A stretch of 64,000 bases of DNA, from the NCBI RefSeq assembly GCF_014204325.1, contig NZ_JACHKT010000015.1, positions 1 to 64,000 on the forward strand, written 5' to 3'. The stretch is from Arcicella rosea. GTDB lineage: Bacteria; Bacteroidota; Bacteroidia; Cytophagales; Spirosomataceae. This document shows, in pieces, positions 1 to 64,000 of this stretch. How positions within the stretch are numbered: position 1 is the stretch's first letter; every line of letters begins with the position of its first letter. The position numbers and the translations under genes were made by a program. The notes beneath the pieces are model-generated. The model ran no database searches and had not been told where the DNA came from. It was given only the letters and a program-made list of their open reading frames with translations.

Positions 1-133
1 TGCGGCCGCCGCTGCGGTTACTTTTCTTGTTTCAAGACAAGAAAAGTAAGGATTGTACAATAATAAATAAAAAAACCTCTCAAATCGTCCTAAACTTCAC
101 TATTCTAAGAAAAAAATCGGGATGACTCATGTT
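1..133 (-). repeat. Modular inverted-repeat element, copy 1 (partial)
   Basis: This is the right half of an element that recurs at 6533-6802 and, inverted, at 41757-41998. It contains the palindromic core GTTACTTTTC...GAAAAGTAA (about 18-49), a segment nearly identical to copy 2 (about 50-118), and ends in the terminal motif GGGATGACTCATGTTT (118-133). The left half lies outside the window or is replaced by the GC-rich first 17 bases. No coding capacity is visible. Confidence 0.7.
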
Positions 134-155
134 TGTTTAGTATCTTTCTACAAAA

Positions 156-896
156 CTAAAACCCAATCACCAAATTTCCACCAACTGTTCTGCCATCATA
201 CATCGGAGTAAAGGCTATTTTTGAGGGATTATTACTTTGTTTTTTACCTAATTTTTCTTTCAACCAAGGATAAATGACATAAGCTGCTTTTCCAGAAAGT
301 ATTCCAACTCCTGCACCCACCACTACGTCCGAAAACCAATGACGATTGTTCATTACTCTCAATACTCCTGTGGCAGTTGCTGCTGAATAAGCTCCAATTC
401 CATACCAAATACTTTCATCATTATATTCTTCGGCTACTATCGCCGCCCCAAAAAAAGCATTGGCTGTATGACCTGACGGAAAGGAATCTTGTCCAGAAAG
501 ATCAGGGCGAAGTACTTTGGTGGTATGTTTTAAACTAAATACTGTACCAGACATTACTGCTGCTCCGATGAATAAAATCCCCATGCGGTCGCCAAAACTG
601 TGTTTTGCTTTTACGCCTATGAGGTCTAAACCAACATAAGCCGCATAAGGTGTATATTGAATTATGTCATCAACGTTGGTTTCAAAATGCTTATAATATT
701 TATCATGCCATTCTAGTTGTTCTTGTTTTAAACCAAAACTTTTAAGCAGATAACCTCCAGAAAGTAACACCGCAGGAACAACTAACTGCTTAACAGTAAG
801 TTTACGAAAAGTAGAGTCTCGCTGTTGTGAAAAAGTAGCAGGACAAAAGCTAAAACATACAAAAAAGTAAAGAATAGTGTTCTTTTTAAAATTCAT
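156..896 (-). CDS. PAP2-superfamily membrane phosphatase
   Basis: Phosphatidic-acid-phosphatase type 2 family enzyme that probably removes phosphate from a lipid phosphate at the cell envelope; the exact substrate cannot be told. The three family motifs are present (numbered from the chosen start): K123-x6-R130-P131, P140-S-G-H143 and R180-x5-H186-x3-D190, where the two histidines form the phospho-enzyme chemistry in this family. The N-terminus reads as a signal peptide (NFKKNTILYFFVCFSFCPA), so I chose the internal ATG at 896; the frame stays open to an ATG at 926. The C-terminal GGNLVIGF resembles a final outer-membrane strand, which would fit a periplasmic or membrane-anchored form. It stands alone, convergent with nothing, next to repeat copy 1. 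Confidence 0.85.
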   Translation of the reverse strand: MNFKKNTILYFFVCFSFCPATFSQQRDSTFRKLTVKQLVVPAVLLSGGYLLKSFGLKQEQLEWHDKYYKHFETNVDDIIQYTPYAAYVGLDLIGVKAKHSFGDRMGILFIGAAVMSGTVFSLKHTTKVLRPDLSGQDSFPSGHTANAFFGAAIVAEEYNDESIWYGIGAYSAATATGVLRVMNNRHWFSDVVVGAGVGILSGKAAYVIYPWLKEKLGKKQSNNPSKIAFTPMYDGRTVGGNLVIGF

Positions 897-998
897 CATT
901 AGACGGAAATGTTTGGTTTTAAGCAAAATTATAGCGAATAATCTAATTAGGGTGATACAAAGGCTTTATAAAAAGAAGTAAATTGATGGCAATAACCA

Positions 999-3900
999 TT
1001 ACAAAGTCGATTTTTCAAGATACTCTGATGGTGATTTGCCAAACTCTTTCTTAAAGATACGAGTAAAATAAGAAGGGTCGTTGAATCCTACTTTATAAGC
1101 AATTTCTGCAATGGTAAAGCTTTCTGTTTCAAGTAATTGTACTGCTTTTTTTAAACGTACATTCTTGATAAATTCGTTCCCAGAAAAATTAGTTAAACTT
1201 TTTAATTTACGATATAACTGCATCGTACTCATGTTCAACTCTCTTTCTAAAAATGCAATATCTAAAGAAGTATTCATCATATTTTCTTCAACAATTCTTA
1301 CTGCTTTTTCTAAGAAGTGTTCATCAGAAGAATTTAAAGTAATTTCTTTTGGATTTACTTTGATTTCTTTGCTGAATCGTTCTCTTAGTTTTTTCCTACT
1401 TTCTAGCAAGTTTTTTACTCTTGCTGCTAATAAATTAGCATTAAAAGGTTTGGTGATATAATCATCCGCACCGATTTCTAAACCAGCTAGTTTACTATCA
1501 TTACTTCCTCTTGAAGTAAGAATGATAACAGGAATATGACTCGTACTTTCTTTTAATTTGATATGCTCGCACAATTCTCCACCTGTCATTTCAGGCATAA
1601 TCCAGTCAGAAATAATCAAATCAGGTACTTGTTCTATGGCGATGTCAAGGGCTTTTTTACCATTGTTAGCTTCAATAATATTGAAATTTTCAACGAAAAT
1701 CTCTTTAATATAATTGCGTAAATCGTCGTTATCTTCTGCAATTAATAAAAGTGGTGCATTCTTTTTGGATGTTCCATACTGTTGATTTCCAGTAGCATTA
1801 TCTTCAATATTAATTGGTATCATTTCCGTAGCATTCTCATTTTCACGAATCCAACTACTATCATAAGCGTTTTTATTAATGGGTAAATGAACGGTGAAAG
1901 TACTTCCTTTTCCCAAACGGCTGCTTACCAAAATTTCGCCACGATGTAATTCTATCAATTCTTTACACAAAGCCAAACCTACGCCAGTTCCTACTACTTG
2001 TTTTTGTGGGTCTTTGCCATGAATTTGATAAAAACGATTGAATACATTTTGTAAATTTTTACTGTCTATTCCAATGCCCGTATCGCTTACAGCAATGATA
2101 ATTCGCTGATTATCCGCAGGATTTATAGATACTTTTACCGTGATTTCGCCATGATTATCTGAAAATTTAAAAGCATTTGATAATAAATTGGTGACAATTT
2201 TCTCTAAAATATCGGTATCAAAATACGCTAAAATATAAGGAGTAGAAGGTTGAAAGTTCAGTTTAATATTTTTCTGTTCTGCTAAACCTCTAAAAGATTC
2301 TGTGATTTGTTGCACAAAATCAACCACATCGCTTTGAGTAATTTCTGGTGAAAGTTTTCCTGCTTCTAATTTCGATAAATCTAATAATTGATTAATCAGC
2401 TTTTGTAATTGCTTGGCATTTCTATAAATAGATTCTGTTCTTTTGCGTTGTGCATCTGGAATGTCTTTGTTTTCGGATAAATACTTCTCTAAAGGACTGA
2501 TAATTAGCGTCAACGGTGTTCTGAATTCATGAGAAATATTGGTAAAGAAATTCGTCTTTAGCGTATCTAATTCCTGAATTTGTTCTTTTTCTCTTTCCTG
2601 TAATTCTATGTCTAATTTCAAACGTTCACGAACAAGAACAGTTCTTCTTAAAGAGTAAAGTCCAACGCCAATGATAACAACATAAAAGAAATAAGCCCAC
2701 CAAGTATTATACCAAGGTGGCAAAATGGTTATGCGTAAAAGGGCTTCTCTTTGGTTCCAAACGCCATCATTATTAGTTGCTTTTACTCGAAACAAATAAT
2801 CGCCAGGATTTATGTTGGTATAGTTGGCTGTTCTTTGTGTGCCTATATAATTCCATTCTTTATCGAAACCTTGGAGTACATAAGCATATTGATTATTCTT
2901 GAATTGTTGGAAATCCAAAGCAGTAAAATCTATTGAAAATACATTTTGGTCAGCTTCCAATATCAATTCTTCTGTTTGTGAAATATCTTGTTGTAATGGA
3001 GAATTTTTCTGACCAACCATTGCTGGTTTATTGAATAATTTCAATCCTGTAAGATATACATTGGGCACTTTGTTACTTTCTACCAAACTATCAGGATGAA
3101 AAATATTTAGTCCTTCTGTACCGCCAAAAAATATTTCTCCACGGTTATTTTGTGCATAAGCATTCATTAAAAACTCAGAACCTTGAAGTCCATCAGCTTT
3201 TGTATAATTCTTGAAGGAATTGCTATAATTGATAAACTGCGAAATGCCCTGATTGGTTGATAACCATAAGTGATGATGGCGGTCTTCCACAATGCCTTTG
3301 ATGGTATTATTGGGTAACCCATCTTCTGTTCTCCATACTTTAAAGGTTCTTGTGGCAGGTTGATACAAATTTAAACCGCCGCCATTTGTACCAATCCAGA
3401 TTTGTTTGCGAGAATCTTGGAATATTTTATTGATTTGGTTCGCACTTAATCCATCCGAACGATTTGACTTTTTGATATGTACAATTCTTCTTTTGATAGG
3501 GTCATAACAGTAAATGCCATTGTTGTATGTACCAATCCAAAGTGTTCCATTTTCTTCTTCTAAAATAGAGTTAATGTGCATTCCCAATAGAACTCCTTTA
3601 CGATTTAGGTCTGGCACGGGATTAAATTCTCCACTTTGTTTATCAAAGAGTAAAATACCTTCTTCCTGAGTACCAACCCAAACTTTTTTTGCTTTGATAG
3701 AAGGACTCAAACAAGTAAGGTGAGTAGTATTACTGCCGTCGTCGTAAGGATAAAGTGAAAAGGAATTACTTCCTTTTTTCATGATTCTAAGTCCAATTTC
3801 CCAAGTAAGTACCAAAAGGTCGCCATCACGGTCATAATACAAATTATTGATGTCGTTGGTACTGGTTGTCAAGAAAGAAGGATTGATAAAATAATGCGAG

Positions 3901-5078
3901 AAGGTATTTTTAGCCCTGTCAAAAAGTGTCAATCCGTTATTACTCCCAATCCACACACGATTTGGGTCGTTTTCACAAGCAATTGCTGTTACTTTATCTC
4001 TTAATAAATTTTGAGTTGAATTTACTTTATGACGATATAATTTGAAGTTATTACGATGGCTATAATGTACATTCAACCCTGCTTCCCAAGTACTTATCCA
4101 CACATTATTATCACGATCTACGAAAATACTTTGAATAGCATGAGAACTCAAACCTGTTTCTGAATCAGGATTTGATTCTATATAAGTAAATTGCGAGAAA
4201 TTATTGTTTCTCACTAAAAATACACCATTGTCTGTTCCAACCCAAAGTACACCATCTTTATCATAGACCAAATCTGTAATCAAATTGGCTCTATTAATTT
4301 GATTTGGACTGTACATGATTTGTGTAAACTGATTGCTTCGTGGGTCTAAACGATACAAACCATTACCACGAGTACCTACCAAAATATTTCCTTGTGGGTC
4401 TTCTACCAAACAAGTAATTTGATTTTTGCGAGGAGGTAAATTACTTTGAAGCCTAACTGTATTGGCGTGATTATTTTTATCAATATGAGTAATTACACCA
4501 TAATGTCCGCCTAGCCAAAGGGTATTTTTTTTGTCTTGATAAACCAAAGAAATATCGTTGGTCGTCAGTAATTCAGATTCTACCAAACGCCATTTGATAG
4601 TTTTCTGCTGATTATCAAAACAAAGCAAACCATAACCATAAGTAGAAACCCAAATTTTGTTGTCGGGAGTGGCAATGATAGAAGAAATACTCAGTCCGCC
4701 AATACTGGTTTTATCATCCGCTTGTTTGAAATGTATAAAATTTCCTGTGGTTTTGTCTAGCTTATTGATACCTCCATCAAAAGTACCTACCCAAAGGTTT
4801 CCCTCTTGGTCTTCTGTAATACATGAAATCGTGCTACTACTGATGGAGTTTGGGTCGTTTGAGATATGTCTGTAAACAGTGAATTGGTAGCCGTCGTACT
4901 TGTTTAAGCCATCTTTGGTTGCAAACCAAATGAAGCCCCGTTTGTCTTGAAAGATTTTACCAACTGTACTTTGCGATAAACCTCTTTGTGTACCAATACG
5001 GCTAAATTTCAGTTGTGCCACCAAAGGAGTGAACCAACTGCAACAGATTAACAATATGAGTACAATGCGTAATTTCAT
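999..5078 (-). CDS. Hybrid two-component system sensor/regulator (HTCS)
   Basis: One-protein sensor, kinase and DNA-binding regulator typical of Bacteroidota. Order: signal peptide (MKLRIVLILLICCSWFTPLVA), about 14 two-component-regulator propeller repeats (roughly residues 25-690, with repeated W-I-G-T motifs), a Y_Y_Y domain, one membrane helix near residue 790, a HisKA domain with phospho-accepting H850 in SHEFRTP, an HATPase domain (DTGIGID, GTGVGLAL), a receiver domain with D1158 in SDWIMPE, and an AraC-type HTH at the C-terminus (FNDPSYFTRIFKKEFGKSP). The start at 5078 gives a clean signal peptide; the frame extends to 5102. The periplasmic propeller normally senses a glycan fragment and the HTH drives neighbouring utilisation genes, but no SusC/SusD pair or glycosidase lies beside it here, so the ligand is unknown. 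Confidence 0.95.
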   Translation of the reverse strand: MKLRIVLILLICCSWFTPLVAQLKFSRIGTQRGLSQSTVGKIFQDKRGFIWFATKDGLNKYDGYQFTVYRHISNDPNSISSSTISCITEDQEGNLWVGTFDGGINKLDKTTGNFIHFKQADDKTSIGGLSISSIIATPDNKIWVSTYGYGLLCFDNQQKTIKWRLVESELLTTNDISLVYQDKKNTLWLGGHYGVITHIDKNNHANTVRLQSNLPPRKNQITCLVEDPQGNILVGTRGNGLYRLDPRSNQFTQIMYSPNQINRANLITDLVYDKDGVLWVGTDNGVFLVRNNNFSQFTYIESNPDSETGLSSHAIQSIFVDRDNNVWISTWEAGLNVHYSHRNNFKLYRHKVNSTQNLLRDKVTAIACENDPNRVWIGSNNGLTLFDRAKNTFSHYFINPSFLTTSTNDINNLYYDRDGDLLVLTWEIGLRIMKKGSNSFSLYPYDDGSNTTHLTCLSPSIKAKKVWVGTQEEGILLFDKQSGEFNPVPDLNRKGVLLGMHINSILEEENGTLWIGTYNNGIYCYDPIKRRIVHIKKSNRSDGLSANQINKIFQDSRKQIWIGTNGGGLNLYQPATRTFKVWRTEDGLPNNTIKGIVEDRHHHLWLSTNQGISQFINYSNSFKNYTKADGLQGSEFLMNAYAQNNRGEIFFGGTEGLNIFHPDSLVESNKVPNVYLTGLKLFNKPAMVGQKNSPLQQDISQTEELILEADQNVFSIDFTALDFQQFKNNQYAYVLQGFDKEWNYIGTQRTANYTNINPGDYLFRVKATNNDGVWNQREALLRITILPPWYNTWWAYFFYVVIIGVGLYSLRRTVLVRERLKLDIELQEREKEQIQELDTLKTNFFTNISHEFRTPLTLIISPLEKYLSENKDIPDAQRKRTESIYRNAKQLQKLINQLLDLSKLEAGKLSPEITQSDVVDFVQQITESFRGLAEQKNIKLNFQPSTPYILAYFDTDILEKIVTNLLSNAFKFSDNHGEITVKVSINPADNQRIIIAVSDTGIGIDSKNLQNVFNRFYQIHGKDPQKQVVGTGVGLALCKELIELHRGEILVSSRLGKGSTFTVHLPINKNAYDSSWIRENENATEMIPINIEDNATGNQQYGTSKKNAPLLLIAEDNDDLRNYIKEIFVENFNIIEANNGKKALDIAIEQVPDLIISDWIMPEMTGGELCEHIKLKESTSHIPVIILTSRGSNDSKLAGLEIGADDYITKPFNANLLAARVKNLLESRKKLRERFSKEIKVNPKEITLNSSDEHFLEKAVRIVEENMMNTSLDIAFLERELNMSTMQLYRKLKSLTNFSGNEFIKNVRLKKAVQLLETESFTIAEIAYKVGFNDPSYFTRIFKKEFGKSPSEYLEKSTL

Positions 5079-5131
5079 CAAAAAATAATCTTCCTTATGC
5101 AATTTAGGAAAATTTCAATAAAAGCTTGTTT

Positions 5132-5773
5132 TTAATTAACAGAATGGTACAACAGAAAACTCAGCAAACGTTCGAAAGTAAGTAGTTCGTCGGGACTAGC
5201 ACCGATGTTTCTTAGCGTATCTCTGTGCTTGTTTGATAAATCTAAAAAGTGTTTATCATGGGTTAGTCTCGCTGTGATGATTCCTTTATAGCTCCGATGC
5301 AATTGATTGTATAAATACTTACAAGGTTTTGAAAGATGTACATTGAAAATATTATTTAATGCCACCAAATTATCCGAATCATTCAGAAACGGAAAACCTC
5401 TTTGTTCCAGAAATTCTTTCACAATTTCACAAGTATCATCTAAATCGTTTTCGTTGAAAATTTTATATCTAAAATATTTAGCATCATTAAATTTCCCGAT
5501 TGAAATCACCAAAGTATTTGAATCTGGCCAATAATCACGAGTATTACCAATAAACTGTTGGGCAATTTGTTCTACTTGATTATTTCTACAACCAATATTT
5601 ACCTCTAACCAAGTTTCATTTTGGTAGGGCGTTACTGTAAAAATTACGTTCTGAAAGCCCGTTGGAGTGACTTTGCGAAATTGTTTTTTATCAGCCAATA
5701 ACACAAAATTATAATTACTGAAAAACGGTTCTAGTTTTTCGTAGAGAATGGTTTCAAATGGTTTCACTGGCAT
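5132..5773 (-). CDS. Hypothetical protein, 213 aa
   Basis: I do not recognise this protein. It has no signal peptide or membrane segment. It begins with a conserved-looking FETILYEKLEPFF segment followed by alternating beta-rich sequence (residues 25-105), reminiscent of small DUF4304-like proteins, and a helical C-terminal half. It lies 30 bp downstream of nothing else on this strand and 54 bp upstream of the HTCS start, so it could share a transcript with it. Cytoplasmic location is inferred only from the lack of export signals. Confidence 0.6.
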   Translation of the reverse strand: MPVKPFETILYEKLEPFFSNYNFVLLADKKQFRKVTPTGFQNVIFTVTPYQNETWLEVNIGCRNNQVEQIAQQFIGNTRDYWPDSNTLVISIGKFNDAKYFRYKIFNENDLDDTCEIVKEFLEQRGFPFLNDSDNLVALNNIFNVHLSKPCKYLYNQLHRSYKGIITARLTHDKHFLDLSNKHRDTLRNIGASPDELLTFERLLSFLLYHSVN

Positions 5774-6022
5774 AAAAGCAATAATTTTGTGGTTTTGTAT
5801 TGAATTTTAATCAAGCAAATATTGAAGTATTGAGCTTAAAAAAAGCTTTTTACAATTTGTTTGATGTTTATTCAACTATTTTTGTTCAAACATTTGTGAA
5901 TGATACCCTTTAAAAATATGAGATAACTACAACGTCTCAATAGATTTTATAGATAACATTTTTCACCAAGTAATGTTCCTATTATATTCAAAACGGAAGT
6001 TTTGATTGACTTAGTGAAAATT

Positions 6023-6529
6023 ATGCAAAAAATTTTAATTATTTCAGATACTCATAGTTTTCTTGACGAACGTCTCTTGCCTCATCTTGATTGGTGCGAC
6101 CACATTTGGCATGCTGGCGATTGGGGTTCGGTTGAACTTTCGGATACTTTAGAAGCCATGAAGCCCATTGAAGGTGTTTATGGTAATATTGATAATGCCA
6201 CACTCAGACAAATTTATCCTAAAATTAATCATTTTACTTGCGAGGAACTCAGCATTGGAATGACGCACATTGCTGGTGCTCCATCAAAGTATAAACCTGA
6301 TGCTTTGGAATGCTTTGCCATTAAAACCCCAGATGTTTTTGTCTGCGGACATTCCCATATTTTACAAGTAAAAAGAGATTTGTCCAGAAATGGAATGCTT
6401 TTCATCAATCCCGGTGCAGCAGGAACACATGGTTTCCATAGCGTACAAACAGCAATTAAATTAAAAATTGAAGGGAAAAGAATTTTTGAAGTAGAAGTGA
6501 TTGAAATGAGTAGGAGGGTGAAGGGCTAG
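6023..6529 (+). CDS. YfcE/MJ0936-type metallophosphoesterase
   Basis: Small calcineurin-like phosphodiesterase of about 168 residues, the normal size for the YfcE/MJ0936 family. Metal-binding motifs are visible in order: ISDTHSF (D-x-H), GDWGS (G-D), YGNIDN (G-N-x-D), MTHIAG (T-H) and CGHSHI (G-H-x-H), followed by NPGAAG. Such enzymes hydrolyse phosphodiesters in vitro; the cellular substrate is unknown. I chose the ATG at 6023 because the family starts directly with the beta strand KILIISDTH; a TTG at 6002 is the alternative. The gene stops four bases before repeat copy 2, whose hairpin may act as its terminator. Confidence 0.9.
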   Translation: MQKILIISDTHSFLDERLLPHLDWCDHIWHAGDWGSVELSDTLEAMKPIEGVYGNIDNATLRQIYPKINHFTCEELSIGMTHIAGAPSKYKPDALECFAIKTPDVFVCGHSHILQVKRDLSRNGMLFINPGAAGTHGFHSVQTAIKLKIEGKRIFEVEVIEMSRRVKG

Positions 6530-6532
6530 GGC

Positions 6533-6802
6533 AAACATGAATCATCCCGAATTTTAAAATCATAAAAAAGCGGTCGAAAAACTAATTTCGACCGCTTTTT
6601 TATGATTGATGTGCAACGAATTCCTACTGTTTGAGCGAAGCGAGGTGGTTCGCCACTCCGATTACGAATTCTTGAATTTCTTTTGTTACTTTTCTTGTTT
6701 CAAGACAAGAAAAGTAAGGATTGTACAATAATAAATAAAAAAAACTCTCAAATCGTCCTAAACCTCACTATTCTAAGAAAAAATTCGGGATGACTCATGT
6801 TT
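6533..6802 (+). repeat. Modular inverted-repeat (MITE-like) element, copy 2
   Basis: A 270-bp intergenic element bounded by 23-bp near-perfect terminal inverted repeats (6533-6555 and 6780-6802; inner sequence CATCCCGAATTTT and its complement). Inside, in order: a strong hairpin with A and T tracts (6562-6603), the segment ACGAATTCCTACTGTTTGAG, a short GC-richer patch, a palindromic GTTACTTTT...AAAAGTAA core (about 6684-6718) and an AT-rich right arm nearly identical to copy 1. Copy 3 shares the termini, hairpin and middle but has a different right arm. It encodes no protein. Confidence 0.8.
6562..6603. terminator. Bidirectional terminator-like hairpin inside repeat copy 2
   Basis: Stem of 14 or more base pairs (AAAAAAGCGGTCGAAA with TTTCGACCGCTTTTTT) around a short loop, with an A tract on one side and a T tract on the other. 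It could end transcription of the phosphoesterase gene at 6023-6529. The identical hairpin occurs inverted in copy 3 at 41929-41968. Confidence 0.7.
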
Positions 6803-6821
6803 GGACAGTCTATTAGCAATG

Positions 6822-8198
6822 TTAATTAATCAAATTATCTAACAAGTAAATTAAACTAGCCATTGATGCCGCACCCATTTCTAATTCACGTTGGTTTACG
6901 GTATCAAAAGTGTCGTTTGAGGCATGATGATATTCAAAATAGCGTTGTGCATCTGGTTTAAAACCTATCAGTACTGTGCCTTGTGGTGCCAAAGGCCCAA
7001 TATCAACACCGCCACCGCCACGCTCAATTTCATGTAAACCATAAGGTGCTAACAGTGTACGATATGATTGAACTTTCGCTAATAATTCAGCCGATGCACC
7101 TTGCATACCAAAGCCACGAGGAGTAAACCCTCCGTTATCAGACTCTAAAGCGAAAATATGTTTTTCATTATTCTGTTTGGCTAATTCCGCATACTTCACA
7201 CCGCCACGGTTTCCGTTTTCTTCGTTCATAAACAATACTATTCTGATGGTATGCTTCGGTTTGATACCCAAATTTTTGAATAAACGAGCTACTTCTATCG
7301 ATTGTACAATGCCTGTTCCGTCATCATGTGCACCTTGTGCTAAATCCCATGAATCCAAGTGTCCGCCCACTACAATAATCTCTTCTGGATGTTCAGAACC
7401 TTTAATCTCCGCCACCACATTATGCGAAGGAGCATCTGGTAAAGTTTCACAAGACTGTTTGAAATAGAATTTAGTATTCGGATTTTCCTTTAAGGTTTTG
7501 CTCAATAAAGTAGCTGCATTGGTACTTAAAGCTGCCGCAGGAATCAGTGGCACACCTGTAGCATAGACCATAGAACCAGTATGTGGAAAATCGTTTTCAG
7601 TACTACTCAACGAACGAATGATAACACCAATTGCACCCAATTTTGCAGCTTCATTAGCACCACTACGACGTTGGTCGCCAGCTTGTCCATACGCTTCAAA
7701 AGTATTAATCTTGGTAGGATCCATCGGGCGATTGAAGAAAATAATTTTTCCTTCGCATTTTTCTTTGCCCAAAGCTCTTAGTTCTTGAAAGGTTTTTACT
7801 TCAATTACTTCTGCCGTAATGCCTTTTTTAGGCGTAGCCACCGAGCCTCCCAAAGCTACCAAGGGTACTTTGATTTTCTGTTTTCCATCTAAAATATAGC
7901 CTTCTTCTTTAGCACCACGCACCCAATGTGGCACCATGACATCTTGTAAAAAAACACGGTCGTAGCCACCGCTTTCTAAAAGTGTTTTTCCCCACTGTAC
8001 AGCTTTTTTAGCACCTTCCGAACCACTTAGTCTTGGACCTACATTGGTGGTTAAATCACGAAGCCATTCGTAGGATTTGCCATTTGAGAGGGATTCATTA
8101 AAGAATTTACGAATCACGGTTGAATCATTATCTTGTGCAAAAGATGATAATGATAGCGATAAAATTAAACTTGTGATGAAGGTAGTTTGTTTTTTCAT
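6822..8198 (-). CDS. M28-family zinc aminopeptidase / carboxypeptidase Q-like
   Basis: Exported metallopeptidase. A signal peptide (residues 1-21, ending SSFA) is followed by a PA-like insert (about 110-250) and the M28 catalytic domain. By analogy with carboxypeptidase Q, the two-zinc site is H280 (GGHLDSWD), D292 (AHDDG), E327 with catalytic E326 (NEENGN), D354 and H424/H425 (EYHHASNDTFD). All ligands are present, so an active periplasmic dipeptidase or aminopeptidase is expected. The 458-residue length is normal. It is separated from the deacetylase gene upstream by a repeat-rich spacer and is probably transcribed alone. Confidence 0.92.
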   Translation of the reverse strand: MKKQTTFITSLILSLSLSSFAQDNDSTVIRKFFNESLSNGKSYEWLRDLTTNVGPRLSGSEGAKKAVQWGKTLLESGGYDRVFLQDVMVPHWVRGAKEEGYILDGKQKIKVPLVALGGSVATPKKGITAEVIEVKTFQELRALGKEKCEGKIIFFNRPMDPTKINTFEAYGQAGDQRRSGANEAAKLGAIGVIIRSLSSTENDFPHTGSMVYATGVPLIPAAALSTNAATLLSKTLKENPNTKFYFKQSCETLPDAPSHNVVAEIKGSEHPEEIIVVGGHLDSWDLAQGAHDDGTGIVQSIEVARLFKNLGIKPKHTIRIVLFMNEENGNRGGVKYAELAKQNNEKHIFALESDNGGFTPRGFGMQGASAELLAKVQSYRTLLAPYGLHEIERGGGGVDIGPLAPQGTVLIGFKPDAQRYFEYHHASNDTFDTVNQRELEMGAASMASLIYLLDNLIN

Positions 8199-8224
8199 TT
8201 TTTATTGGTTGATGAATTCTTTTT

Positions 8225-8370
8225 AGTTTATGAGCTTATGAGTCAATGAGTTTATTTAGAGTTATGAAAATTTGATTAACAAGATTAAAAATCTTATGAG
8301 AATTAATGAACCCACAAACTTAAAAAGCGATTCCCACTCATAAACTCATAAACTCATAAACTCATAAACT
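8225..8370. repeat. CTCATAAA tandem repeat with inverted partner arms
   Basis: Four perfect copies of the 8-mer CTCATAAA run from 8337 to 8368 and end at the stop codon of the deacetylase gene. Degenerate inverted copies (TTTATGAG, CTTATGAG, TCAATGAG) lie at 8225-8254. Transcript from either strand could fold into alternative hairpins. It fills the spacer between the deacetylase and M28 peptidase genes; no terminator with a U tract is otherwise seen there. Confidence 0.6.
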
Positions 8371-9139
8371 ACAAAGAATTCATTGTGAAGTATTGAAGTT
8401 TCAATTTAGCACTTTCTGCTAAGATTTGCTCTAAAAAATGTATATCAAAACCATATTCTTCGGGTTTATGAGTGATTTTACGCAGAGGCTTATGACCAAA
8501 AAGCATCATAACAGTTTGTTCTTTTTGTGCTTTTGCCAAACCTTTTTGAATATCTTTAATAGTCAGATTGGCACTTACATCAATGATTAAAGCATTTACT
8601 TTTTGGGTATCGTCGTGATGATGATAGATTTCATCCATATTTTCTACTTCTCGACGATAAGTAAAACCGAAAATGTTTCTTTCCTTCATCGAAACATCAC
8701 GCAACAGCCTAAAATGTTTTAACAATTCACGGTCGATATACCAAATCTGTGAGCCACCTGGATGTGCAAAAGTAGTAGGAGAGAAGCCTTGTAGCTTCAT
8801 GGTTTTCAGGGCTTGGAATACTTCTTTTTGCATATATTCTTCTAAAGAATGTTCCCAAACATATCTTATCGAACCCACGTGCATTGCACCGTGACAGCCA
8901 ATTTCATGTCCATCAGTTTGTAATTGATGCAACATTTCAATTTCTTCGGTCGATAAACTATCAGGTTGCGTAATGTAAAATGTTACTTTTGCATGATACT
9001 TTTTAAAGAGCGGTCTGAGTTCAAACCATTCTTTAATAAATCGGTCGTCAAAAGAAAGTGCAATTCCAGCAGGTTGAGAAACCTTTTTTTCTTGACAGCT
9101 GATTATAGAGATAAAGATTAGTATGTATATAGATTTCAT
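8369..9139 (-). CDS. Polysaccharide deacetylase (NodB-like) lipoprotein
   Basis: Carbohydrate esterase family 4-like protein. A short lipoprotein signal peptide ends in IISC with lipid-bearing C15. The NodB core shows the DD pair (SFDD, 31-32), the HxxxH metal motif (CHGAMH, H83 and H87) and a later FAHPGG motif that corresponds to the catalytic R/H-x-P-G-G region. It probably removes acetyl groups from an envelope or environmental polysaccharide, tethered in the periplasm or on the outer membrane. It is about the minimal length for this fold. No glycan-related gene adjoins it, so the substrate is open. Confidence 0.85.
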   Translation of the reverse strand: MKSIYILIFISIISCQEKKVSQPAGIALSFDDRFIKEWFELRPLFKKYHAKVTFYITQPDSLSTEEIEMLHQLQTDGHEIGCHGAMHVGSIRYVWEHSLEEYMQKEVFQALKTMKLQGFSPTTFAHPGGSQIWYIDRELLKHFRLLRDVSMKERNIFGFTYRREVENMDEIYHHHDDTQKVNALIIDVSANLTIKDIQKGLAKAQKEQTVMMLFGHKPLRKITHKPEEYGFDIHFLEQILAESAKLKLQYFTMNSL

Positions 9140-9162
9140 TGTTCTTTAGATTTTAGAGTTAT

Positions 9163-9289
9163 GACAAAAGAAGCAAGAAACAAGACACAAGATTTTTGTT
9201 TTAAGATTTCACATAAATAATAACCTGAAGACAAAAGTTCTTTACTCTTTTCTCTTTCTTCTCATGTCTTGCCTCTTGCTTCTTTTGTC
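9163..9289. repeat. Long intergenic inverted repeat
   Basis: Arms at 9163-9187 and 9265-9289 are reverse complements apart from two mismatches (core ACAAAAGAAGCAAGA). The loop is about 77 bp. The element sits between the divergent deacetylase and PgeF genes and may be a degenerate non-autonomous repeat or a large transcript hairpin. Confidence 0.55.
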
Positions 9290-9314
9290 TCAACGCTAAA
9301 AATTCCATAAAAAC

Positions 9315-10058
9315 ATGTTTACCAAACCCAAAATATTTCAACAATTCCCAAAGCTAGTTGCCGCAGAAAGTACTCGGAAAGATGGCTACAGCGAAGCCCC
9401 TTTTACTTCATTGAACTTAGGCTTGCATTCAGGCGATAATCTTGAAACAGTTTATAAAAATAGAGATAAATTTTTTGAAGCACTTGGTTTTTCTGCTGAA
9501 AAGGTAGCGTATTCGTATCAAATACACGAAGATAAAATATTGAGTGCAACAAAAGCAGGTTCTTACGAAGGTTTTGATGCTTTGATTACTAATCAAGCCG
9601 ATGTATTTGTAACCGTTACTGTGGCAGATTGTACACCTATTTTGATTTATGATGAAAAGCAAAAAGTAGTTGCGTCCATTCATGCAGGTTGGCGAGGAAC
9701 AGTTCTGGGCATTGTCACTAAAACCATTCAGCAAATGACGGCAGACTTTGGGACAAACCCAGCAGATTGTTTTGCATACATTGGTACTTGTATTGATGAA
9801 TGCTCTTTTGAAGTAGGAGAGGAGGTAGCCCAAAATTTTGAGCAGAAATTCAAAAGGTTTGATGCTGAAAAGGATAAATACTTTGTCGATTTGAAACAAG
9901 CCAATCTGGCACAATTGCTTGAAGCAGGAGTGCCCGACAATCAAATTGAAGTATCAAAGTTTTCTACTGTTTTAGACAATGAAAGTTATTTTTCGCACAG
10001 AAAAGAAAAAGGGAAAACAGGAAGGATGTTAGCCATTATTGGCTTGAAAAATGATTGA
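9315..10058 (+). CDS. pgeF: Laccase-domain purine nucleoside phosphorylase / PgeF family
   Basis: YfiH/PgeF family (DUF152, 'polyphenol oxidase' in older annotation). The family binds zinc through two histidines and a cysteine; here H71 (YSYQIHEDK), C106 (TVADCTPIL) and H123 (SIHAGWRGT) are all present in the expected order. Known members act as purine nucleoside phosphorylases/adenosine deaminases or influence peptidoglycan editing; which applies here cannot be told. Length 247 is typical. The start at 9315 gives the usual FPKL N-terminus. The gene is monocistronic, divergent from the deacetylase. Confidence 0.9.
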   Translation: MFTKPKIFQQFPKLVAAESTRKDGYSEAPFTSLNLGLHSGDNLETVYKNRDKFFEALGFSAEKVAYSYQIHEDKILSATKAGSYEGFDALITNQADVFVTVTVADCTPILIYDEKQKVVASIHAGWRGTVLGIVTKTIQQMTADFGTNPADCFAYIGTCIDECSFEVGEEVAQNFEQKFKRFDAEKDKYFVDLKQANLAQLLEAGVPDNQIEVSKFSTVLDNESYFSHRKEKGKTGRMLAIIGLKND

Positions 10059-10121
10059 ATTCTGAGAATAATCAAATATAATTGCAGTATTTAAAGAATC
10101 TGTATTGGAATAGTTATATTT

Positions 10122-10155
10122 TTTGCAATTGTCAGAACTAATATTCGTAACTTTG
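10122..10155 (+). promoter_or_regulatory. Bacteroidota-type promoter upstream of the small gene
   Basis: A -33 element TTTG (10122-10125) and a perfect -7 element TAACTTTG (10148-10155, consensus TAnnTTTG) are separated by 22 bp. It predicts a start near 10162 and a leader of about 100 nt before the 53-codon gene at 10264. Confidence 0.5.
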
Positions 10156-10263
10156 TGTCAGTCAAGTAATTAACACAGATTAAATGATTTTCACTCTTAT
10201 AAGTGAACCTCAACTTAGAGTAACAACAATCATTAATCGTGTTTCATTTAACAACACAAATGT

Positions 10264-10425
10264 ATGAAATACAATCCATTGTTGGCGGAAATGATTCTGG
10301 AAGAATCAAAGAGCCACAAAACAGAAAACTTGAAAGCATCTCAAGAAAATGATGCCGATAAAAGTTGGTTAGAGCGTTTTTTCGATTTCCTAACGCCATC
10401 TAACATTCACGTTGCCACTAAGTAG
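10264..10425 (+). CDS. Small protein, 53 aa, unknown function
   Basis: An ATG-initiated frame of 53 codons ending in TAG at 10423-10425. The product starts MKYNPLLAEMILEES, has a charged helical first half, then DKSWLERFFDFLTPSNIH and a short tail. It has no signal peptide or full membrane segment; the WLERFFDFL stretch could be an amphipathic helix. Support for a real gene is positional: a good promoter match at 10122-10155 and a strong terminator at 10443-10479 enclose it exactly. I recognise no family. Confidence 0.6.
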   Translation: MKYNPLLAEMILEESKSHKTENLKASQENDADKSWLERFFDFLTPSNIHVATK

Positions 10426-10442
10426 CAATTTATAGATTTTAG

Positions 10443-10479
10443 AAAGAGGTTTTCTTGCAGAAGAAAACCTCTTTTTTTG
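10443..10479 (+). terminator. Rho-independent terminator of the small gene
   Basis: Stem AAAGAGGTTTTCTT paired with AAGAAAACCTCTTT around a GCAG loop, followed by a run of T. It lies 18 bp after the stop codon of the 53-aa frame. Confidence 0.85.
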
Positions 10480-10492
10480 TGGTTATTAAAAC

Positions 10493-10522
10493 AAAAGAGA
10501 ATGCCATTGACGACATTCTCCC
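10493..10522 (-). terminator. Terminator of the outer-membrane receptor gene
   Basis: On the minus strand GAGAATG and CATTCTC form a stem with a 10-nt loop, followed by TTTTGTTTT. It lies about 60 bp after the stop of the receptor gene at 10580. Confidence 0.65.
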
Positions 10523-10579
10523 TGAATTTTCTGATTAAATAGATTTGAGTTATTTTTCACTGTAATGAAAAATCGTTGA

Positions 10580-13066
10580 TTAGTTACCTCCACTTTTTAC
10601 ACGACCTTTTTCGTCTTCTAAGCCAGTTTTGCGTTGGCGTGCGGCGGCAACTTTACTATTTCCAAAACGATATGAGAAGTTCAAGCGAATTACTCTACTT
10701 TCCCATTTGCTATTTACTTGTACGTCAATATCATTGAAAATGAATGAGCCACGGAATTGGTTAGTCCAGAATACATCATTAACATTTAATTTCAAAGTAG
10801 CTTTATCTTTCATTAATTTCTTTTGAATCCCGAATGACAATGCACCCATCGGACGACCTGCTAATTGTCCTTCAACAAAAGGTGACTGATACCAACCGCT
10901 TAACTCTAAAGAGTATTTTTTAGGTAAAGTAAATTGGTGTGTCATATTTACTTGATAAGTAGTAGCACGAGCATCCAAAGGTTGAAGGGTAGTCGTTGAA
11001 GTACCTTCCGAGTTAATAATTGTTTTAGGAATATCGCCTACGTAATGGTTATTGTATAAGTTCAAGTAAGTATTACTAAACCACCACTTTGTGATTGGCA
11101 CAGGCACAGAGAACGAAATTCCTAGGTTTTCAACATAACCAATGTTGATTTTTGTTACGTTCGTTGTTTTTAAAGTGTTGTTTTGTTCCAAAATCTCTGT
11201 CATAATTCCATTGGTACGGCTGAAATTTACAGTGGTTGTAATGGCATCTTTGAACGTATGCGATACTTCAAAAGCATTGGTATATTGTGGTTGTAATAAT
11301 TCATTACCTCTTGAATATGTATAAGGGTCGAGGAAGAATAAGAACGGATTCAAATCTTCATAACTTGGACGGTCGATTCTACGACTGAACGAGTAACCCA
11401 ATTGATGATCTTTTGATAATTTCTGACGGAAAAATACACTTGGGAAAAGGTTGGTATAATTTCTTTTCAACAATTCTTTTCCTAATAAAGAACCTTGCCC
11501 GTTTGTATTTTCAACTCTCAAACCTAATTGAACACTTAGCTTTTTGAATTCTTTAGAGTAGTTTACATAACCAGCATTGATGTTTTCTTTGTAAACAAAA
11601 TCACGAGTACGATTGGGGTCATTTACTGGCGTATTGGCATCACCTACCAAGAAATCAAAACGCATATCGTTACCAGAGTGTACATAACTTGTTTTTAAAC
11701 CAGCTTCAAATTTTGATGTTTTATTGATTGGATAAACTAAGTCTGTTTTGAAAGAATAAATATTGATTTTTGAACCTGTTAAACCATCTTCATTTCTTTT
11801 CTCACGTAAAATATTCTGAATATCATATTTTGAAGTACGATACTTCATTGAATTATTGGCATCATAACGAGCGTAGTCTAAATCAGTTGTGATTTCTCTA
11901 CCAGTTGAATCAATTATATGTTTGAAGTTCAAATTGGTTGAATAATTTCCCCAATTATTTCTGATACTTCCCAACGTTCTAGAAGTAGTATCCAATTGAG
12001 CCTGCGAATTTTTGATTAATGTTTCGTTGTTCAAATCTTCGTTCCAATTTCCATTCATCCCGTTGAATAAGAAACCAATGGTGTTCTTTTTATCTATGAA
12101 GTAATCAGCTCCCATTTTGTAAGAGAAAGAACTATTTCTACGGTCATTATTACCTACTTGATCAAAACCAGAAATTACTTTGCCATTTTCAAAAAATTTA
12201 CGATTGATTGATTGGATTTGGAAGCTTTGACGGTCGTTTGCAGAGAAATTTCCGAATAGATTTACTTTGCCATTTCTGTAGTTTAAGTTTAAACCAGCAC
12301 TTTCTTTTGGTAAAGATTTATAAAAACCGTAACCAAGCCCAATGTTTGCCGAACCATTCAAACCTGTATTTTGATTCTTTTTTAAACGAATGTTGATTAC
12401 TCCAGCATTTCCAGCGGCATCGTATTTAGCAGGCGGATTGGTCATGATTTCGATTTTATCCAATTGAGAAGCTTGCATGTTACGAAGCATATTTGCTAAA
12501 TCACCAGCCGACATATACGTTGGTTTGCCGTCTAACATTACCATTACATTTTGCTTTCCTTTCAATGAAATGTTCCCGTCTTTGTCAACTGTAACACCTG
12601 GAGATTTTTCTAAAACTTCAATCGCTGTATTGCCTGCTGAAACAATTGAGTTCTCAACATTCACAATTGTTTTGTCTATTTGCTGTTCGATAAAAGGTTT
12701 TTTGGCGGTAACCTGTACTTCTCCCAGCTCATTAGATGCTTCTGCTAATACTAATTTTGTTAATTTAATGTTTGGCGTTTCTGCTGAAAGGATAAACTTT
12801 GGCGTGTAATATTTTTTATATCCCAATTGAGAAATATTGACGATATAAGTACCATAATTTACTTTCTCGAATTCAAAAGTGCCGTTAACGTCGCCTAAAG
12901 CACCTTTTACTAATGAAGAGTCTTTTGCGTTCAATAAAGTAACGGTAGCAAATTCTACAATTTTACTTTTGTCGTCTGTGATTTGCCCTGAGATTTTTCC
13001 CTGAGCTTGTGCCTTAATATTAGCTAAACTAAATACGGTAAGGATTGCGTAAAAAATTGTTTTCAT
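10580..13066 (-). CDS. TonB-family outer-membrane beta-barrel receptor
   Basis: An 828-residue outer-membrane protein. Signal peptide (residues 1-21), a carboxypeptidase-D-regulatory-like beta-sandwich (ISGQITDDKSKIVEFATV, about 24-110), a plug domain (about 120-230, with GNISLKGKQNVMVMLDGKP) and a long C-terminal barrel of the OMP_b-brl_3 type. The plug reads like TonB-dependent receptors, but I see no obvious TonB box. No SusD partner adjoins it, so it is unlikely to be a classic glycan importer; a siderophore, peptide or other ligand is possible. It has its own spacer upstream and a terminator downstream. Confidence 0.88.
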   Translation of the reverse strand: MKTIFYAILTVFSLANIKAQAQGKISGQITDDKSKIVEFATVTLLNAKDSSLVKGALGDVNGTFEFEKVNYGTYIVNISQLGYKKYYTPKFILSAETPNIKLTKLVLAEASNELGEVQVTAKKPFIEQQIDKTIVNVENSIVSAGNTAIEVLEKSPGVTVDKDGNISLKGKQNVMVMLDGKPTYMSAGDLANMLRNMQASQLDKIEIMTNPPAKYDAAGNAGVINIRLKKNQNTGLNGSANIGLGYGFYKSLPKESAGLNLNYRNGKVNLFGNFSANDRQSFQIQSINRKFFENGKVISGFDQVGNNDRRNSSFSYKMGADYFIDKKNTIGFLFNGMNGNWNEDLNNETLIKNSQAQLDTTSRTLGSIRNNWGNYSTNLNFKHIIDSTGREITTDLDYARYDANNSMKYRTSKYDIQNILREKRNEDGLTGSKINIYSFKTDLVYPINKTSKFEAGLKTSYVHSGNDMRFDFLVGDANTPVNDPNRTRDFVYKENINAGYVNYSKEFKKLSVQLGLRVENTNGQGSLLGKELLKRNYTNLFPSVFFRQKLSKDHQLGYSFSRRIDRPSYEDLNPFLFFLDPYTYSRGNELLQPQYTNAFEVSHTFKDAITTTVNFSRTNGIMTEILEQNNTLKTTNVTKINIGYVENLGISFSVPVPITKWWFSNTYLNLYNNHYVGDIPKTIINSEGTSTTTLQPLDARATTYQVNMTHQFTLPKKYSLELSGWYQSPFVEGQLAGRPMGALSFGIQKKLMKDKATLKLNVNDVFWTNQFRGSFIFNDIDVQVNSKWESRVIRLNFSYRFGNSKVAAARQRKTGLEDEKGRVKSGGN

Positions 13067-13371
13067 GATGAGTGAATTTTAGGTTTTTAGATTTATTGGT
13101 TAAACATTTTGGATGATTGATGATTCGAAATTAATAGTATGCCAACTACCTTGTTATGCAAACTACTTAATCGGCTTCCCTAAAGGATAAATGGTTTGTT
13201 GAATACCATCAATGAAAAATTGAAACGTTAAGGGGAATGATTTGTAGCTAAGATGCAGCCATGCAGAAAAAGGTTGCAGAGAATTGAGAAAAAATCTAAA
13301 AAAGATTTTAAGACAAAAAAATAGGCGATTTAGCTGAACACTAAACCGCCTATTGAGAAATGAATTTTACT
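13067..13371. other. Intergenic region between coaX and the receptor gene
   Basis: About 300 bp without a gene. It holds the coaX terminator (13314-13354) and presumably the receptor promoter near 13080-13200; I could not fix a convincing -33/-7 pair. Confidence 0.5.
13314..13354 (-). terminator. Terminator of coaX
   Basis: On the minus strand AATAGGCGG-TTTAG pairs with CTAAA-TCGCCTATT around a short loop, followed by a T run. It starts about 20 bp after the coaX stop. Confidence 0.8.
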
Positions 13372-14136
13372 TTATTTTACAATTTCAGAAATGATTTTCA
13401 AACCATTCAACGTCAATAATTTATCAACTTCATCAAATTCATCTCGAAGTGGCGTTAGAATAGACGAAAGTCCACCAGTAGCTAAAACGATACAATCTTG
13501 CCCAACTTCTTTTTTGATTTGCATTATCATTTCACGAACCATTCCTACATAACCCCAAAGAATTCCTGCTTGAATAGCATGAACAGTATTTTTTCCAATG
13601 GCAGATTCAGGCATAACTAAAGGTACTTCTGGTAATTGTGCAGTGTTTGAAAAAAGCGATTTTACAGCCGTTTTTAAACCCGGAGCAATGGAAACACCTA
13701 AAATTTTACCTTCGCCAGTAACAACGGTAAAAGTTAAAGCTGTTCCGAAATCTACGATTAAACATGTTTTCTTGTAGGTATAATATGAATAAGTAGCATT
13801 ACAAACTAAATCTGTACCGATTTCATAAGGACTTAGAATTTCCATTTTCAATTGGTCATAGATTTCTGGACCAATAATGATTGGGTCGAGACCAAGCATT
13901 TCTTGAACTGTTTCTTTCAAAACATGTTTTAAATCTGGCACTACGCAACTAATAATTGAGCGATTGATTTTACTGATTTTTAGATTGTTTTCCAAGAAAA
14001 ACAGGCGAAGCTTTGCTTCAAAATCAGAAGAACGCCCAGAAGAATCAGAAGGAATTCTGAATTGATGAATCCATTCTTGGCGGTTATGAATCCCGAAAAC
14101 TACGTCGGTATTACCAATGTCTATGGCTAAAAGCAT
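13372..14136 (-). CDS. coaX: Type III pantothenate kinase
   Basis: CoaX phosphorylates pantothenate, the first step of coenzyme A synthesis. The 254-residue ASKHA-fold protein begins with the phosphate-binding motif LLAIDIGNTDVVFGI, has the GTDLVCNA segment (pantothenate site region), the second phosphate motif IVDFGTALTFTVV and a glycine-rich adenosine region LATGGLSS near the C-terminus. Type III enzymes need a monovalent cation and are not inhibited by CoA. It lies 18 bp downstream of nadE on the same strand, so both cofactor genes are probably cotranscribed. Confidence 0.95.
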   Translation of the reverse strand: MLLAIDIGNTDVVFGIHNRQEWIHQFRIPSDSSGRSSDFEAKLRLFFLENNLKISKINRSIISCVVPDLKHVLKETVQEMLGLDPIIIGPEIYDQLKMEILSPYEIGTDLVCNATYSYYTYKKTCLIVDFGTALTFTVVTGEGKILGVSIAPGLKTAVKSLFSNTAQLPEVPLVMPESAIGKNTVHAIQAGILWGYVGMVREMIMQIKKEVGQDCIVLATGGLSSILTPLRDEFDEVDKLLTLNGLKIISEIVK

Positions 14137-14154
14137 ACTTTCTAGTTTATAATA

Positions 14155-16167
14155 TTAAAAGCCAATTTTACCTCTTCTTTTTCCTTTCCCTGAATTGTTG
14201 GCGTACTCTAGCATTTCTTCGATTTCTTTCTGAAAACCACCAGAAAGAATTGGGAATCTCAACCAACTTCTTGGGTCTAGGTTACGGTCGTCCACATGGA
14301 AACTTGGTGCATAGCGTTCACGTTTCCATTGATTTCTAGCGAAAAGTCTAAAAAATCTTTCGATAGAAGTAATTAATTTTTCACGAGTGTAAATACCTTC
14401 AAATTCCATTTCCATGATTTTTAAACAATCTGTAGGAGATTTTTTATCACGAATTGCTGAGGTTTCAATGGCGTTTAATAAATCATAAGGCATTAAATCT
14501 TCTTCGTCAATCTGTTTAGCTTCTAGCGGACGTAATTCGGCTGTCGGTTGCAAATTATTCATGGCATTTAAGCCTTTTATTTGATGAGTTCCGCCCAAAC
14601 CAGTGTTTTCTAGCCAACGCAACCAATGACGCAACCAATGTTTGTCGATACCCGCAATCGGTGAAATAGAGCCAGAAGTGTCTCCATCCATCGTAGCATA
14701 TCCAACCGATGCTTCAGAACGGTTAGAAGTAGATAAAAGTAAAGCATTGTTGATATTTGCCAACAACCAAGCACTTGGGCTACGAACCCTCGCTTGAATA
14801 TTTTGTAATGCAAGGTCATCGGTCTGCCAAGATAAATCTCTTCCAATAGCACCTTGAATCAATCCTTTATAAGTTTCCACCAAGCCATTGATGTCAATAT
14901 CATAAAAAGTAGTGTTCAAATCTTTGGCTAATGAAGTAGCAGAATGACGAGTATCCGATGAACTATTTTGTGTTCCTTGATAAATATTTGTAATCAAAGC
15001 AGCAGATAATTCTGCTACAGAATTACAAAGTTGAATCGCTTTGATGTATTTTAGTTTTTGTTTGAAACCATCTAAACCCAATTCTGTAACAGCCATTTCG
15101 ATGGCTAAGTAACACAATGCAGTAATAGCAGAAGAATCTGCACCACCAGAAAGTGAAATTACCCAGCCATTAGAACGTGATTTTCTTAAATAATCGAATA
15201 GTGCTAAAGCGATAGCTCTTGCAAATTCTTCTTCTTTCTGAAAACCATTCGCTTCCCAATGTTCAAGTGCATAATTATTTTTAATAGGAGCAATCTCTGG
15301 ATAATCGAAAAGTACTTGTACAGCATTTGAAGCCCTGAATAGGATAAAATTTTGACTTTGTTCTAAACGAATTTTATCTAAATCAATCACCGCTGAAGTC
15401 AAGTAATAATCTTTGTAAGAAAATCTTGTACCAGAAACGAGCATTTCGCCAGCCTGAGCAATCATCGCATCTCCGTCGAAGATGGCTCTCCCTGACTCAT
15501 TTCCGAGCAAATTTGCATAAATATAGGCCACTCCAAAAGCACGAGAACCATCTTGAACGAGGCGTTCACGAGTTTGCGTTTTGAAGAAAGAAAAATGAGA
15601 AGCCGTTGGATTCAGAATAATATCACAACCTTTTAAATAAAGTTCTCTTCCGGGGCGATTTGCCACCCAAGCATCTTCACAAATTTCAAAGCCAATTTTT
15701 ACACCGCCTACTTCAAAAAGTAAATCGCCAATAGGGTAAGAAAACTCACCAATTCTAAATTCAGTTTTTTCACCCACAGGCCAATGTTGAAACCAACGAG
15801 TTTCATAATGAATACCATTGTTCGCCAAAGTTTTTTTACAAGCGAAGCCTCTGATTTGCTTATTAACAATCAAACAAGCAGCATTATAAATATGATTATT
15901 GATACGAATGGGTAAACCTACACAAACTGCAATGCTTGAAGTATGTAGAGCAATATCCTCTAAAGCATCTAAAGCACTGTCGCAAGTACCTTGTGCATAG
16001 AACATGTCTTCGCAGCCATAACCAGTAATGCAAAGTTCGGGTAAACACAAAATGCTGATGTCTTGCTTTTTTGCTTCCTCAATACAGTTAATGATATTGT
16101 TTTTATTACTCTCCCATGCTAAAGGTGTTTGGTTTACGACCCCAGCGGCTACTTTAATTAGATTCAT
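14155..16167 (-). CDS. nadE: Glutamine-dependent NAD+ synthetase
   Basis: Makes NAD+ from deamido-NAD+, ATP and glutamine. It is the two-domain type: an N-terminal nitrilase-like glutaminase with the catalytic triad E44 (LPELCITGYG), K111/K112 (GFACKKTLA) and C163 (GFEICEDAW), then the synthetase domain with the ATP-binding P-loop SGGADSSA near residue 340 and the GTSNRSE-like STSNRSEASVGY segment. I chose the ATG at 16167, which starts the nitrilase strand NLIKVAAGVVNQ; the frame stays open to 16209. About 670 residues is normal. It follows a small lipoprotein gene by 25 bp and precedes coaX. Confidence 0.95.
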   Translation of the reverse strand: MNLIKVAAGVVNQTPLAWESNKNNIINCIEEAKKQDISILCLPELCITGYGCEDMFYAQGTCDSALDALEDIALHTSSIAVCVGLPIRINNHIYNAACLIVNKQIRGFACKKTLANNGIHYETRWFQHWPVGEKTEFRIGEFSYPIGDLLFEVGGVKIGFEICEDAWVANRPGRELYLKGCDIILNPTASHFSFFKTQTRERLVQDGSRAFGVAYIYANLLGNESGRAIFDGDAMIAQAGEMLVSGTRFSYKDYYLTSAVIDLDKIRLEQSQNFILFRASNAVQVLFDYPEIAPIKNNYALEHWEANGFQKEEEFARAIALALFDYLRKSRSNGWVISLSGGADSSAITALCYLAIEMAVTELGLDGFKQKLKYIKAIQLCNSVAELSAALITNIYQGTQNSSSDTRHSATSLAKDLNTTFYDIDINGLVETYKGLIQGAIGRDLSWQTDDLALQNIQARVRSPSAWLLANINNALLLSTSNRSEASVGYATMDGDTSGSISPIAGIDKHWLRHWLRWLENTGLGGTHQIKGLNAMNNLQPTAELRPLEAKQIDEEDLMPYDLLNAIETSAIRDKKSPTDCLKIMEMEFEGIYTREKLITSIERFFRLFARNQWKRERYAPSFHVDDRNLDPRSWLRFPILSGGFQKEIEEMLEYANNSGKGKRRGKIGF

Positions 16168-16192
16168 GTTGTTGTATTTTGAATAGCCAAGG

Positions 16193-16495
16193 CTAATTCT
16201 TTTTATCAAAATTTACTCTTTCGCCAGGAAGTGTATATTTGAATTTACTTTTCCCTGACTTTTTATCTTTTTTACCATTAAACTTTTTACTTCCTTTAAC
16301 AGGATTCCACGGCCAATGTTTCTTAGTCGTCGTCCATGAAAAGGCCGCTCTTGGTCTAAAAGTTCCACCTTCGTGTTTATGTTCTACAGAAACCCTACAG
16401 TTTTTCTCTGGACAACGCTTCGCCCACAGACATCCCGATAAAGTAAAACAGGAAAGTAAGAACAGGAAAATGTAGTAAAAAGGATTATATTTCAT
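16193..16495 (-). CDS. Small basic lipoprotein, unknown function
   Basis: A 100-residue protein from the ATG at 16495. A hydrophobic signal ends in the lipobox LSGC, so it should be lipidated. The mature part is short and very basic (WAKRCPEKNCRVSVEHKHEG, then a lysine-rich stretch) with two further cysteines. Such short Cys/Lys/His proteins occur in many Cytophagales without known function. It directly precedes nadE on the same strand. The frame upstream of 16495 is open to 16528 but lacks export features. Confidence 0.6.
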   Translation of the reverse strand: MKYNPFYYIFLFLLSCFTLSGCLWAKRCPEKNCRVSVEHKHEGGTFRPRAAFSWTTTKKHWPWNPVKGSKKFNGKKDKKSGKSKFKYTLPGERVNFDKKN

Positions 16496-16610
16496 CAGCG
16501 TTGAGTTTGCCAGACAAAAATACATCATTTTGAACCATAACGAAAAAAGGAGAGGAGGGATTTGGGTACAAAAGTGTGAGTACCTAGAATGAAGTTAAAT
16601 CTATAAAGCA

Positions 16611-16646
16611 AAAAACCCTTCATACGCCATGTATGAAGGGTTTTTG
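16611..16646. terminator. Terminator downstream of tRNA-Thr
   Basis: Stem AAAAACCCTTCATAC with GTATGAAGGGTTTTTG around a 5-nt loop, with A and T tracts on both sides. It lies 10 bp after the 3' end of the tRNA on the minus strand and could also act on rightward transcripts. Confidence 0.85.
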
Positions 16647-16656
16647 TAATTTTTTG

Positions 16657-16729
<73 letters not shown>

Positions 16730-16771
16730 TTTTCTCAACGATTAGCGAGATGTTCTTCGTTTATCGTGATG

Positions 16772-16803
16772 CAAAATTAGTAGGTTTTGTATTACTGTGC
16801 AAA
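16772..16803 (-). promoter_or_regulatory. Promoter of tRNA-Thr
   Basis: On the minus strand TTTG (16800-16803) and TAATTTTG (16772-16779, a full TAnnTTTG match) are 20 bp apart, placing transcription start about 35 bp before the tRNA. Confidence 0.65.
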
Positions 16804-16890
16804 CCTTTTGGAAAGAAATTTTTAACATTTTGTTAAACTTTTTTGCAAGTTTCTGAAATTCAAAAGATTAAGCGGTGAAATTTTTTTCAA

Positions 16891-16926
16891 AAAAAACAGG
16901 GCTAATGATTAAATTAGCCCTGTTTT
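16891..16926 (-). terminator. Terminator of the DUF349 gene
   Basis: AAAACAGGGCTAAT (16893-16906) pairs perfectly with ATTAGCCCTGTTTT (16913-16926); T run on the minus-strand side. It begins about 10 bp after the stop codon. Confidence 0.85.
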
Positions 16927-16935
16927 GGTGATTTT

Positions 16936-18927
16936 TCATCTTTCAGCTTCTCTGATTATTTTAATTTGATGTTTCAAATCTGATAAATCTTTTGCTGCTT
17001 TTTGAATTTTTGCTTCAACATCTTGACGAAGCTTGTCTGCATTTTTAGATTTTGCGAAAAATTCTAAGTTATTTCTGTAAACTGCAATGTCATTTTCAAT
17101 AGTCTGCATTTTACGACGGATGTCATTTTCTTTACGAATTAAATCTTTTGGTGATTCTCCGTGTGCTCTCACCATTTCAACTTCATTCTGTAAACTCAAT
17201 TGCTCACGTTCTCTACCAGAAAGTTTTGCCATTGCACTTACATACTTGTTGATGGCATTGATATAACGTTTTCCGATATTTTGCATCTCCTTTTTAGGAA
17301 CAAAACCAATTGCCGACCATTGTGCTTTGAATTCAGCTAATCTTGTTGTTTCAGCACCTTCAGAAGCTTCTTTTTCAATTTGCTCACAAAGGGCAATTTT
17401 GTTTACTAAATTAGCTTCAAACTCTTTTTCTAACGTTTGGTTTTTAGCTCTTTTTAAATTGAAGAAAGTATCACATACATTTTTGAATTTACTGTAAATG
17501 ACATCTTTTTCTTTTTCAGGAACATGACCAATCTCACGGAATTCTTTTTGTAAACGAATTACTGTATTAGTGGCTTCTTGAGATTCATCTTCATTGGCTA
17601 ATAATGCTTCTACTTCCTCAATAATTGCATTCTTGGCTTTTAAATTTTCTTCTCTTTTGATTTCTAGTAAACGGAAAAATTCAGTTTTGTTTCTAAAAAA
17701 TGTTTTAATATCCGACCAAAATTTATCGCTTAATTCTTTGCCTTTTTCTTTAGGCATAAAACCTTTGATATTATTCCATTGGTCTTGGAGAGCCAAAAGA
17801 GCTTTGGTGCGGTCGTTCCATTCAGTAATTGAAGCGGAATTAAAGCTTGCGAAAGGTTGAATAAGCTCTGCAATTGAAGTTTTCAAAGCGAACACTTGTT
17901 CTGCTTCTGCTTTTGACGCTTCTAATTGTTCACGACGTTTGCCATAAATAATATCTAAAGCATCTTTTACTCTTTGCCAGATAAGTTCATTTTCTTCTTT
18001 TGGTGCTGGCCCAACGTGCTTGTACTCTTCAAAAGTTGCTACAGCTTCATCCAACATTTTACCAGTAACGTTTTCTGTTTTCGACGTTTCTGCTATTCTT
18101 TCGATTTTGCTACATAACTCAATTTTGTGTTGAAGATTACGCTTGCGGTCAAGTTCTAACAACTCAAAATAAATACTACGATTACTGTAAAATCTATCAA
18201 CTAAAGCGTGGAATGTCTGCCAAAGTGTATTATTGTGTGGCGAATTTACATTTCCAGCAGTTTTCCATTCTTCTTGAATCTTCTTGAATTCATTAAAACC
18301 AGATTTGATATGAGCTGGGTCACTGCTATCTTCACCTTCAACCAAAGTACGAAGACGATTGATAAGTACAGTTTTTTGACTGAAATTCTTATCTTTTTCT
18401 TTTTCGATGTTTGCAAAATACTTAGAACGTTCTTCTTTAATCGCTTTGAAAAGCGTATCAAATTGTTCACTTGCAGCGTCTAGCTTAAATTCAAAACCAT
18501 CTTCAGAACCTTCATTTGCTTCTTTAAATTTAGCAAGTGCTTCTGCTTTTTCTGCACTTTTAATTTGTTCAAATAATGGTCTTACTTCTTTCAAAGTATC
18601 TTCAGATTTTCTGAAAATACCTACTGAAGGATTTTCTTTTACTTCTGCTAATACTTTCTCTAAAGTTTTTACAAAATCTGCTTTCTGAAAACCAGAATAA
18701 TCAATTGCTTGACTATCAGTTGTTTCTGTCTCTTCAATGGTTTCAAGTACCGCTGATACAAGAATAGGCTCAGGTGTTACTTCAGAGATTGTTTCAGTGG
18801 GTTCAGGGGTTGCTGCAACCTCAAGAATAGATACTTCTTCCGCTGGTGTGTTGGTTGCGGATTCTGTTACTTCGATAGCTTGTGCTTCGATTTCTTCTTT
18901 AATTTCTTTTGCTTCTTCGTTAATCAT
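16936..18927 (-). CDS. DUF349 repeat protein
   Basis: A 663-residue cytoplasmic, highly charged and helical protein. After an acidic low-complexity N-terminus (residues 1-75, rich in Glu/Thr/Ala/Pro) come about six DUF349 repeats, each with a helical pair and a recurring W or F core (for example KIQEEWKTAG, ALQDQWNNIKG, RLQKEFREIGHVP, EFKAQWSAIGFVP), ending in a coiled coil. The family is widespread in Bacteroidota; no biochemical role is established to my knowledge. It has its own terminator. Confidence 0.88.
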   Translation of the reverse strand: MINEEAKEIKEEIEAQAIEVTESATNTPAEEVSILEVAATPEPTETISEVTPEPILVSAVLETIEETETTDSQAIDYSGFQKADFVKTLEKVLAEVKENPSVGIFRKSEDTLKEVRPLFEQIKSAEKAEALAKFKEANEGSEDGFEFKLDAASEQFDTLFKAIKEERSKYFANIEKEKDKNFSQKTVLINRLRTLVEGEDSSDPAHIKSGFNEFKKIQEEWKTAGNVNSPHNNTLWQTFHALVDRFYSNRSIYFELLELDRKRNLQHKIELCSKIERIAETSKTENVTGKMLDEAVATFEEYKHVGPAPKEENELIWQRVKDALDIIYGKRREQLEASKAEAEQVFALKTSIAELIQPFASFNSASITEWNDRTKALLALQDQWNNIKGFMPKEKGKELSDKFWSDIKTFFRNKTEFFRLLEIKREENLKAKNAIIEEVEALLANEDESQEATNTVIRLQKEFREIGHVPEKEKDVIYSKFKNVCDTFFNLKRAKNQTLEKEFEANLVNKIALCEQIEKEASEGAETTRLAEFKAQWSAIGFVPKKEMQNIGKRYINAINKYVSAMAKLSGREREQLSLQNEVEMVRAHGESPKDLIRKENDIRRKMQTIENDIAVYRNNLEFFAKSKNADKLRQDVEAKIQKAAKDLSDLKHQIKIIREAER

Positions 18928-19237
18928 GCGTTCTTTTGACAGCGCTCTACAAATCAGGATTTAATAAGATTAGAGTCGGCTGTTACATTTGAGATAAACA
19001 TTTAACAATCAGGTTTTTCAACCTGCTGACAGACAGTTAATGATTGTTGTTTTGAATTTGTTACTAAAATAATCAATTAAAGATTAAATCATTAAAAGTA
19101 AATATATCAAATTCTTTCAATAAGTTTTTTTTCTTTAATTACTACACAAAGAATTTGCTACAAAAATAAGTAAAATACTTACAAACAAAGCTCAATAATC
19201 ATCTTTTCACAGAATCCTTATCGCTTTTTTAGTGAGA
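18928..19237. other. Intergenic region upstream of the DUF349 gene
   Basis: About 310 AT-rich bases between two leftward genes. It contains a small perfect hairpin CAGGTT-TTTC-AACCTG (19010-19025) and a possible leftward promoter (minus-strand TATTTTTG at 19161-19168 with TTTG 17 bp upstream). No gene is seen. Confidence 0.4.
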
Positions 19238-20587
19238 TTATGCTTCTTTAGTCGAAATTCTCAGTTCTTTTGGGTAATAATTATTAATTCTATTAGGAAG
19301 AATTTTTGCCCAGCCGAGTCCAAAACCTTTGAAAGTTATTAAAGACCAGCCTTTTACCACTTCTTCCAAAACGAAATCGTCTCTTCTTAAATACTTGTTT
19401 GCTTCTTCTGGACTTACTTCAACTTTGTTTATTTTTTCGGATAAAAATATGCTCATGGCAAGCTCATGGTCAGGAATTAAATCTTTATTAGATAGTTTGC
19501 CAATTTTTGTTCCTACTTTTCTTAGATTAAAATTGAAAGTAATCAAATTAATGGCATGCTCGTGGGCTGGGTTAACTAAAAAATATTCACCATCTTTTTC
19601 AAACCAAGTATGGTCATCAATGTCTTTTATCCAATGTCTTAAAATTTCTCGTTCAGTTCTACGATTATTATTTTTAATGGGTTTTCCAGAACGAATAAAT
19701 ACTTCTTTTTCAGACGATTTTTTTTTAAAAGCTGTAATGAAAAAGCCTTCGCCTTTTACTTGATCAGGAAAAAGTCTAAAAGAGCCTTCTGAAATTATTT
19801 CTCCTCCAAGTATGTCGGTATTTTTTGCTGTTAAATGTTCAGCATTAAAAGTACTTTCTATCCAATCTACAATTTCTTCATTTTCCTCTTTGGAATAAGA
19901 TGACGTTGAATAAATCAGAATTCCACCTTGTTTTAAACTTGACCAAGCATCACTAATCATTTTCTTTTGTTTCAATGCCCAAGAGTTAACATTTACATCC
20001 GACCATTCCTTTAAAATATTGGGGTCTTTTCTAAACAAACCTGAACTCGAACTTGGTGCATCAATCAATAGAACGTCAAAAAAGCCGAAAAGTCGCATGA
20101 AATCTTTTGGGTCATTATTGGTAACAATTGTGTTCATCGTACCCCATTTTGTCAGATTATCACTCAGATGATTACTTCTAGTTTGAATAACATCATTACA
20201 GATTAATAAAGAATCTGGCGTGATTAAACTAGCAATTAATGTACTTGTTCCGCCCGGTGCAGCACATAAATCAAGCACTTTTAAATCTTGAGATAAATCT
20301 ACTGTACTTTTTAAAACTTGTTCTAAATACATCGAACTTGCTTCTTGAACAAAAAAAGTACCTGCATGATAAAGTGGATTCAGCGAAAAGTCACTGCGAT
20401 TTGCTAAATATTTACCATAATTTGACCAAACTATTGGTTCAGCATCACTAAAAATTTCGGAATTTTTGAATGGATTGATGCGAATAGAAATAGGAGGTAC
20501 TTCATTTTCATGTGCTTTAATAAAGGTACTTTCATTAAAACCTTGAATGTTTTGCAATGAATTAATTAATGCTTGAGGGACTTTCAT
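19238..20587 (-). CDS. RsmB/RsmF (NOL1/NOP2/Sun) rRNA methyltransferase-like, both signature cysteines replaced
   Basis: Fold and order of the m5C RNA methyltransferases: N-terminal RNA-binding part, SAM-binding motif I DLCAAPGGTSTL (107-118), CNDV (130-133), motif IV DAPSSSSGLFRKDPN (176-190), motif VI LIYSTSSYSKEENE, and a C-terminal PUA-like domain as in RsmF. In active enzymes motif IV reads D-A-P-C and motif VI reads S-T-C; the motif VI cysteine is the nucleophile and the motif IV cysteine releases the product. Here both are serine (S179 and S229), confirmed at codon level (AGT at S179 and TCA at S229). Everything else is well kept, so the gene is under selection but probably does not make m5C by the usual covalent mechanism. 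Confidence 0.88.
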   Translation of the reverse strand: MKVPQALINSLQNIQGFNESTFIKAHENEVPPISIRINPFKNSEIFSDAEPIVWSNYGKYLANRSDFSLNPLYHAGTFFVQEASSMYLEQVLKSTVDLSQDLKVLDLCAAPGGTSTLIASLITPDSLLICNDVIQTRSNHLSDNLTKWGTMNTIVTNNDPKDFMRLFGFFDVLLIDAPSSSSGLFRKDPNILKEWSDVNVNSWALKQKKMISDAWSSLKQGGILIYSTSSYSKEENEEIVDWIESTFNAEHLTAKNTDILGGEIISEGSFRLFPDQVKGEGFFITAFKKKSSEKEVFIRSGKPIKNNNRRTEREILRHWIKDIDDHTWFEKDGEYFLVNPAHEHAINLITFNFNLRKVGTKIGKLSNKDLIPDHELAMSIFLSEKINKVEVSPEEANKYLRRDDFVLEEVVKGWSLITFKGFGLGWAKILPNRINNYYPKELRISTKEA

Positions 20588-20602
20588 AAAGTGAAATTAC
20601 AC

Positions 20603-20636
20603 AAAAAAGCCAAACTGACGAAAGTTTGGCTTTTTG
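20603..20636 (-). terminator. Terminator between the haloperoxidase and methyltransferase genes
   Basis: AAAAGCCAAACT pairs with AGTTTGGCTTTT around a short loop, with A and T tracts on both sides. On the minus strand it ends the haloperoxidase-like gene transcript before the methyltransferase start. Confidence 0.8.
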
Positions 20637-20679
20637 CTTATAATTTTCAATGTTTAAAAATGCTTGGAAACGATTCAGA

Positions 20680-21999
20680 TTATTTAGTTTTTATTTTTTC
20701 AACAATCCAGTTTCCTACTTTTCTGCCTTGAACTAAACCGTTGTCTAAAGCTGGACGGAAGTGAATACCACCGTATAAACGGCTGATAGAAGCTTCGTCG
20801 GCTGCTTGTTTGAAAGAAGTAAATTTACGCACTGGTAAACCATAAGGAATTTCTGTAGAATCAGCAAAAGCAACATTGTCACCCAAAATTGATGATAATG
20901 CAACAGAAGCTGCTCCAGAAATTACGGAGTGTCCAGAAGTATATTCTGGAAATGGTGGCGTTTGTAGCACTGGTTGCCAATCTTTATCAATATTAGCATT
21001 GATAACACTTTCTGGACGAATGCGAACGGAACGATATTTTTCTGTCCAACAAGAAATAAATCCATCAAAAACGGCTACTGAAGTCATTAAATAAGCTTGA
21101 GCTGTTTTATAAATATCAGCGTTGGTATTTCTACTTACTTGCGACACAATTCCCATCCAATGTCCGCCAGGAGATACTTTTTTAGTAGCAAACATAGCAT
21201 GACCAGTAATATTCATTTTAAATGGATTACAATCCCAGAAATTACAAATTGCTCTTTGCTCATCCGTCAAATTTTTAACGGTATTATAGCAATCCATTAC
21301 TTCATTGTAATAGTCGCTTCCTTTTGTTAAGTCAAATTTTGAAGGTGGTGGCGGAGGAAATTGAGCGGAAGAATCTAAAGTATAAGAGCGAATCTTTTGC
21401 CAATTAGGTTCAACGGCATCCATATAAGCTGGAGGTGTTGGTACCCAAGTTCCTACTTTATTCGTTACTGTGAAACGGAAACCACGAGTTTGTTTGTAAT
21501 TATCCTTTTTAGAATAATTCATGATAGAAGCTGCTACAGAATCTCCAAAAGCAATAGAATTGTCAAATACTTCGTCGGGCATACCTGTTGCTTTAAAATC
21601 TTCCCAAAGTTTTTTCTCGAAATCTACATAAACATCTTGGGCAAAAGTAAGGTTTTTGCCAATGGTTAAAAATGCTCTAGTAGCCGCCAATGGATAACAA
21701 TATTGTTTACTTGAATCTGGCTTATAAACTTTTTCAAAACCATTGAACTGCCCAACCATAGATTTTAAACCTTTGTTGGCAGGAACAAGTGCTTCGTAAG
21801 CCGCCAAAGAAGCATAGCTGTAAATACGACTTGAAACTGGAGGAGCAAAAATATCGTGAATAATAGACTCAGTAACTTGTAACTGTGTTCTTCTTAAAAA
21901 TTCAGGATTTTCGGCGGCTTTTTTCCAACTGCCATCATCTTTTTTGCAACTGAATAATAAAGTAATGCACGAAAATATCAAGAGAATGTTTTTGTTCAT
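20680..21999 (-). CDS. Vanadium-dependent haloperoxidase / PAP2-like lipoprotein
   Basis: A 439-residue lipoprotein (signal MNKNILLIFSCITLLFSC, lipobox LFSC) with the vanadium-haloperoxidase/PAP2 fold. The oxyanion-binding residues are recognisable: K and R in WTEKYRSVRIRPE, the SGH motif in FPEYTSGHSVISGAA, and R...H in SRLYGGIHFRPALDNG. The family includes vanadate haloperoxidases and acid phosphatases; which activity applies cannot be told from sequence. The start at 21999 gives the lipoprotein signal; nine further codons are open upstream. It is the first gene before the methyltransferase gene but is separated by a terminator. Confidence 0.85.
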   Translation of the reverse strand: MNKNILLIFSCITLLFSCKKDDGSWKKAAENPEFLRRTQLQVTESIIHDIFAPPVSSRIYSYASLAAYEALVPANKGLKSMVGQFNGFEKVYKPDSSKQYCYPLAATRAFLTIGKNLTFAQDVYVDFEKKLWEDFKATGMPDEVFDNSIAFGDSVAASIMNYSKKDNYKQTRGFRFTVTNKVGTWVPTPPAYMDAVEPNWQKIRSYTLDSSAQFPPPPPSKFDLTKGSDYYNEVMDCYNTVKNLTDEQRAICNFWDCNPFKMNITGHAMFATKKVSPGGHWMGIVSQVSRNTNADIYKTAQAYLMTSVAVFDGFISCWTEKYRSVRIRPESVINANIDKDWQPVLQTPPFPEYTSGHSVISGAASVALSSILGDNVAFADSTEIPYGLPVRKFTSFKQAADEASISRLYGGIHFRPALDNGLVQGRKVGNWIVEKIKTK

Positions 22000-22245
22000 T
22001 GTTTGGGTTTTAAAATGGTAAATCAAAATTACAAAACTTTTTTTCCTAAAAAATGGAATTTGTTAATTTTAAGGATGATTTTTATCTTTTTTTTAATTAT
22101 TCTGATAATGATAATCAAAATTGGTAAATTGAAAATGCTTTTAATTACTTCTAAAGGCTTGTTTAAGTCAACAGTTGTTTATTCTATAAATTTTTAAACA
22201 TATAGCTTTTTTGGGAGTTGATAAATTGAATTAAATCATAAAACT

Positions 22246-23187
22246 TTGAAAATACTTATTGTTGGCGCAGGTATGGCTGGACTTTCAGCTGCAAGAATTT
22301 TAGCAAAATATCACGAAGTAACTGTAATTGATAAAGGCAGAGGAGTGGGAGGTAGGATGGCTACAAGGAAAATTGGAGATTGCCAAGCAGATCATGGTAC
22401 ACAATATTTTTCTGTACAATCAGCTAATTTCCAAGCTTTGATAGACCAATTACTTACTGAAAGTGTTGTATCAACATGGCAATTAGCACAACGAACAAAT
22501 ATCCGTTATTTTGGAAGTAAAGGAATGAAAATGATTCCAAAGAAAATGTCGGAAAATATCAATGTGATTCTTAATGAAAAAGTATGTAAAATTGTTAATA
22601 ACAAGCTTCTCGCAGAAAGTGGAAATGAATACTTTTTCGACCAATTAATTATTACACAGCCTGTTCCACAAATTCAGGAATTGTTAAATCAGTCATCAAT
22701 AGATATTTCTGCTAAAGATGAATCTGTCTTGAATTCTGTAAAATATGAGCCTTGTATTGCTGTAATGGCTGTTTTAAATAAAGAAACAAGTATTCAAAGT
22801 GGGGGAATAATACTGGAAAATAAACCTGTAGCTTGGATTGCAGATAATTTCCAGAAAGGAATTTCAACAAAACCTTGTGTTACGCTTCATGCCTCTGCTA
22901 ATTTTAGTGCAGAGAATTTTGAAGGAGATTTAAATGAAATTGCTCAAAAAATGCTTGAATCTGTAGAAGAATTTATTCCAAAATCATCCATCGAAACTTA
23001 TCAAGTACACCGCTGGCGTTATAGTCTGGCTTCAAGTCGCTTTCACGAAACTTTTTATCAATTTGATGATAAATCCATTTTTATGGCAGGCGACGGTTTT
23101 GGTATTGGAAATGTTGAAGGTGCATTTTTGTCAGGTTTAAATGTAGCTGAATTTATCCTAGAAGCTTCTCTTAAAACCGTAAAATAA
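22246..23187 (+). CDS. FAD-dependent amine oxidoreductase, renalase-like
   Basis: A 313-residue Rossmann-fold flavoprotein. The FAD-binding motif VGAGMAGLSAARIL is at the extreme N-terminus, followed by DKGRGVGGRMATRK, the characteristic second motif of renalase-type NAD(P)/FAD amine oxidoreductases, HGTQYFSV, and the C-terminal GDGFGIGNVEGAFLSG FAD motif. Cytoplasmic. The start is TTG: an in-frame stop at 22222-22224 and the motif position leave no room for an upstream ATG, and the next ATG would delete the glycine motif. The substrate is unknown. Convergent with the next FAD enzyme. Confidence 0.85.
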   Translation: MKILIVGAGMAGLSAARILAKYHEVTVIDKGRGVGGRMATRKIGDCQADHGTQYFSVQSANFQALIDQLLTESVVSTWQLAQRTNIRYFGSKGMKMIPKKMSENINVILNEKVCKIVNNKLLAESGNEYFFDQLIITQPVPQIQELLNQSSIDISAKDESVLNSVKYEPCIAVMAVLNKETSIQSGGIILENKPVAWIADNFQKGISTKPCVTLHASANFSAENFEGDLNEIAQKMLESVEEFIPKSSIETYQVHRWRYSLASSRFHETFYQFDDKSIFMAGDGFGIGNVEGAFLSGLNVAEFILEASLKTVK

Positions 23188-23207
23188 TCCACGGTTTTAA
23201 GAGAAGC
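23164..23207. terminator. Perfect 17-bp hairpin between convergent FAD genes
   Basis: Arms at 23164-23180 and 23191-23207 are exact complements around a 10-nt loop. The stop codon of the rightward gene (23185-23187) lies in the loop, and the leftward gene ends only 5 bp away. There is no clear T tract, so it may act as an mRNA 3' end structure as much as a terminator. Confidence 0.55.
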
Positions 23208-23211
23208 GAAC

Positions 23212-24429
23212 TTATAAAATCTCTGCAACTTTTCTGCCTGTCATCATCGCAGCATTCAAAGATGGGTAAGCAGTATAATCGCCGCATTGATAAAGTATAT
23301 CACTGATTTGTAATGAGTCAATCTTTTCGTTTTCCTGATTTAATTTTGGTAAAGCTTGTGGAATGTGATAGGTTTTCAAATGTTGCCAAGTGGATGCTTC
23401 TTTGCCAAACCAAGTAACTAATTCCTTTTTTATATTTTCTGTCAAGGTTTTCTCATCCTCCATCACATTTCCTTGTGTAGAAACAGAAATTAACGATTTT
23501 CCCGCTGGAGCATAATTAGGAGCAATATCGCTCGGAACGCACAAATTATGGATTTTTGCTTTCCTATCTGGATTGAGTACTAATAAGTTGTCTGCCAGTG
23601 GAGATTTATTTGCCGAAAAATAAGTACAAGTAGTTTTATTGAATTGCAGATTTTGTGGTTTTCCTAAAAGCTTTTCAGCAGTGAAACCATCGGTTGCTAT
23701 GACAATTTTCTCTCCGTGCAATTTTTCTCCATTTTCTAAATAAACCCTATTTCCTTCAATTTTTGACACTTTTGTATTGAATCTAATAGCATCTTTTGGT
23801 AAATAACTAGCAATTTGTAAGGGAATTTCCTGCATTCCCTTAGCAGGAATAACAGCATTGCCTTCATAGAATTTCCCAAAAATGAATTTAAAAAAATTGG
23901 CTGAAGTATTTAACTCATCTTCAAGAAATACTCCACCGAAAAAAGGTTTAAAAAACTGCAAAATCATTTTGTCTGAAACACCATAATTTTGAAGATATTT
24001 TAAGGTAGATTGATACTTATTTTCAAAAATATCGTCTTGTGTATTTTGAGTATCGATAATTAAACGAAGTACTCTGAGTTTGTCGGCAAAAGTTCCAATA
24101 TTTGAAAAAAGCGTTGAAAACAAAGCCGATGGCTCTTGTAACGGATTAAGCATTTTCGTTAATTTATTTTGTTCATTGTCACGAATCAAAGCACCAGATT
24201 TGAAAGATTGGAGATTTAATAGCTCATAATTTAGCAATTTTTGAGCTTCTGGATAGGCAGTCAACAAAACCTGAAAGCCTCTATCAAGTAAAAAGCCGTC
24301 TTGTTTGTCAGTTTTTACTCTTCCGCCGATTGTGTCACTAGCTTCCAAAATCAAAGATGCAATTCCTCTGTCTTGTAAGTATTTGGCACAGGTCAATCCA
24401 GCTATGCCAGCTCCGATGATGATAATCAT
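23212..24429 (-). CDS. FAD-dependent amine oxidase/desaturase-like oxidoreductase
   Basis: A 405-residue flavoprotein of the flavin amine oxidase / protoporphyrinogen oxidase / phytoene desaturase superfamily. It begins IIIGAGIAGLTCAKYLQ (FAD dinucleotide motif), then ASDTIGGRVKTDKQDGF (GGR motif) and ends with the FAD motif CGDYTAYPSLNAAMMTGRKVAE. It is shorter than bacterial CrtI phytoene desaturases and closer in size to plant-type desaturase-like or uncharacterised amine oxidases. A carotenoid role is possible because a CrtW-type ketolase occurs at 47.4 kb, but nothing nearby supports it. Confidence 0.82.
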   Translation of the reverse strand: MIIIIGAGIAGLTCAKYLQDRGIASLILEASDTIGGRVKTDKQDGFLLDRGFQVLLTAYPEAQKLLNYELLNLQSFKSGALIRDNEQNKLTKMLNPLQEPSALFSTLFSNIGTFADKLRVLRLIIDTQNTQDDIFENKYQSTLKYLQNYGVSDKMILQFFKPFFGGVFLEDELNTSANFFKFIFGKFYEGNAVIPAKGMQEIPLQIASYLPKDAIRFNTKVSKIEGNRVYLENGEKLHGEKIVIATDGFTAEKLLGKPQNLQFNKTTCTYFSANKSPLADNLLVLNPDRKAKIHNLCVPSDIAPNYAPAGKSLISVSTQGNVMEDEKTLTENIKKELVTWFGKEASTWQHLKTYHIPQALPKLNQENEKIDSLQISDILYQCGDYTAYPSLNAAMMTGRKVAEIL

Positions 24430-25159
24430 TTCTGTTCTGATTTAATAATGATAAAATATTTTAAGTATTCAGAAGTTTTTAATTAAACCTATAAGGATTT
24501 ATATAATAAACTAATAAAAAGAGCTTTAGCCTCAAATCCTTATAGGTTTATATTCTCAATTAGTTTATCCTTAGTACTTAGGCTCAAATAAACTTGATTT
24601 TCTTTAAAATCTATTACGTTTATAGGACTTGTATTGTTTATTGTGTTTTTTCCTATTTAATAAAACTAACAAGCGATTACACAAAGAGTTTTGACTTTCT
24701 TGAAAATTACATAAAATCATTATAACAAAATGAAGGAAAATATAAATATTCTAATATTGCAAAATGTGTCATTAGCTTGACAAATTAATGGGTATCAATT
24801 TTTTATATTTACATTCATCTAAAGAATTACAAGAATGTGATTTTATATTTTAATATATAACAAATTGATTTTTAGATTATTATGTATTATTTTGATTTGA
24901 AATGAATTTATCTTAATCTAATTTGTTAAAACTAATAACATACAAATAATATACTTTTCAGAGATTTTTTATTATTTTGCATCACATTTAAAATCTACTT
25001 AAAATTGAATTAAACCGATAAACTATTTAATAGATTATTAAAATTTTAAGGAAAATTGTATTTTATTTAGATTGCTTTTAAAGGTTGATTTATCCACATA
25101 CAAGTATTTTGATTAGGCTGAAAAGTAAAATCATCATCAAATTTCTAATATTATAAGAT
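24430..25159. other. 730-bp AT-rich non-coding region with an inverted repeat
   Basis: The longest gene-free stretch without RNA structure in the window, lying between a leftward and a rightward gene. Arms at about 24485-24500 and 24534-24549 (AAACCTATAAGGATTT and its complement) could form a 16-bp stem. Possible rightward promoters include TTGAC at 24777 with TATATTTA at 24804. No coding frame longer than chance is seen. Confidence 0.5.
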
Positions 25160-25939
25160 ATGAACTATCAAATTCACGAAGAAAATGGTTACAAGTACAT
25201 CGACGAAGGAGAAGGCGAAATTCTTTTTTTACTTCACGGGCTTTTCGGTGCATTAAGTAACTGGGAAGGAGTAATTGAGGGCTTCAGAGGTAAATATCGA
25301 GTAATTATTCCGATGATGCCAATTTATGAAATGCCAATTGCAAAAGCTGGATGTGAAGGATTGACTGAATTTATTGAAGGTTTCGTGAATTGGAAAGGTT
25401 TTGATGAGTTAACACTTTTAGGAAATTCTTTGGGCGGACACGTTTCCTTGATTTATACATTGAGAAATCCTTCTAAAGTAAAAAGATTAGTGTTGACAGG
25501 AAGTTCGGGACTTTTTGAAGATGGAATGGGCGGTTCATATCCAAAACGTGGAAATTATCAATACATCAAAGAAAGAGTAGAATATACTTTTTATCGCCCA
25601 GAAACGGCTACAAAAGCTTTGATTGATGAAGTATTTGAAATTACCAACAGTGCATCTAAAGTAATTAGAATTATCTCGATAGCAAAGTCTGCACAGCGGA
25701 ACAATATGGCTAAAGATGTTGTTAGAATCAAAGTACCAACGCTATTGGTTTGGGGATTGAACGACACCATAACGCCGCCGCAAGTAGGTCATGAATTCAA
25801 TCGTTTAATTGAAAACTCTGAATTACATTTTATCGATGAGTGCAGTCATGCACCGATGATGGAATGTCCAGAAAGATTCAATGAAATTTTGGATGGCTGG
25901 CTTGAAAAAACTCCTATTCGTGTAGTTGAGTTGGTATAA
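25160..25939 (+). CDS. Alpha/beta-fold hydrolase
   Basis: A 259-residue serine hydrolase. Oxyanion region LLHGLFGALSNW (24-35), nucleophile elbow GNSLGG with S90, acid D202 (VWGLNDTITPP) and H230 (DECSHAPMMECPERF) form the complete catalytic triad. No signal peptide, so it is cytoplasmic. The substrate is unknown; the family covers esterases, C-C bond hydrolases and haloperoxidase-like enzymes. The CBS-domain gene follows 71 bp downstream on the same strand. Confidence 0.9.
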   Translation: MNYQIHEENGYKYIDEGEGEILFLLHGLFGALSNWEGVIEGFRGKYRVIIPMMPIYEMPIAKAGCEGLTEFIEGFVNWKGFDELTLLGNSLGGHVSLIYTLRNPSKVKRLVLTGSSGLFEDGMGGSYPKRGNYQYIKERVEYTFYRPETATKALIDEVFEITNSASKVIRIISIAKSAQRNNMAKDVVRIKVPTLLVWGLNDTITPPQVGHEFNRLIENSELHFIDECSHAPMMECPERFNEILDGWLEKTPIRVVELV

Positions 25940-26010
25940 TCAACTTAAAATTTGGAATTTATCTATAATCAAGTATATTAGCTTAATTATATAAATTTCA
26001 TCGACACAAT

Positions 26011-26676
26011 ATGCACGCTAAAGACTTTATCAATCCAATGTTACCAGTGCTAAAATCTACAGATACGGTAGGTGAGGCGTTAAACTGGATGGAAGAATAT
26101 AGAATAGGACAATTACCATTGATTCACGAACAAGAATATCAAGGTTTGATAAGTCATGATATTTTACTGGATGCCGATGAAGATTTACCACTTTTGGCAT
26201 TGCAACCTGAATTTGAAGACGCTTTTGCCAATGTGAATCAACATATTTTTGAGATTCTAAAAATTGTACAGCAACACGACTTACAAGCTGTTGTAGTGCT
26301 TGATGAAGAACAAAGTTTTGTAGGTACAATCAGTGTTCAAGAATTATTGAATCAGTTTTCTAAAAACTTAGGCTCGCAAGAAATTGGAGCAGTATTAGAA
26401 ATTGCAGTCGAAAACAGAAGTTATTCACTTTCAGAAATTAGTCGTTTAATAGAATCTAATAACGTTAAAATTATCAGTTCATATTACACAAGTGGTACTG
26501 GATTAGAAGACTCTAAAGATATTTTAACCTTGAAACTAAATCAACAAGATATTTCAAGGGTAATGGCAACACTCGAACGTTTTGAATATGATATTGTTGG
26601 TGCTTATAATTTTGAAGAAATTACTTCACCCGATAAAGAACGATACGATATGCTGATGAAATATTTGAATTTGTAA
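26011..26676 (+). CDS. CBS-domain protein
   Basis: A 221-residue cytoplasmic protein with two tandem CBS motifs (about residues 5-60 and 75-120; the TVGEALNWMEEYRIGQLPLI segment is typical) which usually bind adenine nucleotides. The C-terminal third (EIAVENRSYSLSEISRLIES, then SSYYTSG...) reads like an ACT-type small-molecule-binding fold. In Cytophagales this gene commonly stands just before NAD kinase, as here, suggesting an energy- or nucleotide-sensing role; that link is by context only. Confidence 0.85.
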   Translation: MHAKDFINPMLPVLKSTDTVGEALNWMEEYRIGQLPLIHEQEYQGLISHDILLDADEDLPLLALQPEFEDAFANVNQHIFEILKIVQQHDLQAVVVLDEEQSFVGTISVQELLNQFSKNLGSQEIGAVLEIAVENRSYSLSEISRLIESNNVKIISSYYTSGTGLEDSKDILTLKLNQQDISRVMATLERFEYDIVGAYNFEEITSPDKERYDMLMKYLNL

Positions 26677-26683
26677 GTTTAGG

Positions 26684-26711
26684 CTCTTGAGATTTTCTCA
26701 AGAGTTTTTTT
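26684..26711 (+). terminator. Terminator after the CBS-domain gene
   Basis: CTCTTGAG-ATTTT-CTCAAGAG followed by seven T, starting 8 bp after the stop codon. Confidence 0.9.
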
Positions 26712-26802
26712 GTTTTGAAGCGTTTGATAAAAACTTCAAAAAGGAGTAAAAAAGTATCAAAAACACTTATTTGGTTGAAAACTATAAACAAATCTAATAT
26801 TC

Positions 26803-26824
26803 AATTCCCAAAAGTTTGGGAATT
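26803..26824. promoter_or_regulatory. Palindrome upstream of NAD kinase
   Basis: AATTCCCA and TGGGAATT flank a 6-nt centre, about 100 bp before the nadK start. It has no T tract, so an operator or leader hairpin is possible; no regulator is known. Confidence 0.3.
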
Positions 26825-26919
26825 CACTTTCTTCTTTCTTCTTTTGTTTTCAGATAGAAAATAAAGCAGTTTTTATTCATCAAGTAGAACTTACTTCCAA
26901 TCAATACAGATCATACAAA

Positions 26920-27810
26920 ATGAAAATAGCCATTAACGGGCGAAATTTTAAGGATGAAATCAAACCTTTTGTTCAACTAATGTTTGATTTTCTGGCTCAA
27001 AAAGGAGTCGAAATCCAAATTTCGGAAATCTATCAGCAATTTTTGACTGAGGTTGGAGTAAACCATCATGCAACGCAATTTTATACTTCTCAAGAAAATT
27101 TATTTGATGCTAATGTTATTTTGAGTTTAGGTGGTGACGGAACATTACTAGATACAGTCACGCATGTCACTAAGCGAGAAACGCCAATTCTTGGTATAAA
27201 TACTGGGCGATTAGGCTTTTTAGCGACAGTTTCACCCGATAAGATTAATGAAAGTTTGGAAGAAATTTTTGCTGAACGCTACACCTTAGACCCACGAACT
27301 TTAGTAAGTGTAGAAACTCGTCTCAATAATGAACCAATAGATGTTTTTAATGGAATAAATTTCGGATTGAATGAATTAGGCATTATGAAAACCGATACTT
27401 CTTCAATGATTATGTTAAAAGCATATTTGAACGGAGAGTTTCTTAATACTTATTGGGCTGATGGTTTGATTATTGCTACTGCAACAGGTTCAACAGGCTA
27501 TAATCTTAGTGTTGGCGGCCCTTTAGTAATGCCAAGTTCTGATATTTTTGTAATTTCTCCCATGAGTCCGCATAATTTGAATGTTCGTCCTTTAGTAGTT
27601 TCTACAGACGTAATTTTAGATTTTGAAGTAGAAAGTAGAAGTAATAGCTGCTTAATTTCTTTGGATGCACGCTCTAAAGTAATTGATAGCAACGTGAAAA
27701 TCAGGATGAAAAGAGAAGCTTTTAAAGCAAATATTATTAAACTGAGCGATAGTAATTTCTTGAATACATTAAGAAGTAAACTTAATTGGGGATTTGATAC
27801 AAGGAATTAA
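26920..27810 (+). CDS. nadK: NAD kinase
   Basis: Phosphorylates NAD+ to NADP+. The 296-residue protein has the ATP/NAD kinase signature GGDGTLLDT (71-79, catalytic D73), the conserved NTGRLGFLA segment, and the substrate motif TATGSTGYNLSVGGP in the second half, followed by ISPMSPHNLNVRPLV. All are intact and the length is normal. The start at 26920 begins directly with the first beta strand KIAINGR. It follows the CBS gene but is separated by a terminator. Confidence 0.96.
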   Translation: MKIAINGRNFKDEIKPFVQLMFDFLAQKGVEIQISEIYQQFLTEVGVNHHATQFYTSQENLFDANVILSLGGDGTLLDTVTHVTKRETPILGINTGRLGFLATVSPDKINESLEEIFAERYTLDPRTLVSVETRLNNEPIDVFNGINFGLNELGIMKTDTSSMIMLKAYLNGEFLNTYWADGLIIATATGSTGYNLSVGGPLVMPSSDIFVISPMSPHNLNVRPLVVSTDVILDFEVESRSNSCLISLDARSKVIDSNVKIRMKREAFKANIIKLSDSNFLNTLRSKLNWGFDTRN

Positions 27811-27980
27811 TAAATCATTTTAATTAAAATTAAGCAAGACGATTCCATCTGAATATATTATTTTCGTTGTAAAATTTAATTGGTGCTCATAACAAACCTA
27901 CTTGTTTTACGTTAAGAAATTGTTTGTTGTTTTAATTGAAATAGAATAACCACATAGATTCCATCCATTACCAGACAAAT

Positions 27981-29024
27981 ATGAAAAAATATTCTTCAAT
28001 ACTTCTGATACTGATAATTTGTGCATTGAATACGCAAAATTCTGTCGCACAATTTAGATTTTCAAATCTTTTCGGAGGCAAAGATAAACCACGCAAAAAT
28101 AGATTGTTTGAACCAAACTCTACAGTCAGTTTAGGCGTTGGTACTTCAAGCTATTATGGTGATATTTCTCCTTATAATAGATTTTTACAATCTACAGTAA
28201 ATGGAATGCGTTGGAATGTAAACTTCAATTTTACCCGTCAGTTTTCACCAACCTTTGCACTTCGTTTTGGGCTTACTTATGCTAGGATTTCTGGTGATGA
28301 TAATTATCTTGAAGGAGTAAAAGGTTATGAAGGCAATTTTGTCAGAAACTTACATTTCAGAAATGATATTAAGGAGCTTTCAATCGTTGGACAATATGAT
28401 TTAGTACGTACAAGCCGTAGTTATTTGCGTAGAGCTAATATTATTCCTTATATTTTTGGTGGAGTTGCTGTTTTTGCACACGACCCAATGGCTAAACCTG
28501 ATGCTTCTTTGTATGGGAATGGTTGGGTTCGATTACAACCTTTAAATACAGAAGGTCAAGGTCTTCCGGGTTATGCTAATAATCCTTATTCATTAATTAG
28601 CGTTTCTTTTCCACTAGGTTTTGGGGTAAAGTATAAATTGAATAAACATTGGGATTTAGGCATAGAAATGAGCTACCGTTATACTTTGACGGATTATTTG
28701 GATGATGTAAGTGGTAATTTTGCGGATCCTGCAAATTTAGCAGCACAAAGTCCACTGGCGGCTTCAATGGGCAATCGTTCGTTAGAAAAAGTTGCTGCTC
28801 GTTCTGGAAAAGACCGTACACAAGGAGTAATAAATTATTTAACAGCTAGAGGCTTTTATGACCCAACTGCACCGTACGACCCTTTTACTTTGACTTCTAT
28901 TCCAGGTTTTTCAGGTAAAGACGATTTACGTGGAAATCCAAGTTATAACGATGCTTACATGTTAACAACCGTAAAGTTGATTTATCATATTCCTAGTAAA
29001 ATTAAATGTCCAGTTACTCGTTAA
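27981..29024 (+). CDS. DUF6089-type outer-membrane beta-barrel protein (paralogue 1)
   Basis: A 347-residue exported protein: signal peptide MKKYSSILLILIICALNTQNSVAQ, then an OmpW/OmpA-like 8-strand barrel with VSLGVGTSSYYGDISPY near the start, FGGVAVFAHDP in the middle and a terminal VKLIYHIP strand. A loop of about 90 residues (YLDDVSGNF... to ...PYDPFTLTS) lies between late strands. Function unknown; related genes commonly precede uppS-bamA in this phylum. The next gene is a shorter paralogue sharing the same start and GDISP motifs. Confidence 0.82.
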   Translation: MKKYSSILLILIICALNTQNSVAQFRFSNLFGGKDKPRKNRLFEPNSTVSLGVGTSSYYGDISPYNRFLQSTVNGMRWNVNFNFTRQFSPTFALRFGLTYARISGDDNYLEGVKGYEGNFVRNLHFRNDIKELSIVGQYDLVRTSRSYLRRANIIPYIFGGVAVFAHDPMAKPDASLYGNGWVRLQPLNTEGQGLPGYANNPYSLISVSFPLGFGVKYKLNKHWDLGIEMSYRYTLTDYLDDVSGNFADPANLAAQSPLAASMGNRSLEKVAARSGKDRTQGVINYLTARGFYDPTAPYDPFTLTSIPGFSGKDDLRGNPSYNDAYMLTTVKLIYHIPSKIKCPVTR

Positions 29025-29050
29025 TCAGTCTGGAATAACATTCATGAACG

Positions 29051-29079
29051 GTCAGGTGTGTATTTCACCTGACTTTTTT
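29051..29079 (+). terminator. Terminator/attenuator between the two DUF6089 genes
   Basis: GTCAGGTG pairs with CACCTGAC around a 7-nt loop, followed by six T. It ends 8 bp before the next start codon, so it may reduce rather than stop read-through. Confidence 0.8.
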
Positions 29080-29086
29080 ATTAATT

Positions 29087-29755
29087 ATGACATTATCAAA
29101 GAAGTTTCTCCTTTTAGTATTTAGCTTGTTTAGTCTAAATACTTTCGCACAAAAAATAGAAATAGGAGGTGGTTTAGGAGTAATGAATTATAAAGGAGAT
29201 ATTTCTCCTGATTTTCACCCAGCTTTCGCACGTTTGGGTGGAAATTTGCTTTTTAGGTATAATCCCAACAAAATAGTTAGTTTCAGGTCAAGCATTGTTT
29301 TGGGCTCGATTTACGGAGATGATAGCAAAGTAAATGATTCTTTTAATCAATTAAGAGGGCAGACTTTCAAAACATCTATTAATGAATTAAACCTGATTAC
29401 CGAATATAATTTTTTCGACTATAAATCCAATCGTTATCATAAAGATTGGAGCCCTTATGTTTTTGGTGGATTAGGTTTGATGAAATTCTCTCCTAGAGAT
29501 TCACCAGTAACAAATTATAAAACCTTACAAGTAGTGATTCCTTTTGGAATTGGCGTGAAATACAACGTGGCTGGACCTTGGGATATTAACGTCGAATTTG
29601 GTGCTAGAAAAACCTTCACAGATTATTTAGATAATTTAGGTGGCGATAACCCAGCTTTACCTAAAAACCAACAAAATGACTACAGTCGTGGTGATATGTA
29701 TTATTACACATCACTGTCTTTAACCTACAAATTTATCAAAGTATATTGTCCTTAA
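29087..29755 (+). CDS. DUF6089-type outer-membrane beta-barrel protein (paralogue 2)
   Basis: A 222-residue exported barrel protein. Signal peptide up to about residue 21 (NTFAQ), then IGGGLGVMNYKGDISPDF, which parallels the start of paralogue 1, SPYVFGGLGLMKFSPRD in the middle, and TSLSLTYKFIKVYCP at the end. It lacks the large late loop of paralogue 1. It is probably a structural or assembly-linked outer-membrane protein, judged by fold and by its place just before uppS and bamA. Confidence 0.82.
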   Translation: MTLSKKFLLLVFSLFSLNTFAQKIEIGGGLGVMNYKGDISPDFHPAFARLGGNLLFRYNPNKIVSFRSSIVLGSIYGDDSKVNDSFNQLRGQTFKTSINELNLITEYNFFDYKSNRYHKDWSPYVFGGLGLMKFSPRDSPVTNYKTLQVVIPFGIGVKYNVAGPWDINVEFGARKTFTDYLDNLGGDNPALPKNQQNDYSRGDMYYYTSLSLTYKFIKVYCP

Positions 29756-30084
29756 ATAAGAACTTTCATGTTTTGAATCATTAAACGTAATTAATAAAAG
29801 CTTAAAAGCTTTCTATTATTTTATGTTCAATGCTGTTTTACGTACTTTAAATGTCATACTTGCTAGTAATAAGGGCTTCCTTGATTTTGAATAGGATAGG
29901 GAATTCGTTAAATTTGTCATATTATTCCCAAAAAGTACTCCTAGTTTATTTTTTGACTTATTATCCAAGTTTTAAAAGCTACAAGAGTTACCCATCATAC
30001 TAGGAATAAAAGGCTTCAAACCTACTTATTGCGTACTTGGAAGCCTATTATTATAAGTTTTATGTGTTAAAAAGTGTTAAATCG

Positions 30085-30840
30085 GTGAAAGAACAATTAG
30101 ACCCTAACAATCTACCAAAACATATTGCCGTTATCATGGACGGAAACGGACGTTGGGCAAAACAGCAAGGCTTCGTTGACAGAATTTTCGGACATAGAAA
30201 TGCTTTAAAAGCAGTAAAGGAAGCCATTGAAGGTAGTGCAGATTTAGGTGTAAAATATTTAACACTTTATGCTTTTTCAACTGAAAACTGGAATCGCCCA
30301 AAGGCAGAAGTTGATGCTTTGATGATGCTTTTAATCAGTGCCCTCAAAGATGAACTTGAAGATATGAAGAAAAATAATGTTCGATTAGATACCATCGGTG
30401 CAATTGATACATTACCTGAAAGTTCTCAAAGAGTACTTAGAAATGCCATTGAAGAAACGAAAGATAATACAGGTATTACTGTTATTTTAGCTTTGAGTTA
30501 CAGCGGGAAATGGGACATCGTTAAAACTGCCAAAAAGTTAGCTGAACAAGTAAAAAATGGAGAATTAGCCATTGAAGATATCGATGAGCAACTTTTCGAG
30601 CAATCATTGGATACCAAAGGGATTCCAAATCCTGATTTGATGATTCGTACAGGAGGCGACCACCGTATTAGTAATTTCTTACTTTGGCAATTAGCTTATT
30701 CTGAATTGTATATTTTTGAAGAATTGTTCTGGCCAGACTTCAGACGTGAACACCTTTTTGAGGCAATCCTTGATTACCAAGATCGTGAACGTAGATTTGG
30801 GAAAACCTCAGAGCAAATTAAAAAACCCGTAAATGCTTAA
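30085..30840 (+). CDS. uppS: Isoprenyl transferase (undecaprenyl diphosphate synthase)
   Basis: cis-Prenyltransferase that elongates farnesyl diphosphate to the C55 lipid carrier used for peptidoglycan and other envelope glycans. The catalytic/diphosphate motif HIAVIMDGNGRWAKQQG is near the N-terminus, then YLTLYAFSTENWNRP, and the C-terminal RTGGDHRISNFLLWQ with SELYIFEELFWPDF. I chose the GTG at 30085 (VKEQLDPNNLPKHIA), which gives 251 residues as in relatives; a TTG at 30037 is open but lies in a hairpin-rich leader (AGGCTTC/GAAGCCT at 30011-30047). It ends inside the bamA leader, so the two are cotranscribed. Confidence 0.95.
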   Translation: MKEQLDPNNLPKHIAVIMDGNGRWAKQQGFVDRIFGHRNALKAVKEAIEGSADLGVKYLTLYAFSTENWNRPKAEVDALMMLLISALKDELEDMKKNNVRLDTIGAIDTLPESSQRVLRNAIEETKDNTGITVILALSYSGKWDIVKTAKKLAEQVKNGELAIEDIDEQLFEQSLDTKGIPNPDLMIRTGGDHRISNFLLWQLAYSELYIFEELFWPDFRREHLFEAILDYQDRERRFGKTSEQIKKPVNA

Positions 30841-30886
30841 AATACAAATGTTTTCTTTCTCATCTGAAATGAGAACTATTCGCAAA

Positions 30887-33502
30887 ATGAAAAAATATAC
30901 TTTATTACTTTCATGTTTATTCATTTCTTTTCTATCACAAGCACAATTGCGTGGAGCAATGGGTGCACGTTCGCCAATTGCTGAAAAAGCAATTGAAATG
31001 AACTATGCTGAACCAAAAGAATATGAAATTGCTGAAATTACTACTACTGGCTCTAAATTCTACGATGGTAATTCAATGATTTCTCTTTCTGGATTAAGAG
31101 TTGGAGATAGAATCAAAGTTCCGGGTGATGCTGCAACTTCAGCCATTAAAAAATTGATGGGACAAGGAATTTTAGAAGAAGTACAAGTAGAGGCTACCAA
31201 AATTGAAGGCGATAAAATTTGGTTGAATATCGTTATCAAGGAACGTCCTAGATTGTATAAAATAGAATATACAGGGATTAAAAAAGGAGAGCAAGAAACA
31301 CTAAGTGATAAAATCAAGACCTACAAAGGGAAAATCGTTACTGAAACGGTAAAGAAAAACGTAGAGTTAGCTATTAGAAAGTTCTATCAAGATAAAGGCT
31401 ATTTGAACGTAAGTATCAAAATTGCTGAAAAAACCGATTCACTTCGTGGTAATAATGCAACGATGAAAGTTGCCATCAAAAAAGGTGATAAAGTAAAAAT
31501 TTCTAAAATTGAATTTGTAGGTAGAACAGAGATTAAAGAAAGCGTACTTCGTCGTAAATTAAAAGGAACGAAACAAAAAGCATTTTATAAAATCTTTACG
31601 TCTTCAAAATATGTTCCAAAAAAGTTTGAAGAAGATAAATTGAAATTAATAGAATTCTACAATAAAAAAGGATACAGAGATGCTCAGCTTCTTTCAGATT
31701 CTGTTTTTAAAGATTCTGACAAAACTGTTAAAATTATTCTAAACTTAGATGAAGGAAAACAGTATCACTATAGAAATGTATATTGGGAAGGAAACTACAT
31801 TTATCCAGATTCAATCTTAACAGAGTTATTAGGCGTTAAAAAAGGAGATGTTTATAATGTTGAAGATTTAGAAAAACGATTGAACGGTAAGCCTGGAGAA
31901 GACGTTAGTTCGGCTTACATGGATAATGGGTATTTATTTTATCAATGTGAACCTGTTGAAACAGCTGTTGCTGGAGATTCAATGGATTTAACGTTCAGAA
32001 TTACAGAAGGTAAACAAGCGACGATTAATAAAGTAATTGTAAACGGTAACACTAAAACTTCTGATCACGTAGTAATGCGTGAGATTAGAACTTTACCGGG
32101 ACAAAAATTTAGTAAATCAGCAATCATTCGTACTGTTCGTGAATTATCAACGATTGGTTATTTTAACCCAGAAAAAATTACGCCAAACCCAATTCCAAAA
32201 GCAGACGGTACTGTTGATATTGAATACAATGTAGAAGAAAAACCTTCTGACCAAATTGAGCTTTCAGGTGGTTGGGGTGGTTACATCGGTTTCGTAGGAA
32301 CTTTAGGGGTAACTTTTAATAACTTTTCTGCAAGAAATATTGGCAATTTAAGTGCTTGGAAACCATTGCCTTCAGGAGATGGTCAAAAACTATCAGTTCG
32401 TTTTCAAGCGAATGGTACTTCTTTCCAAAATTACTCTTTATCATTTACTGAACCTTGGTTAGGTGGTAAAAAGCCAAACTCATTCTCTATATCATTGAGT
32501 AGAAGTATTTCGTATCCATACAAAATTCAACAGTATAATCAGTTAAGTGGTTATAATAATGGTTATGGAAGTAGTTTATATGGTAATGGTTTCGGTTTGG
32601 GTGGTTTCGGTTATACAGGAGGTTTAAATACTTCAACATCTGATAGTGCTACAGCTGCTCAAAATGATGCTCACTTTAACAGTACAACTTTAGCTTTTAG
32701 TTTAGGAAAGCGTTTGAAAGTACCTGATGATTATTTCTCATTAAGTAATTCATTATCATTACAATTAATTGACGTTAAGAATTTGCCTTATTATGGTTAT
32801 CCAGAAGGAAATTCAGTAGCGGTTTCGTTTGTGACGAACTTTTCAAGAAACAGTATTGATAACCCAACATTCCCACGTTCAGGTTCTAGTTTCTCATTGA
32901 CTGCTTCTTTAACTCCTCCTTACTCTTTATTTGGAGGTGATAATAAAAACTTAATTGAGTATCATAAATGGATGTTTGATGCCTCATGGTTTACGCCAAT
33001 TACAAGTAAATTGGTATTCCACATGAGAACACACATGGGCTTCCTTGGTTCTTATAATTCAAATAAAGACATTACTCGTTTTGAACGTTTTGACCTTGGT
33101 GGTTCGGGTATGCAAACTGGCTTTAATGTTATCAGCCGTGACATCATCGCACTTCGTGGTTATAAAGACAGAGTATTTGGTTCACAAGGTAGTTTGCCAA
33201 GTGGTGGGGTTGCCTACAATAAATTCGTAATGGAAGTTCGTTATCCAGTTTCTCTGAACCCATCGGCAACGATTTTCCTATTAGGTTTTGCAGAAGGCGG
33301 AAACAACTTTGCTAATTATTCAGAATACAATCCATTCAAATTATATAAGTCGGCAGGCTTTGGTGCTAGAATTTTTATGCCAGCTTTCGGTATGATTGGT
33401 ATTGATTACGGTTTTGCTTTTGATAAAGTGCCTGGGCAAACATCAAGTAATGGTTTTGGTCAGCAAGCCTTTACTTTCTCGATTGGTCAGCAAATACGTT
33501 AA
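30887..33502 (+). CDS. bamA: Outer-membrane protein assembly factor BamA
   Basis: Central component of the barrel-assembly machinery. From the ATG at 30887 the product has a signal peptide (KKYTLLLSCLFISFLSQAQ), five POTRA domains (about residues 40-410, with repeats such as GILEEVQVEATKIEGDKIWL and TIGYFNPEKITPNP) and the Omp85 barrel (about 430-871) ending in FTFSIGQQIR with a C-terminal aromatic strand. The lid-loop region contains GGSG and IALRGYKDR, equivalent to the conserved VRGY motif. A Gly/Tyr/Asn/Ser-rich insert (around residue 560-600) is typical of Bacteroidota BamA. It overlaps uppS transcriptionally and precedes two Skp-like genes. Confidence 0.96.
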   Translation: MKKYTLLLSCLFISFLSQAQLRGAMGARSPIAEKAIEMNYAEPKEYEIAEITTTGSKFYDGNSMISLSGLRVGDRIKVPGDAATSAIKKLMGQGILEEVQVEATKIEGDKIWLNIVIKERPRLYKIEYTGIKKGEQETLSDKIKTYKGKIVTETVKKNVELAIRKFYQDKGYLNVSIKIAEKTDSLRGNNATMKVAIKKGDKVKISKIEFVGRTEIKESVLRRKLKGTKQKAFYKIFTSSKYVPKKFEEDKLKLIEFYNKKGYRDAQLLSDSVFKDSDKTVKIILNLDEGKQYHYRNVYWEGNYIYPDSILTELLGVKKGDVYNVEDLEKRLNGKPGEDVSSAYMDNGYLFYQCEPVETAVAGDSMDLTFRITEGKQATINKVIVNGNTKTSDHVVMREIRTLPGQKFSKSAIIRTVRELSTIGYFNPEKITPNPIPKADGTVDIEYNVEEKPSDQIELSGGWGGYIGFVGTLGVTFNNFSARNIGNLSAWKPLPSGDGQKLSVRFQANGTSFQNYSLSFTEPWLGGKKPNSFSISLSRSISYPYKIQQYNQLSGYNNGYGSSLYGNGFGLGGFGYTGGLNTSTSDSATAAQNDAHFNSTTLAFSLGKRLKVPDDYFSLSNSLSLQLIDVKNLPYYGYPEGNSVAVSFVTNFSRNSIDNPTFPRSGSSFSLTASLTPPYSLFGGDNKNLIEYHKWMFDASWFTPITSKLVFHMRTHMGFLGSYNSNKDITRFERFDLGGSGMQTGFNVISRDIIALRGYKDRVFGSQGSLPSGGVAYNKFVMEVRYPVSLNPSATIFLLGFAEGGNNFANYSEYNPFKLYKSAGFGARIFMPAFGMIGIDYGFAFDKVPGQTSSNGFGQQAFTFSIGQQIR

Positions 33503-33512
33503 TAAAGAATTG

Positions 33513-33548
33513 AAAAACCAAGCCGATTTGATAATTGGCTTGGTTTTT
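33513..33548 (+). terminator. Terminator after bamA
   Basis: AAAAACCAAGCC pairs with GGCTTGGTTTTT around a 12-nt loop, with T tract. It starts 10 bp after the bamA stop. Confidence 0.85.
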
Positions 33549-33644
33549 CAGTATTGTTAATCTTTTGTTAATCAATTTAGAATAGCAATAAGATATTGTT
33601 CAAGGCGTTAATCAAATACATTAACTAAATTAACCACCTTAGCC

Positions 33645-34286
33645 ATGAAAAAGCGGATATTTTTACTAATTTTGCCATTCCTGTGTTTTTGTGTCAGTAT
33701 AAAGGCACAAAAGTTTGGTTATATAGATACCGAATATGTTACTTCTAAATTGCCTGAATACATAAATGCTCAGGAAGAAATTGAGAAACTAACAAGTAAA
33801 TGGATAAAAGAAGTAGCTGCTAAAAATGATGAGCTTTCTAAATTAGAAAAAGCTTACAGATTCGAGGAAGTACTTTTAACAGAGGAAATGAAAGTACAGC
33901 GATTAAAAGTAATTGCTGAAAAAGAGAAAGAAGCGAAAGAGTTACAAAACAAAATATTTGGTTTTGAAGGTGAGTTGTTTAAGAAAAAACAAGACATTAT
34001 GAAACCCGTTTTGGACGAAGTAGCAAAAGCGGTAGAAAAAGTAGCTAAACAAAAAAAACTAGACATTCTCTTTGATAAATCTTCTGAAGGTTTAGCCATG
34101 TTATATACCAACCCAACTCATGATTATACAGATTACGTAATGGAAGAGCTTGGAATTTCGCCTGAACAAATTAAGGAAAAACAAGAAGAAGAAGCGAAAC
34201 AAACAGAAGAAAATAAAGAAAACAGTAACGCAACAAAAAGTAAAACGAATAGAAAAGGGGCAGTAAGCAACTTTAAAAAAGAGTAA
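33645..34286 (+). CDS. OmpH/Skp-family periplasmic chaperone (paralogue 1)
   Basis: A 213-residue Skp-like protein that should hold unfolded outer-membrane proteins in the periplasm on their way to BamA. Signal peptide (residues 1-21, VSIKAQ), the typical KFGYIDTEYVTSKLPEY opening, a long charged coiled-coil hairpin (about 40-140) and a C-terminal LDILFDKSSEGLAMLYTNP strand region. An unusually charged tail (residues 180-213, rich in Glu/Lys/Asn) follows. It lies directly after bamA and 26 bp before a second, shorter paralogue. Confidence 0.93.
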   Translation: MKKRIFLLILPFLCFCVSIKAQKFGYIDTEYVTSKLPEYINAQEEIEKLTSKWIKEVAAKNDELSKLEKAYRFEEVLLTEEMKVQRLKVIAEKEKEAKELQNKIFGFEGELFKKKQDIMKPVLDEVAKAVEKVAKQKKLDILFDKSSEGLAMLYTNPTHDYTDYVMEELGISPEQIKEKQEEEAKQTEENKENSNATKSKTNRKGAVSNFKKE

Positions 34287-34312
34287 TTAACCAAATCAGA
34301 ATAACAAACAAA

Positions 34313-34906
34313 ATGAAGAACAAATTTTTAATTGCTTTATTTGCAATTCTTGCTTTAGCAACAGCTAATGTAAATGCACAACAAAAAATCGGTTACATCA
34401 GCTTAGATTACATTTTAGCTCAAATGCCAGAAGCAAAACAAGTAGAAACTGAATTGACGACTACTAAAACGCAATATGACAACATGTATCAGCAAAAAGT
34501 AAAAGATTTCCAAACTAAATTAGCTGATTATGAGAAAAATGCGGCTACAATGGCTGATGTTATCAAAGCGGATAGAGAGAAAGAATTACAAGGAATGCAG
34601 TCTAGTATCGAAGAGTTCCGTCAGAATTCATCTACTTCTTTACAAAAGAAGCAAGCTCAATTGTTACAACCATTGTTGAAGAAAATTGAAGACAACATGC
34701 ACGGCGTAGCAAAAGAAAATGGTTTTGCTTTCGTATTTAACTACGATGCAGGACAAGGAACTACTCCAATCGTTTTACATGCTCCAGATGATGCAAACAT
34801 CTCTGATTTAGTGTTAAAAAGAATGGGTGTTACTCCAAAACCATTTACTCCAGCACCAGCAACACCAGCGGCTACAACTCCAGCAGGAGCAGCTCCCAAA
34901 AAATAA
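34313..34906 (+). CDS. OmpH/Skp-family periplasmic chaperone (paralogue 2)
   Basis: A 197-residue Skp-like chaperone. Signal peptide (FLIALFAILALATANVNAQ), the QKIGYISLDYILAQMPEAKQ opening, a coiled-coil hairpin (about 45-125) and the closing FAFVFNYDAGQG beta segment. The C-terminal tail is an Ala/Pro/Thr-rich linker (after residue 175) instead of the charged tail of paralogue 1. Tandem ompH copies after bamA are usual in Bacteroidota. Confidence 0.93.
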   Translation: MKNKFLIALFAILALATANVNAQQKIGYISLDYILAQMPEAKQVETELTTTKTQYDNMYQQKVKDFQTKLADYEKNAATMADVIKADREKELQGMQSSIEEFRQNSSTSLQKKQAQLLQPLLKKIEDNMHGVAKENGFAFVFNYDAGQGTTPIVLHAPDDANISDLVLKRMGVTPKPFTPAPATPAATTPAGAAPKK

Positions 34907-34923
34907 TTGAAATAATTTCAATT

Positions 34924-34968
34924 CATCAAAAAAGCCTCAGGATTTTAAATCTTGAGGCTTTTTTGATG
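34924..34968. terminator. Bidirectional terminator between ompH and the MoxR gene
   Basis: CATCAAAAAAGCCTC pairs with GAGGCTTTTTTGATG around an inner AGGATTTTAAATCTT that pairs further. A and T tracts on both sides serve the two convergent genes. Confidence 0.88.
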
Positions 34969-34982
34969 AAGTATTTTTCGTG

Positions 34983-35948
34983 TTATAAAAGCTTGCTAAT
35001 AATATTCTCTACAGATATTCCTTCTGCTTCTGCCTTAAAGTTTCTAACAATTCTATGGCGAAGTACAGCCATTGCTACAGCCTTCACATCTTCAATGTCT
35101 GGAGAATACTTTCCATTCAGCAAAGCATTACATTTTGCCGCCAAAATCAAGTTTTGAGAGGCTCTTGGACCAGCTCCCCATTCTAAATACTTATTTGAAA
35201 TAGCATCTGCTAATTCAGTATTTGGTCTTGTTTTATGAACAAGCGTTACGGCATATTCTACTACATTATCAGCAATAGGGACTCTTCTTACCAATTGTTG
35301 ATAGGCTAATATTTCTTCACCTGAAACTTGTTGAGAAACCTTATATTTCTTGTCTGAGGTCGTATTTTTAACAATGTCTAATTCCGCTTGATAAGATGGA
35401 TAATCAAGCGTTACCATAAACATAAAACGGTCTAGTTGGGCTTCTGGTAATGGATATGTACCTTCTTGTTCAATTGGGTTTTGAGTTGCCAAAACAAAGA
35501 AAGGTTTATCTAAAGCATATTTTTTACCTGCAACTGTTACAGAGTACTCTTGCATTGCCTCTAAAAGTGCAGATTGTGTTTTTGGAGGCGTTCTGTTTAC
35601 TTCATCTGCCAAAACGATATTTGCAAATATTGGGCCTTTTACAAATCTGAAATTTCTTTCATTGTCTAGCGTTTCTGAGCCGATGATATCAGAGGGCATC
35701 AAATCTGGAGTGAATTGAATCCTGTTGAAATCTAAATCTAATGCACCAGCAATGGTTTGAATGAGAAGTGTTTTCGCCAAACCTGGCACACCAACTAATA
35801 AACAATGTCCTTGACAAAAGATAGCGGTGAGAAGCATTTTAACCGTTTCGTCTTGACCGATAACAACCTTTCCAATTTCTGAAGTAAGTTTCTGATAGGA
35901 TTCTTTTAAAGCATCAACTGCTTCAACATCTGACTTAAATTGAACCAT
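34983..35948 (-). CDS. MoxR-family AAA+ ATPase
   Basis: A 321-residue AAA+ protein. Walker A GVPGLAKT (about 57-64), Walker B VLADEVNRTPPKTQSALLEAMQE, sensor 1 region FVLATQNPIEQEGTYPLPEAQ and arginine-finger region LDRFMF are complete. MoxR ATPases act as chaperones that remodel or activate partner proteins, often with a vWA-domain partner; none adjoins here. It precedes two SurA-type isomerase genes read in the same direction from farther right, suggesting an envelope role. Confidence 0.93.
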   Translation of the reverse strand: MVQFKSDVEAVDALKESYQKLTSEIGKVVIGQDETVKMLLTAIFCQGHCLLVGVPGLAKTLLIQTIAGALDLDFNRIQFTPDLMPSDIIGSETLDNERNFRFVKGPIFANIVLADEVNRTPPKTQSALLEAMQEYSVTVAGKKYALDKPFFVLATQNPIEQEGTYPLPEAQLDRFMFMVTLDYPSYQAELDIVKNTTSDKKYKVSQQVSGEEILAYQQLVRRVPIADNVVEYAVTLVHKTRPNTELADAISNKYLEWGAGPRASQNLILAAKCNALLNGKYSPDIEDVKAVAMAVLRHRIVRNFKAEAEGISVENIISKLL

Positions 35949-36111
35949 ATTTTCTATTTTGTTTGTCGATTTTGTGTCTTTTTACACACAAAATTTTGCT
36001 TACTATTTTATGAGATGTACTTATAACGAAAAATGTCAGGCTAATCGTAGTTTAACCTGACACAATTTAATTTAAAACAAGATTTTTACCAAAGAATAAT
36101 GAATCTTAAAA

Positions 36112-37461
36112 TCACTGATCATTCGTTTTCATGATATTACATTCTTTGTATTCATCAACAATGTAAATAAATACATCGTTTTTGGCTGTTGCAAACCATT
36201 TTTCAATGGCTGTATTTCGTTTTCTGTTCAATGCGTAATTTGACATTCTTTGGAAATCGTCTTCTAAATTTGCATAGTGAGGAGCATGTTTTGCTTTGTA
36301 ATATAAAATTCTTACTGCCGAACGTCCATCTTCAGTTCTGTATGGCATTGGAGGAGTAATTGTTCCTACCGTCATTGAGTCAATAGTAAAATATAAACCA
36401 GATTCCATCGTACCATCTAAAGCCATTTTTATTGAACGAGTTTGTGGGTCAGTAATCATTCCACCAGCATCTTGTGTTGCTTTATCTTCTGAGAATTCTT
36501 TCGCTGCACGTTCAAATTTGATACTATCTCTTTGAATTAATACTCGGATACTATCTAAGTATTTTGTTGGTTCTACAACGTCTAATCTTTGATAGTCTGG
36601 TCTTAATAAAATGTGTAAAGCGTGATATTCTTGTCCACGTACTTCTAGTAATTTAATTAAGTGGAAACCAAATTCAGATTCAACTACATCCGACAGTTGA
36701 TTTGGTTTTAATTTCAAAGCTGCTGCTTCAAATGGAGCAACCATTTGTCCACGTTTAGCAAAACCTAAATCGCCACCTCTTTTTCCAGAACCTAAATCTT
36801 CTGAATATAATTTAGCCATTTCTTCAAATGACTCTCCATTTTCAGCTCTTTTTTTGTAATCGTACAGCCTTTTGTATAATTCTTCTTTTTGTGCCTTGGT
36901 TGTTTTAGCAAGTCTTACAATATGCCCAATTTCTACCTCTGAAGGCATGTAAGGAATAGAATCTTTAGGAATTGCTTCAAAAAAACGTCTTACTTCTTTA
37001 GGCGTAATTTTAACATCACTCGTAATTTTTTCTTGCATTTTACGAGTTGTCAATTGTTCTTTAATGGCAGAACGGAGCTCATCTTTCAAAGAAGAAATAC
37101 TTTTGCCATAAGCTTCAATAATATTTTTCTGAGAGCCAAACTGCTGTTCCATTTGCTCCATTCTTGAAGTAAGTTCAGATTCTACTCTTTTGTCTTCAAC
37201 AGTGATGGAGTCAATTTCAGATTTTGCCAACATCATTTTGCCAACAACTAAACTTTCAAAAATCTGACAAGTAGATGGAGCACCAGCCTGACCACTTTGT
37301 TTGTATTGTTGTACTTGAGATTCTAACTCTGATTTTAAAATAAAATGGTTATCAACTTTTGCAATGATTTTATCAATTACAACTGGCGTTTGTGCCTGTA
37401 ATGCTTGACAAAAAAGCAGACAGATGGTAAAAAGGGAAATGAAGAATTTCGAAAATTTCAT
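36112..37461 (-). CDS. SurA-type periplasmic peptidyl-prolyl isomerase
   Basis: A 449-residue exported PpiC/parvulin chaperone. Signal peptide (to about residue 23, QALQAQ), SurA N-terminal helical domain (VVIDKIIAKVDNHFILKSEL, about 27-165), first parvulin domain (about 175-280, with LYSEDLGSGKRGGDLGFAKRG) and second parvulin-like domain (about 285-385, with FSEDKATQDAGGMI). It helps outer-membrane proteins fold before BamA insertion. The N-terminal start at 37461 gives a clean export signal. It lies between MoxR and a second, larger isomerase. Confidence 0.92.
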   Translation of the reverse strand: MKFSKFFISLFTICLLFCQALQAQTPVVIDKIIAKVDNHFILKSELESQVQQYKQSGQAGAPSTCQIFESLVVGKMMLAKSEIDSITVEDKRVESELTSRMEQMEQQFGSQKNIIEAYGKSISSLKDELRSAIKEQLTTRKMQEKITSDVKITPKEVRRFFEAIPKDSIPYMPSEVEIGHIVRLAKTTKAQKEELYKRLYDYKKRAENGESFEEMAKLYSEDLGSGKRGGDLGFAKRGQMVAPFEAAALKLKPNQLSDVVESEFGFHLIKLLEVRGQEYHALHILLRPDYQRLDVVEPTKYLDSIRVLIQRDSIKFERAAKEFSEDKATQDAGGMITDPQTRSIKMALDGTMESGLYFTIDSMTVGTITPPMPYRTEDGRSAVRILYYKAKHAPHYANLEDDFQRMSNYALNRKRNTAIEKWFATAKNDVFIYIVDEYKECNIMKTNDQ

Positions 37462-37634
37462 CTAAAAAATGAATTAATATGAAACGTACAGGAATTTATC
37501 GTTTTTAAAAATGTACGTAGATTGACAAAGATAACGTTTTTTAATCGCTTATTTGATATGCTTGCACCGTTAAAAAGTGTTAAGAACATCGTCTAAATCA
37601 TAAAGAAAGAAGAAACAGGCTATTGAATATGAAA

Positions 37635-37675
37635 AAAGTCAAAAGAGAAATGTATTTACTTCTTCTTTTGACTTT
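37635..37675 (-). terminator. Terminator of the PPIase-OmpA gene
   Basis: On the minus strand AAAGTCAAAAGA pairs with TCTTTTGACTTT around about 18 nt and is followed by a T run. It begins about 5 bp after the stop codon at 37681. Confidence 0.75.
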
Positions 37676-37680
37676 CTTGT

Positions 37681-39945
37681 TTAATCTAATACTCTTTGAA
37701 TTTCACTTTCATTAATCGTTAATGGATACTTGGCTTTTAATTGATTAAGCCATTCATCAGATAGTTGTTTTTGATAGTCTCGGGTTACTTGTCCACGAGC
37801 TTCTTTAAAAGTTTTTGTTCTTGGTTCTTCAACTTTCTGAATATTGATTGAAACAAATCTACCTTTTACGCTAATGTTTTTCTCTCCTAAAGTCCATTCA
37901 ACGGCACCTAAATACTCGTTTTCATCTTTTTTGAAATAACCTTCTTCGGCACTTAGACTATTTGGTTTTAGAGCATTGAAGCGTTTTACAACATCTTCCA
38001 TCGAATCAGATAAGAATCTAATACCAACTCTACTATTTTTACTTCTATCAGTTTTTGAGACTGGCTTATATTTACCATCGTCTTTTTCAATGATTCTCAT
38101 GGGCGATACACCACTGTTGATTAAGTAGTTCACCGCTTTTTTAGCTCTTTCAGCCGAAATACTTTCTTGCTCTTCTGGGTCAGAATTACCAGTTACTTCA
38201 ACAATATAGTCTCTGTTTTTTAAGAGAATAATGTTTAAATCGTACAGCATTTTTTGAGCATCGGCAGAGAAAGCTGACTTATCTTTTTCAAAATAAATAT
38301 CAGGAAATCTACGGTTCATCGGGTAAGGTGCTTTGGCTAACAGCGTTTTGGCTTGTTCCAAAGTCTCTTTACGGTCGCTAGTGATTACTTTCGCTAAAAC
38401 TCTGTGCGTGTATTGATATTGGTCGATATGCTGATTATAGAACTTTACTTGTGCTAAAGAATCTAGTGATTTTTCAAATACGTTATCGTTCAACATCTGC
38501 TTTTGAAGAATCCCTTCTCTATATTCTTGAATATCAGCACGAAATTCTGGGAATTTTACTTCAAGATTAGCTTCTTCAAACCTTAGGTTTTGATTTTCTA
38601 CAAATTGATCGTACCAATCAAGGGGAGTTTTTTCGTCAAGTGCTTTTAGTTTGGCTAATTGACGCTGATGTTTTGTGACGAAAGTATAAAAATCTTTAAC
38701 CGTTGAAATCGATTGATTGATTGTGAAAATTGTTTTACTTAGATAATCTTCCGAACCAATTCTGTCTTTGTAGAAATTGTCGATAGCTTCTTGTTTTACC
38801 GAAACCGTTTCTTGGAAATTATTATCTTTTTGTAAACGCTTTACTAAATTATTTTTGATGATGACATTGCGTGAAGCATCAGCATTTATTTTTTGGCGAA
38901 TAAAAGGTGCCATTTCATCATATTTTGGCAAACTTTTCTTTTCAATAAGTCTGAAAATATGCCAACCCAAGGAAGTCTGAATTGGTAAAGTGTAGTCGTT
39001 CTTTTCTTTTAATGCAAAAACTGTTTCTACAATTTTCTGGTCAATTAAGGTGCCCGCATCCCAAAATCTATTCATTACTCCTCCATTATCTTTGGTGCGT
39101 GGGTCTTCAGAAAATGCTCGGCAAACTCCTTCAAAAGGTTCATTTCTTTTAAGATATTCGTAAGCTTCGTCAATTTTCTTTTTTGCTGCCGAAGCTTCAG
39201 CTGAAGAAGCATTAGGAGCAAGGCTAACAAGAATATGAGCCAATTTTACTTTTCCTCTGAAAGAATGTCTATCTAATACTTTTATTAAATGAAAACCTTT
39301 ATTGGTTCTAAAAGGAATAGACATTTCACCTTTTGGAGTATTGTAGGCGGCAGTTTCAAAAGTATAATTATTTTCTAATACTGACAAAAAGCCTAAATCT
39401 CCGCCTTTTACGGCTGAGTAAGTATCTTTAGAATTTGTTTTGGCTAATTGTTCAAATGATTCGCCTTTGGTGATTCTAGCTCTGAGTGTCCTTAGTTCGT
39501 TATAAGCAGCCATTGTATCTGCTGGACTAGCATTTTTGGCTAATGGAATAAAAATCTGGGCTACTCTTACTTCCTCACGCATTCTTTCATACGATTCTTG
39601 GATGAGCTTTTCTAATACCTGTTTATCAACTAAATATGGATTGGCTAATTCTTTGCGATAAGTATCTATTTCTTCACGAAAAGCACGAGTAGTATCTTTA
39701 CCCATACGCTCTGCGGCATATACAATTAACTTATAATTGATGTAATTATTGATAAATTCTTTCTGATTGTCTTTTCTGATACTATCACTTTGAAGAAGCT
39801 TTTGGTAGGTTTGGGCGAATTCTTTTGAGTTGATAGTCCTATTCCCGATTTTAAGTACATAATTTTCATTTTGAGCTTCGGCACTGACTACCGTTATCAA
39901 TAATAATGCAATTATTCTGTATATTCTGGTTAGTGATTTATTCAT
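37681..39945 (-). CDS. Periplasmic PPIase with an embedded OmpA-like domain
   Basis: A 754-residue exported protein. Signal peptide (to residue 24), N-terminal SurA-like helices (about 30-125), two parvulin domains (about 130-240 with YSAVKGGDLGFLSV, and 245-345 with FSEDPRTKDNGGVMNRFW), a helical linker, and then at about 555-645 an OmpA-like segment: RRFPDIYFEKDKSAFSADAQ, VTGNSDPEEQESISAERAKK, AVNYLINSGVSPMRI, KNSRVGIRFL. A C-terminal region with EYLGAVEWTLGEK follows. OmpA domains usually bind peptidoglycan, so this chaperone may be tethered to the wall; some of the peptidoglycan-contacting residues look altered, so binding needs testing. Confidence 0.85.
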   Translation of the reverse strand: MNKSLTRIYRIIALLLITVVSAEAQNENYVLKIGNRTINSKEFAQTYQKLLQSDSIRKDNQKEFINNYINYKLIVYAAERMGKDTTRAFREEIDTYRKELANPYLVDKQVLEKLIQESYERMREEVRVAQIFIPLAKNASPADTMAAYNELRTLRARITKGESFEQLAKTNSKDTYSAVKGGDLGFLSVLENNYTFETAAYNTPKGEMSIPFRTNKGFHLIKVLDRHSFRGKVKLAHILVSLAPNASSAEASAAKKKIDEAYEYLKRNEPFEGVCRAFSEDPRTKDNGGVMNRFWDAGTLIDQKIVETVFALKEKNDYTLPIQTSLGWHIFRLIEKKSLPKYDEMAPFIRQKINADASRNVIIKNNLVKRLQKDNNFQETVSVKQEAIDNFYKDRIGSEDYLSKTIFTINQSISTVKDFYTFVTKHQRQLAKLKALDEKTPLDWYDQFVENQNLRFEEANLEVKFPEFRADIQEYREGILQKQMLNDNVFEKSLDSLAQVKFYNQHIDQYQYTHRVLAKVITSDRKETLEQAKTLLAKAPYPMNRRFPDIYFEKDKSAFSADAQKMLYDLNIILLKNRDYIVEVTGNSDPEEQESISAERAKKAVNYLINSGVSPMRIIEKDDGKYKPVSKTDRSKNSRVGIRFLSDSMEDVVKRFNALKPNSLSAEEGYFKKDENEYLGAVEWTLGEKNISVKGRFVSINIQKVEEPRTKTFKEARGQVTRDYQKQLSDEWLNQLKAKYPLTINESEIQRVLD

Positions 39946-40196
39946 TATTTTTCAATCTTAATTGTTTGAAGCAATTATTTTCAAACCTTGATACCCTAAA
40001 ATTTATTCGCTTCAACACACAAAACGTATAAGTACATAGTACCTTATGTAACTATTAAATGCTTATGTTTATTGTAAGTGAATTACAAAAATATAAATAA
40101 AAAACCAGCAAAGTATTATGCACATTTTATTAAAAAACGGACATATTAAGATAACTTGGTGTTTATTAGTAGATTACTATTGCTGCAAAAAAAGAA
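39946..40196. other. Intergenic region
   Basis: About 250 AT-rich bases upstream of the PPIase-OmpA gene and downstream of the lipoprotein gene. I see no gene or strong hairpin; it presumably holds the leftward promoter. Confidence 0.4.
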
Positions 40197-40931
40197 TCAA
40201 CGGATTTTTAATTCATAAGTGAGTTTGTATCGGAAAGTGTTTTTGAGATGTTCTCCCTCAAAGATTAAATTAACAGGATAGCTTTTTTGAGTATTTGAGA
40301 GAGAATCTAATTTTAATTCAAAAGTACTTTGTCCAAGTAAATCGTCTTGATCGAAGCGTTCGGCAACTTTCAATCCTAAACCAGCAGCTTGCAAACTGGC
40401 AAAAACAATTGCCAAAGGAGTTTCGTATTCTGCAATGTTGATGATAGTTGCGGGGATTTTTGCTAAACCACCTAATTCATTGATTTTCTTGATGGTACTC
40501 ATTGCTTTTTCATAATTATCAATTTCCATCAAAATCACAGATGACAATAATTTACCTTTTTCAGGAATAACAATTTCTAGTTTCTTGAACTGGTCAGCTT
40601 TAATAATTTGTCCTTTTTTTACGCTTTCTACTCCCCATGAATTATTAACTACTTTCAAAATTTTCTTGTTCTCATCAACCACTGTTAATGCGTAAGTCAA
40701 TGAAACTTCATCTGCAAAACTTAAATCTTCCTCCAAATCAATGGCTTCAATTGATTTAATAGAGATTTCTACAATTTTATCTTTTTTTACCACAGGTGTT
40801 GTAACTGTACTGGTTGTACTGGCTACTTTAGCACTTTTACAAGCAGAAAAACAAAGGCTGATAGCAAAGAAGAAAACGATTTTTTTGAAAGTAAAACGCT
40901 TTCCGATATGTTGAAGATGAATAGAAAACAT
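40197..40931 (-). CDS. Lipoprotein of unknown function, 244 aa
   Basis: Exported lipoprotein: hydrophobic signal FKKIVFFFAISLCFSAC with lipobox FSAC at about residue 31, then a Thr/Ser/Val linker and a mature domain of beta-strand character (EISIKSIEAIDLEEDLSF, ITYELKIR at the end). The repeating 'function of a C2-like sandwich' impression is weak; I do not recognise a family. It lies in the same direction as the isomerase genes, 250 bp upstream of the larger one. Confidence 0.65.
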   Translation of the reverse strand: MFSIHLQHIGKRFTFKKIVFFFAISLCFSACKSAKVASTTSTVTTPVVKKDKIVEISIKSIEAIDLEEDLSFADEVSLTYALTVVDENKKILKVVNNSWGVESVKKGQIIKADQFKKLEIVIPEKGKLLSSVILMEIDNYEKAMSTIKKINELGGLAKIPATIINIAEYETPLAIVFASLQAAGLGLKVAERFDQDDLLGQSTFELKLDSLSNTQKSYPVNLIFEGEHLKNTFRYKLTYELKIR

Positions 40932-41110
40932 CGTGATAGTGTTAGTGATTTTGTTTAATACTCAAAATAGGGCATTTCTGTGCTTCTTTGCAAATTTTCT
41001 TTTAAGTGATTAAGGAAGTCAATCGTATTCATTAAATCTTGGTATTTACCAACTTTTATAAAATATCAGTTAATCAACTTTGTAACATCAAATTAAAATC
41101 TCATCAAATA

Positions 41111-41701
41111 ATGACAATTATTATGAAATGTATTGAAAATAAAGTTTTAATCAGCCATTTAGAAGATAGACTTGAACTACATTTGAAAGAGAGTATCAGT
41201 CTTTTTCAAAATCTTCATGAAAGTGTTTTATTAAAACCTGCCAGTAATGGAGGCTGGAGTATCGCCCAATGTTTGGAACATCTAAATACTTACGGAAGAT
41301 ATTACTTGCCTGTCATTAAAAAAGCGCTGGAAAATCAACCTCAGCAGGAGGGAAGCTTATTATTCAAAAGTTCGTATTTAGGGGCATATTTTACGCAATT
41401 GATAGAGCCAAGAGAAAAAATGAGAAAATTGAAAGCGGCTAAAAAACATACTCCTCCTATAAATTTGAATCCTTATTTGGTAGTTGCCGAGTTTATAGAA
41501 CAACAAGAAGAATTATTGAAATTACTTAAACAGAGTGTAAGGGTTGATATGAACACCATTCGTATTCCGATTTCAATTACCAAGTGGATAAAATTAAAAT
41601 TGGGCGATATATTCCAGTTTTTGATTGCTCATAATCAACGCCATATCATGCAAGCAAAACGTAATTTATATATCAGTTATAACGTACCTGTAGAAGATTA
41701 A
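41111..41701 (+). CDS. DinB-family protein
   Basis: A four-helix-bundle DinB/YfiT-like protein of about 197 residues. Segments typical of the family are visible: PASNGGWSIAQCLEHLNTYG (metal histidine in the first half) and FLIAHNQRHIMQAKRNL (HxxxH pair), so the three-histidine metal site is plausible. Members include metal-dependent thiol transferases and uncharacterised stress proteins; the role here is unknown. I chose the ATG at 41111 (another is at 41123); the frame is open to a TTG at 41039 without added homology. A repeat element follows 56 bp downstream. Confidence 0.82.
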   Translation: MTIIMKCIENKVLISHLEDRLELHLKESISLFQNLHESVLLKPASNGGWSIAQCLEHLNTYGRYYLPVIKKALENQPQQEGSLLFKSSYLGAYFTQLIEPREKMRKLKAAKKHTPPINLNPYLVVAEFIEQQEELLKLLKQSVRVDMNTIRIPISITKWIKLKLGDIFQFLIAHNQRHIMQAKRNLYISYNVPVED

Positions 41702-41756
41702 ACTTCTTTTCTGTTTATTTAATATCAAGCGTAGGTTATCGCTATGTTTATCAAGA

Positions 41757-41998
41757 AAACATGAGTCATCCCGAATTTTCTCTTGAAAAAGTGAATTTTA
41801 AAAGATTTCAATGTTTTTTGGATTGGTTCTCGTCCTTACTTTTTGCCTTGATGCAAAAAGTAACAAAAAAATCAAGAATTCCTAAACTCGCTTCGCTCAA
41901 ACAGTAGGAATTCGTTGTTCATCAATCACAAAAAAGCGGTCGAAATTAGTTTTTCGACCGCTTTTTTGTGATTTTAAAATTCGGGATGACTCATGTTT
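41757..41998 (-). repeat. Modular inverted-repeat (MITE-like) element, copy 3
   Basis: A 242-bp element, inverted relative to copies 1 and 2. Terminal inverted repeats at 41757-41779 and 41976-41998 are exact complements of each other. It shares with copy 2 the hairpin (41929-41968) and the middle segment with CTCAAACAGTAGGAATTCG, but its other arm (about 41780-41865) carries a different sequence around a related palindromic core CTTACTTTTT...AAAAAGTAAC. It ends 69 bp before the DUF2851 start codon. Confidence 0.8.
41929..41968. terminator. Bidirectional terminator-like hairpin inside repeat copy 3
   Basis: CAAAAAAGCGGTCGAAA pairs with TTTCGACCGCTTTTTTG around a short loop; sequence is the exact reverse complement of the hairpin in copy 2. 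It may terminate the DinB transcript. Confidence 0.7.
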
Positions 41999-42067
41999 CT
42001 TTTTTATTTTTTGATAAAAATCCCTCAAACTCATTATTTTTGTTTAAACAATTATTTTGAAACACTT

Positions 42068-43360
42068 ATGAACGAGGCTTTTCTACACTTTCTCTGGCAA
42101 TTTCAATATTTTGATAAATCTTGCCTGCAAACTACTGATAATGAATCGCTACAAGTTATCAAAATTGGTAACTACAATACCAATGCTGGTGCTGATTTTC
42201 AGGATGCTCGTGTTCTGATTGGTGAAGTAGAATGGGCTGGTGCTGTAGAAATTCATCTAAAGTCTTCAGACTGGAATCTTCATGAACATCAAACAGATAC
42301 TGCTTACCAAAATGTAATTCTTCACGTAGTTTGGGAAGACGACAAACCGATTCTTCGAAGTGATAATACTAAAATTCCAACGTTGATACTTTCAGATAAA
42401 ACGGACAATACTTTAACCCAAAAGTACTTTAATTTGATAGAAAGTAAAGCGTTGATTCCTTGTCAATCTCAGTTCGGTCAAGTGAGTGAACTCAAAAAAA
42501 TGGCGATGTTGGATAAAGTATTAATGCAGAGACTTGCTACGAAGTCATCCACTATTCATGAATTGCTTACCCAAAACAAACAAGATTGGGAAGAAACAGC
42601 TTACCAAGTATTGGCAAAAAACTTCGGATTTAAACTTAATGCCGAGCCTTTTATCAGACTAGCACAAAATTTACCGCTGAAAGTTTTAAGTAAACATCGG
42701 GATAATCTTTTTCAAATAGAAGCTTTACTTTTTGGCGTAGCGGGTTTTCTTACTGTCAATAATGTTGAAGTTGAAGATGAGTATCAAAGTAAATTAGCCA
42801 AAGAGTTTCAATTCCTAGCTGCAAAATATCAATTGCAAGAAAAAGTACTTGGTTTGCACGAATGGAAGTTTTTACGGCTCAGACCTGCTAATTTTCCAAC
42901 GGTTCGTTTGGCACAGTTTGCCAAAATTATTCAAGAAAATATCAATCTATTTTCTGTGATGTTATACCTTGAAAATGTAGCAAACGTTACTAAAATTATG
43001 CGAGTGAAACAATCTGCTTATTGGCAAGAGCATTATTTGTTTGGCAAAAAGGCAAATGGGAAAGTAGCAATTATTGGGGAAAGCTCTATCGAAAATATCA
43101 TCATCAATACCATCATTCCTTTACTTGTTACTTATAGTCAGCAGAAAGATGATGCTCGTTATATCGAAAAAGCAATCCGCTTTTTGGAGGAATTACCTGC
43201 CGAAGAAAATAAGATTACAAAACATTGGCAAAGTTTAGCTTTACCAATGAAGTCAGCTTTTGATTCTCAAGCAGGTATTGAATGGTTCAATGTATTTTGT
43301 CAGTATAAAAAATGTCTTTCTTGCGAAGTTGGTATCAGTTTGTTGCGAGAAAAGCTATAA
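42068..43360 (+). CDS. DUF2851 family protein
   Basis: A 430-residue cytoplasmic protein of the Bacteroidota-specific DUF2851 family; function unknown. The start ATG at 42068 gives the typical NEAFLHFLWQFQYFDKS opening, with 25 open but unlikely codons upstream that run into repeat copy 3. Recognisable conserved parts are GNYNTNAGADFQDARVLIG, WAGAVEIHLKSSDWNLH, HVVWEDD and a C-terminal Cys-containing CQYKKCLSCEVG segment. The D-F-x-x-A and H-x-K-x-S-D pattern resembles a nuclease-like acidic core, but that is only an impression. Convergent, overlapping by 6 bp with upp. Confidence 0.85.
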   Translation: MNEAFLHFLWQFQYFDKSCLQTTDNESLQVIKIGNYNTNAGADFQDARVLIGEVEWAGAVEIHLKSSDWNLHEHQTDTAYQNVILHVVWEDDKPILRSDNTKIPTLILSDKTDNTLTQKYFNLIESKALIPCQSQFGQVSELKKMAMLDKVLMQRLATKSSTIHELLTQNKQDWEETAYQVLAKNFGFKLNAEPFIRLAQNLPLKVLSKHRDNLFQIEALLFGVAGFLTVNNVEVEDEYQSKLAKEFQFLAAKYQLQEKVLGLHEWKFLRLRPANFPTVRLAQFAKIIQENINLFSVMLYLENVANVTKIMRVKQSAYWQEHYLFGKKANGKVAIIGESSIENIIINTIIPLLVTYSQQKDDARYIEKAIRFLEELPAEENKITKHWQSLALPMKSAFDSQAGIEWFNVFCQYKKCLSCEVGISLLREKL

Positions 43361-43999
43361 TTTTAATCCAAATGCTAAATCACCAGCATCGCCCAAACCT
43401 GGCACGATGTAATATTTCTCATTCAAATATTCATCAAGTGTTCCTACAAAAAGTGTGGCTTCGGGTAAGTGTTCTTTCAAGAAAGTAACACCTTCAGGAG
43501 CAGCAATGGCAGCAGAAATAATTACTTTAGCTGGCTTGCCATACTTCAATAAAGCTTGATAAGATTTCAACAAAGATTTTCCAGTAGCCAACATGGGATC
43601 GATTAAAATAATGGTTTTATCCGTTAAATCTGGACTTGCCAAATAATCCATTTCTACTTCAAAGCTCTCATCGGCAAGGTGTTTTCCTCTGTAAGCACCT
43701 ATAAAAGCATTTTCGGCTTTATCGAAAACATTAATGAAACCCTGATGAAAAGGTAAACTTGCCCGAAGAATGGTTACCAACACAGGCTGATTAGCTAATA
43801 ATTCTGTTTTTGAAATGGCTAAAGGGCTTTGCACTTCGGCACTTTGGTAGGAAAGTGTTTGTGAAATTTCATAAGCTAATACTTCTCCTAATCGCTCCAA
43901 ATTTTTCCGAAATCTCATCGAATCTTGTTGGATTTTTACATCACGAAGTTCAGCGATGAAGTGGTTCGCTATCGAGTTCTTTGAAGTTAAGATAAACAT
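43355..43999 (-). CDS. upp: Uracil phosphoribosyltransferase
   Basis: Salvage enzyme converting uracil and PRPP to UMP. The 214-residue protein has the type I phosphoribosyltransferase fold with TILRASLPFHQGF, the PRPP-binding loop LIDPMLATGKSLLKSY and the C-terminal uracil-binding VPGLGDAGDLAFG. All are intact. It is the last of a leftward series (45186 to 43355: DUF1003, pentapeptide protein, upp) with gaps of 21-35 bp, so cotranscription is likely. Its stop overlaps the 3' end of the convergent DUF2851 gene. Confidence 0.95.
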   Translation of the reverse strand: MFILTSKNSIANHFIAELRDVKIQQDSMRFRKNLERLGEVLAYEISQTLSYQSAEVQSPLAISKTELLANQPVLVTILRASLPFHQGFINVFDKAENAFIGAYRGKHLADESFEVEMDYLASPDLTDKTIILIDPMLATGKSLLKSYQALLKYGKPAKVIISAAIAAPEGVTFLKEHLPEATLFVGTLDEYLNEKYYIVPGLGDAGDLAFGLKL

Positions 44000-44034
44000 A
44001 GTTTTCGTTTAGAATAAAGTTTCAAGGCTATTTT

Positions 44035-44604
44035 TTACTCAATCACAATATCATATTGATACAGTAAGCCTCTTATGCCATCGTAAGAAAATTTCGCTTT
44101 TTTGATGTTATTTTTTTCTGGATTGATGGCGTAATGTTCGGCTGTTCTAAAATCTGTTTGAGTTAGATTGGTTTGTTCAAAAACAGTATTTAATAAATCA
44201 CAATGATTAAAAGTTGCTCCCGTTAAATCTGCTTCACTAAAATTTGCTTCTTGAATCTGACAATGTTCAAATTTAGTTTTCTTTAATTTGTTCTTGAAAA
44301 AGTAAGTATAATTTAACGAACAATTTTTAAAATATACTGAAAATAAGAATTCTTTACTGATACTAAAATCTACACCAATGATTTTACAATCAATGAATTT
44401 TACCGTTTTTAAACTTGTATTGTTCAAATTGACGCTACTAAGATTACAACTCTCGAAAGTACAATCAATGAAATCTTTGTTGGATAGATTCGTGTTTGAA
44501 AAATCACAGTTTTTGAAAGTGCAACTATCGTACTCTTTTCCTAAAATTACTTGTTTTGAAAAGTCGATTTTTTCAAAAACTTGTTCATAAAATTCTTCGT
44601 TCAT
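44035..44604 (-). CDS. Pentapeptide-repeat protein
   Basis: A 189-residue protein built almost wholly of pentapeptide repeats of A/C/S-D/N-L/F-x-x type (for example CDFSNTNLSNKDF, CNLSSVNLNNTSL, ANFSEADLTGATF, CDLLNTVFEQTNLTQTDF), forming a right-handed quadrilateral beta helix. The size, cysteine-rich repeats and closing TAEHYAINPEKNNIKKAKF and GIRGLLYQYDIVIE resemble the Qnr/McbG group, some of which shield DNA gyrase from quinolones. Whether this one does is unknown. Cytoplasmic; it lies between DUF1003 and upp. Confidence 0.88.
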   Translation of the reverse strand: MNEEFYEQVFEKIDFSKQVILGKEYDSCTFKNCDFSNTNLSNKDFIDCTFESCNLSSVNLNNTSLKTVKFIDCKIIGVDFSISKEFLFSVYFKNCSLNYTYFFKNKLKKTKFEHCQIQEANFSEADLTGATFNHCDLLNTVFEQTNLTQTDFRTAEHYAINPEKNNIKKAKFSYDGIRGLLYQYDIVIE

Positions 44605-44625
44605 TCTTGTATATTTTATCGAAAA

Positions 44626-45186
44626 CTAAAGCTTTTTATTATCCATCTTATCAAGTTTCTTCTTGATTTCTTCAAGCAACGCAAATTGTTTTGCCTGAGA
44701 TTCAAACAACGTTTTGATTTGTTCTTCCAATAATAAATCCATCTTCTGTTGTAAACTTCTGATTTGCATTTCTGCTTTCAAATTAATCAAATAGTCATTT
44801 TCGCTTCTCATTCTATCTTTTTCTTCCTGACGATTCTGGCTCATCATGATGATTGGTGCTTGCAAAGCGGCAATACATGAAAGTATCAAATTCATCAAGA
44901 TAAAAGGGTAGGGGTCAAATCGATATTGAACAATCATGACGGTATTGAAAATAATCCAAAGTGTGAGGATTACCCCAAACATGATGATAAATTTCCAACT
45001 TCCACCAAACTGAGCGACTTTGTCTGATATAGCTTGCCCTTTTGTGATGGTTTCGATAGGTGGATTGAGAAGATTCTGGACAATCAAGCGTTCAGATTTT
45101 ATCGTTTCTTCAACGATTTCGTGAAGCTTTTTCAAATGCAGATTTTCATCAGCTAAAAGTTGCTCAACATTAAAGTCTTTTTTCAT
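44626..45186 (-). CDS. DUF1003 membrane protein
   Basis: A 186-residue membrane protein with the DUF1003 signature: GQAISDKVAQFGGSWKFI before the first helix, two membrane segments (about 70-90 and 95-120, FIIMFGVILTLWIIFNTVM and FILMNLILSCIAALQAPII), the conserved IIMMSQNRQEEKDRMRSEND, and a C-terminal coiled coil. Function is unknown; the family is widespread. First of the probable three-gene unit ending with upp. Confidence 0.9.
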   Translation of the reverse strand: MKKDFNVEQLLADENLHLKKLHEIVEETIKSERLIVQNLLNPPIETITKGQAISDKVAQFGGSWKFIIMFGVILTLWIIFNTVMIVQYRFDPYPFILMNLILSCIAALQAPIIMMSQNRQEEKDRMRSENDYLINLKAEMQIRSLQQKMDLLLEEQIKTLFESQAKQFALLEEIKKKLDKMDNKKL

Positions 45187-45266
45187 GGTAAATTATTGAA
45201 ATGTGTGTTAAATAATAGACACGAACTGTGGAACGTTTTTTTAGCAATAGATGAAAGAGATTGAAA

Positions 45267-46448
45267 TTACAGCTTAAACAATCTTTCTAAATGATGATAT
45301 TCTATGCCAAAGTACTCTTTTGTAGCTTTTAGTTTTGCTAAAATCTCTTCTCTTTTTGACCCAGCATTCGGACTTTTAATCCCTACTACCAATACATTTT
45401 TAGGCGTATGAGCGTCTGAAATAAATTGAAACACTTTAGTTTTATAACCGAAGTATTCCAAAATCATCGCTCTGATACCGTCTGTTACCATTTCTGCTTG
45501 TCGCTCTAAAAAGATGCCGTACTTCGTCAAGAAATCTAATTCGTTGGATGCTTTATGTTTTTCAATTTCTCTTCTGATTTGTTTATGACAACAAGGTGCA
45601 ACCACAATCAAATCGGCATTAGCAGTGATTCCTTTATAAATGGCATCGTCGGTAGCGGTGTCGCAAGCGTGCAAAGCAATTAAAATATTTGTACCTGTAC
45701 TATCATAATCTTCAATTGTTCCTTCCACGAAATTGAGTGTTGAAAAACCCGTATTTTGAGCAATGTTATTACAAAGTGCCACCATGTCTGGTCGGAATTC
45801 AACGCCCGTTACTGCTGCTTCAAGCTTCAATACATTGGTTAAATAATCGTACAATGCAAAAGTTAAATAGCCTTTTCCAGAACCCATGTCAGCTACTTTC
45901 AAATGATTTTGTGTAGGAATATCTTTGATTAAAGTACTCAAAATTTCCACATAATGATTTATCTGACGATACTTGTCTTGTGCATTTTTATAAACATTTC
46001 CTGCTTCGTCAGTAATCTTTAATTCGTGTAAATAAGGTTTTTCTTGGGGCTTTATCAAGCGATTTTTCGCTTTGTCGTGTTCCAAAGAAATAGCTTTTGG
46101 ATTACTTGAATCAGTTTTACGAAGAACGGTTTTTTGATTTAATTTTTCAATAATCAAATCAAACTTGTTTGTAAAAAGTGTAGCAATATTAAAACCTTCT
46201 TGCAAAGCGTTTTCAACAGCATTGATGCCTTCCGACAGTGAAAAATTCTTTACAATATCACGAGTTTTATAGCGATAAGTAAAGCTAAGTTTTTCATCTT
46301 TCTTGATTAAAACTCTTTTGATATAAATATTCTTGAGTTGCTCTTCTGTGCCTTTATAATTGCCCAAAGAGATTTTTACGAAGGAATTATCTTGCAGACT
46401 TTCAGAGAAAGCCTTGATAAAAGTCGCTAAGTGTTCTTGTTGATTCAT
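45267..46448 (-). CDS. Class I SAM-dependent methyltransferase (METTL25/Methyltransf_32-like)
   Basis: A 393-residue cytoplasmic enzyme. About 130 N-terminal residues of unknown fold are followed by a Rossmann methyltransferase domain with SAM motif VADMGSGKGYLTFALYDYL, the acidic loop GVEFRPDMVALC, ALHACDTATDDAIY and the family-typical VVAPCCHKQIRREIEKH. This C-C-H-K pattern is characteristic of Methyltransf_32 proteins. The target (RNA or protein) is not known. An 80-bp gap separates it from DUF1003 downstream. Confidence 0.85.
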   Translation of the reverse strand: MNQQEHLATFIKAFSESLQDNSFVKISLGNYKGTEEQLKNIYIKRVLIKKDEKLSFTYRYKTRDIVKNFSLSEGINAVENALQEGFNIATLFTNKFDLIIEKLNQKTVLRKTDSSNPKAISLEHDKAKNRLIKPQEKPYLHELKITDEAGNVYKNAQDKYRQINHYVEILSTLIKDIPTQNHLKVADMGSGKGYLTFALYDYLTNVLKLEAAVTGVEFRPDMVALCNNIAQNTGFSTLNFVEGTIEDYDSTGTNILIALHACDTATDDAIYKGITANADLIVVAPCCHKQIRREIEKHKASNELDFLTKYGIFLERQAEMVTDGIRAMILEYFGYKTKVFQFISDAHTPKNVLVVGIKSPNAGSKREEILAKLKATKEYFGIEYHHLERLFKL

Positions 46449-46554
46449 GGTAATGCTAAATATGAGTTATAAATTATGATATGTGTAAAACATTGACTAA
46501 CAGTACTTTAAGGTACATTGTGGTATTATATTCCAACAAATGGACAATCTTATA

Positions 46555-46645
46555 AAAGACACAGAAAACCATAGAGAATACAAGAGTTTCACAGAGAAAC
46601 ATTGTAACAAATACTCTGTGCAACTCCATAAAACTCTGTGTATGA
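46555..46645. repeat. Degenerate inverted repeat with CACAGAG/CTCTGTG motifs
   Basis: ACACAGA and TTTCACAGAG at 46557-46600 face TACTCTGTGCAACTCC and ACTCTGTGTATGA at about 46610-46645. The arms are imperfect. It lies in the 236-bp spacer between two leftward genes. Confidence 0.35.
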
Positions 46646-46684
46646 AAATTGTCAAGTAATTAGCTTTGCTTGTTTTAACATCAA

Positions 46685-47254
46685 CTACATATCTGACTCA
46701 GCGATTTCAAATTTTTTGGGCATTTGTAATTCTTTGGCATAATAAGCCGTAGCGTATTTGTGGAGATATTCTAATAAAGTATTCATATCAGCATGAAAAT
46801 CAAATTGAATATCTGGGTGCATTTTCACTACTTTTTTCAACAAAAAATCTGTTCTTTTCACTACATAAAGTGCCAAAGTATCTGATTTTGAAGAGTATTT
46901 TTCAATCCATTTCAATTGTTTTTCAAAACACTCTTTCAGTAATTTCAAGGTTAATTCTACTTCGCCGTATTTGTCCTTGGTTACTTTTACATGACGAGTA
47001 ATTTCTGCATTGGTATAACGCATATCCATCATCAAATAGCCCGAAGAGTAATTGGTGGTATCGTATAATTTATCAATCAGTACTTTAATATCATCTCTTC
47101 TCGACTCCATCGTTAGGCTTTCTTCTACCAAAGTAAAAGTCAATTGTTGAATCAAAATATCATCTTTGCCGATGAGTCTCAATAATAATTTATCTTTCTC
47201 TTTCTGAGGCATCGCCACAATCGCCTGCTGTAATTCTTTTTCTATTTTTGCCAT
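46685..47254 (-). CDS. Hypothetical helical protein, 189 aa
   Basis: I do not recognise a named family. The protein is soluble, charged and predicted mostly helical, opening with KIEKELQQAIVAMPQKEKDKLLLRLIGKDD, which resembles the start of several Cytophagales proteins of unknown function, and containing YSSGYLMMDMRYTNAEITRHV in the middle. No export signal. Divergent from the CrtW-like gene, 93 bp apart from its GTG/ATG region. Confidence 0.7.
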   Translation of the reverse strand: MAKIEKELQQAIVAMPQKEKDKLLLRLIGKDDILIQQLTFTLVEESLTMESRRDDIKVLIDKLYDTTNYSSGYLMMDMRYTNAEITRHVKVTKDKYGEVELTLKLLKECFEKQLKWIEKYSSKSDTLALYVVKRTDFLLKKVVKMHPDIQFDFHADMNTLLEYLHKYATAYYAKELQMPKKFEIAESDM

Positions 47255-47365
47255 GTTGAATGCAAAACTGGATGCTAATGATTTATCTTATCTTTGTAAC
47301 AAAGTTAAGGATAAATGAGTTTTTAAAGTATTATTCCTGAATTACTTGTGCCGACACACATTCTT

Positions 47366-48064
47366 ATGAAACATAAAGGTCTCTTTTTTGCCATCAGTAT
47401 TATTTCACTTTGGGGTATTTCGCTTGCCTACTTGTTGAATTATCCGATAGATTTTTACAATCCTTTGGTGTATGTTTTTATGTTGTTGCAAATGCAACTT
47501 TATACGGGCGTTTTTATTACGGCACACGATGCTATTCATGACGTTGTTGCTCCTAATAACAAAAAACTCAACTATGCCATTGGCTTTTTGTGTGCTACGC
47601 TTTTTGCTTTTAATAACTATGGAAAATTATCGAAGAAACATCACTTACATCATAAAAACGTAGTGACAGACGAAGACCCTGATTATTATGATGGAAACTT
47701 TTTCAGATGGTATTTAAAGTTTGCTTTAGAGTACGTTACCTTCTGGCAGATTTTGTTGATGGCGATTACCTATAATTTATTGAAATTAGTTTTTCCGATG
47801 GAAAACCTCATTGTTTTTTGGGAAGTACCAGCGATTTTGAGTACGCTACAACTTTTTTATTTTGGTACTTATCTTCCGCACCGTGGCGAACATGAGGCGA
47901 ATGATATTTATAAATCTCGAAGTCAGAAACTCAATCATTTTATGGCTTTTATTTCATGTTACTTCTTTGGCTATCATCACGAACATCATGCTTATCCCTA
48001 CTTGCCTTGGTGGAAATTAGCTGAGGCAAAGGAGAAAGAAGAGTTGAAGGTTTTGAAAAACTGA
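47366..48064 (+). CDS. crtW: Beta-carotene ketolase, CrtW type
   Basis: A 232-residue integral membrane di-iron oxygenase of the fatty-acid desaturase superfamily. Histidine clusters are in the CrtW arrangement: HDAIHD, HHLHHKN, and FGYHHEHHAYPYLPWWKL, with the CrtW-typical LSTLQLFYFGTYLPHRGEHE before the last. CrtW adds keto groups at the 4/4' positions of beta-ionone rings (echinenone, canthaxanthin, astaxanthin). I chose the ATG at 47366; a GTG at 47348 is in frame. No other carotenoid gene adjoins it. A related hydroxylase or a lipid desaturase cannot be fully excluded, but the C-terminal motif favours CrtW. Confidence 0.85.
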   Translation: MKHKGLFFAISIISLWGISLAYLLNYPIDFYNPLVYVFMLLQMQLYTGVFITAHDAIHDVVAPNNKKLNYAIGFLCATLFAFNNYGKLSKKHHLHHKNVVTDEDPDYYDGNFFRWYLKFALEYVTFWQILLMAITYNLLKLVFPMENLIVFWEVPAILSTLQLFYFGTYLPHRGEHEANDIYKSRSQKLNHFMAFISCYFFGYHHEHHAYPYLPWWKLAEAKEKEELKVLKN

Positions 48065-48070
48065 GGAGGC

Positions 48071-48580
48071 TTAAAGTCGTTCCAATATCTTTGATGCTCG
48101 ATTCTTAAATGCTGGAGATTGATATGGTAATTGTTCTTCTAATATAAATTTCAACTCAGTTTTAAGTTCAGGATAATGCTTGCTGAGATTGAACAAAACC
48201 GTCATTGAAAATGCTTTGATAGCAACCGCTTCTTCATGGTTACTCAAGTATTGAAAGCAAATGTCAGCTGCTATTCCATGTAATTCTTCTGGGATTTCAA
48301 CAGTTTGTAGCACTCGTATCGTATTGCGTTTGATGGCATCGTGTAAATTATCTTGCTTGAGATTTAACAACATTTTTTCGATATAAGGTATTATCAAAAA
48401 ACTCCAGCGGTCAGTACAATGAGACATAATATTGGCTGAATGTTGATTTTTTCTGCTATCACCTTCAATGAAAATAGTCATTAATTCATCAAATCTTGCT
48501 GGATTTCCATCAATCCAATCAACAATTACAGCATACTTTTCTTTTGAAAATCGTTCCGGAATGGCTTCTTTGATGTTCAT
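48071..48580 (-). CDS. HEAT-like helical repeat protein, 169 aa
   Basis: Soluble, all-helical protein with paired helices such as FDELMTIFIEGDSRKNQHSA, WSFLIIPYIEKMLLNLKQ and AIKRNTIRVLQTVEIPEELH, which look like HEAT or ARM-type repeats. Function unknown; likely a small protein-binding scaffold. It starts 1 bp after the stop of the OmpA-family gene upstream, so the two are translationally close and cotranscribed. Confidence 0.72.
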   Translation of the reverse strand: MNIKEAIPERFSKEKYAVIVDWIDGNPARFDELMTIFIEGDSRKNQHSANIMSHCTDRWSFLIIPYIEKMLLNLKQDNLHDAIKRNTIRVLQTVEIPEELHGIAADICFQYLSNHEEAVAIKAFSMTVLFNLSKHYPELKTELKFILEEQLPYQSPAFKNRASKILERL

Positions 48581-48581
48581 C

Positions 48582-50480
48582 TTATAAAAACTTTATTTCA
48601 ATTCTTCTGTTCAATTTACGATTTTCGGCAGAAGTGTTGGGTAAAATTGGCTTGCTTTTTCCATAACCTTCTGATTTTACCATTGCAGGATTGATTCCTT
48701 TTTGTATTAAATAATCACGAACGGATTTTGCTCTTTTTTGGGATAAAACTAAATTTTCAGCATCCTTTCCAACGTCGTCGGTATGACCAGAAATTTCTAT
48801 CGGCAAATCTTTATTTTCATTCAGCAAAAGCGTCAATTTATCTAATTCAATTCTGGAAGCTTCTTGTAATTCCCATTTTCCTGTATCAAAAAAGATATTA
48901 TTTAAAATCTCTTTACTATTTTTCTGAATCGGTTCAAGCGGAATGTCGAGTACTTTATCTGTGCCAGATATTTCAGAGAAATCAAAATTCATACTCTTGA
49001 AAAAATATCCTTTTTTATTGACAAAAACGGCATAAGCTCCGCCATTTTCCAAGACAAAAGTATAATTTCCTGTCTGAGCATCAGCCTTAAAAAGTCCCAC
49101 TTTTTCCTGTGTTTTTAGCGAAATCAATTCAATTTCAGCCGAAAGTTTTTGTTTACTTTTGGCATCAAATACGATTCCTTTTAAAAAATAAGTGGACTTA
49201 AATTGTTGTTGGAAGTTTTCGGGCAAAGTAATTTCTACAATTTTAGCACGACGTACTCTATCATCCTGACTTCTTTCTAAAGAGTAATAAGCCTTTTTGC
49301 TGTCGGAAGTAATAAAAAAAGCGACTTGGTCTTCATTAGTATTTAGCGGAAAGCCCAGATTTACAGGTTTTGTCCATTGATTTTGCTGATTTTCAGTAAA
49401 AAACAAATCCAATCCGCCCATGCCTACATGTCCTTCGGAAGAGAAAAAAAGCGTTTTTCCGTTGGCATGAATAAAAGGCGAAAGGTCGTCTTCGCTGGTG
49501 TTGATGACATTGCCAAGATTTTGTGCTTTCGTCCAAACATTCATGGAATCTAACTTACTCAGCCAAATATCTCTTTTGCCGATACTTCCTTTTCTATCCG
49601 AAACAAAGTACAAGGTTCGTCCATCCGCAGAAAGTGAAGGTTGTGATTCCCATTCGCCAGAATTGATATTTGGCCCTAAATTTTGTGGTGACGACCAATC
49701 ATTCCCTTCTTTATAAGCAATGAACAAATCGCAACTTCCGAAGCCTCTTCTGCCTCCGCAAGAAGTAAACACCAAAGTTCTACCATCAGCCGAAATCGAA
49801 GCCGTTCCTTCATTTTCCAGCGTATTGATTTTATCAGAAATGGAAATAGGCACAGACCAAGTACTGTCTTTGAAAACAGATTGATAAAGGTTTTCATCTT
49901 TATCTTGTTGACCCGTAAAAATCAGCGTTTCACGGTCGGCAGAAAGTACGGGAAAGTATTGGGAATCGAAACGATTGACAGTTTTAGGGAGTTCAACAGG
50001 CGAAATTTTCAGGGGATTTTCTAAAGATTTGATAGCAAACTTACAGCTTTCTAAACGAGCCAAATATCTTTTTTGGTTGGAAGTCGTAACTGATGGCTGA
50101 CCTTTTTCTAAATATACCAAAGCTTTTTGGTAATCGCCTTTTTTGAGGTACAATTGTCCCAATTGTTGGGAAGCTATTTCTGTCACCGAGCTTTTTTCCT
50201 GAGCATTTACCGCCTTTTCATAATTCAGAATCGCATTGCCAAATTGGCGATTTTGTTCGTATAATTTTCCTAAATGGAAATAAGGTTCAGCAAATAATTT
50301 GTCTCTTTCAATGGCTTCTTCAAACTCATTATAGGCCGTTTCTAAATTTCTTTCTTGCAAAGCCTTTAAGGCATTTTGGTATGCGTCAATAGCTTTTTTG
50401 TTAGTGGAAGACAGCGTATTTTGAGCTTTAATAAAGAAGGAGAAATTAGCAAAAGAGAGGAGCAAAAAAAGGAATCTCAT
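48582..50480 (-). CDS. TPR / PD40 / OmpA-family outer-membrane-associated protein
   Basis: A 632-residue exported protein with a domain order common in Bacteroidota: signal peptide (about 1-19), TPR repeats (about 25-150), WD40-like PD40 beta-propeller repeats (about 170-400, with FPVLSADRETLIFTG, ASISADGRTLVFTS, PSLSADGRTLYFVSD, PFIHANGKTLFFSSE), a carboxypeptidase-regulatory-like sandwich (about 425-505) and a C-terminal OmpA domain with IFFDTGKWELQEAS and the peptidoglycan-binding ISGHTDDVGKDAENLVLSQKRA. It probably anchors to the cell wall and scaffolds an envelope or secretion complex; related proteins are PorE-like type 9 secretion components, but I see no other such genes here. Confidence 0.88.
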   Translation of the reverse strand: MRFLFLLLSFANFSFFIKAQNTLSSTNKKAIDAYQNALKALQERNLETAYNEFEEAIERDKLFAEPYFHLGKLYEQNRQFGNAILNYEKAVNAQEKSSVTEIASQQLGQLYLKKGDYQKALVYLEKGQPSVTTSNQKRYLARLESCKFAIKSLENPLKISPVELPKTVNRFDSQYFPVLSADRETLIFTGQQDKDENLYQSVFKDSTWSVPISISDKINTLENEGTASISADGRTLVFTSCGGRRGFGSCDLFIAYKEGNDWSSPQNLGPNINSGEWESQPSLSADGRTLYFVSDRKGSIGKRDIWLSKLDSMNVWTKAQNLGNVINTSEDDLSPFIHANGKTLFFSSEGHVGMGGLDLFFTENQQNQWTKPVNLGFPLNTNEDQVAFFITSDSKKAYYSLERSQDDRVRRAKIVEITLPENFQQQFKSTYFLKGIVFDAKSKQKLSAEIELISLKTQEKVGLFKADAQTGNYTFVLENGGAYAVFVNKKGYFFKSMNFDFSEISGTDKVLDIPLEPIQKNSKEILNNIFFDTGKWELQEASRIELDKLTLLLNENKDLPIEISGHTDDVGKDAENLVLSQKRAKSVRDYLIQKGINPAMVKSEGYGKSKPILPNTSAENRKLNRRIEIKFL

Positions 50481-50594
50481 GTCTGGGAAATTTAATAGAA
50501 CAAAAGAATTTATTTTACAAAAACGGGAAGGAATTAGTTAATGTTAAGTGAAAAATAAAAGTTTTTAGGAATAAAACGAATACTCAAAGCTAAA

Positions 50595-50630
50595 TTCATT
50601 AGGGTGCGACTTAAGTCGCACCCTAATGAA
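50595..50630. repeat. Perfect 36-bp palindrome
   Basis: Two exact 18-bp half sites meet at 50612/50613 with no loop (centre GCGACTTAAGTCGC). It is much richer in GC than its surroundings. It lies in the 299-bp spacer between queE and the OmpA-family gene. It could be an operator or a mobile palindromic repeat; without a loop it is unlikely to be a simple terminator. Confidence 0.7.
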
Positions 50631-50779
50631 AAGAAACATTTTTCACAACTAATGATGCTCTTTTAATTCATTCGATTATGCACAATGCAAATAAAACTGA
50701 TAGCGTATGTTTTTGTATCTAATTGATAGTCAAAGGCATAAAGCTCAACTCCTCACTCACAATTCAGCACTCATCATTG

Positions 50780-51421
50780 CTATGGAATATCCATAAACTT
50801 ATGTACTTGTAACGAAATTCTCCATTTTGGATTGTTCTTGATGTACTCTATGATTTGCGGAAGCATTTGTTCCATTCTACTCCATTCGGGTTGAAGGTAC
50901 AGCATACAATCAGACGAAACCAAGCTGGCAAAGCTTTCAGCCCACTCAAAATCTGATTGATTGAAAATGATTACTTTCAATTCGTGTGCTTTCGGATAAA
51001 TATCAGGATTGGGCGATTTGAATTTTTTAGGAGAAAAACAAATCCAATCCCAAGCACCTGATACTTGTTCACAAACGCCTGATGTTTCAATATTGGTTTC
51101 AAAACCTGCTTGATGCAAGGCTTCGGTGAGTTCATCTAAATTGTGCATCAAAGGCTCGCCACCTGTGATTACCGCCAAACGTCCTTCGTAAGCAGAAGCC
51201 TCCGCCACAATTTGACTAATACTTAATTTTGGATGTGCGTTTATATCCCAAGATTCTTTCACATCGCACCAGTGACAGCCCACATCACAACCGCCTAAGC
51301 GGATAAAATAAGCGGCTCTACCTTGATGAAAACCTTCGCCTTGAAGTGTATAAAAGGCTTCCATCGTAGGAAGTGATTGATTGGAAGGAATAATTGCTAT
51401 ATCGTTTTGCTCTTTTGTCAT
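50780..51421 (-). CDS. queE: 7-carboxy-7-deazaguanine synthase
   Basis: Radical SAM enzyme that contracts 6-carboxytetrahydropterin to 7-carboxy-7-deazaguanine in queuosine synthesis. From the ATG at 51421 the 213-residue protein has FYTLQGEGFHQGRAAYFIRL and the cluster-binding CDVGCHWCD (C-x3-C-x2-C), then AVITGGEPLMHN, all typical of QueE. Thirteen codons upstream are open but add no homology. Other queuosine genes are not in this window. Confidence 0.95.
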   Translation of the reverse strand: MTKEQNDIAIIPSNQSLPTMEAFYTLQGEGFHQGRAAYFIRLGGCDVGCHWCDVKESWDINAHPKLSISQIVAEASAYEGRLAVITGGEPLMHNLDELTEALHQAGFETNIETSGVCEQVSGAWDWICFSPKKFKSPNPDIYPKAHELKVIIFNQSDFEWAESFASLVSSDCMLYLQPEWSRMEQMLPQIIEYIKNNPKWRISLQVHKFMDIP

Positions 51422-51697
51422 GCGTGTAATGTAAGTAAAATACAAACACAAAATTAGCACATTTCCCTCAGTAAATTGTTGTTGGGGTTTGAAAGCTGTA
51501 AAAGGGTTGGATTTGGAGGTGCTGAGGATTTATTGTAGATGATTTTAAAACTCACGGCATGACTCCAAGTCATACTATGAGTAACAATCTATTTATCAAC
51601 ACTTCTAATTTCTTTCTGAACCAGTAGAAAAGCTTAAGTTTGTAATACTTTATTCAGTTAAAAACTGAATTTATTTTAGGTACAAGTGACGCTCCGA

Positions 51698-52135
51698 TTA
51701 AATCTGTCCTTTATAATTTGGGTCAAAATCTACCATCCATTCAATTCCGTATTTGTCTCTAAACATCCCAAAATATGAACCCCAAGGACTGTCGGCAATA
51801 GGCATTTCAATTTGTCCGCCTGCTGAAAGTCCGTTAAATAATTTGTCGGCTTCTTCCTTGCTTTCTGCACTGATTGAAATTTTACTTCTGTGTTCATTTT
51901 CGTTTGTGCGTCCCATAATTTCGGGAACATCATTGGCCATCAGAACGTTTTTCCCAATCGGCAAAGCAATGTGCATAATTTTGTTTGCTTCGTGTTCTGA
52001 AACCGTAAATTCAGGTCCAGCAAGGTCTTTGAAACGCATAATCATTGCGAATCCTCCACCAAATACAGATTTGTAAAAGTTAAATGCTTCTTCGGCATTT
52101 CCGTTGAAGTTAATGTGAGGATTGATGAGTGCCAT
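51698..52135 (-). CDS. VOC-family (PhnB-like) protein
   Basis: A 145-residue glyoxalase/bleomycin-resistance-fold protein of the PhnB (3-demethylubiquinone-methyltransferase-like) group. Typical parts are INPHINFNGNAEEAFNFYKSVFGG, GPEFTVSEHEANKIMHIALPI, VLMANDVPE and SPWGSYFGMFRDKYGIEWMVD. Function unknown; the family lacks an assigned reaction. I chose the ATG at 52135, which starts the first strand; the frame is open to 52165. Confidence 0.9.
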   Translation of the reverse strand: MALINPHINFNGNAEEAFNFYKSVFGGGFAMIMRFKDLAGPEFTVSEHEANKIMHIALPIGKNVLMANDVPEIMGRTNENEHRSKISISAESKEEADKLFNGLSAGGQIEMPIADSPWGSYFGMFRDKYGIEWMVDFDPNYKGQI

Positions 52136-52165
52136 AGTTTTATAAGTTAAGTTCTTTATGTACAA

Positions 52166-52347
52166 ACCTAAGCTTTAACACTCAATAAACAAGGTCGGAA
52201 AACGACAAAAAAGAGGTTCTTTGTGCCAATATGTGGGTTCTCATACGACTCTTGCTTGACACTAACTGGTTCAAGCCTGTGGCTTGGACTTATAAATCGT
52301 TTCAGGTTAAAACTGAAATGATTTTGACGCTTTGCTTAACACTTGAA
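52166..52347. other. Intergenic sequence with small hairpins
   Basis: Holds two short hairpins, TCAAGCC-TGT-GGCTTGGA (52271-52288) and TTTCAGGTTAAAACTGAAA (52310-52328). A related AACTGAA-type hairpin occurs at 51652-51670. These look like remnants of intergenic repeats at the edge of the accessory island. Confidence 0.4.
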
Positions 52348-52967
52348 TCAGTTAGGGTTTGCAGAAACTTGTCGCTGAACAGATAAAACAAAGTCCTCGG
52401 ATACATTAGATAATTTCGCACATTGTTCAATGGTTAAACCCATTGATAAACCATTTTTAACTGTTTCTATTTTTACAGCCTTTTCTTTTCTATCCTCTGC
52501 CTCTTTGATTTTCCTACTCTCAGCTTTTACAGATTCAGCGTTACGAGCAATCAAAATCTCTAATGAAGCCTTTTCGTCAGGTGTCATTTTACGACTGTCC
52601 AATTCGTCAATGGCTACTTTGAGCCAATCCTCGTCCCAAAATTTAGGAAATTGTATAGGATTGGTAAATGTATGAGTATGTATCGTCTTCATTTACTATG
52701 CGTCCCAGTATAAATCAGTTTTTGTAAATCTGTTTGACAATCAATTTCTTGCAAAGTAAATTTATCTAATTCTAATGTGATAAAAGTCATTTGATTATCA
52801 AAAAGTTCGCCTTGTTCATTTCGCAGATTCGCAACGGTATGAAATTGATAATATGGTAGAATATCGCTTTCCAAAATTGCTACACAAAAGATTTTGGTCA
52901 GTGTTCCATAGTCAAACTTCCCACGTTTTACCATTGCATTAAACTTGTGCAAAGAATAAAACTTCAT
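52348..52967 (-). pseudogene. Broken Rpn-family (PD-(D/E)XK) nuclease/transposase
   Basis: Two adjacent frames together look like the C-terminal two thirds of an Rpn-type recombination-promoting nuclease. The first (52967-52689) has KFYSLHKFNAMVKRGKFDYG, TKIFCVAILESDILPYYQF and ITLELDKFTLQEID; the second (52692-52348) has FPKFWDEDWLKVAIDELDSR, KMTPDEKASLEILIARN and a coiled tail with NGLSMGLTIEQCAKLSNVSE. Removing 14 nt (GGGACGCATAGTAA, minus strand, between the codons for IYT and MKT) would restore one frame, so this looks like an insertion. The N-terminal catalytic part (D and E-x-Q/K residues) is absent, replaced by unrelated upstream sequence. Either half could still be translated, but an active nuclease is unlikely. 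Confidence 0.65.
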
Positions 52968-53058
52968 GCGTTGTACAAAATTTTGGAAAGTTTATTTTCA
53001 TAAGTGAATAACATTTCTTCCCAGTGAGTAAAAATTGAAAAAGTATGCTATTAAATAT

Positions 53059-54042
53059 TTAGATTTCTTGTAATTCGTTTATTTCAGACTCTTCATTTTC
53101 TTTATTACAGCTATTTGCCAGTGCATTTGCAACGTGCCACATTAAAACTGGCGGAATTGCATTACCAATTTGTTTATATATCTGAGTTTCGCTCACTGGA
53201 AAAACAAAATTCTCCGGAAAAGACTGAATGCTTGCTGCTTCTCTTGGAGTAAAACGTCTATAAATTTCATTTTCAATGTCAACTAACAAAACAGGATCTC
53301 TCGAATTTAGACTCGTCTTTGCTAAATGAGAAGTAACTGTTAAACATTGTCCATCTAAATCTTGATACAAACCACGCTTCATATTATTTTTCGCATTTTT
53401 CATTCCCTCAACAGCTCTTTGAGAAAAATAATATTTTTCGTCTTCAATTTCCAATTGTGGAATTACTATTTTAAGAGGAACCCATTTTTTGGTGCTGAAA
53501 AGATTAGTTTCTGAGTGTGTTTCTACTGGAAATTTAAAATCCATATGTAGGTCATTTCTTATTCCAACAATAAAAACTCGTTCTCTTTTTTGTGGTATTC
53601 CAAAGTTTGATGCGAGCAATAACTTGTATTTTACATTATAGCCAACACTTTCAAATTCAGTAATTACCTTTTTAAGAATTGCTCCTTTTTGTAGCGTTAC
53701 CAATCCTTTAACGTTTTCGCAAACAAAGAATTTGGGTTGTTTTACTTTCAAAATTTTTACAAGTTCTTTATATAGGTTAGCCCTGTCATCGTTAGTGTCT
53801 TTGTTTGGGTTTACTGTACTAAATGATTGGCAGGGAAACCCTCCTAGCAATACATCAAAATCTTCAATATCATTAATATCTACGTTTTTAATATCATCGC
53901 AAACAGCAGGATGTTTAAAGTTTGTATTATATGTTTCAACTGCATATTTGTCAAAGTCTAAAGCATAACTTATCTCAAATGGAAGAGGAGGATAATAATC
54001 ATTTAGGAATTTAATCCCACCAAAATAATAATTGCTTCTCAA
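53059..54042 (-). CDS. DNA cytosine-5 methyltransferase lacking motif I
   Basis: C5-methyltransferase of 327 residues. Visible motifs: ALDFDKYAVETYNTNF (II region), motif IV GGFPCQSFS with C71, VI ENVKG, VIII PQKRERVFIVG, target-recognition region, IX RRFTPREAASIQSFPENF and X YKQIGNAIPP. The N-terminal SAM-binding motif I (D-L-F-x-G-x-G-G) is missing: the frame starts at a TTG with RSNYYFGGIKFLNDYYPP, and a TAA lies two codons upstream. The remaining FGGIKFL looks like the tail of motif I. The first 32 bases overlap the end of the DUF4253 gene. It is probably inactive unless complemented; last gene of the restriction-modification operon. Confidence 0.82.
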   Translation of the reverse strand: MRSNYYFGGIKFLNDYYPPLPFEISYALDFDKYAVETYNTNFKHPAVCDDIKNVDINDIEDFDVLLGGFPCQSFSTVNPNKDTNDDRANLYKELVKILKVKQPKFFVCENVKGLVTLQKGAILKKVITEFESVGYNVKYKLLLASNFGIPQKRERVFIVGIRNDLHMDFKFPVETHSETNLFSTKKWVPLKIVIPQLEIEDEKYYFSQRAVEGMKNAKNNMKRGLYQDLDGQCLTVTSHLAKTSLNSRDPVLLVDIENEIYRRFTPREAASIQSFPENFVFPVSETQIYKQIGNAIPPVLMWHVANALANSCNKENEESEINELQEI

Positions 54043-54580
54043 TTTTTATTTGGGATATTAATTCCTGTTCTGTGATAAAAATTTGGTTTAAATCTGGACA
54101 AAACTCTAATAATTCTTCGTAAAAAGCAGAAAAATCATCTATATCCTTTTCAAATTCTATTAAAATCCAAGAATAATTTGCTCCAAGAATATTAATCGAA
54201 AACTGCTTATTCCAATTAGTTAGTTTTTGAACAATCTCATCAGTAGTTAATTCAAAACTTACTCCGCTTGTTTCTTGAACATTGATTATTTCAAATTGAT
54301 TTTTTGATTTAATGATTGAAAGTTCATTGTTCTGAATATCAGAAATAAAACCGATATAACTACTTCCCAACAACCATTTTCTAATATGTTTTATAGCTTC
54401 AATACTATTTCCATTAGATTTAGACAAAACGGAATTTTTAAATCCGATTGGTTCGTTGTTAGCATCGAATATTATTCCTTGATGAATTGGGTTTTGTGTT
54501 TCGTTTTTTAACGTTTGTAAAATAGAAATCCGAAAATCTAATGTATTCGCCAAATTAATTTCGTTCTCTGTTAATTCCAT
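54011..54580 (-). CDS. DUF4253 domain protein
   Basis: A 189-residue soluble protein whose C-terminal half reads as DUF4253: KLTNWNKQFSINILGANYSW, LIEFEKDIDDFSAFYEELLEFCPD and the closing LLFWWD. The N-terminal half (ANTLDFRISILQTLKNE... FIS..) has no recognisable motif. The family is of unknown function and is not a normal restriction-modification component; here it sits between the endonuclease (10-bp gap) and the second methyltransferase (32-bp overlap). Because its FWWD end is exactly the point where the methyltransferase loses its N-terminus, it may have arrived by recombination. Confidence 0.7.
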   Translation of the reverse strand: MELTENEINLANTLDFRISILQTLKNETQNPIHQGIIFDANNEPIGFKNSVLSKSNGNSIEAIKHIRKWLLGSSYIGFISDIQNNELSIIKSKNQFEIINVQETSGVSFELTTDEIVQKLTNWNKQFSINILGANYSWILIEFEKDIDDFSAFYEELLEFCPDLNQIFITEQELISQIKIEKQLLFWWD

Positions 54581-54590
54581 AAATTAAATT

Positions 54591-55358
54591 TTAAGGTTGA
54601 AATACAGCATTATTGTGATAAAGAAGAAACTCTTCATTTGGCAAAAATTTCATAGGGGGAATTATTTGTCTGTTTTCAAATTTGGATAATTCTTCTTGGT
54701 AAAAAATCTCTTTTGAATATTTTTTCATTTTAGAAGAAAACAATATTTTGTAGTTTTTGTCAATTGAAATCAAACCCTTGTCAAAAGCCTTGTCAAATGT
54801 TGCTGACAAACAAATTCCATTAGTTGGGTTTAATCTGTTCTTCTCATCTTTCGACCAAGGCTTGATGTGAGAAGCAATTAAAAGTTCAGGAATTTTGATA
54901 CCTGTTATTGAGCAAACATTTGAATAATTTGATAGAACCAACGTTCTAAAATAATCTTGATTAATTCTTACTTTCGTTTCACGAATTTTATATTCTCCTT
55001 TTTTAGAACTATCGACAAATATTTCTGTATTTCCTTTTTTGTAAAAATCTACAAATTTTTCAAATAATAGATTTTCACTTTTGAAAAACATTTCATCAAA
55101 ATTAGTGGAAAATTCTTCAAAAATTTCTTTATCTAACTTTCCAATGTTGGTTGCTCCCTTTCTTCCTAAAAGCTTCTGTCTTGGGTCTAGACTTACAAAA
55201 TTCACAAGTTTAAAAGCTACTGCTCCTGGTGTTCTTCCAATAATGTGTCCAAGCTCTTTTACATCAGTGCTACTTGTATTAAATTGCCCATATGGTATTT
55301 TACAATATAAATTGTAAGCCAAAATTAGTTCATCTCGTGTCCAATTTCTTCTTTCCAT
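54591..55358 (-). CDS. HNH restriction endonuclease
   Basis: A 255-residue protein. N-terminal region (RRNWTRDELILAYNLYCKIP, IIGRTPGAVAFKLVNF) looks like a helical DNA-recognition part; the C-terminal half carries an HNH_2 nuclease fold with YSNVCSITGIKIPELLIASH, IKPWSKDEKNRLNP, TNGICLSATFDKAFDKGL. The ASHIKPW histidine and the NGICL asparagine are present; the third position reads F-D, a variant I believe is common in this family. Its place between two cytosine-5 methyltransferase genes makes it the likely restriction enzyme of a type II system. The start lies 2 bp after the first methyltransferase stop. The recognition site cannot be read from sequence. Confidence 0.85.
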   Translation of the reverse strand: MERRNWTRDELILAYNLYCKIPYGQFNTSSTDVKELGHIIGRTPGAVAFKLVNFVSLDPRQKLLGRKGATNIGKLDKEIFEEFSTNFDEMFFKSENLLFEKFVDFYKKGNTEIFVDSSKKGEYKIRETKVRINQDYFRTLVLSNYSNVCSITGIKIPELLIASHIKPWSKDEKNRLNPTNGICLSATFDKAFDKGLISIDKNYKILFSSKMKKYSKEIFYQEELSKFENRQIIPPMKFLPNEEFLLYHNNAVFQP

Positions 55359-55360
55359 AT

Positions 55361-56452
55361 CTATGCGACATTTTTTTGCGTTTGGGATTGCAGTGGAAAT
55401 CCTTTTTTTGGGAAACGAACAAAAAGATTGAAACAGAAAGCCAGACCGAAGGGAACGTCCAAATCAAAATTTACATTATTTAACTGGCTTGTTTTTCCTC
55501 CTTTAAAAATATAATCATCAGGAAAAGATTGCAGTCTTGCACTTTCTCTTGCAGTTGGCACACGGTCAAACTCATAATGAAAATGATGATTGTGTCCTGT
55601 GTCAATTGTAAAACTCGGTTTTTGACTATTTAATCTTGTCCACGCAATATTTACTTTTCTTGTTTGATGAAGCTCTTTTGGTAAATTCTTGTAATTACCA
55701 CCATCTGGAACCATCGAAATGATTTCAATCGTTTTTTCATTATGAATTGTAATTTGATGGTTAAAAATTCCTTCGGAGTTTTGTCTCATCATTTTTTGAA
55801 AATCATTTTGAGGTTTGATAGGATACTGACTTCCATCATCTAAAGTGTCTTTAGGTAAATCTGAAATAGCTTCTTTTGACGTAATATGTTTTTCTGTTGT
55901 CGGTTCGGGAAAAATAAATTCTTTATTATTTTTTGTACCAACAAAAAATGCTCTTTTCCTATTTTGGGGAATACCATAATCTGAAGCCAACAAAACTTTG
56001 TAAACAATGGTATAACCAAGTTCTTCGAAATCTTGAATAATGCTATCTTTTACAATACCATTTCCCATAGAAATAATATTTGGAACATTTTCCATGACAA
56101 AAACTTTTGGCTTGTAAAAATCAACAAAACTCACAAATGATTTGTAAAGTTGGTTGCGTTCATCATCAACAATTCTTTTTCCTGCAATAGAGAAACCTTG
56201 ACAAGGTGGACCTCCTATAATTACATCAACTTCTTTAATGCCTGTTAGCTTTGAAATTTCTTTGGGTGTTTCTTTAAATAAATCGGCTACTATTCCTTTT
56301 GCGTTTTTATGTGTGTTTTCAAATGTTACAATTGCATCTTTCCAATGGTCAACACCCAAAAGTACTTCGTATCCTGCTTCGATGAATCCATACGAAAGTC
56401 CACCGCAACCACAAAATAAATCTATTACTGTTGGTTTATTTGTCATTATCAA
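55361..56452 (-). CDS. DNA cytosine-5 methyltransferase with replaced C-terminus
   Basis: C5-methyltransferase of 363 residues with motif I VIDLFCGCGGLSYGF, IV GGPPCQGFS, VI ENVPN, VIII PQNRKRAFFVG and IX ARESARLQSFPDDYIFKGG. After GGKTSQ the expected motif X (G-N-x-V-P-P) is absent; instead the frame runs through LNNVNFDLDVPFGLAFCFNL and a tail rich in F, P, K and Q, which looks like translated intergenic repeat sequence rather than enzyme. Motif X helps form the SAM pocket, so activity is doubtful. It overlaps the controller gene by 17 bp and leads directly into the endonuclease gene. Start at 56452 (or the ATG at 56446). Confidence 0.88.
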   Translation of the reverse strand: MIMTNKPTVIDLFCGCGGLSYGFIEAGYEVLLGVDHWKDAIVTFENTHKNAKGIVADLFKETPKEISKLTGIKEVDVIIGGPPCQGFSIAGKRIVDDERNQLYKSFVSFVDFYKPKVFVMENVPNIISMGNGIVKDSIIQDFEELGYTIVYKVLLASDYGIPQNRKRAFFVGTKNNKEFIFPEPTTEKHITSKEAISDLPKDTLDDGSQYPIKPQNDFQKMMRQNSEGIFNHQITIHNEKTIEIISMVPDGGNYKNLPKELHQTRKVNIAWTRLNSQKPSFTIDTGHNHHFHYEFDRVPTARESARLQSFPDDYIFKGGKTSQLNNVNFDLDVPFGLAFCFNLFVRFPKKGFPLQSQTQKNVA

Positions 56453-56774
56453 AATTAATTTCTCCTTGTTTTACGTTTATGTTCTTTAAATAATTCATTT
56501 TTTCTTCTGCTACAGTTAGTGTTTTTAGAGAACAATTATATTGATACATTTTTTTTGCGAATTGGTCTCCAAAATATTCCGTTTTCAAATCTTCAATATC
56601 AAGTCCAAAAATGTAGGATAATTTTACCAAACATTTTTCGTCAAATTCTTTTTTGCCTGTTTCAATTTTACTCAAAGCTCCCGAATCAATACCAAGTTTT
56701 GCACCTAATTGTGTAAGTGTAAAATTGTTTTTAGTTCTTAATTTTCTAATATACTCTCCGAAATTTGCTTCCAT
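56436..56774 (-). CDS. XRE-family HTH protein, probable restriction-modification controller
   Basis: A 112-residue DNA-binding protein. HTH about residues 5-60: EYIRKLRTKNNFTLTQLGAK, LGIDSGALSKIETGKKEFD, then a helical extension with a charged tail. It is the first gene of the leftward operon and overlaps the methyltransferase gene by 17 bp, the usual arrangement of C (controller) proteins, which delay endonuclease expression until DNA is methylated. A candidate operator lies at 56793-56808 over the presumed promoter. Confidence 0.88.
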   Translation of the reverse strand: MEANFGEYIRKLRTKNNFTLTQLGAKLGIDSGALSKIETGKKEFDEKCLVKLSYIFGLDIEDLKTEYFGDQFAKKMYQYNCSLKTLTVAEEKMNYLKNINVKQGEINFDNDK

Positions 56775-56792
56775 TGTCTTGAAATTTAAATC

Positions 56793-56813
56793 TTGACTAT
56801 TTTGACAAAATTA
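56793..56813 (-). promoter_or_regulatory. Candidate promoter/operator of the restriction-modification operon
   Basis: The near-palindrome TTGACTATTTTGACAA (56793-56808) overlaps a minus-strand TAATTTTG (56806-56813, a TAnnTTTG match). It lies 19-39 bp before the controller start. A -33 element is not convincing, as expected for an activator-dependent or repressed promoter. Confidence 0.35.
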
Positions 56814-57254
56814 CGAGAATATTTTTTGACGTGAGAATTTTCAGATTAATATTTTCTTAAAAATTAGTTAATGACTTTATAAGGAAAAAAATGTATAGGA
56901 ATCAGCATTGCGGTGGTTTATACTTCTTATGCACTGACCGCATTATTAACTGGGAATTTTTCAATTAGCCACGAAAAGGTTAGCAAATAATTCTCGGTAA
57001 AAACTGATTAATAGTTATTTGGGGATTGTTAGAGTTTTAACCTTACATAAATTACATTCTAACACATCAATATTTACTCAAAAAATTGCTAATCATGTCT
57101 TTTTTAACTTGGAAAAATATTTCAAAATATCAAGAAAGTCTCAAATCATCATTCAAGACGTTCTAAATCATGTTTTAAGGCGTTTTCTGTTTTTTGAGGG
57201 GCAAACTTTGACCCATCAATTCAACGAGGCGAAAACCTCTTAAACATTCAAAAA
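56814..57254. other. Intergenic region right of the restriction-modification operon
   Basis: About 440 bases between divergent genes. No reading frame with protein-like character is seen; an 74-codon TTG frame at 57019-57243 has no export signal or family features and looks like chance. No strong inverted repeat marks an island boundary here. Confidence 0.45.
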
Positions 57255-57956
57255 ATGAAAACGCAAATCAAATCTCTTCTTTTTATTTGTTCTCTTTTAA
57301 TCGCTTTTATCGGAAAAGCTCAAACAGAACTTGCTCGTGTAAGCTTTACTATCAAAAATCCTTCCCTCAAAAACAAACTGATTGGCTTTAGTAGTTACAA
57401 TACGCAACTACAAAAAATTACGGGTGGCTATGGTTATGGCTTAAATGCACTGGCTTCGCACGCTGTCAATTTGCCTACTCCCGTTTATGTTTATCAAGAA
57501 AAAAATGGGAAGAAAGAATTATTCTGTGTGGTAACTCAGAAAGATGATGGAAAAGTCTTTTTTATCAATCAAAGCTATGACATTACTCGTGAACAGTATT
57601 TAGACTTTGCTCGGGCAGAAATGACTCAGAAGAATCAAGAGAAAGATAAAGACGAAAATTCAATAGAAAATATTGCTAAAAAATTAGGTGTCAAATTGGT
57701 GGGTGTTAATATCAAAGGGGCATCTTGGTTTCCTTCGATGGCTCATGTACGTTATGAATTACCTTGGGGAAAGGATAAGCAAACGGGTTTTTCTACTTCT
57801 TTAAGCAAAGCAAAAAATAAATATGTATTTCTGCCGGTGGGTACAAAAATCTATCAATGCAGCGATAAGTATTGGGATAACAATGTAAAATTCACGGAGA
57901 AATTATTGCTAAGCATAGAAGGAAGTAAAAACGACTACACAGTTTCGTTAGAGTAA
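57255..57956 (+). CDS. Exported protein of unknown function, 233 aa
   Basis: Signal peptide (KSLLFICSLLIAFIGKAQ, cleavage about residue 22), then a soluble domain with FTIKNPSLKNKLIGFSSYN, GYGYGLNALASHAVNLPTPV and a glycine-poor charged centre (EMTQKNQEKDKDENSIENIA). I recognise no family. It is probably periplasmic. It stands alone, 140 bp before the DoxX gene. Confidence 0.72.
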   Translation: MKTQIKSLLFICSLLIAFIGKAQTELARVSFTIKNPSLKNKLIGFSSYNTQLQKITGGYGYGLNALASHAVNLPTPVYVYQEKNGKKELFCVVTQKDDGKVFFINQSYDITREQYLDFARAEMTQKNQEKDKDENSIENIAKKLGVKLVGVNIKGASWFPSMAHVRYELPWGKDKQTGFSTSLSKAKNKYVFLPVGTKIYQCSDKYWDNNVKFTEKLLLSIEGSKNDYTVSLE

Positions 57957-58097
57957 AAGTAAAACTCAATATAAATCATTTTAAGTAATGAACATAATTC
58001 AAGTGATTTTCTTGTCAACCTATTTTAGGCAAGCACAACTAATCACCAATCACTATTTACTAATTACTAATTAATTCAATTTTAAAAAATAGAAATC

Positions 58098-58535
58098 ATG
58101 AAAGCATTATTCTCTAAAATCATCACTCCTGTTTATACTTCTGCTTGGTACACTGACTTGTTATTGGCTTTGCCACGTATTATTGGCTGTTACTTTTTAG
58201 CCGTAAATTTTGGCGGAAGTAAGTTCCCTTGTCCAGATTGGTTTATTCAAGATGTGACCAAATTTGGTTTTCCTTTTCCTGCCTTTTTTGCTTGGGCTGC
58301 AGTACTTGCCGAAACATTCGGGGGAGCATTGTTAGTGTTGGGTTTATGTATTCGCTTGGCTGGTTTTATGGTGATGTGTACGATGTTAGTTGCTATTTTC
58401 TTTCAAAAATGGGGAGGCGAAGTATGGGAAATGTTGCCTGCGATGGGCTTCCTTTGGATTTCTATTTACGCTGTCGTAATGGGGTCTGGCACTTTTGGAC
58501 TCGACCACCTCATTGCAAAAAAATGGTTTAAATAA
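58098..58535 (+). CDS. DoxX-family membrane protein
   Basis: A 145-residue protein with four predicted membrane helices (about 20-45, 60-80, 85-105, 118-140), typical of DoxX/DoxD-like proteins. Characteristic parts are LALPRIIGCYFLAVNFGGSKF, FFAWAAVLAETFGGALLVLGL and LCIRLAGFMVM. The family associates with respiratory or thiosulfate-linked redox functions in some organisms, otherwise unknown. It precedes a membrane-bound AraC-type regulator by about 70 bp, which may control it. Confidence 0.9.
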   Translation: MKALFSKIITPVYTSAWYTDLLLALPRIIGCYFLAVNFGGSKFPCPDWFIQDVTKFGFPFPAFFAWAAVLAETFGGALLVLGLCIRLAGFMVMCTMLVAIFFQKWGGEVWEMLPAMGFLWISIYAVVMGSGTFGLDHLIAKKWFK

Positions 58536-58608
58536 AACATTTTGTGCTTAATTTGATTTAATTGTTAAACTGCCTAATCATACTTTTATTTCTAAAACAT
58601 TCCCCCAG

Positions 58609-59736
58609 ATGCAAATCTACTGGTCTAATTATTCTGTTCCGCTTTGGTTTGGTTTTATTCAAGCATGGATTTATGCTTTCCTGTTTTGGAAAAGAGCTTA
58701 TCAAAACAATCGTCTTTCCGACTACCTATTTGGTCTGGTTTTGATAGGAATGGCTTTTAATATTTGGGAGTATATGTTGGGTTTTTCGGGCATTGAAATC
58801 CTTTGGCAAGAACTCAATTTTCTGCCAAGAAACTTTGGACTCGCTTTTCCTCCGCTTTGTTACTTTTATTTTAAAAGTCAGATTGATAAAGATTTCCGTT
58901 TTAGTTTAAAAGATATTTTTAACTTTTTGCCCTTTTTGATTGATACTTTTTATAGAATCGTCATTTTTTCGATGGGGAAAGATTTTGTACAATACTTTGA
59001 GAAAAATTATCATAATGCTTGGGGAATTGGTCATCTTGAACTGCTGACAAGTATCGTGCTGACTGCCTATTATGTATATCGAGCATTCAAGCTTTACAAT
59101 CAATATAGATTATGGACAAAAACACAATTCTCTGATATTGAATCGGTTAGTTTTAAATGGTTTCGTAATCTCTTGATTGTATTGCTTTTAGATTGGGCTG
59201 TTTCATTGATTAAACTGGTAATCATTAGCAATTTCAAATTAGATTTTTACCAAGATTGGTGGGATAATTTAATAGGTGTGATATTGATTTATTATATTTC
59301 TATTACGGGTTATGCACAAGCTCAACCCACCAAAGATTTGGTTTTTAAAGAAACGGAAGATTCTGTATTGGAAAACCCACCCAAAGAAAAATTTGAAGAA
59401 GAAGAATTAAGTAAATGGAAAACAAAAATCTTGCAATTGATGCACGAAGAGCAACTGTATTTACAGCCAGAACTCACACTTTCGGATATTTCCAGTCGCC
59501 TAAAAACCAATGTGTCAGTACTTTCGGGCGTAGTGAATAATGCTTTTGGAAAGAATTTCAATGATTTTGTGAATGAATACAGAGTAAAAGAGTTTCAAAA
59601 AAGAGCCATTTTACCTGAAAATAAAAACATTACACTCTTGGGCATCGCCTTCGACTGCGGATTTAATTCAAAAGCCACTTTTAATCGTTCCTTTAAGAAG
59701 TTTACAGGAAAATCGCCGAAAGAGTTTTTGACTTAA
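58609..59736 (+). CDS. Membrane-anchored AraC-type transcription regulator
   Basis: A 375-residue protein with six to seven N-terminal membrane helices (about residues 10-225), a linker, and a C-terminal AraC/XylS HTH pair (about 285-375; LTLSDISSRLKTNVSVLSGV, LLGIAFDCGFNSKATFNRSF, KKFTGKSPKEF). This architecture senses a membrane or periplasmic signal and regulates genes directly from the membrane. The start ATG at 58609 begins the first helix. The DoxX gene upstream is the nearest candidate target. Confidence 0.88.
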   Translation: MQIYWSNYSVPLWFGFIQAWIYAFLFWKRAYQNNRLSDYLFGLVLIGMAFNIWEYMLGFSGIEILWQELNFLPRNFGLAFPPLCYFYFKSQIDKDFRFSLKDIFNFLPFLIDTFYRIVIFSMGKDFVQYFEKNYHNAWGIGHLELLTSIVLTAYYVYRAFKLYNQYRLWTKTQFSDIESVSFKWFRNLLIVLLLDWAVSLIKLVIISNFKLDFYQDWWDNLIGVILIYYISITGYAQAQPTKDLVFKETEDSVLENPPKEKFEEEELSKWKTKILQLMHEEQLYLQPELTLSDISSRLKTNVSVLSGVVNNAFGKNFNDFVNEYRVKEFQKRAILPENKNITLLGIAFDCGFNSKATFNRSFKKFTGKSPKEFLT

Positions 59737-59924
59737 TACAAAACTGGTTTTAGGATTTCCTAAGACCTAAAATAATCATGAGCGTCACGCCCGAAAGGGC
59801 TTATTGAAAATATAAAAATGTATAAAGGCAAAAGGAATATTTACTCTGATACATTTGCGAGCTTGACGCTCTTTGACAGTTTCGGGAGTAGGAAACAATT
59901 TACGATTAGTATGATACTTTTCTT
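59737..59924. other. Intergenic region with GNRA hairpin
   Basis: Contains GCCC-GAAA-GGGC (59789-59800), a short stable hairpin with a GAAA tetraloop, and an inverted pair GAGCGTCA/TGACGCTC (59780-59787 and 59863-59870). There is no T tract. It separates convergent genes and may shape their 3' ends. Confidence 0.4.
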
Positions 59925-60332
59925 TCAATTTTTTCTCCTCAATCGTATTGACTCATACAAGTCATTTTTCACGACAATTTCTTCCGTTGCAATCAAAGAG
60001 TATTCTTCATTAGGGAAAAATATATCCCAAATCCAAACAAACAACTTAATATGTTCTGAAGGAGTATTAAAAGGTAATAGATTTGACTCGATTAGTCTTC
60101 CAAAATCAATTTTTGTTTTTTTTAGGTAAAATACTAAACTAATTTTAACCTTTACTTTATAAGCATCAGTCGATTCTTCATAGTATGGATAAAGATACTC
60201 TTTTAATATTTTTTTTACCTCTTGCTCATTATCGGCATCTAAATATTGTAAACTCCTGAATTCATCTAAATCTGCTCCACCTGCTAAAGGACTAAGGATA
60301 TCATGTAATAAATATTGGTTTACCTCTATCAT
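59925..60332 (-). CDS. Hypothetical protein, 135 aa
   Basis: Small soluble protein with no recognised family. It starts IEVNQYLLHDILSPLAGGAD, has a central charged part and a C-terminal TPSEHIKLFVWIWDIFFPNE with hydrophobic helix that is too polar for membrane insertion. It may be an accessory or immunity-like protein, but no context supports a role. It is separated from rtcB by a terminator. Confidence 0.6.
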   Translation of the reverse strand: MIEVNQYLLHDILSPLAGGADLDEFRSLQYLDADNEQEVKKILKEYLYPYYEESTDAYKVKVKISLVFYLKKTKIDFGRLIESNLLPFNTPSEHIKLFVWIWDIFFPNEEYSLIATEEIVVKNDLYESIRLRRKN

Positions 60333-60388
60333 TTTATTTTTGGAATTAAGCTATTTGATTTACCCTCCTAAACAAGTAGAAAAACAGT

Positions 60389-60426
60389 AAAAACGCCTGA
60401 TAAGCAATCCTATCAAGCGTTTTTTA
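60389..60426 (-). terminator. Terminator of the Ro60-Yrl-rtcB unit
   Basis: AAAACGC-TGATA pairs with TATCA-GCGTTTT around an 8-nt loop (one unpaired base in each arm), T tracts on both strands. It ends 1 bp before the rtcB stop codon. Confidence 0.85.
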
Positions 60427-61965
60427 TTAATCCTCAGCTTTTTCTCTTCCGTCTGCCATTCTTACGATTTTGGGCGAAAATTTCGCTAATACTTTTACCA
60501 ATTCTTCCTGAGCAGCCATTACTTTATTGATGTCTTTGTATGCTTGTGGGGCTTCGTCTAAATCTGCCCCAATCAATTGTACTCCTGCCTTTTCAAGTGC
60601 CTCTTTTAAATCACTTTTGGTAATCATTCCTAAAGCTTTGGTTCTCGACATCCTCCGTCCTGCTCCGTGCGAGGCAGAATTAATACCTTCATCAATCCCT
60701 TTGCCACGAATCACAAAACCCGGCTGAGTCATCGAAGAAGGAATAATACCTAAATCATTTGCTCCCGCTGGCGTTGCTCCTTTTCTATGCACCATAATTT
60801 CAGTTCCATCTGCCAATTGTTCTTTCCAAGCAAAATTGTGGTGATTTTCAATGCGTTTCAAAGGATTTTGATTCATCGCTCTGGCTATTTTATTATGAAT
60901 TTCATGATGATTCGCCGAGGCATAATCACCTGCTAAATTCATTGCCAACCAGTATTCTTGTCCTTCGTCGGTATTCATATCCAACCAAGCCAAATGCTTG
61001 GCTTCTTTGGGTAAGCGAGTTTTGTTCATGGCAATTTTTGAATAATGATTCGCAATATTGCCTCCCAAACCCCTTGAACCAGAATGTGAAAGTAAAGTTA
61101 AATATGAACCTTTAGGAATATTCATCAAATCGTCCTCCGCCAAAATTTCCAAAATACCCCACTCTACAAAATGATTTCCTGTGCCAGAAGTACCCAATTG
61201 ACGGTAAGCTTTGTCTTTCAAATCACGGATAATTTTTATCGCTCCCCATTCCGAACGGTCGAATAATGAATCATCAAATTTCTTCCCTGATTCTGTACCC
61301 ATTCCGAAAAAAGTATTTTCTGTCAGTACTTTCTTCAATAATTTATCTTCTTTTTGAATCATATTGGCTGGCAAATCGAAGATACTCATGCACATTCGGC
61401 AAGCAATATCAACTCCAACGGCATAAGGAATAATAGTGTTGGCGGTTGTCGCCAATACGCCACCAATTGGCAAACCATAACCTTGATGAGCATCGGGCAT
61501 CAACGCTCCCGCTACTGAAATGGGTAATTTCATAGCAGTTTGCATTTGGTCTAAAGCTCCTTGTTCGATTTGACTCGCTCCGTAAATTTTATAGTTTAAA
61601 GCTTCTTCTCGTAAATCTACATCCACATCTGTCTGACGACCCACTTTCTTGATTTCAAAAACAGGTTTAGCGTTTTCGGCTTCTACCAAAGCTCTTCCGT
61701 AGTCCGACAATACGATTTCTTGACCAATTTCTTTTAGATGCTTCGTGTAAATGGCAAGGTTTGTTAATTTATTTTTAGAAAAAGCGTACTTTTTCGGGGA
61801 ATCTATCATTTGGGCAAACATCAAAATCACCTGATTTTTGGGATAAACCCCATGACCAATTAAACCATTGGCTACTCTTAAAAATTTGGCTAAAGCCTCC
61901 TCAGTTTCCACGCCCAAAGCTTTTAGTTCTTCTTGGTCGATGGTTTCTTCTTGTAAAATGTTCAT
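60427..61965 (-). CDS. rtcB: RNA-splicing ligase RtcB family
   Basis: Joins 2',3'-cyclic phosphate (or 3'-phosphate) and 5'-OH RNA ends using GTP and Mn2+. The 512-residue protein has an N-terminal extension of about 95 residues and then the full RtcB core: PDAHQGYGLPIGG, VGVDIACRM with C189, GTSGTGNHFVEWG (H265), LLSHSGSRGLG (H294), ENHHNF, VHRKGATPAG and SASHGAGRRMSR, whose H433 should be the guanylylated histidine by analogy with archaeal and E. coli enzymes. It lies directly downstream of the Yrl RNA array and the Ro60 gene, the order of the known RNA-repair operon. No rtcA gene follows. Confidence 0.95.
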   Translation of the reverse strand: MNILQEETIDQEELKALGVETEEALAKFLRVANGLIGHGVYPKNQVILMFAQMIDSPKKYAFSKNKLTNLAIYTKHLKEIGQEIVLSDYGRALVEAENAKPVFEIKKVGRQTDVDVDLREEALNYKIYGASQIEQGALDQMQTAMKLPISVAGALMPDAHQGYGLPIGGVLATTANTIIPYAVGVDIACRMCMSIFDLPANMIQKEDKLLKKVLTENTFFGMGTESGKKFDDSLFDRSEWGAIKIIRDLKDKAYRQLGTSGTGNHFVEWGILEILAEDDLMNIPKGSYLTLLSHSGSRGLGGNIANHYSKIAMNKTRLPKEAKHLAWLDMNTDEGQEYWLAMNLAGDYASANHHEIHNKIARAMNQNPLKRIENHHNFAWKEQLADGTEIMVHRKGATPAGANDLGIIPSSMTQPGFVIRGKGIDEGINSASHGAGRRMSRTKALGMITKSDLKEALEKAGVQLIGADLDEAPQAYKDINKVMAAQEELVKVLAKFSPKIVRMADGREKAED

Positions 61966-62018
61966 TGTTTAGTTTAAGTTTGAATCATTTATTAAAATAG
62001 GTGTAGAGATATTTACAA

Positions 62019-62135
62019 GGCAAAAAACGAAAAGAGAAAGATTTGCTCTACCAACTGAGCTACTACTTGTGTAAAGTAAGTGGGACTCGAACCCACGACC
62101 CAACCGCCCCGAAGCATCTCTTTTCTACGGCACTC
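62019..62135 (-). ncRNA. Y-RNA-like (Yrl) unit 3, circularly permuted tRNA mimic
   Basis: Minus-strand order: conserved 5' motif GAGTGCCGTAG (62125-62135); closing-helix strand GAAAAGAGA (62117-62125); GCTTCGGGGCGG; GGTC like a tRNA variable loop; T-arm GTGGG-TTCGAGT-CCCAC (62080-62096); 6-bp acceptor-like helix capped by a 5-nt loop (62063-62079); T-A at the place of tRNA bases 8-9; D-arm GCTC-AGTTGGTA-GAGC (62045-62060); closing strand TCTCTTTTC (62029-62037), a perfect 9-bp match to the first; then GTTTTTTG as a possible terminator. This is the architecture described for YrlA RNAs, which bind Ro60 and mimic tRNA. Confidence 0.85.
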
Positions 62136-62139
62136 ATTT

Positions 62140-62240
62140 CTTTGAGGTAACAGGCATCAAATGTTTTATTAAACTGGGACTCGAACCCAAAGCCTAACGC
62201 TTTTACCACGAAGTAACATTTGACTAACGACACTCATTTT
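62140..62240 (-). ncRNA. Y-RNA-like (Yrl) unit 2, T-arm only
   Basis: Minus-strand order: 5' motif GAGTGTCGTTAG (62224-62235); closing strand TCAAATGTT (62215-62223); ACTTCGTGG; T-arm TTGGG-TTCGAGT-CCCAG (62174-62190); short TTT/AAA hairpin; closing strand AACATTTGA (62157-62165), a perfect 9-bp match. No D-arm is visible. After it, TTTGA and TCAAA could form an alternative hairpin. Whether it is a separate RNA or a module of one long transcript is unclear. Confidence 0.65.
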
Positions 62241-62377
62241 TACTGGAGCAAAAATCTATACCAAGTGCGGGGCATTGCATTGCTGGAGTCGAACCAAGAA
62301 GACCTCATTGAATTTCTCAATCTCGCCATTCCTCCCCTATATGGTTGCTACGAAGTAACTCGGTATTCTACGGCATC
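62240..62377 (-). ncRNA. Y-RNA-like (Yrl) unit 1, longer variant
   Basis: Minus-strand order: 5' motif GATGCCGTAG (62368-62377), starting 12 bp after the Ro60 stop; closing strand ATACCGAGT (62358-62366); TACTTCGTAGCAACC; an extra hairpin ATTGA-GAAAT-TCAAT; T-arm TTGG-TTCGACT-CCAG (62283-62298); closing strand ACTTGGTAT (62258-62266), a 9-bp match with one G-U pair. A degenerate D-loop-like TTGGTATAGA overlaps the last strand. It is less tRNA-like than unit 3. Confidence 0.6.
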
Positions 62378-62388
62378 CTGTAAAGTCT

Positions 62389-63906
62389 TTAAAGCTCTAT
62401 TTTATGAATTGTTTCTAAGACAGATTTTTGTGATTCAAGTGCTTCGAGAACATCAAAAATCTTTTCAGACCAACCTGCTATCAAGAATACATCTTCTTGT
62501 GGAGTATTGACTGGCATTTGTCCATATCCTGTTAAATCAAAAAGGTACAATTTTGCATTGGGTGCTATCTTTTTGTAAAGCCTCCAACAGTTTGATAGCG
62601 TGTTCTCGCCTTGTGTATCCCATAATTGCATATCTGTAAATATCATTACTTTATCTGCTTGATATTTACGGCTGATTAAATCTTGAATTACCAAGTGTCC
62701 ATTTGTTGCGTAACCCACTTCACCTTCTCTGCGGTAAAAAGCATCAACATTGGCTAATATTCCTTGTGAAGGTAACTGAACTACTTTCCAAGTGTCACCA
62801 AATATACCTGTCACAACGTTTTTACATTTGGCTTGTAAAATCATTCCCAAAAGCAAACCTATATCATAAAACCTAACCTTACTTTTAGGAGAAATATTTT
62901 TTTGCATCGACCCCGAAACATCACAAGCAATCACCACTTTTACTTCATTTCCAAAACCTGACAAACTACTTGTACTGTGTTTGATGGCTTCTTCTAAAGT
63001 ATTCAGTACTAATGAAACATTTCCATGTTTTACTTTCGATAATTCACGATAAGCTGCTAAAAACCTGAACGGTAATTGTTTAGAATTGGCAACAGCTTTT
63101 GGATTTGATAAATAATTAAGAGCCTTTTGAAGATATGCTTCTTCTACGTTGGCTTCTAAAATATTTCTTAGGTTTCTCAACATAGCCATGTAGCCAATCT
63201 TCTCACTTTCAATAAGTTCTTGCCATTTTTCTTTAAAAGCGGCTTTCTTTTCTTTGTTATTATTGAAATGTTTTTGTCCTAAAGCTGAAAGTTCAGTTTC
63301 CCAAGTATAAGGAACAGCCAAAGTATTCTTGGCAATTTTATCAAAAAGTAATTGTTGTTCAGGACTTTTTGGCTTAGGGTGTACCAAAAACAAAGCATCT
63401 TTCAGTTTAATACCGTTTGACTGATTGTATTTAGCAAACTGGTATTCATCAAAATTATTAAAAGCACCCGATAAGCCCTTTTGAATTTGTTTTGATAATT
63501 TATTGAGTTGCTTTGTGCCAGTACGAGCATTACTTTTTTGATAGTATGCCAATACTTCTACTATTTCATCTGGTCTGACTACGATTTTTTCAATCGTTTT
63601 TCTGACCAAGCTATTTCCTTGAGTAACTTTTGCTAATTCAACAGACAGTAAAACAGGTACTGTTCTCAAGTGCATTTGCAAACGCACATAAACAGCAAGT
63701 TTAGCAACAAACTCAGGACTTACTTTTTTCATCAATTCCTGAATTCTTTTTTGTCTGCGATTTTCATCTTCATAATAGGTAGCCTCAATTATACTTGTCA
63801 CAGAAGCTGAATACAATTCCATTTCAGGAGTAATTCTGTAAGTTTTCGAACCTTCATAATTTTTAGAAAGGTTAAGAGCATCTTTAAACCAATTAAATTT
63901 CATCAT
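62389..63906 (-). CDS. rsr: Ro60-family TROVE-domain RNA-binding protein (Rsr)
   Basis: Bacterial orthologue of the Ro60 autoantigen. The 505-residue protein has the ring-shaped HEAT-like TROVE domain (about residues 5-310; typical segment GYMAMLRNLRNILE at 238-251) and a C-terminal von Willebrand A domain whose metal site begins ACDVSGSMQ (D329-x-S331-x-S333) with later ATNGHL and MIFTDMQLWD. Ro60 proteins bind Y RNAs on the outer ring surface and damaged or misfolded RNA ends in the hole, and act in RNA repair and decay with partners such as PNPase. Y-RNA-like sequence lies directly downstream, then rtcB, all on one strand. The gene starts with tandem ATG codons (63906/63903). Confidence 0.95.
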   Translation of the reverse strand: MMKFNWFKDALNLSKNYEGSKTYRITPEMELYSASVTSIIEATYYEDENRRQKRIQELMKKVSPEFVAKLAVYVRLQMHLRTVPVLLSVELAKVTQGNSLVRKTIEKIVVRPDEIVEVLAYYQKSNARTGTKQLNKLSKQIQKGLSGAFNNFDEYQFAKYNQSNGIKLKDALFLVHPKPKSPEQQLLFDKIAKNTLAVPYTWETELSALGQKHFNNNKEKKAAFKEKWQELIESEKIGYMAMLRNLRNILEANVEEAYLQKALNYLSNPKAVANSKQLPFRFLAAYRELSKVKHGNVSLVLNTLEEAIKHSTSSLSGFGNEVKVVIACDVSGSMQKNISPKSKVRFYDIGLLLGMILQAKCKNVVTGIFGDTWKVVQLPSQGILANVDAFYRREGEVGYATNGHLVIQDLISRKYQADKVMIFTDMQLWDTQGENTLSNCWRLYKKIAPNAKLYLFDLTGYGQMPVNTPQEDVFLIAGWSEKIFDVLEALESQKSVLETIHKIEL

Positions 63907-64000
63907 TATAAGCTGTTTTCATTGTTGACACTACAAAGTTGCAAGCTCACAACGCAGTCTTTTTGCGTAGCAAAAATTATTTTCTATTTTTAGTGAAATA
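63907..64000 (-). promoter_or_regulatory. Upstream region of the Ro60 gene
   Basis: The window ends 94 bp upstream. I see no sigma-54 type GG-N10-GC element, unlike the Salmonella operon, and no full TAnnTTTG pair. A partial inverted pair GCTACGCAAAAAGAC...GTAGTG is present. The promoter may lie beyond the window. Confidence 0.3.

Follow-up and report, generated by a model that had tools for sequence, protein, structure and literature searches.

Tandem Y RNAs with one common handle and three different heads between ro60 and rtcB in Arcicella rosea, and their anticodon-bearing counterparts in Bacteroidota Ro60 loci

At least one Y RNA of a species reportedly contains a tRNA-like domain, a statement that goes back to Chen in 2014. 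The existence of bacterial Y RNAs, their mimicry of tRNA, and their position next to rtcB are already known, and the established function, in the available parts of both accounts, is tethering of PNPase and not that of a decoy (PMC7790460, PMC8394870). In humans, Ro60 is an autoantigen in lupus, and commensals such as Bacteroides thetaiotaomicron have orthologs of it (PMC11277228). A natural reference system is YrlA (RF02553) from the Salmonella rsr-yrlBA-rtcBA operon, which has been tied to cleaved tRNA or tRNA fragments (Hughes et al. 2020, PMC7790460).

The locus studied here lies in the window, i.e., the whole 64,000-nt stretch of Arcicella rosea DNA that was analyzed (contig NZ_JACHKT010000015.1), and is an RNA-repair operon of the order ro60 - Y1 - Y2 - Y3 - rtcB with a divergent WYL regulator. 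Three tandem Y RNAs on the minus strand occupy positions 62013-62384 between ro60 and rtcB and have the same direction as both genes, as in rsr-yrl-rtcBA operons (Table 1). The units are separated by linkers of 2 and 4 nt, and unit 1 begins 4 nt past the end of ro60. The ro60 product has a Pfam vWA_Ro60 score of 24.4 bits, slightly below the cut-off of 27.7, and its gene is the only TROVE gene found in the genome. The regulator (WYL/WCX, L369:8187-9197) lies upstream of ro60, outside the window, whereas RtcR, the regulator of the Salmonella operon, is not an immediate neighbor here. The ORF that follows rtcB (59925-60332) has no Pfam match, and the rtcA cyclase gene is absent as an immediate neighbor. 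The hairpin 3' of rtcB may mark the end of the operon, as suggested by its match to the terminator consensus. The array was also considered as a coding sequence, and the idea was rejected, the sole overlapping ORF of at least 60 aa (62220-62510) being on the other strand. A search for more Y RNAs elsewhere in the genome with the YrlA model gave three other matches, on contig 55, all of them tRNA genes. At a distance from the operon, the window contains a Flavo-1 RNA (55373-55451; 49.3 bits against a gathering score of 42) that overlaps an ORF on the opposite strand, by eye a DNA-methyltransferase-like one. The surrounding segment 53059-56774, where two DNA-methyltransferase-like ORFs, an HNH-like ORF, and a small helix-turn-helix-like ORF are seen by eye in a row, looks like a restriction-modification island.

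Table 1. Features of the ro60-rtcB locus, in positions of the window
Feature	Position	Strand	Basis or comment
ro60 (rsr), TROVE + vWA domain protein, 505 aa	62389..63906	-	Pfam TROVE 109.1 bits
Y RNA unit 1, type A head (GGGG..CCCC, hairpins, T-arm)	62239..62384	-	type A head class
Unit 1, outer helix	62376-62384/62239-62247	-	
Unit 1, motif	62367-62375	-	
Unit 1, inner helix	62358-62366/62258-62266	-	8 Watson-Crick pairs and 1 G-U
Y RNA unit 2, small hairpin + T-arm (62174-62190)	62143..62236	-	scanner, pairing
Unit 2, inner helix	62215-62223/62157-62165	-	9 pairs
Y RNA unit 3, YrlA type	62013..62138	-	Rfam YrlA 44.6 bits, E 1.6e-07
Unit 3, inner helix	62117-62125/62029-62037	-	9 pairs
Unit 3, T-arm	62080-62096	-	precedes the D-arm
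Unit 3, D-arm	62045-62063	-	
rtcB RNA ligase, 512 aa	60427..61965	-	Pfam RtcB 277.8 bits
Terminator-like hairpin 3' of rtcB, possible operon end	60389..60424	-	consensus scan: 16 pairs, then a T run

Each unit consists of a handle and a head. The handle runs through an outer helix, a bulged U, a G-C and a Y-R pair, a CGUA-type internal loop, an inner helix, and ACUUCG, for which unit 3 carries the variant GCUUCG. CTTCG and a T-arm with TTCGA are found in every unit of the window, and the heads are of three different kinds. The sequence-only reading had listed for each unit a motif, two 9-nt strands, CTTCG, and a T-arm; all these elements are present on the minus strand, and the 9-nt strands pair, two perfectly and one with a single G-U. 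The motif of unit 2, corrected, is GTCGTTAG, and this unit has a GU:AC variant in place of the conserved GC:GC step. Overlooked in that reading were the outer helix with its bulged U and the two further pairs, G-C and Y-R, and the true extent of the array is the one given above.

Like YrlA, the window RNAs lie beside ro60 and rtcB and have a terminal stem for Ro60. Unit 3 also has the YrlA complement of a T-arm, an acceptor-like hairpin, and a D-arm, and hence a tRNA-like domain. The covariance-model search proposed earlier for the whole array succeeded for this unit only in part, with a score under the gathering score of 69 for RF02553, and gave no match up to E = 1 for units 1 and 2. In ten array loci, no Y RNA match reached the gathering score. 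In contrast to YrlA, the array of the window has three different heads, and the arrays of relatives may contain up to 10 units and have heads with an anticodon stem-loop. Because the threshold was missed, the array is a variant of bacterial Y RNAs in the broad sense, with its adjacency to a Ro60/TROVE gene and its covarying stem formed from the 5' and 3' ends, and not a member of RF02553.

In the 423-nt stretch from rtcB to ro60, a scanner whose form was shaped on relatives and not on the window alone finds three units, whereas 3000 dinucleotide shuffles gave one unit in one shuffle. Minimum-free-energy folding of the single units against shuffles is unremarkable (z = +1.44, -1.35, -0.51). Since the folding energies are no better than those of shuffles, the evidence for the structure is comparative rather than thermodynamic. 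No array closely orthologous to that of the window was found; Ro60 relatives occur in 2 of the 8 genomes of the genus, 38 of the 222 of the family, and 94 of the 390 sampled from the order, this genome being counted in each case, and the other Ro60 copy in the genus has 56% identity. By eye, the head of unit 1 is close to a head from a Flectobacillus locus (L212), and the closing helices of the two are unrelated.

Two sets of Ro60 loci were compared: (i) 94 loci from 90 other genomes of the order, with three fragment-only genomes (G069, G155, and G299) excluded, and (ii) 80 named loci, the best 80 of 567, nearly all from Bacteroidota by title; some genomes are common to both. The pooled set contains 722 units without identical copies, including the three units of the window and those of a viral locus (L037). 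The earlier suggestion that a three-unit array is unusual did not survive this comparison. Arrays of at least three units are present in 79 of the 94 loci and in 64 of the 80 (best 80 of 567), the largest has 10 units, and units are absent from 3 of the 94 and 1 of the 80 loci. Thus, the three-unit array is ordinary, and multi-unit arrays predominate among the Bacteroidota Ro60 loci examined. The units follow the Ro60 strand, with 421 on this strand against 9 on the opposite one in the first set and 332 against 2 in the second (again the best 80 of 567).

Several observations concern the distribution of Ro60 itself. A second Ro60 lineage (L125-L131) has 41-44% identity to the window protein, and in each of the four genomes from which two Ro60 loci were fetched (G024, G040, G072, and G097), one copy belongs to this lineage and the other, on a separate contig, is closer. 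On viral contigs, an alignment-based scan gave 56 Ro60-bearing loci, and the scanner found units in 9; the window Ro60 alone as a query gave one locus. Viral or prophage contigs with both Ro60 and Y RNAs include L303, L293, L295, and L298; the largest number of units, 8, is in L303, and one of these units has a Thr-UGU loop. A fixed-string search of viral contigs was abandoned, as the matches listed are nearly all single and look like chance. Further Ro60 relatives occur on 73 plasmid records (haloarchaea, Deinococcus, Rhizobium) and 95 phage records (Brevundimonas, Xanthomonas, Caulobacter), with 22-34% identity among the matches listed (25 for each).

The claim that the array has a selected RNA structure is supported by covariation in relatives. 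Of the cells in 145 thinned handles from the array family, 94.4% are paired, as opposed to 61.1% after shuffling, with a covariation score of 0.923 against 0.260 (sd 0.009); for 42 of these handles the score is 0.947 against 0.270 for shuffles and 0.110-0.237 with slid partners. These shuffles, like the pair counts that follow, ignore shared ancestry. The outer helix with its bulged U is observed in 717 of the 722 units, the later calling of which relied on the 3' tail and the outer helix. Where neither the outer helix nor the Y-R pair was used for calling, the outer helix pairs, from the bulge outward, in 98, 98, 98, 94, 90, 82, and 73%, against 80, 79, 59, 43, 41, 49, and 43% in shuffles. 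The Y-R pair, recounted without its score term since the first scanner favored C-G and T-A, is C-G in 126, T-A in 56, and T-G in 27 of 214 units, with 5 others and no C-A, of which 33.8 were expected. The inner helix was used for calling, and its pairing is thereby favored. An inner-stem search without the tail motif was given up for poor separation (90% above the threshold against 60% of shuffled heads). The Ro60 site of vertebrate Y RNA is described as a seven-bp helix with a single bulged C (PMC4726728, in the part available), and the handle of the window type resembles it in having about 7 bp in the outer helix and a single bulged U. The upper parts differ, the tRNA-like heads being a bacterial feature. 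The idea that the array presents different RNAs to one Ro60 is the natural reading, because the genome has a single TROVE gene and the units have a common handle.

By simple rules, the 722 heads fall into 327 with a T-arm, 127 with a T-arm and an anticodon stem-loop, 126 mini units, 60 of type A, and 82 that fit no class. The anticodon test was failed by 327 of the 454 T-arm units outside type A; the heads with an anticodon stem-loop are all from relatives. At the expected place of the anticodon loop, the 7-mer equals a native tRNA loop, as taken from two genomes, in 42 of 280 T-arm units, against 0-6 at sixteen shifts, and a hairpin with U33 and R37 at exact tRNA spacing is found in 94 of 291, against 1-17 at fourteen shifts. 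In 52 of the 127 units the loop is identical to a native tRNA loop, whereas a flat model expects about 2.4% per unit. The mini units consist of the handle and an anticodon-type hairpin in 50 of 126 cases, against 10.2 (sd 3.0) in shuffles. In the window, none of the three units has a clear anticodon loop; unit 3 contains a 7-mer one mismatch off the Pro-CGG loop, without a flanking stem.

Ninety anticodon-bearing units of relatives have a recognizable D-arm and could be parsed in full. In these, the 3' half of the tRNA stands upstream of the 5' half. The acceptor pairs are formed in 90-99% (90% for the last pair), against 41-56% in shuffles, and the pairs 27-43 and 28-42 in 96 and 98%, against 42%; pair 29-41 forms in 75%, and the class definition itself requires pairs 30-40 and 31-39. 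The head is thus predicted to be a tRNA-like fold with a loop spanning the acceptor end. Because both the acceptor and the lower anticodon stems covary, the Ro60 handle would enter the anticodon stem between positions 28 and 29, and a three-way junction is deduced from the covariation. Overall, the anatomy of units and heads is well supported.

The anticodon loop diverges faster than the flanks do on average. Among near-orthologous unit pairs from different genomes, which have common ancestry and are not independent, the anticodon differs in 210 of 265 pairs where both units pass the anticodon test, U33 and R37 being fixed by the test, and in 167 of 225 where only one had to pass. In the latter set, the divergence at positions 32-38 is 0.49, 0.07, 0.63, 0.44, 0.22, 0.29, and 0.40; the average for the flanks is 0.13, against 0.63, 0.44, and 0.22 at positions 34-36, and the partner unit retains U33 in 93% and R37 in 84%. 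High divergence is also seen beyond the anticodon, at positions 32 and 38 and at one T-loop position outside the arm (0.41). Bodies that are 97-99% alike 3' of the loop may bear different anticodons; an example is provided by the heads of two loci (L097 and L104) that are 97% alike there and have the loops TTCGGGT and CTTCGGA. Thus, in relatives the loop is hypervariable in a conserved body, and U33 and R37 are mostly kept. Within arrays, the anticodons are all different in 23 of 23 loci with at least two such units, which is not significant (21.3 of 23 expected; 17% of shuffles do as well).

The neighborhood of these loci is an RNA-repair setting that leans to tRNA. Of the 176 compared loci, 79 have an RtcB cluster on the same strand as Ro60, two RlaP-type clusters are present in 21 and 18, and Hen1 in 12, the clusters being annotated by Pfam via one member each; of these repair neighbors and the WYL regulator, the genome studied here has RtcB and WYL. 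With 23 calls that overlap units excluded, 165 free-standing tRNAs were called on the Ro60 strand and 3 on the opposite one, and 21 of 175 loci have at least two of them, up to 17. In these clusters, e.g., L230, L265, L064, L253, L269, L056, and L059 and a further 14 loci, the 2 to 17 tRNAs have many anticodons. The loop equals a native loop of the two compared genomes in 81 of the 165 calls and differs in the others, as in Asp CTGTCTA from L049 and L059. Such clusters are possibly spare or nuclease-resistant tRNAs. They resemble the Anabaena trn operon, a stress-induced spare tRNA set that is under one repressor, TrcR, together with rtcB (PMC10272220). In Anabaena, however, the tRNA operon resides on a megaplasmid, away from rtcB, and the available portion of that account describes no Ro60 or Y RNA (PMC10272220).

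The preferred explanation is that Ro60 holds the RNAs of the array, beside RtcB repair, as tRNA mimics that can replace one another as decoys or baits for enzymes that cut tRNA; on the features of the sequence we give this reading an even chance. One Ro60 would bind every RNA of the array through the common handle; the heads, as imitations of tRNA, would act as exchangeable decoys or baits, competing for anticodon nucleases or being cut by them; and RtcB and its partners would mend the cut tRNA. In the window, where there is no clear anticodon loop, the heads would imitate the body of a tRNA (unit 3) or the T-arm. A wider version, more tentative and in our view possible rather than probable, is that the Y RNAs of Bacteroidota Ro60 loci form a diversifying repertoire that displays anticodons, a decoy library against tRNA-cutting toxins or defense nucleases that is coupled to repair and sometimes accompanied by spare tRNAs, with the window as a small, anticodon-poor version. 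Here, the heads on the one handle would be numerous, either tRNA-like or bare anticodon stem-loops, their loops would be swapped quickly under selection, and the coupling to RNA repair would proceed via RtcB, RlaP, and Hen1. YrlA has been suggested as a possible competitive inhibitor of an anticodon nuclease, and in the available text Salmonella YrlA is not a substrate of the nuclease tested (Hughes et al., PMC7790460); hence, the role of a cut bait is not supported for the known YrlA. Variation of the anticodon loop has likewise been proposed as an answer to tRNA-cutting enzymes in phage tRNAs that evade anticodon nucleases (PMC10264068). Those phage RNAs are, as the accessible part of the study has it, working tRNAs with altered loops (PMC10264068), whereas the units of relatives tie a tRNA body to a Ro60 handle, have a loop-closed acceptor end, and exchange the anticodon itself.

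A different and rather unlikely scenario is that the heads tether Ro60 to PNPase or other enzymes and select structured RNAs for degradation, as in RYPER, with different heads recruiting different partners. It has a precedent in the Rsr/Y RNA/PNPase complex of D. radiodurans (PMC7790460, PMC8394870, in the parts available). Type A heads (60 units in 58 loci) behave as a fixed docking head would, being conserved and, in 56 of the 58 loci, present only once, and PNPase tethering may apply to them. A stricter parse of 41 type A heads, the window's included, gives a small excess of pairing in stem s1 (95-100% against 77-95% in shuffles) and a 3-bp complement at 0.88 against 0.58 (sd 0.06); a pseudoknot of the bases after UUCG with those before CCCC, crossing GGGG/CCCC, is possible. 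An earlier attempt with RNAalifold on 55 thinned heads from a loose type A pattern, a few of them not of type A, gave a poor alignment and only a 3-bp T-stem, and was dropped. Tethering leaves unexplained, however, why the loops change faster than the head average while U33 and R37 mostly stay, and why mini units retain only an anticodon-type hairpin.

Still less probable is a role as bait and sensor, in which the ends of cut heads would be read by the divergent WYL regulator or by Ro60, so that the array reports an active tRNA nuclease and turns on repair. Salmonella RtcR responds to tRNA fragments (PMC7790460, in the text available), and a WYL regulator is divergent from ro60 in the genome of the window and in 59 of the 176 loci; the latter number, obtained with limited flanks, is also a weakness of this scenario, and fragment binding by WYL proteins is hypothetical. 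The units could also be permuted tRNA precursors, from which the handle would be excised between positions 28 and 29, with RtcB sealing the anticodon stem and trimming of the acceptor yielding a working tRNA. Permuted tRNA genes are known (PMC3978253, part of the text), RtcB is a frequent neighbor, and an anticodon stem with most positions paired would result if 27-28, themselves 96-98% paired, were joined to 29-31. Against this, mini units have no tRNA body, near-identical bodies can bear different anticodons, as described above, and in only 13 of 87 cases is the native tRNA with the same anticodon the best match to the body, with some signal left (mean relative rank 0.30). It is therefore unlikely that functional tRNAs are made from the units, and the precursor scenario as a whole is very improbable. 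Finally, decayed tRNA gene copies beside ro60 with accidental pairing, an idea that draws on the free-standing tRNA genes of some loci and the unremarkable single-unit folds, are contradicted by the covariation (0.923 against 0.260), the strand bias, and the 3000 shuffles, and are hardly credible.

In the literature, among the matches listed, we recognized neither anticodon-bearing Y RNAs nor long Y RNA arrays, and multi-Y arrays may already be described. The structural rule derived from the handle found hundreds of units, and the array would link Ro60 to tRNA damage in a large phylum. If the decoy reading is true, a single handle combined with many heads and a hypervariable anticodon loop would provide a direct and testable answer to the question why bacterial Y RNAs imitate tRNA, namely that the heads stand in for the tRNAs attacked by nucleases.
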